Both the position numbers and the translations under genes were made by a program. This document shows, one piece after another, positions 1 to 32,421 of a stretch of 32,421 nt of DNA. Position 1 is the stretch's first letter, and every line of letters begins with the position of its first letter. This stretch comes from an uncultured Enterobacterales bacterium (lineage in GTDB: Bacteria > Pseudomonadota > Gammaproteobacteria > Enterobacterales > Psychrobiaceae): the NCBI GenBank assembly GCA_937981905.1, contig CALJMY010000255.1, positions 1 through 32,421 of the forward strand, read 5' to 3'. Under the pieces are notes generated by a model that saw only the letters and a program-made list of their open reading frames with translations, did no database searches and had not been told where the DNA came from.

Positions 1-30
1 CCATGTGAAAGTAGGTCATTGCCAAACACC
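1..30 (+). rRNA. rrf: 5S ribosomal RNA, 3' end only
   Basis: The first 30 bases match the conserved 3' end of gammaproteobacterial 5S rRNA (CCATGTGAAAGTAGG followed by TCATTGCCAAACACC; E. coli has CCATGCGAGAGTAGG then GAACTGCCAGGCAT). A terminator follows within about 12 bases, as expected for the end of an rrn operon. The rest of the gene lies upstream of the window. The exact mature 3' end (28-30) cannot be fixed without the partner 5' strand. Confidence 0.85.
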
Positions 31-40
31 TATTAAGAAA

Positions 41-69
41 AGAGCCCAGTCGAAAGACTGGGCTTTTTT
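41..69 (+). terminator. rrn operon terminator (first copy)
   Basis: An 8-bp perfect stem GCCCAGTC/GACTGGGC (44-51 and 56-63) is closed by a GAAA loop and followed by six T (64-69). A/T pairs below the stem can lengthen it. It lies directly after the 5S tail and is a standard intrinsic terminator. Confidence 0.9.
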
Positions 70-200
70 CGTTTAGGATTGGCAATGACCGACATGATAT
101 TGGTTAAACTATATCGTCCGTCGCTGACGCAGTCAGTGCAACCCAGTTAATAGACCGCTTATCAACACAATCACAGATATTGCCAAACACCTATTCAGAG

Positions 201-232
201 AAAGGGCTCAGCAGAAATGCTGAGCCCTTTTT
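201..232 (+). terminator. Second terminator, in repeat unit 2
   Basis: A 10-bp perfect stem GGGCTCAGCA/TGCTGAGCCC (204-213 and 218-227) with a GAAA loop is followed by five T (228-232). It occupies the same place in unit 2 as the first terminator does in unit 1 but has a different stem sequence, so it acts as a backup stop for rrn transcription. Confidence 0.88.
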
Positions 233-339
233 CGTATGTATGGTAATGACCCGCATGATATAAAGTGATTTAAATCGTATGTCGCTGACGCAGTAAGAGC
301 AACCCAGTTAATGGGCCGCTTATCGCCACAATCACAGAT

Positions 340-582
340 ATTGCCTGATACTAATTCAGTAATTTTTACGTCGTCTTTTATATGAAAAATAACCCTTAGA
401 AAATTTCATCTATTAGTTATAGGACTTTTTAGATGTAGCTGTGATTTAGTAAGGTAGTGTTAAAGCGAAACTAGATAATTGTTATTCTAAGAAACATTGA
501 CGATTATTAGTGTCATTAAGATATGTAAATAAAAAGAATACCAAGTTCTATCTATAATGTGTGGATTTCTTGTTGATAATTA
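340..582. other. AT-rich non-coding spacer
   Basis: Apart from the degraded repeat start at 340-359, I see no coding potential, strong hairpin or recognisable site in this stretch between the rrn tail and the first S10-operon promoter. Confidence 0.6.
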
Positions 583-617
583 TTGAATAAAAATAAAATA
601 TCGGTATACTGCGCCCA
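583..617 (+). promoter_or_regulatory. S10 operon promoter P1
   Basis: A sigma70-type promoter: TTGAAT (583-588), a 16-bp spacer, and TATACT (605-610). Transcription would start near 617, giving a leader of about 260 nt. A GCAGC/GCTGC hairpin (640-655) would lie early in that leader. Confidence 0.7.
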
Positions 618-665
618 ATCGTTACTTTATAAGTAGCGGGCAGCTTAATCGCTGCTAATAAAGAC

Positions 666-700
666 TTGCGTTTGCTAAAAAATAGGCATATAATTCGCGT

Positions 701-701
<1 letters not shown>
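666..701 (+). promoter_or_regulatory. S10 operon promoter P2
   Basis: A near-consensus sigma70 promoter: TTGCGT (666-671), a 17-bp spacer, and a perfect TATAAT (689-694). Transcription would start near 701, leaving a leader of about 175 nt before rpsJ, close in length to the E. coli S10 leader. Confidence 0.8.
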
Positions 702-1187
<486 letters not shown>

Positions 1188-1213
1188 TCCTAAGACGGTA
1201 AGAGGTTATAACA

Positions 1214-1852
1214 ATGGCTATTGGTCTAGTCGGTCGTAAAGTTGGAATGACACGTGTCTTCACAGAAGATGGCGTATCAATTCCAGTGACTGTTGTTGAA
1301 GTCGAGGCAAATCGCGTTACTCAAGTTAAAACACTTGAAACTGACGGTTACCGCGCACTTCAAGTAACTACAGGCGTTAAAAAAGCAAGCCGCGTTAACA
1401 AACCACAAGCAGGTCATTTTGCTAAAGCTGGTGTTGATGCAGGCCGCGGTCTGTGGGAATTTCGTCTGAATACAGACGAAGGTAATGATATCGAAGTTGG
1501 CGCTGAGCTAAACGTAGATGTTTTTACAGAAAATACGAAAGTAGATGTTACTGGTACTTCTAAAGGTAAAGGTTTCGCTGGTGTTATTAAGCGTTACAAC
1601 TTCGCCATGCAAGATGCTACTCACGGTAACTCTGTTTCACATCGTGCTCCTGGTTCGATTGGTATGTGTCAAACTCCTGGACGAGTGTTCAAGGGTAAGA
1701 AGATGGCCGGTCACATGGGTGCAGAACGAGTTACAGTTCAGAGATTAGATGTTGTTCGCGTTGACGCGGAAAACGGTATTCTTCTGATTAAGGGCGCGAT
1801 CCCAGGTGCAATAAACGGCACTGTTTTCGTTAACCCTACTGTTAAGCCATAG
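1214..1852 (+). CDS. rplC: 50S ribosomal protein L3
   Basis: Protein of 212 residues (E. coli 209). L3 binds 23S rRNA early in 50S assembly and reaches toward the peptidyl-transferase centre. The loop motif [15 protein letters not shown] is present. Its glutamine, near residue 153 here, aligns with E. coli Gln150, the site N-methylated by PrmB, so the modification target is kept. The AAGAGG-like sequence before the ATG (1200-1205) serves as ribosome-binding site. The extra length is a two-residue insertion near residue 90 plus one N-terminal residue. Confidence 0.98.
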
Positions 1853-1865
1853 TTAGGAGATAGTA

Positions 1866-2471
1866 ATGGAATTGGTATTGAAAGACGCGGGTAACGCTCT
1901 TGAAGTTTCCGAAGCTACTTTTGGCCGTGACTTTAATGAAGCTCTCGTTCATCAAGTAGTTGTTGCATATGCTGCCGGTGCCCGTCAAGGTACTCGTAAG
2001 CAAAAAACACGCTCAGAAGTGAGTGGTGGTGGTGCAAAACCTTGGAAACAAAAAGGTACTGGCCGTGCACGTGCTGGTACAATCCGTAGCCCAATATGGC
2101 GCTCTGGTGGTGTTACATTTGCTGCTCGTCCACAGGACCACAGTCAAAAAGTAAACCGCAAGATGTACCGTGCTGCGTTACAGTCAATCTTCTCTGAGTT
2201 AGTTCGTCAAGAACGCTTAGTAGTGGTTGAAAACTTTGCTGTTGAAACGCCTAAAACTAAAGAATTAGTTGCAAAACTAAAAGACTTAGATTTAAAAGAC
2301 GTTTTAATCGTTACTGACGAAGTAGAAGAGAACTTGTTCTTAGCTGCTCGCAACTTATATAAAGTTGACGTTCGTGACGTTGCTGGTTTAGACCCAGTAT
2401 CATTAGTTGGCTTCGACAAAGTTGTAGTTACTGCTGCGGCAGTGAAGCAAATTGAGGAGATGCTAGCATGA
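1866..2471 (+). CDS. rplD: 50S ribosomal protein L4
   Basis: Protein of 201 residues, identical in length to E. coli L4. The long basic loop lining the peptide exit tunnel is at about residues 45-82 ([18 protein letters not shown]). In E. coli L4 is also the autogenous repressor of the S10 operon, acting on the rpsJ leader. A GGAG site (1855-1858) precedes the ATG. The stop overlaps the rplW start by four bases (ATGA at 2468-2471), which suggests translational coupling. Confidence 0.98.
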
Positions 2472-2770
2472 TCAATGAAGAACGCATTCTACAAGTATTA
2501 GTTGGTCCACATATTTCTGAAAAGAGTACGTTGACAGCTGAAACTAATAATACGATCGTATTCAAAATCGATACTACTGCAACTAAAGCTGAAGTTAAAG
2601 CTGCTGTTGAGAAGTTATTCGAAGTTGAAGTTGATACAGTTCGCACACTAAACGTTAAAGGTAAGACTAAACGTACTGGTGCTCGTACTGGTCGTCGTAA
2701 CGACTGGAAAAAAGCTTACGTAACGCTGAAAGACGGTAGTGATATCGATTTCGTTGGCGGCGCTGAGTAA
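2468..2770 (+). CDS. rplW: 50S ribosomal protein L23
   Basis: Protein of 100 residues, the standard length. L23 lies at the tunnel exit and is the docking point for trigger factor and SRP. The docking glutamate, Glu18 in E. coli, is kept in the motif PHISEK (residues 14-19). The start overlaps the end of rplD (ATGA), and GAGGAG at 2454-2459 within rplD is the ribosome-binding site. Confidence 0.98.
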
Positions 2771-2785
2771 TAGAGGAGTATTTTC

Positions 2786-3613
2786 ATGGCTATAGTTAAG
2801 TGTAAGCCTACCTCTCCGGGTCGCCGCCATTTAGTTAAGGTAGTGAACTCAGAGTTGCATAAAGGTAAGCCTTATGCACCTCTTTTAGAGAGCAAAAGCA
2901 AATCTGGCGGTCGTAACAACAACGGTCGTATTACAGTTCGTCATATCGGTGGTGGTCATAAACAACACTATCGTTTAGTCGATTTTAAACGTAATAAAGA
3001 TGGCATCCCTGCGACAGTTGAGCGTTTGGAATATGATCCAAACCGTAGTGCAAACATTGCACTAGTACTGTACAAAGACGGTGAGCGTCGTTATATCTTA
3101 GCACCTAAAGGCCTTAAAGCTGGTGATACTATTCTTTCGGGAATGGACGCACCTATTAAAGCTGGTAACACTATGCCTATGCGTAGTATGCCATTAGGTT
3201 CTGTGATTCATAATGTTGAAATGAAGCCTGAGAAAGGTGCACAAATTGCACGTTCTGCTGGTACTTATGCTCAGTTAATCGCTAAAGATGGCGCTTATGT
3301 AACTCTACGTTTACGTAGTGGTGAAATGCGTAAAATTTTAGCTGATTGTCGCGCTACCTTCGGTGAAGTTGGTAATGCTGAACATATGCTTCGTCGCCTT
3401 GGTAAAGCTGGTGCAAACCGCTGGCGTGGTGTTCGTCCTACCGTTCGTGGTGTGGCAATGAACCCCGTTGATCACCCACATGGTGGTGGTGAAGGTCGTA
3501 CCTCTGGTGGTCGTCATCCTGTATCTCCATGGGGCGTACCAACTAAAGGCTATAAAACACGTTCGAATAAACGCACTGACAAATATATTGTCCGTCGCGC
3601 TTCTTCTAAGTAA
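2786..3613 (+). CDS. rplB: 50S ribosomal protein L2
   Basis: Protein of 275 residues (E. coli 273). L2 is the large rRNA-binding protein needed for subunit joining and peptidyl transferase activity. The near-universal C-terminal segment around residue 230 ([17 protein letters not shown]) is intact, including the histidine equivalent to E. coli His229. GAGGAG at 2773-2778 is the ribosome-binding site. It follows rplW by 15 bases in the S10 operon. Confidence 0.98.
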
Positions 3614-3631
3614 TTTTAAAGAGGAATTACT

Positions 3632-3907
3632 ATGCCACGTTCTCTCAAGAAAGGTCCATTTATCGACCTGCACTTGTTAAAGAAGGTAGAGACAGCTGTG
3701 GAAAGCGAGAGTAAAAAACCAATTAAGACTTGGTCTCGCCGTTCAATGATCATTCCAGATATGATTGGTTTGACCATCGCTGTCCATAATGGTCGTCAAC
3801 ACGTACCAGTTTTTGTTACCGAAGATATGATCGGTCATAAACTGGGTGAATTTGCACCTACACGTACTTATCGCGGCCATGTCGCAGATAAGAAAGCGAA
3901 GAAATAA
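3632..3907 (+). CDS. rpsS: 30S ribosomal protein S19
   Basis: Protein of 91 residues (E. coli 92), beginning [12 protein letters not shown], the conserved N-terminus of S19. S19 forms a dimer with S13 in the 30S head and contacts tRNA and the intersubunit bridge. AGAGGA at 3620-3625 is the ribosome-binding site. It sits between rplB and rplV in the invariant order. Confidence 0.98.
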
Positions 3908-3918
3908 GGGAGTTTATG

Positions 3919-4251
3919 ATGGAAGTTCTTGCTAAACATCGCTATGCCCAGATTTCTCCGCAGAAAGTGCGTCTGGTAGCAGATCAAATTCGCGGTTTAT
4001 CAGTTGCAGAAGCAATCGATATCTTAACTTACAGCCCTAAGAAAGCGGCTGGTCTAGTTAAGAAAGTGCTTGAGTCAGCAATGGCTAATGCAGAGCACAA
4101 CGAAGGTGCAGACATTGATGAGTTAACAGTTGCTAAGATCTTTATTGATGAAGGTCCAACTATGAAACGCATCATGCCTCGTGCTAAGGGTCGTGCAGAC
4201 CGTATTCTTAAGCGTAGCAGTCACATTTCTGTGATTGTTTCAGATAGCTAG
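3919..4251 (+). CDS. rplV: 50S ribosomal protein L22
   Basis: L22 lines the exit tunnel through its beta-hairpin (motif [15 protein letters not shown] near the C-terminus), where macrolide-resistance changes occur in other species. Two ATG codons are adjacent (3916 and 3919). GGGAG at 3908-3912 is only three bases from the first but six from the second, and the second gives 110 residues, the E. coli length, so 3919 is preferred. The alternative adds one methionine. Confidence 0.96.
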
Positions 4252-4260
4252 GAGAAAGCA

Positions 4261-4947
4261 ATGGGACAAAAAGTACATCCTAATGGCATCCGCCTAGGTA
4301 TCTCAAAGCCTTGGAATTCTACTTGGTACGCGGAATCTAAAGATTTTGCAGAGAACCTGAAGGGTGATCATCTGGTTCGTAAGTTCTTAAATAAAGAACT
4401 TGCTAAAGCCTCTGTATCTCGTATTGTTATCGAACGCCCAGCGAAAAGCATCCGTGTGACTATTCACACTGCTCGTCCTGGTGTTGTAATCGGTAAGAAA
4501 GGCGAAGATGTTGAAAAACTACGCAAGCAAATCACCAAAATTACTGGTGTGCAAGCGCAAATCAACATTGCAGAAATTCGTAAGCCTGATCTAGACGCTA
4601 AATTAGTAGCTGAAGGTATCGCTAGTCAACTTGAACGTCGTGTTATGTTCCGTCGTGCTATGAAGCGCGCAGTACAAAATGCAATGCGTCAGGGCGCTAA
4701 AGGTATCAAAGTACAAGTTGGTGGTCGTCTAGGCGGAGCTGAAATCGCACGTTCAGAATGGTATCGTGAAGGTCGTGTACCTCTACATACTCTTCGTGCT
4801 GACATTGACTATGCTACAGCTGAAGGTCTAACACAATATGGTATCTTAGGTATCAAAGTGTGGATCTACAAAGGTGATGTTTTAGGTGGTTTACCACTTA
4901 AAGTTGAAGAGCCTAAAAAACCAGCTAAGCGTAAGCCACGCAAATAG
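4261..4947 (+). CDS. rpsC: 30S ribosomal protein S3
   Basis: Protein of 228 residues (E. coli 233). S3 lies at the mRNA entry site of the 30S subunit and has helicase-like activity with S4 and S5. The type II KH domain shows its [14 protein letters not shown] motif near residues 78-91, and the C-terminal domain keeps [14 protein letters not shown]. The tail is lysine/arginine-rich. GGAG at 4251-4254 precedes the ATG; the gap to rplV is nine bases. Confidence 0.98.
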
Positions 4948-4958
4948 GAGACTAAGTA

Positions 4959-5369
4959 ATGTTGCAACCTAAACGTATGAAGTTTCGTAAAATGCACAAA
5001 GGCCGTAACCGTGGTCTAGCTAAAGGATCTGAAGTTTCTTTCGGTGAATTTGGTCTTAAAGCGGTTGGTCGTGGTCGCTTAACAGCGCGTCAAATCGAAG
5101 CTGCACGTCGTGCAATGACACGTCATGTAAAACGTCAAGGCAAAATCTGGATTCGTGTTTTCCCAGATAAGCCGATTACCTCTAAGCCACTCGAAGTTCG
5201 TATGGGTAAAGGTAAAGGTAATGTTGAATATTGGATTTGCCAAATTCAACCAGGCCGTGTTTTATATGAAATGGAAGGTGTTCCGGAAACTATAGCGCGT
5301 GAAGCGTTTGAACTTGCGGCAACTAAACTTCCAATGAAAACTACTTTTGTAACTCGGACGGTAATGTAA
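4959..5369 (+). CDS. rplP: 50S ribosomal protein L16
   Basis: Protein of 136 residues, the E. coli length. L16 organises the A-site region of the 50S subunit. The conserved [17 protein letters not shown] start is present, and the arginine in VRMGKGKGN, equivalent to E. coli Arg81 that is hydroxylated by the oxygenase YcfD, is conserved. The TAA stop shares its last base with the ATG of rpmC (TAATG), implying coupled translation. Confidence 0.98.
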
Positions 5370-5560
5370 TGAATACAGTCGAACTGAGAGAAAAGTCGGT
5401 TGAAGAGCTGAACAATACTTTGTTAGAACTTTTACGTGAGCAATTTAACATGCGCATGCAAAACTCTACTGGTCAGCTTGCTCAAACTCACTTGTTAAAG
5501 AATGTGCGTCGCGATATCGCACGTGTTAAAACCATTCTGAACCAAAAGGCAGGTGCATAA
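5369..5560 (+). CDS. rpmC: 50S ribosomal protein L29
   Basis: Protein of 63 residues, the usual length: a two-helix hairpin near the exit tunnel next to L23. The motif [11 protein letters not shown] and the C-terminal [12 protein letters not shown] are typical. It overlaps rplP and rpsQ by one base at each end (TAATG junctions), so the three genes are probably translated as a coupled unit. Confidence 0.97.
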
Positions 5561-5808
5561 TGAGCGATAAAATCCGTACTCTTCAAGGTCGTGTAACTAG
5601 CGACAAAATGGACAAATCTATTGTTGTCCTAATTGAACGTCGTGTTAAGCATCCAATGTATGGCAAGTTTTTAACTCGCTCTACTAAGATTCATGCACAT
5701 GATGAGACTAACCAATGTAAAGAAGGCGATTTAGTAGCAATACGCGAATGTCGTCCTTTATCTAAGACTAAGTCTTGGACATTGGAGTCAATCATTAAAA
5801 CTGCATAA
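5560..5808 (+). CDS. rpsQ: 30S ribosomal protein S17
   Basis: Protein of 82 residues (E. coli 84). S17 is a primary 16S rRNA-binding protein with an OB fold; the motifs [14 protein letters not shown] and [11 protein letters not shown] are characteristic. It is the last gene of the S10 operon, and a strong terminator follows within 30 bases. Confidence 0.97.
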
Positions 5809-5834
5809 TCTTTGATTATTGTTTTAATGAACAA

Positions 5835-5860
5835 AAAGCGACCTTCGGGTCGCTTTTTTT
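5835..5860 (+). terminator. S10 operon terminator
   Basis: A nine-bp stem AAAGCGACC/GGTCGCTTT (5835-5843, 5848-5856) with a stable TTCG loop and seven consecutive T (5854-5860). It ends the S10 operon transcript and separates it from the spc operon. Confidence 0.92.
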
Positions 5861-6045
5861 ATGCCTAAATTAAAATAGTTTTTATTTTAAACATTATTAA
5901 TTTCTCTTAAATCCTATCTTAAAGTCCTAAAGTCTTTCTAAATAATCCCCAACACTCTGTTTAATAAGCTAATTGAGTTTATATTCCAGTTTGATAGATG
6001 CTTATATACTAATCAAATTTAGGGGTATCTAAATAAAATTCTATT

Positions 6046-6061
6046 TGTTATACTTTCGCGC
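6046..6061 (+). promoter_or_regulatory. spc operon promoter (extended -10)
   Basis: TGT followed by TATACT (6046-6054) forms an extended -10 element. No good -35 box lies 16-18 bases upstream, which is normal for this class. Transcription would start near 6061, giving a leader of about 67 nt with a perfect 8-bp hairpin TCCATATC/GATATGGA (6079-6086, 6091-6098). The region 5861-6045 between terminator and promoter is AT-rich and otherwise empty. Confidence 0.6.
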
Positions 6062-6127
6062 CTCTTAATGGGAAGGGGTCCATATCCTTTGATATGGATT
6101 TAGTTAAAATAAAGCGGAGCATATAAC

Positions 6128-6496
6128 ATGATCCAAATGCAATCTAAGCTTGATGTGGCAGATAACTCTGGCGCTCGTCGAGTACAATGTATTAAGGTTC
6201 TTGGCGGTTCGCACCGTCGTTATGCGCGCGTTGGTGATATCATCAAGGTTTCTGTTAAAGAAGCTATTCCTCGCGGTAAAGTGAAGAAGGGTGATGTAAT
6301 GAACGCCGTAGTTGTTCGTACGTCTAAAGCAATCCGTCGATCTGACGGTAGCTCTATACGTTTTGACAACAATGCAGCTGTAATGTTAAATGCTAACTTA
6401 CAGCCTGTTGGTACTCGAATCTTTGGGCCAGTGACACGCGAACTTCGTACTGAAAAGTTCATGAAGATCGTATCACTAGCACCAGAAGTACTGTAA
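6128..6496 (+). CDS. rplN: 50S ribosomal protein L14
   Basis: Protein of 122 residues (E. coli 123), starting [18 protein letters not shown]14 sits at the 50S face, forms intersubunit bridges and is the site bound by the silencing factor RsfS. GCGGAG at 6114-6119 is the ribosome-binding site. It is the first gene of the spc operon here. Confidence 0.98.
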
Positions 6497-6506
6497 GGAA
6501 TTAATC

Positions 6507-6815
6507 ATGGCAGCGAAAATTCGTCAAAATGATGAGATCATTGTTTTAGCCGGTAAAGATAAAGGTAAGCGCGGTAAAGTTTTACGCATGCAAGCCGACG
6601 GTAAAGCAATTATAGAAGGTGTTAACCTTATCAAGAAGCACCAAAAGCCAAACCCACAAGCGGGCGTAGCTGGCGGTATTATTGAGAAAGAAGCACCAAT
6701 CCAAGTATCTAACATTTCACTTGTAGACGCCAATGGCAAAGCAAGTCGTGTTGGATTTCGACTAGAAGACGGCAAAAAAGTTCGTTTCTTCAAGTCTAAT
6801 AATGAACTAGTTTAA
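6507..6815 (+). CDS. rplX: 50S ribosomal protein L24
   Basis: Protein of 102 residues (E. coli 104). L24 is an assembly initiator that binds the 5' part of 23S rRNA. The KOW motif is visible at about residues 9-28 ([16 protein letters not shown]). It starts 10 bases after rplN and is followed closely by rplE. Confidence 0.97.
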
Positions 6816-6862
6816 TTCGGAGTTAACGATGGCGAAACTGCATGGTTATTACAACGAGACTG
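6815..6862 (+). promoter_or_regulatory. Probable S8 operator at the rplE start
   Basis: In E. coli, S8 represses the spc operon by binding the mRNA around the rplE start codon. Here the start region keeps the same core (ATGGCGAAACTGCATG) and can fold so that AAC and ATG (6826-6828, 6830-6832) pair with CAT and GTT across the start codon. The call is by position and similarity; the S8 contact bases were not checked individually. Confidence 0.45.
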
Positions 6863-7368
6863 TAGTAAACAAACTAAAAGAAGAGTTTGGTTTTACCAGT
6901 GTCATGCAAGTCCCTCGGATTGAAAAAATCACCCTTAACATGGGTGTTGGTGAAGCTCTTGCTGATAAAAAAGTATTAGAGCACGCAGTTAAAGACATGA
7001 CAGCTATCGCTGGTCAAAAACCTGTAATCACTGTAGCCCGCAAATCTGTTGCTGGCTTTAAAATCCGTGAAGGCTACCCAATTGGTTGTAAAGTGACCCT
7101 ACGTGGCGAGCGTATGTGGGAATTTTTAGAGCGTTTAATCTCTATCTCAATTCCACGTATCCGTGACTTTCGTGGTTTATCAGACAAGTCTTTTGACGGT
7201 CGTGGTAACTACAGCATGGGTGTACGCGAACAGATTATCTTCCCAGAAATCGAATATGATAAAGTAGACAAAATCCGTGGTATGGATATTACCATCGGCA
7301 CTACTGCTTCAAATAACGATGAAGGTCGAGCTCTGTTAGCCGCATTCAACTTCCCATTCCGCAAATAA
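6829..7368 (+). CDS. rplE: 50S ribosomal protein L5
   Basis: Protein of 179 residues, the E. coli length. L5 carries 5S rRNA into the central protuberance and touches the P-site tRNA. The conserved [11 protein letters not shown] and [16 protein letters not shown] segments are present. CGGAG at 6818-6822 is the ribosome-binding site, which falls inside the probable S8-regulated hairpin. Confidence 0.98.
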
Positions 7369-7379
7369 GGTGTAGGGTT

Positions 7380-7685
7380 ATGGCAAAGCAATCAATGAAG
7401 GCCCGTGAGGCCAAACGCGCTAAATTAGTAGTTAAGTTCGCTGAAAAGCGCGCTGCTCTTAAAGCGATTATCAGCAGCGTAACTGCTTCTGAAGAAGAAA
7501 AATGGGATGCAGTGTTAGCATTGCAATCATTACCACGTGATTCTAGTAAATCTCGTGCTCGCAACCGTTGTAACATAACTGGTCGTCCACACGGCTATTT
7601 ACGTAAGTTCGGTATGAGTCGCATCAAGACGCGTGAAGCGGCTATGCGTGGTGAAATCCCTGGCTTGTCAAAAGCCTCTTGGTAA
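7380..7685 (+). CDS. rpsN: 30S ribosomal protein S14, zinc-free long form
   Basis: Protein of 101 residues, the long form found in E. coli. It lacks the CxxC...CxxC zinc ribbon of the short form; only one cysteine occurs in the conserved [18 protein letters not shown] segment. S14 is in the 30S head beside S10 and S3. A zinc-independent S14 contrasts with the zinc-type L36 encoded later in the operon. Confidence 0.97.
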
Positions 7686-7700
7686 TCGGAGTAAGCTAAT

Positions 7701-8093
7701 ATGAGCATGCAAGATCCTATAGCGGATATGCTAACACGCATCCGTAATGGTCAGAAAGCAGCAAAAACTGCTGTTTCTATGCCTTCTTCTAAACTTAAAG
7801 TAGCAATTGCTAAATTACTTAAAGATGAAGGTTATATTACTGACTACGCTGTTTCTGGTGAAGTTAAATCAGAATTAGAAGTTACTTTAAAGTACTTCGA
7901 AGGCAAAAAAGTTATTGAAACTATTAAACGTGTAAGCCGTCCAGGTCTACGCATTTATAAAGGCAAAGACGAACTACCTAAGATAATGGCTGGTATGGGC
8001 GTTGCTGTAGTTTCTACTTCTAAAGGTTTGATGACCGACCGTGCTGCACGAACTGCAGGCATGGGTGGTGAGATCATCTGTTACGTAGCTTAA
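7701..8093 (+). CDS. rpsH: 30S ribosomal protein S8
   Basis: Protein of 130 residues, the E. coli length, starting [19 protein letters not shown]8 binds helix 21 of 16S rRNA and in E. coli also represses the spc operon at the rplE start. The C-terminal RNA-binding segment ([20 protein letters not shown]) is intact. A CGGAG site precedes the gene at 7687-7691. Confidence 0.98.
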
Positions 8094-8106
8094 TAAGGAG
8101 TATACA

Positions 8107-8640
8107 ATGTCACGTGTCGCAAAAGCACCCGTTGCAATTCCTGCTGGCGTAGAGATCTCTCTAAACGGTCAGGAAATCACCGTTAAAGGTGGTAAAGGTA
8201 CACTAACGCGCGTTATTAACGCACAAGTTGCCTTATCTGTTGAAGACAATGCTGTTAAATTCGCACCTGCTGAAGGTTCGGTTAACGGTTGGGCACAAGC
8301 TGGTACAGCTCGCGCTCTAGTAAACAACATGGTAGTAGGTACAACTGCTGGTTTCGAAAAGAAACTTACGCTAGTTGGTGTTGGTTACCGTGCTAAAATG
8401 GCCGGCAAATCAATCGACCTATCTCTTGGTTTTTCTCATCCTGTAGTACACGTTCTTCCAGAAGGTGTTACGGCTGAGTGTCCAAGTCAAACTGAAATCG
8501 TTCTTAAAGGCGTAGACAACCAAGCTGTAAACCAGGTTGCTGCAGAAATTCGCGGTTATCGTCCTCCTGAGCCATATAAAGGCAAAGGTGTACGCTATTC
8601 TGACGAAAATGTTCGCCGTAAAGAAGCTAAGAAGAAGTAG
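8107..8640 (+). CDS. rplF: 50S ribosomal protein L6
   Basis: Protein of 177 residues (E. coli 177) with the duplicated L6 fold and the C-terminal RNA-binding motif [18 protein letters not shown]6 lies at the factor-binding site near the sarcin-ricin loop. AAGGAG at 8095-8100 is a strong ribosome-binding site. Confidence 0.98.
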
Positions 8641-8649
8641 GTAATTACG

Positions 8650-9003
8650 ATGGATAAGAAAACATCTCGTTTGCGCCGTGCTACTCGCACCCGCGCAAAA
8701 ATGGCAGAGCTAGGCGCTACGCGTTTAGTTGTACACCGTACATCTAGCCATATCTACGCTCAAGTAATCGCTGCTGGTACGGGCGAAGTAGTTGCTAGTG
8801 CATCTACTATTGAAAAAGCGATCCGTTCTGAACTTAAGAGCACTGGTAACGTTGAAGCGGCGACTATCGTCGGTAAAACTGTTGCAGAACGTGCTACTGA
8901 AAAGGGTGTAACTACAGTTGCATTCGATCGTTCAGGTTTCAAATACCACGGCCGCGTAGAAGCATTAGCTAATGCTGCTCGTGAAGCTGGTCTGAAATTC
9001 TAG
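8650..9003 (+). CDS. rplR: 50S ribosomal protein L18
   Basis: Protein of 117 residues, the E. coli length. L18 binds 5S rRNA with L5 in the central protuberance. The basic N-terminus ([15 protein letters not shown]) and the C-terminal [20 protein letters not shown] segment are typical. It starts nine bases after rplF. Confidence 0.98.
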
Positions 9004-9013
9004 GAGTTAGATC

Positions 9014-9517
9014 ATGGCAAAGTTTGAAGAACAACAACAAAGTGATATGGCTGAAAAGCTAATTGCTGTTAACCGTGTTTCTAAAGTAGTTAAAGGTGGT
9101 CGTATCTTTAGCTTCACAGCATTAACTGTTGTGGGCGATGGCGCTGGAAAAATTGGTTTTGGTTACGGTAAAGCACGTGAAGTGCCTGCTGCAATCCAAA
9201 AAGCAATGGAAAAAGCTCGTCGTAACTTAGTAACTGTTAACCTACGTGGAACTACATTGCATCACGCTATCAAAGGTAAGCATTCTGGTTCACAAGTTTA
9301 CATGCAACCAGCATCTGACGGTACTGGTATCATTGCCGGTGGCGCAATGCGTGCAGTACTTGAAGTTGCAGGTGTACAAAACGTACTATCTAAAGCTTAC
9401 GGTTCTACTAACCCGATCAATATTGTTCGTGCAACGTTTAATGCTCTTGAGGGAATGAACACTCCTTCTGCTGTAGCTGCTAAACGTGGTCTGAGCATTA
9501 AAGAGATCATGGAGTAA
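9014..9517 (+). CDS. rpsE: 30S ribosomal protein S5
   Basis: Protein of 167 residues, the E. coli length. S5 has an N-terminal double-stranded RNA-binding domain (about residues 12-78) and helps translational fidelity at the mRNA entry channel. The motif [16 protein letters not shown], where spectinomycin-resistance changes map in E. coli, is intact. TAGGAG at 9002-9007 precedes the ATG. Confidence 0.98.
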
Positions 9518-9520
9518 GAA

Positions 9521-9703
9521 ATGGCTAATAAAACAGTTAAAGTAACTCAGGTAAAAAGCTCTATTGGCCGTTTACCTAAGCATAAAGCTTGTTTAACAGG
9601 TCTTGGCTTACGTCGCATTAATCACACTGTTGAACTAGAAGATACTCCTTCTGTTCGCGGTATGATTAATAAAGTTTACTACATGGTTAAGGTAGAGGAT
9701 TAA
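9521..9703 (+). CDS. rpmD: 50S ribosomal protein L30
   Basis: Protein of 60 residues (E. coli 59) beginning [18 protein letters not shown]30 is a small bacterial L7e-like protein of the 50S subunit. Only three bases separate it from rpsE, whose last codons supply the GGAG site, and three from rplO. Confidence 0.97.
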
Positions 9704-9706
9704 GAC

Positions 9707-10141
9707 ATGCGTTTAAATACTCTTTCACCTGCTGCTGGTTCTAAAAAAGTAGCAAAACGTGTAGGCCGTGGTATCGGTTCTGGTCTTGGTAAGACTGGTG
9801 GTCGTGGTCACAAAGGTCAAAAATCACGTACTGGCGGTAGTGTTCGTCCAGGTTTTGAAGGTGGTCAAATGCCTTTGAAACAGCGTTTACCTAAATTTGG
9901 TTTTACTTCACGTAAAGCTATGGTAACTGCTGAAGTTCGCTTACACGAGATTGCTAAAGTATCTGGTGACGTAGTTGAGCTAGCAACATTAGTGGAAGCG
10001 GGTCTTGTAACTCGTAACATTAAATTTGCTAAAGTAGTACTTTCGGGTACTATTGACCGCTCTGTGACTGTTAAAGGTCTACGTGTAACTAAAGGCGCTC
10101 GTGCAGCTATTGAAGCTGCCGGTGGCAAAATCGAGGAATAG
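9707..10141 (+). CDS. rplO: 50S ribosomal protein L15
   Basis: Protein of 144 residues, the E. coli length. L15 is a late-assembly 50S protein with a long Gly/Arg/Lys-rich N-terminal arm (about residues 10-55: [19 protein letters not shown]) that threads into 23S rRNA. It is three bases downstream of rpmD and six upstream of secY. Confidence 0.98.
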
Positions 10142-10147
10142 TAGCTG

Positions 10148-11461
10148 ATGGCTAAGCCAGGAAAAGATGTACAAGGTAAACAAGGCGGTCTTTCTGAATT
10201 GAAAGCGCGTTTATGGTTTGTTTTAGGCGCGATTATCGTGTTTAGAGCAGGTTCATTTGTTCCAATTCCTGGTGTTGACGCCGCAGTACTAGCCCAGCTG
10301 TTTGAACAGCAAAAAGGAACCATCTTGAGCATGTTTAACATGTTCTCTGGTGGTGCTCTGGAACGTGCCTCTATCTTTGCTTTAGGAATCATGCCGTATA
10401 TTTCTGCTAGTATTATTATGCAGTTAATGACGGTAGTTCACCCTGCTATGGCAGAACTAAAGAAAGAAGGTGAAGCTGGCCGTCGTAAGATAAGTCAGTA
10501 CACCCGTTGGGGTACTCTAGTGCTGGCAACCTTCCAAGCAATTGGTATTGCTACAGGGTTGCCAAACCTCATTGCAGGACTTGTAGTTAACCCGGGACCA
10601 AGTTTTTACTTTGTTGCGGTAGTCAGTTTAGTTACTGGCACAATGTTCTTAATGTGGTTAGGTGAGCAAATTACAGAACGTGGTATCGGTAACGGTATCT
10701 CAATCTTAATTTTCGCTGGCATCGTTGCCGGCTTGCCATCAGCGCTAGGTTCAATGGTTGAGCAAGCGCGTCAAGGGGACTTAAATCCACTGCTGGCATT
10801 ATTATTGGCAGGAATTATGTTCGCCGTCACATATCTTGTGGTGTTTGTAGAGCGTGGACAGCGTCGCATTGTTGTAAACTATGCGAAACGTCAGCAAGGA
10901 CGTAAAGTTTTTGCAGCGCAAAGCACACATTTACCGTTAAAGGTAAACATGGCGGGTGTTATACCACCAATTTTTGCATCAAGTATTATATTGTTCCCAG
11001 GTACGCTTGGGCAATGGTTTGGTCAAACTGAGGGTTTAACTTGGTTGGCTGATCTGTCATTGGCGATTGCGCCGGGACAACCGTTGTATTCAATGCTTTA
11101 TGCAGCTGCTATCATCTTCTTCTGTTTTTTCTACACGGCATTGGTTTTCAATCCGCGTGAAACTGCTGATAATTTGAAGAAAAGTGGTGCATTTGTTCCA
11201 GGAATTCGTCCTGGTGAGCAAACATCGAAATATATCGATAAGATAATGACACGTTTAACCTTTGCTGGTGCGTTGTACATTACCTTTATTTGTTTGGTAC
11301 CAGAGTTCATGACCATGTCTATGAATGTACAATTTTACTTCGGTGGCACATCGCTATTGATTATGGTTGTAGTTATCATGGATTTCATGGCTCAAGTTCA
11401 GACCCATCTGATGTCTCATCAGTATGATTCGGTCATGAAGAAAGCTAATTTGAAAGGGTAA
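10148..11461 (+). CDS. secY: Protein translocase subunit SecY
   Basis: Protein of 437 residues (E. coli 443), forming the inner-membrane channel of the Sec translocon with SecE and SecG. Ten hydrophobic segments are visible, from about residues 25-45 to 395-415. Family motifs include [16 protein letters not shown] (plug/TM2 region) and [14 protein letters not shown]-like sequence (here [14 protein letters not shown]). The cytoplasmic loop with [23 protein letters not shown] contains the SecA/ribosome-contacting arginine region. Its place between rplO and rpmJ is invariant in gammaproteobacteria. Confidence 0.98.
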
Positions 11462-11491
11462 CCTTTTAGATAGTATTATCGGAGTAATGAT

Positions 11492-11605
11492 ATGAAAGTT
11501 CGTGCATCAGTAAAGAAGATCTGTCGTAACTGTAAGATCATCAAGCGCCATGGTGTTGTACGTGTTCTATGTATAGAACCACGTCATAAACAGCGCCAAG
11601 GTTAA
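11492..11605 (+). CDS. rpmJ: 50S ribosomal protein L36, zinc-binding form
   Basis: A 37-residue protein, [14 protein letters not shown] followed by [13 protein letters not shown] and [10 protein letters not shown]. Cys11, Cys14, Cys27 and His32 make the Cys3-His zinc site of the C+ form. TCGGAG at 11479-11484 is the ribosome-binding site. It ends the spc operon, as in E. coli, 30 bases after secY. Confidence 0.96.
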
Positions 11606-11662
11606 TAAAGAAAGATATTGCATCAAGTGCTAAGTAGCCTTGGTGTAAATATTATTTGCAAA

Positions 11663-11735
11663 CTGACATGAGGTCGAGTATCCTAACGGGCTTTTCGACC
11701 CCAGTCCATTAAACTAAGAGGAGTGCTACAGTGGC
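11663..11735 (+). promoter_or_regulatory. Alpha operon leader, S4-binding pseudoknot type
   Basis: The leader keeps the signature of the E. coli alpha-operon regulatory RNA: GAGTATCCT, a short gap, then AACGGGCTTTTC (11676-11695), ending at AGAGGAG (11717-11723) and the GTG start of rpsM. GGTCGA/TCGACC (11672-11677, 11694-11699) closes the outer helix. In E. coli S4 binds this pseudoknot and traps the ribosome at the rpsM start. I see no convincing separate promoter between 11606 and 11662, so the operon may be read from spc or from a weak promoter. Confidence 0.85.
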
Positions 11736-12087
11736 CCGTATCGCTGGCATTAACATTCCTGATCAAAAACATACAGTAATTGCACTGACTGCCATTTTTG
11801 GCATCGGTCTTACTCGTGCACAGTCTATCTGTGCTTCAACGGGTATTGCTGAAGATGTTAAGATCAAGGAATTAGACGAAACACAATTAGATGTTTTACG
11901 TAACGCCGTTGGCGAATTCACTGTTGAAGGTGATTTGCGTCGCGAAGTTTCTATGAACATTAAACGACTTATGGATCTCGGTTGTAACCGCGGCCTGCGT
12001 CATCGTAAGAGCTTGCCTCTACGTGGACAGCGTACTAAAACAAACGCTCGTACCCGTAAAGGTCCTCGTAAACCGATTAAGAAGTAG
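11731..12087 (+). CDS. rpsM: 30S ribosomal protein S13
   Basis: Protein of 118 residues, the E. coli length, starting with GTG as in E. coli ([13 protein letters not shown]). S13 is in the 30S head and bridges to the 50S subunit. The weak GTG start and AGAGGAG site lie inside the S4-responsive leader, matching translational autocontrol. The C-terminal tail is strongly basic ([11 protein letters not shown]). Confidence 0.98.
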
Positions 12088-12099
12088 GCGGGATAAATT

Positions 12100-12489
12100 A
12101 TGGCTAAAACTCCATCACGTTCTCGTAAGCGCGTACGTAAGCAAGTCGCAGACGGCATGGCTCATATCCATGCTTCTTTTAACAACACAATTATTACGTT
12201 GACTGATCGCCAAGGTAACGCTCTTTCATGGGCAACATCTGGTGGTTCTGGCTTCCGTGGTTCTCGTAAATCAACACCGTTCGCTGCACAGGTTGCTGCT
12301 GAACGCGCTGGTGAAGCTGCGAAAGAATACGGTTTAAAGAACATTGAAGTATTCGTAAAAGGTCCGGGACCAGGTCGTGAATCAGCAATCCGTGCATTAA
12401 ATGCAGTGGGTTACAAGATCACTAACATCACAGATGTTACGCCTATTCCGCACAATGGTTGTCGTCCACCTAAGAAACGTCGCGTATAA
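12100..12489 (+). CDS. rpsK: 30S ribosomal protein S11
   Basis: Protein of 129 residues, the E. coli length. S11 forms part of the platform and mRNA exit path with S7 and S18. The C-terminal segment [15 protein letters not shown] is intact and includes the asparagine that becomes isoaspartate in E. coli S11. It starts 12 bases after rpsM. Confidence 0.98.
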
Positions 12490-12539
12490 CCTTTTATTAG
12501 GTAACGTAGATAAATTTTTAGGCCAGTTGGAGAAAGAAC

Positions 12540-13160
12540 ATGGCAAGATATTTGGGTCCAAAACTCAAACTAAGCCGTAGAGAAGGTACTGACCTTTTCT
12601 TGAAGAGCGGCGTTCGCGCAATAGACTCTAAATGTAACATCGAGCAAGTGCCTGGTGTTCATGGAGCGCGCAGAACTCGTTTATCAGAATACGGTATTCA
12701 ATTACGTGAAAAGCAAAAAGTTCGTCGTATGTACGGTGTACTAGAAAAGCAATTCCGTAATTACTATAAAGATGCAGCACGTCTTAAAGGTAACACAGGT
12801 GCAAACCTTTTAGTTATCCTTGAAGGTCGTCTGGATAACGTTGTTTATCGCATGGGATTCGGTTCTACACGTTCTGAATCACGTCAATTAGTTAGCCATA
12901 AAGCTATCTTGGTAAACGGTATTGTTGTAAACATTCCGTCATATAACGTTAAGCCTAGCGACGTAGTCAGCGTTCGCGAAAAATCTAAGAAGCAAGCACG
13001 TATTGCCGCTTCATTAGAATTGGCCGCACAACGCGAGCAAAGTGCTTGGGTTGAAGTTGATAACACTAAGTTCGAAGGTACTTTTAAGCGCCTTCCAGAA
13101 CGTAGTGATTTATCTGCGGAAATCAACGAACAGCTGATCGTCGAGCTTTACTCTAAGTAA
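12540..13160 (+). CDS. rpsD: 30S ribosomal protein S4
   Basis: Protein of 206 residues, the E. coli length. S4 nucleates 16S rRNA folding, supports decoding fidelity, and in E. coli represses the alpha operon through its leader. The S4 RNA-binding domain is at about residues 95-155 ([25 protein letters not shown]). No N-terminal zinc-finger cysteines are present: this is the C- form. A 50-base spacer separates it from rpsK. Confidence 0.98.
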
Positions 13161-13183
13161 AGTTAAAAATAAGAGAGGACACA

Positions 13184-14173
13184 ATGCAGGGTTCTGTTAC
13201 AGAATTTCTAAAGCCACGACTTGTCGAAATCGAACAAGTCAGCGCTACACGTTCAAAGGTTATTTTAGAGCCTTTAGAGCGTGGATTTGGTCATACACTA
13301 GGTAATGCGCTTCGTCGTATTTTATTATCGTCAATGCCTGGTTGCGCCGTAACTGAAGTTGAGATAGATGGTGTGCTTCATGAATATTCTTCGAAAGAAG
13401 GCGTTCAAGAAGATGTACTTGAAATCTTACTAAACCTTAAAGGTTTGTCAGTTAAGCTGGAAGGTAAAACTGAAGCTATGTTGACACTTACTAAAAGTGG
13501 AGCAGGCCCTGTGACGGCAGGTGACATTACCCATGATGGTGATGTTGAAATAGTAAACCCTGACCATGTTATTTGTCATCTTTCACAAGATGGTGAAATC
13601 AGCATGCGTATCAAGGTTGAAATGGGTCGCGGCTATGAGCCAGCTACAGCTCGTCAATCTGACGAAGATGAAGAACGTCCAATTGGTCGTTTATTAGTTG
13701 ATTCTTCTTACAGCCCTGTTGTTCGTATCGCATATAACGTTGAAGCTGCTCGTGTAGAACAACGTACTGACTTAGATAAGTTAGTTATCGATATGACAAC
13801 TAATGGGACTCTTGATCCTGAAGAAGCGATTCGTCGTGCTTCAACGATCCTTGCTGAGCAACTAGATGCATTCGTAGATTTACGTGATGTAACAGAAGTT
13901 GAAGAGAAAGAAGAGAAGCCAGAGTTCGATCCGATCCTGCTGCGTCCTGTAGACGATCTTGAACTCACAGTTCGTTCGGCTAACTGTTTGAAAGCCGAAG
14001 CTATTCACTATATTGGTGATTTAGTGCAGCGTACCGAAGTTGAGTTGTTAAAGACTCCTAACTTAGGTAAGAAATCGCTTACAGAAATTAAAGATGTACT
14101 TGCTTCACGCGGTCTTAATTTAGGTATGCGTTTAGAAAACTGGCCACCGGCTAGTATCGCTGACGCTCTATAA
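13184..14173 (+). CDS. rpoA: RNA polymerase alpha subunit
   Basis: Protein of 329 residues, the E. coli length. The N-terminal domain (about 1-235) dimerises and assembles beta and beta'; the motif [19 protein letters not shown] is intact. A Glu-rich linker ([11 protein letters not shown]) leads to the C-terminal domain (about 250-329), whose [10 protein letters not shown] keeps the arginine equivalent to Arg265 that contacts UP-element DNA and many activators. AGAGGA at 13173-13178 is the ribosome-binding site. Confidence 0.98.
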
Positions 14174-14221
14174 TCATTTATAGTTAATTGTCGAACAAGA
14201 TTTAGTTAAAAGGATAAGGTC

Positions 14222-14614
14222 ATGCGCCATCGTAAGAGTGGACGTCAACTGAACCGTAACAGCAGTCATCGTCAAGCTATGTTTCGTAACATGGCGGTAT
14301 CTTTGTTAGAACACGAAGTTATCAAGACTACTTTGCCAAAGGCAAAAGAACTGCGTCGCGTAGTTGAACCATTAATAACACTCGCTAAGAGTGACAGCGT
14401 TGCTAACCGTCGTTTAGCATTTGCCCGCACACGTGATAAAGCGGCTGTAGGCAAATTGTTCACCGATCTAGGTAAACGTTATGAAGATCGCCCAGGCGGT
14501 TATACTCGTATTCTAAAGTGCGGTTTCCGTGCCGGTGACAATGCTCCAATGTGTTACATTGAACTTGTTAATCGTCCAGAAGTTGCTCAAGAAGAAGAGT
14601 CTTCAGAAGATTAA
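14222..14614 (+). CDS. rplQ: 50S ribosomal protein L17
   Basis: Protein of 130 residues (E. coli 127) starting [18 protein letters not shown]17 sits near the tunnel exit. The C-terminal tail is acidic (AQEEESSED), as is common in this group. It is the last gene of the alpha operon and is followed by a terminator 23 bases later. Confidence 0.98.
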
Positions 14615-14637
14615 TTTGGCAGTAATGTCGAATTAGT

Positions 14638-14665
14638 AAAAACCCAGCTTAGGCTGGGTTTTTTT
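14638..14665 (+). terminator. Alpha operon terminator
   Basis: An eight-bp stem AACCCAGC/GCTGGGTT (14641-14648, 14653-14660) with a TTAG loop, flanked by AAA before and a T run after (14659-14665). It ends the long ribosomal run on the + strand. Confidence 0.9.
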
Positions 14666-14729
14666 ATGTTCAAAATTTATATTTTGATAATGTCATTAAT
14701 TAATAAAACTACTATTAAATTACAGGCAT

Positions 14730-14753
14730 AAAAAAAGCGTACCGAAGTACGCT
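14730..14753 (-). terminator. hemB terminator
   Basis: Read on the - strand: AGCGTAC, TTCG loop, GTACGCT, then a run of seven T (14730-14736). It lies 20 bases after the hemB stop and converges on the rplQ terminator, so each strand has its own stop. Confidence 0.9.
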
Positions 14754-14772
14754 CCCAAGTATCTTATTATGA

Positions 14773-15783
<1,011 letters not shown>

Positions 15784-15793
15784 TCAATCCTAA

Positions 15794-17674
15794 TTATTTA
15801 TCTTTTGAAAATTGTAATTGTGTGAATGTTTTGACATTGTTTCTACCAGATTCTTTTGCGAAATAAAGGGCTTTATCTGCTTGATCAAATAATTGAGAAT
15901 CGCTTGTAGTGTGATCAATCATTAATGTAGATACACCTACGCTAACGGTCACTTTTAATTCTACATTATCCGTTTTAATTAACTTGTCACCAATATTATT
16001 CCTAATCAGCTCAGCTATTTTTACTGCGCCTTTTTCGTCAGTATTAGATAATAAAATAGCGAATTCTTCACCACCAAAACGACATACATAATCGTTTGGA
16101 CGCTTTAATGCCTTGCTAGCTATTTTACTTATATCGATTAAAACTTTATCACCTGCTAAATGGCCATGATTATCATTAACTAATTTAAATTTATCGGCAT
16201 CTAATATAAGTAAAGAAATAGGAGTGTGTTGACGTCTACTTAATCTATATTCTGCTTTTAAGCGTTCATCGAAAAATTTTCTATTTTTTACACCAGTTAA
16301 TGCATCGTTCGTCGCTTGTTCTTGAAGTTTTTTATTGGTTTCTTGTAATTCTCGTAAAGTTACATTTAATTCAAATGTCCTATCACCAACCAAAGCTTCC
16401 ATATCTAATTGTTCTTGTTCACTCGTTAATATTAATGCTTCTGCAGCGGCTGATTTTTCTGTTAGTTCCTCAATTACATTATTAGCATTTACTATGCTTT
16501 CTTCTTTGTCTTTAATAAATTGATTCAAAATAAGCGCTCCCCATAATAAAAACTGAAGGCAATAGACGAAGGTTGCAGATGTGAGAAGATCTAAATGTAA
16601 AGGCAGAATACCACTGAGATGTACTGCTTTTATTGCAAATGAAACAATAAAAGTAGCCCATGTTACTAATAATAAAATAGGAACCGTTTTAGATTTTACT
16701 GTCAGTATTGTTAAAGTTGATAATATAATGATTAATGAAATGCATACAATAATTATAGAGGTAATAATCGCAATAAAAGACGGCAGAGCAAATAACACAA
16801 GAGTAATAATAAGAACGGATCTTGAAAGCCATAAGAATATATTTTCGATAATATAATAATTAGCTAAAAGCTTAGTAATCAAGCATCTTGTTAATTGAAT
16901 AGAGCACCATAGCGTTAATAATAAAATAATAGGTGATATTAAATTCTGTAACCAGGGGAAGCTTGGCCATATATATATTGAGGAAACGCCTTCAGAATTT
17001 AAAACACTAAGTGCACCAAAAATTACCAGCCCAATATAATATTGAATAAATGACGTTTTTTCATAGTTATAAACAATCAAAGCTCCCATCAGTAAACTTA
17101 TAATTAAGCCTAAAACTACGCCAATTAAAATGCCATGATTACTAACAGTTTCCAAACTTTCTTTACTATTTGTAATGGCAAGAGGAAGTGCTGAAGCGGC
17201 TTCGTCACGATATTGAATATAAATTTCCAATGTTTGTGATTCATTATTAGGAAGTGGAAAGTAAAATATTGGTGTTTCAATAGGTCGTTTACTTGTTTCA
17301 ACAATGTTACCTGCTAAATATTTACGTGATTGGCCTCCTTTAAATAAATAGACTTCAAGATAATCAATAATTGGATTTGCAATTTCTAAGTATAATCCAT
17401 CCGATGTTGAAAACTTAGAAGGGACCTGTACGGTGAGGTGAAGCCAGTAGTTACGATTTACTAGACCGTAAGAGTTGAAGCTTGATGCTGGAATCCATTC
17501 ATGCGATTTTAGTTTTCTAATTTGTTCTATACTATTGCTTCGTTCATCATTAGAGAAATATTCAAAAGTTGTAGAGTCGGCATCAATAACGTGTCTGACA
17601 TTATCATTATTATTGGCGAAGGCATTGAACACACTGAAAAATACTAATGTGATTAATAATATACTTCTTAGCAT
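15794..17674 (-). CDS. 7TMR-DISM diguanylate cyclase
   Basis: Protein of 626 residues. It has a signal peptide (1-20, cleavage likely after AFA), an extracellular beta-rich sensor of the 7TMR-DISMED2 type (about 30-170), seven hydrophobic spans (about 180-388, 7TMR-DISM type), a coiled coil (about 390-455) and a GGDEF domain (about 457-618). The active site is GGEEF (534-538), with the metal/nucleotide motif DADKFKLVNDNHGH at 492-505. RPND (525-528) is a product-inhibition I-site at the standard five-residue spacing. It should make c-di-GMP at the inner membrane in response to an unknown periplasmic, possibly carbohydrate, ligand. Its start overlaps the end of tatD by seven bases. Confidence 0.92.
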   Translation of the reverse strand: MLRSILLITLVFFSVFNAFANNNDNVRHVIDADSTTFEYFSNDERSNSIEQIRKLKSHEWIPASSFNSYGLVNRNYWLHLTVQVPSKFSTSDGLYLEIANPIIDYLEVYLFKGGQSRKYLAGNIVETSKRPIETPIFYFPLPNNESQTLEIYIQYRDEAASALPLAITNSKESLETVSNHGILIGVVLGLIISLLMGALIVYNYEKTSFIQYYIGLVIFGALSVLNSEGVSSIYIWPSFPWLQNLISPIILLLTLWCSIQLTRCLITKLLANYYIIENIFLWLSRSVLIITLVLFALPSFIAIITSIIIVCISLIIILSTLTILTVKSKTVPILLLVTWATFIVSFAIKAVHLSGILPLHLDLLTSATFVYCLQFLLWGALILNQFIKDKEESIVNANNVIEELTEKSAAAEALILTSEQEQLDMEALVGDRTFELNVTLRELQETNKKLQEQATNDALTGVKNRKFFDERLKAEYRLSRRQHTPISLLILDADKFKLVNDNHGHLAGDKVLIDISKIASKALKRPNDYVCRFGGEEFAILLSNTDEKGAVKIAELIRNNIGDKLIKTDNVELKVTVSVGVSTLMIDHTTSDSQLFDQADKALYFAKESGRNNVKTFTQLQFSKDK

Positions 17675-18486
17675 GTTAATTCCTTTTTCATAGCCAACTC
17701 AAAAAAGGCTGTCGTAGTATCAAAACAGTTTTTTCTTAGCTCTTCAATAGTTTGCTCGCGAGCTGTTGCGACAGTCGCAGCTATATGAAATAAATTTGAT
17801 GGGCGATTATTACGAGATTTGGGCTTTGGTTTCATATTTCGTGGCATTAAATAAGGTGAATCAGTCTCTAACATTAAACGATTATTTGGAATTTTCTTTA
17901 CACTCTCTAACAAGTGCAACCCGCGGCGTTCGTCACAAATCCAGCCCGTAATACCAATATGACAATCTAGATCAATATATGTTTCTAATTCTTGTTCTGT
18001 GCCTGTAAAACAGTGGACAACAACTTGCTTTAATTGATGACGATATTTAGTTAATACTTTTGTAAATTCATTATGAGCATCACGTTGATGCATCACTACA
18101 GGCATTTGTAAGTCACAGGCTAATTGTAATTGTGCTTCAAATACTTCCAGTTGTTTATCACGTGGTGAAAAGTCACGATTGAAATCTAAGCCACATTCAC
18201 CTAGTGCAACAACCTCAGGTTTTTTGGCTAATTCAGTTAATATTTTTAATGTTGAATTATCAAAAGTTTTAGCATCATGTGGGTGAATACCAGCTGTTGA
18301 ATGAACTATATTAGGAAATTGCTGGGCAACTGATAATGCATGTTGAGAACTTTCAATACTACAGCCTAACGCAATCATTGAATTGATATCATTTTCTAAT
18401 GCTTGTTCAACAATTTCAGGTATTTTGGAGGCTAAAGCGCTCGCGCCAAAGTTGACTGCGATATCAATTAACTTAGTTACACTCAC
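17668..18486 (-). CDS. tatD: TatD family metal-dependent hydrolase/DNase
   Basis: Protein of 272 residues, a TIM-barrel hydrolase of the TatD family; E. coli TatD has DNase/3'-5' exonuclease activity and is not needed for Tat export. Likely metal ligands are Glu97 (GECGLDFNRDFS), His133 (MHQRDA), His158 (HCFTG) and Asp209 (ETDSPYL). The N-terminus has DIAVNFG as in E. coli TatD (DIGVNL), not the HxH of the paralogues. The start is GTG at 18486, overlapping the previous gene's TGA (GTGA), and the end overlaps the cyclase gene by seven bases. Confidence 0.93.
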   Translation of the reverse strand: MSVTKLIDIAVNFGASALASKIPEIVEQALENDINSMIALGCSIESSQHALSVAQQFPNIVHSTAGIHPHDAKTFDNSTLKILTELAKKPEVVALGECGLDFNRDFSPRDKQLEVFEAQLQLACDLQMPVVMHQRDAHNEFTKVLTKYRHQLKQVVVHCFTGTEQELETYIDLDCHIGITGWICDERRGLHLLESVKKIPNNRLMLETDSPYLMPRNMKPKPKSRNNRPSNLFHIAATVATAREQTIEELRKNCFDTTTAFFELAMKKELTC

Positions 18487-18956
18487 TTTATTCTTTTGAC
18501 CTTCATCGTTTTGTTGCGTCCTTCTTGACCCATTACGAATGAACCTAATGCAGCTTTTTTAATATATGTTTGAGTATTTTTATTAATTCTAAATGACGTT
18601 GAGTCTGTTTGATGCCACTCTTGGCCATTATCTAATGTAATTACTAATCGACCGCGTAACGATTTTTTAGCTTTCAATATAGTTACATTGATTTTATTAG
18701 GTGTGGCTTTAACCAATTTATGCTCTTGGCCAAAATGATCAGTATTAAGTGGTTGTGTTTTTATTACTTTACTTTTAATTTCAGTTTTTGCTTGAGTATT
18801 TAAAGGTTTAGTCGCGACTAAACGATCATAACAATTTAATCTATCTAAAGACTCGCTAATATTGCTACAAGTACGCAATTGTTCTGGTAAAGACTTAGCA
18901 TGTCCGATATGAGGTGTTATAACCAATAAACTAACTAATATTAATCTTAAAAACAT
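18483..18956 (-). CDS. Small secreted protein of unknown function
   Basis: Protein of 157 residues that I cannot assign. A signal peptide (about 1-20, cleavage after GHA) precedes a short motif LRTCSNISESLDRLNCYDRL, whose two cysteines (30, 42) could form a disulphide. A basic linker follows, then a beta-rich C-terminal part with TLDNGQEWHQTD (about 107-118). A Cys...RLxCYD N-terminus occurs in several periplasmic proteins, for example VasI-type ones, but nothing else here points to type VI secretion. It is two bases downstream of tatC and overlaps tatD (GTGA), so it is almost certainly expressed with them. Confidence 0.75.
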   Translation of the reverse strand: MFLRLILVSLLVITPHIGHAKSLPEQLRTCSNISESLDRLNCYDRLVATKPLNTQAKTEIKSKVIKTQPLNTDHFGQEHKLVKATPNKINVTILKAKKSLRGRLVITLDNGQEWHQTDSTSFRINKNTQTYIKKAALGSFVMGQEGRNKTMKVKRIK

Positions 18957-18958
18957 AC

Positions 18959-19684
18959 TTAATCCTTTTCTGGTTTATGATTTATTGATGCAACTAAAAT
19001 ACCAACTTCATAAAGTATTAACATTGGAATCGCTAACATTGATTGGGAAATAATATCAGGAGGAGTCAGTAGCATTCCAATGACAAAAGCGCCAACAACA
19101 ACATAAGGTCTTTTCTGACGTAAGTTGTCAGGTGTTGTAATGCCAGCCCAGCATAATAAAATTATCGCTATTGGTATTTCAAAAGCAAAACCAAAGGCAA
19201 AAAATAGTTTGAGGACAAAATCTAAATAACTCTCAATGTCTGTCGCTATCGTGACACCTTCAGGGGCTACACTAGTAAAAAATCCAAATATTACTGGAAA
19301 TACAGCAAAATACGCAAAGGCTATCCCGGCATAAAATAAAACCGTACTAGAAAATAGCATCGGTAATACAAATCGTTTTTCATGTTTGTATAAAGCTGGC
19401 GCTATAAACGACCATATTTGATGTAATACAAATGGAATGGCAATGAAAAATGACAACATCATAGTGAGTTTAAAAGGCGCAAAAAACGAGGAAGTCACCC
19501 CTGTCGCGATCATAGTCGTACCGGCAGGTAATTGTTCTTTTAATGGTAACGAAACATAAATGTATAAATCATTAGCGAAATAAACTAGGCAAAGAAATAT
19601 AATAAAAACACTGGCTACAGCTTTTAACAAACCGTTGCGCAGTTCAATGAGGTGACTAATAAGTGGTTGCTGAATAGATGACAT
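18959..19684 (-). CDS. tatC: Sec-independent protein translocase TatC
   Basis: Protein of 241 residues with six hydrophobic spans, the core receptor of the twin-arginine translocase that recognises RR signal peptides with TatB. The N-terminus ([19 protein letters not shown]) keeps the HLxELRxR-like signature with the functional glutamate, and a glutamate occurs in [13 protein letters not shown], the conserved FxxxFExP motif. It is two bases downstream of tatB. Confidence 0.96.
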
Positions 19685-19686
19685 AG

Positions 19687-20034
19687 TTATTCTTTAGATG
19701 ACTTTAAATTGTCAGTATTGGAAGTTTTAGATGAATAAGGCGATGTAACATCTTTAGCAGCTTGTTGAAGCGTTGCAATAGACTCTTTTAACTCGTCAGG
19801 AATAGCACTGCTGTTTAAGTCATCACTAATACTTTCAGCTTTTTTTAAATCGCTATGCAGTTTTTCTATATCGAGCTCTTGTTCCAATTCATTTTTTACA
19901 TTTTGTGCCATACGTCGCATTGTTTTAACCCAACCAGATACAGTTCGTACCGCTGTTGGTAAACGCTCAGGGCCTAAAACTACCAAGCCTATTACACTGA
20001 TGAGAATTAGCTCCCATAACCCAATATCGAACAT
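19687..20034 (-). CDS. tatB: Sec-independent protein translocase TatB
   Basis: Protein of 115 residues: one N-terminal transmembrane helix (about 4-21, [20 protein letters not shown]), the PERLP hinge, a long amphipathic helix and an acidic/Ser-rich tail. The glutamate in the membrane helix (Glu8) and the VLGPERLP segment mark TatB rather than TatA. It partners TatC in signal-peptide recognition and is six bases downstream of tatA. Confidence 0.95.
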
Positions 20035-20040
20035 GCAGTA

Positions 20041-20274
20041 TTATACCTGTTCTTTATCTTTGGCTTGTGTGGTTTGTTCTGTACTAACTTCTTGAGCTTC
20101 AGTTGATTCGATGTTTGCTTGAGTCGTAGAAGCTTCGTCTTTATTCATCGCTTTTTTAAAGCCTTTAACTGATTCGCCTAAATCGCCGCCTAAATTACGT
20201 AGTTTTTTACTACCAAAAATAACTAAAACGATAACTGCTACAATTAATAATTGAGCCCAACCAATATTGCCCAT
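20041..20274 (-). CDS. tatA: Sec-independent protein translocase TatA
   Basis: Protein of 77 residues: short membrane helix (about 5-20), the [20 protein letters not shown] hinge and amphipathic helix, and a hydrophilic tail. It oligomerises to let folded proteins cross the inner membrane. TGGAGTG precedes the ATG on the - strand. The 100-base gap to ubiB may carry a promoter, but I could not find boxes good enough to call. Confidence 0.95.
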
Positions 20275-20374
20275 AACTCACTCCAAATTCTTAAATTTAA
20301 TAAATTGATATAGCTTCTATTCTAATCGTTTTGTACTAGTAGAGGATAGTGTTAATTTTTATAAATGAGGCATC

Positions 20375-22024
20375 TTAATCGTTATATTGATTCTTGCTCT
20401 GCCAAGCATTAATCCAGCATATTGCGCTTATACTAACTGCGATAACACATGGCCAGCTCATTTGACTATCTATATACAATAATGTTCCGCAAATAGCACT
20501 TGCACTACCTAATAATTGCCAGAAGCTACTACGTTGTTGTAGTTGTTGATTACGTAATAATCGTATTTGATTTTGTTGCCATATCCCTTGCTCTTTTTGA
20601 CTACGTTTTAGATTGTCATAAATTAGCGTCGGTAACTCAGGCATTTTTTCTGCCCAAAACGGCGCATTATTTTTAACAGCTTGGTAAAGGGCTTTAGGTC
20701 CCATTTGTTCTTTTAGCCAATTTTCTAAGAATGGCTTAGCTGTTTTCCACAAGTCTAATTCTGGATATAACTGGCGTCCAAGTCCTTCAATGTAAAGCAA
20801 GGTCTTTTGCAATAACACTAATTGTGGTTGTACTTGCATATTAAACTGACGAGCGGTTTCAAATAAACTGACTAACACATGACCAAAGCTAATTTCAGCT
20901 AACGGTTTAGCAAATAATGGTTCAAGCACTTGACGAATAGCAAATTCAAATTCATCAACATTCGTATCACTTGGCACCCAACCAGAATCAACGTGTAACG
21001 TTGCAACTTTACGATAGTCACTATTAAAAAAGGCAACAAAATTTTCCGCTAAATAACGTTGATCTTCTTTATTTAACGTCCCAACAATACCGCAGTCTAT
21101 GCCAATATATTGTGGATTTTCTGGTGTTTGGCGTGATACAAAAATATTACCTGGATGCATATCAGCGTGAAAAAAACTGTCTCGGAATACTTGCGTAAAG
21201 AATACTTCAACACCACGCTCTGCTAATAACTGTAAATTAGTGTTTTGAGCATTTAACTCATCAATATTAGCAACTGGAATACCAAAAATACGTTCTATGA
21301 CAAGCATATTTTCAAAGCTGTAATCACTATAAGTTTCTGGAATATAAAGTGATGGAGAATCAGTGAAATTATTTTTAAGTGTTTGTGTGTTAGCTAATTC
21401 TTTAGTGAGGTTAAGCTCATTTAAAATAGTACGACGATATTCACGTACAACTTCAACAGGGCGTAAACGTGAGCTTTGTTCTGGTAATATTTTCGTTAAT
21501 ATATTGGCAAACACCAACATGAGGTCAGTATCATTAACAATGATCTGTTCAATATTAGGACGAATAACTTTGATAACAACTTGTTGTCCATTTGATTTCA
21601 ATGTAGCGCAATGTACTTGAGCAATAGACGCACTAGCTAATGGTTGTGATTCAAAATCATCAAATACATCTTCAATAGGGCTTTGTAAGTTTTGGCTAAT
21701 AAGCGCTATAGCTTCATTGCTGTCAAACGGTGGAACATTATCTTGTAACTGTCCTAACTCTTTGGCGAGTTCAACACTTAGTAAATCTCGTCTGGTTGAT
21801 AGCATTTGACCAAACTTAATATAAACCGGACCTAAAGCTTCTAAACATAAACGTAAGCGTTGTGCTTGAGATTTCTCTTTATGTTTATTACGTAGCCAGA
21901 AAAAACAATGTCGGCCCAATTTCGCATACCAAGGAAGTATGTGCCATGGGATAAATTCATCGAGTCCAAATTGTAAAAATAATTTAGTAATTAAATATAG
22001 GCGTCGCAAGTTGCTTAATTTCAT
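20375..22024 (-). CDS. ubiB: Ubiquinone biosynthesis protein UbiB (atypical kinase/ATPase)
   Basis: Protein of 549 residues of the UbiB/ADCK/Coq8 family, supporting the ubiquinone-synthesis complex; the family has ATPase activity instead of ordinary protein kinase activity. The signature KFGQ is at 70-73 (in place of a glycine-rich loop role), the invariant lysine is in VVIKVIRP, and the metal-binding positions are in DMHPGNIF and GIDCGIVG. One or two C-terminal transmembrane helices (about 500-540) anchor it. The ATG abuts the ubiJ stop (TAAATG), so translation is coupled. Confidence 0.95.
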
Positions 22025-22648
22025 TTAGCGATTCTCTATTTTTCTGAGTTGAGAAAGTTGATTGATTTGCTGTGCGAGTAAATCAGTTTGGTTTGAAAGG
22101 TCAGAGACTTGATCACTAAAATGTATAAATTCAAGTTTACCTAGCACTAATCGTGCTTCCTCAGTGAGATAAGCTTTAGCATTCATTTGAGTTTTTTTTG
22201 TTTGATGTGTAACCGTCTTTTTGAGCTTGTTAAACCCTTGACTGACTTTAAACGCTAAGACATCACCAGTATAAGTAGAAAGGTGTTCTTCCCAATCGAT
22301 ATCTAGTTTTGTTAATAAATCCGCAAAGCTTTGTAGGATTTTAATATCTCCATTAATGATTAATTGGTCAGATTTAATCAGCTCATTAATATCGCCATTA
22401 TTTTTCAAAATCATTAATGCGTTAAAATCAAGAATCAGTTGAACTGCAACATCACCTTCATATTGTCCTAATACTTCAACACGATGTTCGCTGAAATTAA
22501 AAAACAAAGGTTGTTTAAGCTCTGTGACTTCAACGCCAACAGTATGGCCTACTAAAAGGCTCATACGTTGTTGGCTGGTATTGTCTAGCGTTAATAACTT
22601 GTTGAGTGCGGTTTCAATAGTCGCACAAATCAAACTGGGTAATGGCAT
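22025..22648 (-). CDS. ubiJ: Ubiquinone biosynthesis accessory factor UbiJ
   Basis: Protein of 207 residues with an SCP2-like lipid-binding domain in the first ~120 residues and a helical/coiled-coil C-terminus (LSQLRKIENR at the end). In E. coli, UbiJ with UbiK binds ubiquinone intermediates and helps the soluble Ubi complex. Identification is by its position between ubiE and ubiB, its size and its domain layout. The start is 14 bases after ubiE. Confidence 0.9.
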   Translation of the reverse strand: MPLPSLICATIETALNKLLTLDNTSQQRMSLLVGHTVGVEVTELKQPLFFNFSEHRVEVLGQYEGDVAVQLILDFNALMILKNNGDINELIKSDQLIINGDIKILQSFADLLTKLDIDWEEHLSTYTGDVLAFKVSQGFNKLKKTVTHQTKKTQMNAKAYLTEEARLVLGKLEFIHFSDQVSDLSNQTDLLAQQINQLSQLRKIENR

Positions 22649-22662
22649 AAATTATCCTAAAA

Positions 22663-23418
22663 TTAGAACTTGTAACCACGATGCAGTGCAACGATACCAC
22701 CCGTTAAATTATAATATTGAGTTTGCTCGAAACCAGCAGTGTCCATCATACCTTTCAATGTTTCTTGGTCAGGATGCATACGGATAGACTCGGCTAAATA
22801 TTTATAACTTTCACTATCATTGGCAACTACTTTACCCATAGTAGGGAGTAGATTAAAACTATACATGTCATAAGCTTTTGATAATAAATCGTTACTTGGC
22901 TTTGAAAACTCTAAAATAAGTAAACGGCCACCAGGCTTTAATACACGAAATATTGAACGAAGTGCTTCGTCTTTATCGGTTACATTACGTAAACCAAAAG
23001 CAATAGTTACTAAGTCAAAAGTGTTTTCTGGGAATGGCAATGCTTGAGCATTGGCTTGAACATATTCTACGTTTGATACAACACCTAAATCACGTAACTT
23101 ATCGCGACCAACTTTCAACATTGAATCATTAATATCAGCTAAAACTACTTGGCCTTTTTCGCCAACAATACGAGAAAACTTAGCCGTTAAATCACCTGTG
23201 CCGCCAGCTAAATCAAGTACTTTTTGTCCTGGGCGTACACCGGAACAATCAATAGCAAAACGTTTCCAAAGACGATGAACACCAAAAGACATTAAATCAT
23301 TCATGATGTCGTACTTTGCAGCAACAGAATGAAATACCTCAGCAACTTTAGACTGCTTTTCTGCAGTCTTTACTTGTTCATAACCAAAATCTGTTGTGTC
23401 TGTGGTGTTTTCACTCAT
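22663..23418 (-). CDS. ubiE: Ubiquinone/menaquinone C-methyltransferase UbiE
   Basis: Protein of 251 residues (E. coli 251), a class I SAM-dependent methyltransferase that C-methylates the benzoquinol (and, where present, demethylmenaquinol) ring. The SAM site [11 protein letters not shown] is at about 68-78; ADINDSM and the UbiE signature [14 protein letters not shown]-like sequence ([15 protein letters not shown]) are present. It leads the ubiE-ubiJ-ubiB group. No separate promoter could be assigned with confidence in the 119 bases before it, which contain an inverted repeat. Confidence 0.97.
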
Positions 23419-23475
23419 GGGAACTACTCATAAAATTAATTATCCACTAGTGTACTCCAAGCACTTTCAATGGGA

Positions 23476-23517
23476 AATACTCTATGTAATAAAAATAATA
23501 AGATCACGTAGAGTATT
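23476..23517. repeat. Inverted repeat between the kinase gene and ubiE
   Basis: AATACTCTATGT (23476-23487) pairs with ACGTAGAGTATT (23506-23517) with a single G-U, around an 18-base AT-rich loop. It lies about 60 bases before ubiE and about 20 bases after the kinase stop on the - strand. It lacks a clear T tract, so it may be a weak terminator, a processing site or an operator. Confidence 0.55.
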
Positions 23518-23537
23518 ATCTCAGATTGAACGTTCTA

Positions 23538-25250
23538 CTAACCAAATTGTTGTACCAACACCGTGATTAACAATATAAAGCTAACAGCTTGCCAAAAAGC
23601 AACTGGATCACGTTGAATTAAAGGAGGACGATTACGTGTTTCAAAAGCTTTATTAGGACGGCGTAAATCAGTCATAAATTCAGACAACACGCTATGGCGC
23701 TTTAGAGGTTCTACGCTTAATGCTTTTTGTAATGCATCATCAACCCATAAAGGAAGTTCGGAATCGTCATCTATTAAACTTTGATACTTAAGTTTACGCT
23801 GAGCTGAAATACTCTTAGCTTGTGTTATTTTAACGCCATAAGGAAACTTACCAGAAAGCATTTGATAAGTTATTACCGCTAGAGAATAAATGTCTGATTG
23901 TGGCGTACCTGATTGCCCTAAGAAATATTCAGGCGCTGAATAACGCATAGTTCCACGCAGATTGTCTTGAGTATCGGTATTACTATCATTGACGCCTGCA
24001 ATATGTGTAGATCCAAAATCGATAATTTTCACCACATTTGACGAATCTATCATGATATTTTCGGGTCTTAAGTCTTGATGAATCATTTCTTGGCGATGAA
24101 ATGCCTGTAACCCTTTTGCTATCTGTTCAATAATATCTCGAACGAGTTCTAGTTTAGGCGCTGGGTTGTCAATAATCCATTGAGTAAGCGTGCATCCTTC
24201 AATATATTCAGTCACTAAATATAAATACTTACGTTGATTTTTGGGTAATACAGCAATGGCTACATGTGGATTTTTAATACGTTTACCAATCCATTCTTCC
24301 AGCATAAACCGTTCAAGATATACGGGATCGGTAGATAACTCAGTTGATGGCACTTTTATAACAACTTTTTGGTCTGTGTCATTATCTTTAGCTAAATACA
24401 CATGACTACGACTACTAATATAAATCTCGCGTAATATTTCATAGTTATCTATATTCATTCTAGGAGACAATCTAGGCGGTAAAGGCAGGTTTGTTAGCTC
24501 GTTTATTTCACCTAATTGATATTGTGCAATATTATTAATACGAACAAGTTGGATACTTAAGTTGTCATCACTACCAAGTTCTAGCGCTCTTGATATAAGC
24601 GTACTGGCAGCTTTATTTAAAGAAGGACTTTCATTAATTGTTTGTATCATTTCTTGTTCAGTAATAAATTCATAAACACCATCAGTGGCTAGAATATAAA
24701 TATCATCGGATACCAATTTTTTACCTTGATAATCCAAAGTAACATGAGGATGAATACCTAAAGCATGAGTTAAATAGCTTTTTTCTGGTGAAACAACACG
24801 GCGATGATCTTGTGTTAATTGCTCTAATTTATCTCCTGAAAGTTGATAAACTCGAGTGTCACCCGTATGAAAAACATGTGCTGTATTTGATTTCAACACA
24901 AGAGCACTAAAAGTACATACATAACCTTTATCTTTGTCAAAACGATAAGCGCTATTATAGGTTTGAGAATATAACCAAGAGTTAATAGCCTGAGCTACTT
25001 TTTCTACTGAATTTTGAACTGACCATGCACTAGACGTACAGTAATAATCATCTAAAAAACTAGAAACAGCCGATTCACTAGCTATTTGGCTTACGTCACT
25101 TGAACTAATACCATCAGCCATAACTAGCACGATGCCCTTATTACTTAATAAAGGTTCTTTAGGAATTGAGCTGCCAATAAAGTCTTGATTAATAGATTTT
25201 AAGCCTTTATCAGTAGCGCCGCCAATAGTGACATTTAACGGTAAACTCAT
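23538..25250 (-). CDS. Membrane-anchored PP2C phosphatase / Ser-Thr protein kinase fusion
   Basis: Protein of 570 residues with opposing activities. The PP2C phosphatase (about 8-240) keeps its metal aspartates: NQD (23), ADG (46), GDTRVY (131), TDG (190) and DN (229). The kinase domain (about 270-530) keeps Lys299 (VVIKV), HQDLRPEN (391-398), DFG (411-413) and APE (439-441), but its glycine-rich loop is replaced by EIYISSRSHVYLA with no glycine. A single membrane helix is at 552-568, so both domains face the cytoplasm. It is downstream of a formate/nitrite-type channel gene, a pairing I recall from nitrate-assimilation loci of marine gammaproteobacteria. Its substrates are unknown. Confidence 0.9.
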   Translation of the reverse strand: MSLPLNVTIGGATDKGLKSINQDFIGSSIPKEPLLSNKGIVLVMADGISSSDVSQIASESAVSSFLDDYYCTSSAWSVQNSVEKVAQAINSWLYSQTYNSAYRFDKDKGYVCTFSALVLKSNTAHVFHTGDTRVYQLSGDKLEQLTQDHRRVVSPEKSYLTHALGIHPHVTLDYQGKKLVSDDIYILATDGVYEFITEQEMIQTINESPSLNKAASTLISRALELGSDDNLSIQLVRINNIAQYQLGEINELTNLPLPPRLSPRMNIDNYEILREIYISSRSHVYLAKDNDTDQKVVIKVPSTELSTDPVYLERFMLEEWIGKRIKNPHVAIAVLPKNQRKYLYLVTEYIEGCTLTQWIIDNPAPKLELVRDIIEQIAKGLQAFHRQEMIHQDLRPENIMIDSSNVVKIIDFGSTHIAGVNDSNTDTQDNLRGTMRYSAPEYFLGQSGTPQSDIYSLAVITYQMLSGKFPYGVKITQAKSISAQRKLKYQSLIDDDSELPLWVDDALQKALSVEPLKRHSVLSEFMTDLRRPNKAFETRNRPPLIQRDPVAFWQAVSFILLITVLVQQFG

Positions 25251-25290
25251 TATTAATTCCTTGTGTTATTTATAACGTTATAGATAAAAC

Positions 25291-25322
25291 TAAGGCCTCA
25301 TAATCATCATTACGAAGCCTTA
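25291..25322 (-). terminator. Hairpin between channel gene and kinase gene
   Basis: A 32-base imperfect palindrome: TAAGGC/GCCTTA outside, then TC/GA and TAAT/ATTA, with two single mismatches. On the - strand it is followed only by GTTTTATC, a weak T tract. It probably reduces rather than blocks read-through from the channel gene into the kinase gene. Confidence 0.5.
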
Positions 25323-25382
25323 ATATCTTAGCATTAGTATATTAAAATTAGCCTTTAATATATGTCTTCTAAAAGTGACTTA

Positions 25383-26195
25383 TCACCCAATTTTTCTATT
25401 TGGTGATGTTTTAACATGTGTTAAATACAACGGTAAACCTACTAATAATAAGCCACCCGTTAAATTACCTAATACTGTTGGAATTTCATTCCAGATTAAG
25501 TAATCATAAACCGTAAAATCACCACCCATAATCATTGAGAATGGGAATAAAAACATATTAACAATTGAATGCTCAAAGCCCATGAAGAAGAACAACATAA
25601 CAGGCATCCACATTGCGGCCATTTTAGCGCCTGCAGAAGTAGAAATCATAGCACCAACAACACCCATAGAAACCATCCAGTTACATAGCATGCCGCGAAT
25701 AAATATAGTAAACCAACCACCTAAACCATGCTCTTGATAACCTAACGTTCTTGATTCACCAATAGATGCTACTTTAGCAGCGATAGCGCCACCTTCAGTT
25801 GCATAACCATAAGTTAGAATAAATGACATAAAGAATGCGGTAGTCATTGCACCAATGAAATTACCGATAAAAACAAGTCCCCAATTGCGCATCACTCCAC
25901 CAAAAGTAACACCCGGACGTTTGTCTAATAAAGCTAATGGCACAAGTGTGAATACACCTGTCAATAGATCAAATTTCATCAAATAAAGCATGATGAAACC
26001 AACAGGGAATAAACAAGCGCCTAAAATAGGACTGCCGGTTTTAGTTGCCACCGTAATTGCAAAAACAGCCGCTAATCCTAAAATAGCACCAGCCATAATC
26101 GCGCGTATAAGGGTATCTTTAGTCGACATGTAAACTTTTTGTTCACCTGAATCGACCATTTTTGTGACGAATTCACTAGGTTCTATATAAGCCAT
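25383..26195 (-). CDS. Formate/nitrite transporter family channel
   Basis: Protein of 270 residues of the FNT (FocA/NirC) family, a pentameric inner-membrane channel for small monovalent anions such as formate or nitrite. Six membrane spans are visible. The family motifs LVFIGNFIGA (third span region) and GFEHSIVNMFLFP, with the central-pore histidine, are intact. It could be NirC-like or FocA-like; the sequence alone does not tell me. On the - strand AGGATAATTAATG provides a ribosome-binding site. The kinase-phosphatase gene follows after a 132-base gap. Confidence 0.9.
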   Translation of the reverse strand: MAYIEPSEFVTKMVDSGEQKVYMSTKDTLIRAIMAGAILGLAAVFAITVATKTGSPILGACLFPVGFIMLYLMKFDLLTGVFTLVPLALLDKRPGVTFGGVMRNWGLVFIGNFIGAMTTAFFMSFILTYGYATEGGAIAAKVASIGESRTLGYQEHGLGGWFTIFIRGMLCNWMVSMGVVGAMISTSAGAKMAAMWMPVMLFFFMGFEHSIVNMFLFPFSMIMGGDFTVYDYLIWNEIPTVLGNLTGGLLLVGLPLYLTHVKTSPNRKIG

Positions 26196-26218
26196 TAATT
26201 ATCCTATTTCTACGTTAG

Positions 26219-26231
26219 TTTATTAATTATA
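26219..26231 (-). promoter_or_regulatory. Candidate promoter of the FNT channel gene
   Basis: On the - strand a perfect TATAAT lies at 26226-26231, giving a start near 26219 and a 24-nt leader. The -35 region is weak. The 309-base divergent spacer also has a bulged hairpin TTTATTGGGTG/CACCAATAAA (26371-26381, 26390-26399) that may be an operator. No canonical FNR or CRP box was seen. Confidence 0.4.
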
Positions 26232-26469
26232 AGTAACTAATTAAGAGCAAAGAGAGTGCCATAGTTTTTAGCTTTAAATTTGAATGTTTATCTCGTTGTT
26301 TTTTAATAGTTAAATTTTAACCAATTAAAGCTGCCCGATAGAAAACTGATATGAATATGACATAGTGATATTTATTGGGTGAATAATTGCACCAATAAAG
26401 AGCATTTAGTGATGAGGAATCAGAGGGTTTAAATAAAATATTACAAACTTATGGATAGCTTTAAAATGG

Positions 26470-26482
26470 TATAAATTCTACA
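26470..26482 (+). promoter_or_regulatory. Candidate promoter of the RarD-type permease gene
   Basis: TATAAA at 26470-26475 would start RNA near 26482, leaving about 23 nt before the first ATG. The -35 region (TTATGG at 15-base spacing) is poor. No Shine-Dalgarno sequence precedes either possible ATG. Confidence 0.35.
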
Positions 26483-26504
26483 ATCTTATCTTTATAACTA
26501 TTAA

Positions 26505-27425
26505 ATGTTGATAACTCAAATGCAAGAAAACGAACAATTCAAAAATGGTTTAATTTTTGCCTTTGCTGCATATTTTATGTGGGGAGTAGCCCCTATATAT
26601 TTCAAATTGTTAGAGGGTGTTGGCGCGGTTGATATTGTATTACATCGGGTCGTTTGGTCTTTTGCCTTTCTATTATTAATCATTGTTGTCGTTACTGGGT
26701 TTGAAAAACTAAAACTGCTTTTTAAACAACCCAAAAAACTTGGATTATTAGCTGTTACATCAATTGTTATTGCGTTTAATTGGTTATTGTTTATTTGGGC
26801 GGTGAACAACAACCACATGCTTGATGCTTCGCTAGGTTATTATATTAATCCATTATTTAACGTGATTTTAGGGACTGTATTTTTAGGTGAAAAATTGCGT
26901 AAATTACAATGGGTGGCAGTACTTATTGCCTTTGTCGCCGTGATGATAGAATTGATTGCATTTGGTTCAATCCCTTGGATATCACTAGCATTAGCAGTTT
27001 CATTCGGTCTTTATGGCTTGATGCGCAAGCAAGTAAATGTTGATGCAATTAGTGGTTTGTTTATCGAAACCTTATTTTTATTACCATTTGCATTAGTTTA
27101 TATCTTTGTTATTGATAGTCATTCGTTAGATTTATTAACATCAGACTGGCAACTAACATTATTAATCATGGCCGCGGGTATTGTTACAACGCTACCCTTA
27201 TTAGCATTTGCTGCTGCCGCCATACGCATTCCATTATCTACGCTAGGATTTATGCAATATATTGGGCCTAGTTTAATGCTACTACTTGCTGTGTTTTTAT
27301 ATGATGAAGTCTTCGCAGCAGATAAAGCGTTTACTTTCGCACTAATATGGGTGGCGTTAGTGGTTTACACCTATGACAGCGTAAGAAGTAGTTTGAAAAA
27401 GCGTAAAACGGCGTTAGCTATTTAG
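26505..27425 (+). CDS. rarD: RarD-type EamA/DMT permease
   Basis: Protein of 306 residues with about ten hydrophobic spans of the drug/metabolite transporter superfamily. The early AAYFMWGVAPIYFKLL segment matches RarD (E. coli AAYFIWGIAPAYFKL), whose substrate is not established. The ATG at 26505 is used; an alternative at 26520 is five codons later, and neither has a clear ribosome-binding site, so translation may be weak or leaderless-like. Its TAG stop (27423-27425) overlaps the stop of the opposing gene. Confidence 0.88.
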   Translation: MLITQMQENEQFKNGLIFAFAAYFMWGVAPIYFKLLEGVGAVDIVLHRVVWSFAFLLLIIVVVTGFEKLKLLFKQPKKLGLLAVTSIVIAFNWLLFIWAVNNNHMLDASLGYYINPLFNVILGTVFLGEKLRKLQWVAVLIAFVAVMIELIAFGSIPWISLALAVSFGLYGLMRKQVNVDAISGLFIETLFLLPFALVYIFVIDSHSLDLLTSDWQLTLLIMAAGIVTTLPLLAFAAAAIRIPLSTLGFMQYIGPSLMLLLAVFLYDEVFAADKAFTFALIWVALVVYTYDSVRSSLKKRKTALAI

Positions 27426-28120
27426 ATGTTTTTTGCATTCCACCATTGTATAAATCGTTCTGGGTAGTCGGTAAAAACACCATCGACGCCCATATCATAT
27501 AACTCCTCAAACAACCGAATATCGTTTACGGTATAAACCAACACTTTCAAGCCTCGCTGGTGGGCGTCATCAATAATGGCTTGATTAAGTGATTCACTAC
27601 ATAAGTTAATCGACCATGCCTGTAAATCTTGCGCAAATTTAGCGTAATCAATCATAACGCTTGCGCACAACGCACCTATGCGTAATTGAGGTTTGTGCTG
27701 CTTAATATACGCTAAACTGTGATGATAAAAGCTTGAAATTAAGAAGTCATCAAACTGCCAACCTTTTTCAATACATTGATCAATTAATGTCAGGGTAGGT
27801 TGCGCACTTGCGGCATCTTTAAGCTCAATATTAAGTACAGCTCGTCTATTAATATGCTTAATGACTTGTTCAAGGGTAGGGATGTTATCGCCATTACCAG
27901 CATCTACTTTTTGTAGAGTCGCTAAATCATGTTGATAAATATCGCCATTAGCATTGGTTGTTCGTTCTAAAAATCGGTCATGAATAACGAGTAATTCACC
28001 ACTGTGTTCTCGCACATCTATTTCAATCCATTTAGCGCCTTGTTCAATCGCTAATTCAATTGATTGTAATGTGTTTTCAGGCGCATAACCTCGTGCGCCG
28101 CGATGACCAATACAAAGCAT
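27422..28120 (-). CDS. Glycerophosphodiester phosphodiesterase
   Basis: Protein of 232 residues with no signal peptide, so a cytosolic UgpQ-like enzyme that cuts glycerophosphodiesters to glycerol-3-phosphate and an alcohol. Catalytic and metal residues are visible: His6 and Arg7 (GHRGARGYAPENT), Glu33 and Asp35 (IEIDV), His47 (IHD) and Glu99 (IELKD). The start codon shares one base with the stop of the GST gene (TAATG), implying coupled translation. Its TAA overlaps the rarD stop on the other strand. Confidence 0.92.
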   Translation of the reverse strand: MLCIGHRGARGYAPENTLQSIELAIEQGAKWIEIDVREHSGELLVIHDRFLERTTNANGDIYQHDLATLQKVDAGNGDNIPTLEQVIKHINRRAVLNIELKDAASAQPTLTLIDQCIEKGWQFDDFLISSFYHHSLAYIKQHKPQLRIGALCASVMIDYAKFAQDLQAWSINLCSESLNQAIIDDAHQRGLKVLVYTVNDIRLFEELYDMGVDGVFTDYPERFIQWWNAKNI

Positions 28121-28791
28121 TAATTGTTACTCTGCAATGGCAAATCACTTTGCATAGGGAAATAAGTCACCGCATCACCGTCTTGCCAAGCAGGCAGTTT
28201 TTTCATCACATCAACGAACGCAGGTGATATTAAAAAATCATTTAACCAGCGTTGTAGGTGTGGGTAATTAGCTTGTTCAAACCATAGTTTATCTACATGA
28301 GCAAACTGGCGTACAAAGGGGAATATAGCAATGTCGGCATAACTTAATTCGTTGCCAAATAAATAAGGGTTACTTGTTAACCTTTCTTCTAATTGCTGTA
28401 AAAACACCTCACCCGCTTGGCGATGTTCTTGTTGAGTTTTTTCAATGAAACGGTCGAAATATTTGTATTTATCAAGGTTTGCTTTAAACGTGTTGTCATT
28501 AAGTAGGACTAAAGCCAGTTGTTGTTCATTGGGTAATTCGATACAAGGAGATTGTGATTGTGCAATTGAAAAATCGATAATATCTCGACTTTCATCAATC
28601 ACTACATCGCCATTAATTAACACAGGAACAGTGCCTTTAGGAGAGGCAGTAAGCAGGCTATCTGGTTTACTTTTTAATACCACTTCACGAATCTCAACAG
28701 TGACCTTATTTAGCAATAAAGCCATTCTTGCACGCATAGCATAAGGACATCGACGAAAATTATATAAAATAAAAGGAGAGATGTTAATCAT
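28120..28791 (-). CDS. Glutathione S-transferase-like protein
   Basis: Protein of 223 residues. The N-terminal thioredoxin-like domain (about 5-80) has RRCPYAMRARMAL with Cys15-Pro16 as the probable glutathione-facing residues, the cis-proline in KGTVPVL and DESRDI for gamma-glutamyl contact. The C-terminal helical domain (about 90-210) contains the FGNELSYADIAIFPFVR N-capping motif. The substrate is unknown. It is translationally coupled to the phosphodiesterase gene. Confidence 0.88.
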   Translation of the reverse strand: MINISPFILYNFRRCPYAMRARMALLLNKVTVEIREVVLKSKPDSLLTASPKGTVPVLINGDVVIDESRDIIDFSIAQSQSPCIELPNEQQLALVLLNDNTFKANLDKYKYFDRFIEKTQQEHRQAGEVFLQQLEERLTSNPYLFGNELSYADIAIFPFVRQFAHVDKLWFEQANYPHLQRWLNDFLISPAFVDVMKKLPAWQDGDAVTYFPMQSDLPLQSNN

Positions 28792-28934
28792 AACGTTATG
28801 GCAGCTTAAGAATGATATAGCTAATTATTGTAGCGTTATTTAATAATAACTCTAAGCTTTTTGTAATTCATAACATGAAGTGGTTTTTATATGAGCAGTT
28901 AGTAAGTTAAGCATGGAATTTTAACTGTAAGCTA

Positions 28935-28963
28935 TTGTCTTGCTAATAATTATCATTCACAAT
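28935..28963 (+). promoter_or_regulatory. Candidate promoter with overlapping Fur-type operator
   Basis: TTGTCT (28935-28940), 17 bases, CACAAT (28958-28963) is a moderate sigma70 match. Between the boxes, 28942-28960 read on the - strand as GTGAATGATAATTATTAGC matches 15 of 19 bases of the Fur consensus, and TGATAAT-T-ATTAGCA (28941-28955) matches the 7-1-7 form at all but one fixed position. An operator placed there would block the promoter. This is sequence matching only, and AT-rich DNA raises the chance rate. Confidence 0.5.
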
Positions 28964-28995
28964 AAAATTACTTTGAAATAAAAATAAAGTTATTT

Positions 28996-29742
28996 ATGTC
29001 TCATGTAACATCATCAATTTCGAACGAAGTTTTGTTAAATATCATTGATAAAAAATCTTATGGTGTTGAATATCAACCAATTATTTCAGTAAATACCCAA
29101 TCTGTTTTTGCTTATGAAGCCTTATCTCGATTTTTCGATCATAATAATAAATTAATCAGGCCAGATTTAGTTTTCGCAGCATTACATGAAAGTCCTTTAA
29201 CACTCCATCAAGTTGAATTAGCACAGAAAAAATTACAACTACAGTTTGCCCCTAAAGATCATTGCTTGTTTGTTAATCTAGATCAAGATTCATACTTCGA
29301 AGGTCAATTAGATCAAGAAACAGACTCACATAATGCTTACATCAATCTTTTTAAAAAATTCACTGGTGAGCTAGTTGTCGAATTAATTGAAAACTCAGAA
29401 ATTAATGATGCAAAAATGAGTTTGAAGATGATCAAAAGCATGGGTGTTCATCAAATCAAAACAGCGATAGACGATGTTTGTAATGAACACTCTATGCTGT
29501 CTACCATGGTGTTAGAACGCGTCGATTTTATGAAGCTTGACCGACTTGTTGTTCTCAACAAACATAACGAATCTTTTTTAATGTTGGTTACGTCATTGAT
29601 TGATTACGCTAAAAAATCAAATAAGCAGGTTATTCTTGAAGGGATAGAAACCGAAGAAGATTTAGATTTTGCAAAAAAACTTGGCGTCGATTATGTGCAA
29701 GGTTTTTTATACAGACCACAATTTATTAATGTGCGCTTGTAG
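28996..29742 (+). CDS. Stand-alone EAL domain protein
   Basis: Protein of 248 residues made almost entirely of one EAL domain; no sensor or membrane part is seen. Catalytic positions retained: EAL (41-43), Asn94 (VNLD), Glu129 and Glu132 (VELIE), Asp159-Asp160, Lys180 (MKLD), Glu215 (LEGIE) and Gln235 (VQGF). Loop 6 departs from the usual DDFGTGYSS: it reads DDVCNEHSM, losing the Phe-Gly and the Tyr-Ser that shape the active site and dimer. It may be a weak c-di-GMP phosphodiesterase or a binding/adaptor protein. It is monocistronic, with AT-rich gaps on both sides. Confidence 0.88.
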   Translation: MSHVTSSISNEVLLNIIDKKSYGVEYQPIISVNTQSVFAYEALSRFFDHNNKLIRPDLVFAALHESPLTLHQVELAQKKLQLQFAPKDHCLFVNLDQDSYFEGQLDQETDSHNAYINLFKKFTGELVVELIENSEINDAKMSLKMIKSMGVHQIKTAIDDVCNEHSMLSTMVLERVDFMKLDRLVVLNKHNESFLMLVTSLIDYAKKSNKQVILEGIETEEDLDFAKKLGVDYVQGFLYRPQFINVRL

Positions 29743-30025
29743 TAACTAAAACTATAAATTGAAGTTAAGATTATGATAAATAATTAAAATTTATTTTTAT
29801 CGGTTATTCTGATCACCAAATATCATATATATTCCTTCTTATTTAAATTATATCGTTGTTTTTAAAGTTGTATTGGTAGAGATATTTCAAGCTCTGCCTT
29901 CTTTGATTGAAATAATTCACTTTAAAATTCAGACTTATTCGGTTAATATTTGTTCCAAAATATAATAAATTTATGGGTGTCATAAACTTACTATATTTTT
30001 TATCGCTAATAGGAACCCTAACTGC
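29743..30025. promoter_or_regulatory. Spacer with candidate promoter for the TPR-GGDEF gene
   Basis: This 283-base AT-rich gap holds no gene. A perfect TATAAT at 29961-29966 could start RNA near 29973, giving a leader of about 53 nt, but there is no good -35. AGGA at 30010-30013 is the only ribosome-binding-like site and is rather far (12 bases) from the ATG. No clear terminator for the EAL gene was seen. Confidence 0.4.
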
Positions 30026-32377
30026 ATGTATTTAAATTTTGGAGTAAAGCCATTAGGCTATTTACTTGTTTTGATAACGTTATTTCTTTTTGTAGCAACG
30101 GCTAGCGCTCAAGAAAGTGTGTCAACCAATCCGGTTTTAGATACAGAATATGCTCACATGTCTGATGCTGAACTCTTGAGAAAAGCAGAATCTTTGGAAT
30201 TTAGCGATCCGCAATTAAGCACTCAACTAGCCAACTTTGTACTTAAACTTACCATAGAAAACGAACATAAACTTTTGACAGCAGAAGCGCATTCGTTGTT
30301 AGGTGGAATAGCTGAGGATGCTAAAAATTATAAGCTGTCTTTACCCCATTTTTTACAAGCGTTGATTATCTATAGAGAATTGGATGATAAGCTCAATCAA
30401 ATAACTATTTCACTCAATTATTCCGATGTACTTATAGATGCTAAACAATATAACGAATCGTTAACTGTAATGGCTGAATTATTGCCTATCGCTTTTGAAT
30501 ATAATAATGAAATGTTGCTAGGCCGCACTTTCACTCTTACTGGTGATGTTTACTACAAAATTAAACGTTATGACAATGCTATTGCGCAATACACTGAGGG
30601 GGTAAAATATTTTTCAGATAAAGATGAATTAGCTTATAAATATCTTGGAGATACTTATAAGAGGCTTGCACAAACTTACAATCGGAAAAAAAATCGATCT
30701 AAATCAGCATACTTTTTCAAAAAAGCATTAGTTGTTTACGAAAAGCTAGAAAGACCTAAGTTAATGGCTCGAATTCTAAAGCCTCTTGCTGAAGCTGAAC
30801 GTCGTATGGGGAATTATGTTGTTGCTCTTGAATATTCCCTTAAAGGTTTAGAGTTACAGAAATTAATTGATGATCCTATTGGACTTGCCCAAGCACAAAG
30901 TGGTGCGGGTATTATTTATCGATATATTGGTCTTTACGAAAAATCTATTGAACATTTTCTTAAAGCAAATAATTTCTATAGAGAAGTTAATAACGTAGAC
31001 GGTATTGCTAAAACGTCCAATCAAATGGGGCTTATATATACAAGGTTAAAACAATTCGAACAAGCAAAATCATTTTATCTACTCGCTATTGACCAATCAG
31101 AGAATGAGGTCGAATTAAATACACGCGCTGCTGCCTACAGAGAATTAGCTGTGATTGATTTAAATAATAATAATTATGAATCAGCTAAAGTCATGGCACA
31201 AAAAGCACTGGATATTTATCAGCTAGAAAATGAAAAAGAAAAAGAGTCTATCGTCACTCGAATTCTTGGCAATATATATCGAGATGAAGGAGATAAAGAC
31301 AACTCAATTCTGTTTTACAGAAAGTCTCTAGCTTTAGCGAAAGAAGTTGGTAATAAAAGCTATCAGGCAAGAGCACAAACTCCGCTAGCTGGCGTATTAA
31401 TGAATAAAGATGTAGATGAGTCTATTCGTCTTCTTACTTCATCTTTGACTATGGCAATTGCAGCTAATGATAAACATCAACAATTGTATGCTATTCGCTA
31501 TCTTGTTGAGGCTGAAAAGCTTAAGGGAAACCTTGCTAATGCGTTACGTTATTCTGAAGAAGAAACTAAATTAGTTATTGCTATTCAAGATAAAAAAGAA
31601 GAAAACCATCTAGTTACAGAAAAAGCTAGTTTATATGCGCATAAAATAGAAATTGAATTGGAGTCATTAAGAAAAAAAGCCAAGCTTGACCAATTAGAAT
31701 TACTTAGGAAAAACAACGAAATTGAAATTGTTGGGCAAGCAAAAGTTATTTCTGATTTAAAACTAATAAAAAATAGATATACCAATATAGCCTTAGCTTC
31801 TTTACTAGCTATATGTATTGTCATGGTGGTATTTACTTATAAACGGTTCTCTGACTCTAAAAAACGTAATAAAGAACTAGATTATTTAGCGGCCAGAGAT
31901 CCTCTAACTAATTGTTATAATCGCCGTGTTTTATTTAATTTTATGAATCGAGACTTTGCGGATCTAGACACTTTGAATGAGTATTCTATCTTGATGCTTG
32001 ATATCGATCATTTTAAAGATGTTAATGATACTTTTGGACATGGCACTGGAGATGAAGTTTTATGTGGTGTCGTAGAAATTTTACAAAGTATTGTACGTGA
32101 ATCCGATACAGTGGCTCGATATGGTGGTGAAGAGTTTTGTGTTGTTCTACCGACGGCCAACGTAGAAAGAGCGATGAAAATTGCCGAAAAAATTCGTGAA
32201 AGTGTAGAACGAAGCCCTATTAAAGACGTTAATATAACCTGTAGCATTGGAGTATCGTCTATTAAGTTTAATGCAACATCTGTCTCTGAAATTTTAGAAC
32301 AAGCAGACATTGCATTATATAAATCGAAAACACTTGGGCGCAATCAAGTGACTTTGTGGAATGAGTCTTTTAGTTAG
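30026..32377 (+). CDS. TPR-repeat sensor diguanylate cyclase
   Basis: Protein of 783 residues. A signal peptide (about 1-28, cleavage after ASA) is followed by a periplasmic array of about nine to ten tetratricopeptide-like repeats (80-510), a coiled coil (about 520-580), one membrane span (587-605) and a cytoplasmic GGDEF domain (about 620-780). The active site GGEEF is at 700-704, the nucleotide/metal motif DIDHFKDVNDTFGHG at 659-673, and RESD (691-694) is an inhibitory I-site at the standard spacing. It should make c-di-GMP in response to a protein or peptide bound by the TPR solenoid. It is transcribed away from its neighbours. Confidence 0.92.
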   Translation: MYLNFGVKPLGYLLVLITLFLFVATASAQESVSTNPVLDTEYAHMSDAELLRKAESLEFSDPQLSTQLANFVLKLTIENEHKLLTAEAHSLLGGIAEDAKNYKLSLPHFLQALIIYRELDDKLNQITISLNYSDVLIDAKQYNESLTVMAELLPIAFEYNNEMLLGRTFTLTGDVYYKIKRYDNAIAQYTEGVKYFSDKDELAYKYLGDTYKRLAQTYNRKKNRSKSAYFFKKALVVYEKLERPKLMARILKPLAEAERRMGNYVVALEYSLKGLELQKLIDDPIGLAQAQSGAGIIYRYIGLYEKSIEHFLKANNFYREVNNVDGIAKTSNQMGLIYTRLKQFEQAKSFYLLAIDQSENEVELNTRAAAYRELAVIDLNNNNYESAKVMAQKALDIYQLENEKEKESIVTRILGNIYRDEGDKDNSILFYRKSLALAKEVGNKSYQARAQTPLAGVLMNKDVDESIRLLTSSLTMAIAANDKHQQLYAIRYLVEAEKLKGNLANALRYSEEETKLVIAIQDKKEENHLVTEKASLYAHKIEIELESLRKKAKLDQLELLRKNNEIEIVGQAKVISDLKLIKNRYTNIALASLLAICIVMVVFTYKRFSDSKKRNKELDYLAARDPLTNCYNRRVLFNFMNRDFADLDTLNEYSILMLDIDHFKDVNDTFGHGTGDEVLCGVVEILQSIVRESDTVARYGGEEFCVVLPTANVERAMKIAEKIRESVERSPIKDVNITCSIGVSSIKFNATSVSEILEQADIALYKSKTLGRNQVTLWNESFS

Positions 32378-32421
32378 TCATTTTTCATTGCTATTTTAAT
32401 AATGCCATTCTTGCATTACTC
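32378..32421. other. Window end, nothing recognised
   Basis: The last 44 bases after the cyclase stop are AT-rich and too short to show a terminator or a gene start. Confidence 0.5.

Follow-up and report, generated by a model that had tools for sequence, protein, structure and literature searches.

Cyanate and nitrite are nutrients and yet poisonous in excess, so that a channel which stays open to them at all times is dangerous. Unregulated uptake of nitrite through a channel of the FNT family is lethal, and the existence of some reversible mechanism that restrains such a channel has been argued for (PMC4390861). The same work deals with NitM, a characterised cyanobacterial FNT for nitrite whose uptake is not inhibited by cyanate, and with the ABC-type cyanate/nitrite uptake of cyanobacteria, which is shut post-translationally by ammonium via PII (PMC4390861). 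For FNT genes that lie beside the cyanase gene (cynS) in nitrifiers, a role as cyanate channels has already been proposed (PMC10753782). How bacteria restrain their FNT channels becomes a directly testable question where, as at the locus described here, the channel gene has a dedicated and conserved kinase/phosphatase as its neighbour.

The window analysed here is a stretch of 32,421 nucleotides from an uncultured Enterobacterales bacterium (assembly completeness 82.7%). Table 1 lists the features discussed below. They centre on an FNT gene and a gene for a PP2C phosphatase fused to a Ser/Thr kinase (hereafter KP). An earlier note on this DNA had placed the two genes on one strand with a hairpin between them, and had seen no nitrate or nitrite reductase gene and no nitrate transporter gene adjoining the pair; both statements are borne out. 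The gap between the genes is 132 bp, ubiE lies downstream of the pair, and rarD lies upstream and is divergent. The note's proposal of a phospho-switched channel is still the best reading of the pair. More specifically, and with a little less than even confidence, we favour a nitrogen-controlled channel for cyanate, possibly also for nitrite, that would be gated by a dedicated, tail-anchored KP. Elsewhere in the window, a 7TMR-DISM/GGDEF diguanylate cyclase gene (15794-17674, minus strand) is placed between hemB and tatD in the gene string ubiEJB-tatBC-tatD-hemB, and near the contig end (28996-32377, plus strand) a gene for an EAL-domain protein precedes one for a GGDEF protein carrying TPR-like repeats.

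Table 1. Features of the FNT-KP locus, in coordinates of the window
Feature	Coordinates	Strand	Basis or remark
FNT-family anion channel, cyanase/KP-linked subfamily	25383..26195	-	270 aa; PF01226 E=2e-64
KP (PP2C phosphatase + Ser/Thr kinase fusion, C-terminal membrane helix)	23538..25250	-	570 aa
KP PP2C domain, about residues 6-240	24531..25235	-	Pfam + model
KP Hanks-type kinase domain, about residues 264-535	23646..24461	-	Pfam + alignment
KP C-terminal tail-anchor helix, residues 549-569	23544..23606	-	model + hydrophobicity
Sigma-54 (-24/-12) promoter sequence TGGCAC-N5-TTGC	26247..26261	-	66 bp upstream of FNT start
Terminator/attenuator-like stem-loop between FNT and KP	25289..25324	-	16 pairs, short T-rich tail

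The channel protein scores 217.7 bits against PF01226 (curated cut-off 34.6), covering positions 1-239 of the 240 in the model. At the pore-histidine motif F-E-H-S-(I/V)-x-N-M-F, which can be aligned with FocA and LCIA, it reads FEHSIVNMF, and E208, H209 and S210 are near-invariant among 99 relatives. It falls under the cut-offs of the NCBIfam equivalogs for FocA (TIGR04060, 131 of 290 bits) and NirC (NF008595, 47 of 293 bits), and therefore receives no formate or nitrite channel label by family; with 143 of 232 bits it is also below the cut-off of the general fnt model, TIGR00790. By sequence, LCIA, a low-CO2-inducible algal FNT, is the closest protein of solved structure (E=2e-24). Cyanase consumes bicarbonate as its co-substrate, and the FNT might accordingly carry bicarbonate and not cyanate. 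We keep this as a minor rival because LCIA is the nearest solved structure, and consider it improbable: the likeness to LCIA is distant within a broad family, cynS is absent nearby in about half of the FNT-KP pairs, and the linkage to nirBD seen in some relatives needs no bicarbonate.

The positions of KP, cynS and FNT genes were compared across 295 genomes of the order. Among the 44 FNTs with at least 70% identity to that of the window, 33 adjoin KP and 27 adjoin cynS, 20 of them both, so that 40 have one or the other as neighbour and four have neither. By contrast, neither KP nor cynS adjoins any of the 50 members of a sister FNT subfamily (46-57% identity) in the order; the six that we inspected are all in nirBD operons, in several cases followed by cobA. 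An evenly drawn sample of 331 genomes of the class (FNT at least 56%, KP at least 49% identity) gave a similar picture, with KP adjoining 24 of 31 FNTs and FNT adjoining 24 of 28 KPs; the remaining four KPs are at contig ends (two) or follow NarK (two). We also read 80 loci of named relatives found by KP similarity alone, including Colwellia, Vibrio, Marinomonas, Paraglaciecola, Methylomonas, Stutzerimonas, Gallionella, Mariprofundaceae and Accumulibacter. FNT is beside KP in nearly all of them, cynS stands before, between or after the two in many, Colwellia echini having the order cynS-FNT-KP, and nirBD is present in some. Of 107 subfamily FNTs in the loci, 99 have an adjacent KP, and within a few kb 51 have cynS and 11 have nirBD; later inspection added six more nirBD-linked cases. 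KP is therefore the constant partner and the enzyme gene the variable one; within the order, cynS was not detected in eight of the 33 genomes with an FNT-KP pair. The co-occurrence of FNT with this kinase family, on whose absence the earlier note would have had its idea fall, is thus conserved far beyond chance.

These neighbourhoods also bear on the substrate. The earlier note had put nitrite or formate first, which the cyanase linkage (27/44, against 0/50 in the sister FNTs) does not uphold. The window FNT itself has no adjacent cynS, but its paralogue in the same genome does. In the two cynS loci without FNT that we examined, an ABC transporter takes the place of the FNT. Formate appears the least likely substrate, judging from gene neighbourhoods in which this FNT subfamily is rarely near formate genes. 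At one locus (L092:2344-7055), a subfamily FNT without KP or cynS is divergent from an operon that was identified, by eye, as putatively that of a formate dehydrogenase. Nitrite deserves more weight, since some members of the subfamily sit with nirBD: the order nirBD-FNT-KP occurs in Stutzerimonas/Pseudomonas, FNT-KP lies near nirBD elsewhere, and one FNT without KP follows nirBD. The insensitivity of NitM, a nitrite FNT, to cyanate points the same way (PMC4390861). Together with the nirBD operons of the sister subfamily, and with NitM, which must be restrained because excess uptake is lethal (PMC4390861), this would fit a NirC-like channel at which KP gates the entry of nitrite, cyanase being a secondary member of a general nitrogen cluster. 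We regard this alternative as unlikely, though the least so of the rivals considered here. Subfamily FNTs are found near cynS far more often than near nirBD, even with the six later cases counted, and the nirBD-linked sister subfamily never adjoins KP or cynS.

In the KP protein, Pfam recognises an N-terminal PP2C domain (PF13672/PF00481) followed by a protein kinase domain (PF00069, E=1.5e-38). In structure matches the closest folds are PknA/PknB for the kinase domain, and the bacterial PP2Cs 2pk0, PstP, PppA and tPphA for the phosphatase domain. The metal-site Asp residues of the PP2C domain (D23, D46, D190 and D229) and the kinase residues K299, E318 (the alpha-C Glu), D393, N398 and D411 (the DFG Asp) are each present in 99/99 FNT-linked KPs, and both opposing activities are therefore under selection. 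The kinase lacks the GxGxxG glycine-rich loop and has instead a conserved (S/A)SRSH stretch (SSRSH in the window), of which R281 and S282 are invariant. The catalytic loop (24057-24080, minus strand) reads HQDLRPEN in FNT-linked KPs as against HQDLKPEN in those linked to NarK, and the signature positions that separate the two types are H283 (Q in the NarK type) and R395 (K in the NarK type). An Arg in place of the usual catalytic-loop Lys, with the glycine loop absent, is unusual among Ser/Thr kinases. The claim that KP is held in the membrane by a single C-terminal helix is confirmed: the predicted structure (pLDDT 85.9) ends in that helix, a C-terminal hydrophobic 19-mer scoring above 1.6 is found in 122 of 124 KPs, and the window KP has no other such segment. 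A search of viral contigs for relatives of KP found none.

In the phylogenetic tree of KPs, every FNT-linked KP falls in one clade (SH-aLRT 100), which holds 99 FNT-linked KPs and 11 others. Six of the latter do have an FNT, missed by the gene caller, a contig end truncates another, and the remaining four are true orphans, whose genomes carry their FNT beside cynS elsewhere. With the class sample added, the clade holds, across Pseudomonadota, 105 FNT-linked KPs and one that is NarK-linked, while 21 NarK-linked KPs are outside it. The KP clade thus tracks the type of transporter, as is expected of a dedicated kinase/phosphatase. The single exception (L197, genome G360) follows NarK and precedes nirB, and is probably a partner switch. 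The earlier note had associated the pair with nitrate-assimilation loci of marine gammaproteobacteria. A pair of this kind does exist there, but it consists mainly of a sister KP group with NarK and not with FNT. The distances of FNTs and KPs are correlated above permutations but only modestly (r=0.29), in a comparison without species control.

KP could instead target a different protein of nitrogen metabolism, such as PII, a regulator or an enzyme of assimilation, and stand beside transporters through co-regulation only. Members of the same KP family do adjoin nirB at L209 and L210, where no transporter was recognised, and the PP2C domain of KP is similar to the cyanobacterial PP2C tPphA; PphA is the PII phosphatase. 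Moreover, four genomes carry a KP without an adjoining FNT, though an FNT is present elsewhere in each. We nonetheless judge a different target rather unlikely, slightly more so than a nitrite channel. KP phylogeny follows the type of transporter and not the neighbouring enzyme, KP is membrane-anchored, and in two loci (L162 and L173) an FNT-KP and a NarK-KP pair occur in one cluster with each KP, after its own transporter, belonging to its own clade. At L057, L058, L059 and L061 an intact KP of the FNT clade has no adjacent FNT, and the FNT of the genome lies beside cynS elsewhere; these KPs offer a natural test case of KP acting in trans.

The genome of the window itself contains a second FNT (G000:C51, L007:5822-7130), 94% identical to the first and directly downstream of cynS (PF02560, E=4.5e-37), with no KP beside it. 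Since this cyanase and nearly identical channel are encoded elsewhere in the genome, the KP of the window may serve both channels. The genome of the window shares this split with two others (G164 and G098): in all three, cynS-FNT and FNT-KP are at separate loci. A second KP, with 36% identity, directly follows the gene of a NarK-like MFS transporter (G000:C87, L008:1-3868); the last part of nirB opens this contig. Neither FNT nor cynS was found in the other eight of the nine genomes of the genus, and the module was therefore probably transferred in, or lost in the others. This uneven distribution makes block transfer plausible, and the gene neighbourhood could in principle reflect drift or shared transfer of functionally unlinked genes. 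We consider such an origin highly improbable, as the pair persists in Gamma-, Beta- and Zetaproteobacteria and in one Campylobacterota MAG, with KP identities of 53-71%, and as the catalytic residues are intact throughout the FNT-linked KPs.

Upstream of the FNT, on the same strand, is the only exact match to a sigma-54 promoter in the window (0.02 expected). Sigma-54-like sites are also present in 28 of 83 FNT leaders (0.3 expected) and in 10 of 20 cynS leaders (0.1 expected) of relatives. Several cynS-FNT-KP clusters have a divergent gene for a PAS/sigma-54 activator, which we liken to CynF of Pseudomonas pseudoalcaligenes (PMC6627978); the parallel with cynF-cynABDS speaks against nitrite as the main cargo. 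No cynF-like gene is adjacent in the window.

The gap between FNT and KP has a folding energy of -29.9 kcal/mol (z=-3.9 relative to dinucleotide shuffles), although the motif count is ordinary (one found, 1.5 expected). A matching hairpin is present in six near relatives. Aligned together, the seven sequences have 95% of their cells paired and show four pairs with changes on both sides, a level that one in 500 shuffles attained. A T-run follows the hairpin in most of the near relatives, the T-tract of the window being weaker than theirs. Of 69 gaps in a wider set, 56 form much more stable folds than their mononucleotide shuffles, a weaker control. Because the stem greatly exceeds shuffled sequence in strength and shows covariation with near relatives, we keep the hairpin as real and reject an attenuator arisen by chance. 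Its simplest reading is a leaky terminator that would lower KP relative to FNT.

Taken together, we suggest the following sequence of events. Nitrogen limitation would turn on the FNT through the sigma-54 promoter, and the hairpin in the gap would pass only part of the transcription into KP. With partial read-through, the channel would be in excess over KP. Tethered by its one C-terminal helix, KP would expose both its kinase and its PP2C domain to the cytoplasm, on the same side as the termini of the FNT, and could there phosphorylate and dephosphorylate the channel. Candidate sites are the cytoplasmic Ser/Thr residues conserved in KP-linked FNTs, namely T11, S24, T28 and T263. The channel may be shut when uptake exceeds the capacity of cyanase or when ammonium is abundant, and be reopened later. 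A membrane-anchored KP dedicated to the channel would thereby fill the role that the PII-dependent shut-off of ABC uptake has in cyanobacteria. Position 11 is Thr or Ser in 97 of 99 FNTs and Gln in six nirBD-linked sister FNTs. We had considered T11 and K12 as phosphosite marks specific to KP-linked channels and rejected this; they mark the subfamily, and FNT copies without an adjacent KP carry both too. Since the conserved Ser/Thr residues also occur in such copies, they are a lead and not proof.

All protein families that make up this locus are known, whereas their partner-specific pairing and the link to cyanase appear undescribed in the literature searched. Our search found no report that pairs a PP2C-kinase fusion with FNT or NarK, which is weak evidence as subscription journals were mostly outside it. 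Looking beyond the single locus, we think it possible, though somewhat more tentatively than for the window itself, that every transporter of a nitrogen anion, FNT in the case of cyanate/nitrite and NarK in that of nitrate, has a one-chain, tail-anchored kinase/phosphatase assigned to it as a reversible switch that is widespread in bacteria and works by phosphorylation. If true, this would provide a bacterial counterpart of the phospho-control of plant nitrate transporters, the FNT case being a phospho-gated cyanate channel. A channel controlled by its own KP would in itself supply a natural substrate for a large bacterial kinase family lacking assigned targets.

Several described systems share part of this arrangement. 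FNT is likewise beside cyanase in the nitrifiers Nitrososphaera gargensis and Nitrospira (PMC10753782, citing Spang 2012 and Palatinszky 2015); the accessible portion of that paper mentions no kinase or phosphatase, whereas here KP is constant and cynS variable. Some relatives of our locus share the layout of the cynFABDS cluster (PMC6627978), with FNT replacing cynABD, but that cluster has an ABC transporter in place of a channel and is without a kinase/phosphatase. The cyanobacterial ABC transporters for nitrate/nitrite and cyanate/nitrite, and NitM, also place the uptake of toxic nitrogen anions under post-translational control, which is exerted by PII or by C-terminal auto-inhibition of NitM (PMC4390861) and not, as proposed here, by a dedicated kinase/phosphatase. 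In the NarK-KP loci of nitrate assimilation, KP has the identical domain order and tail anchor; they differ in the family of the transporter (MFS), in their separate KP groups and in the catalytic loop. Lastly, the Stk/Stp pairs (PknB/PstP and PrkC/PrpC), which include the closest folds, also oppose a Hanks-type kinase to a PP2C phosphatase. There kinase and phosphatase are two proteins, and extracellular PASTA sensors are frequent, whereas KP unites both activities in a single chain that has no extracellular domain and is paired with a transporter.
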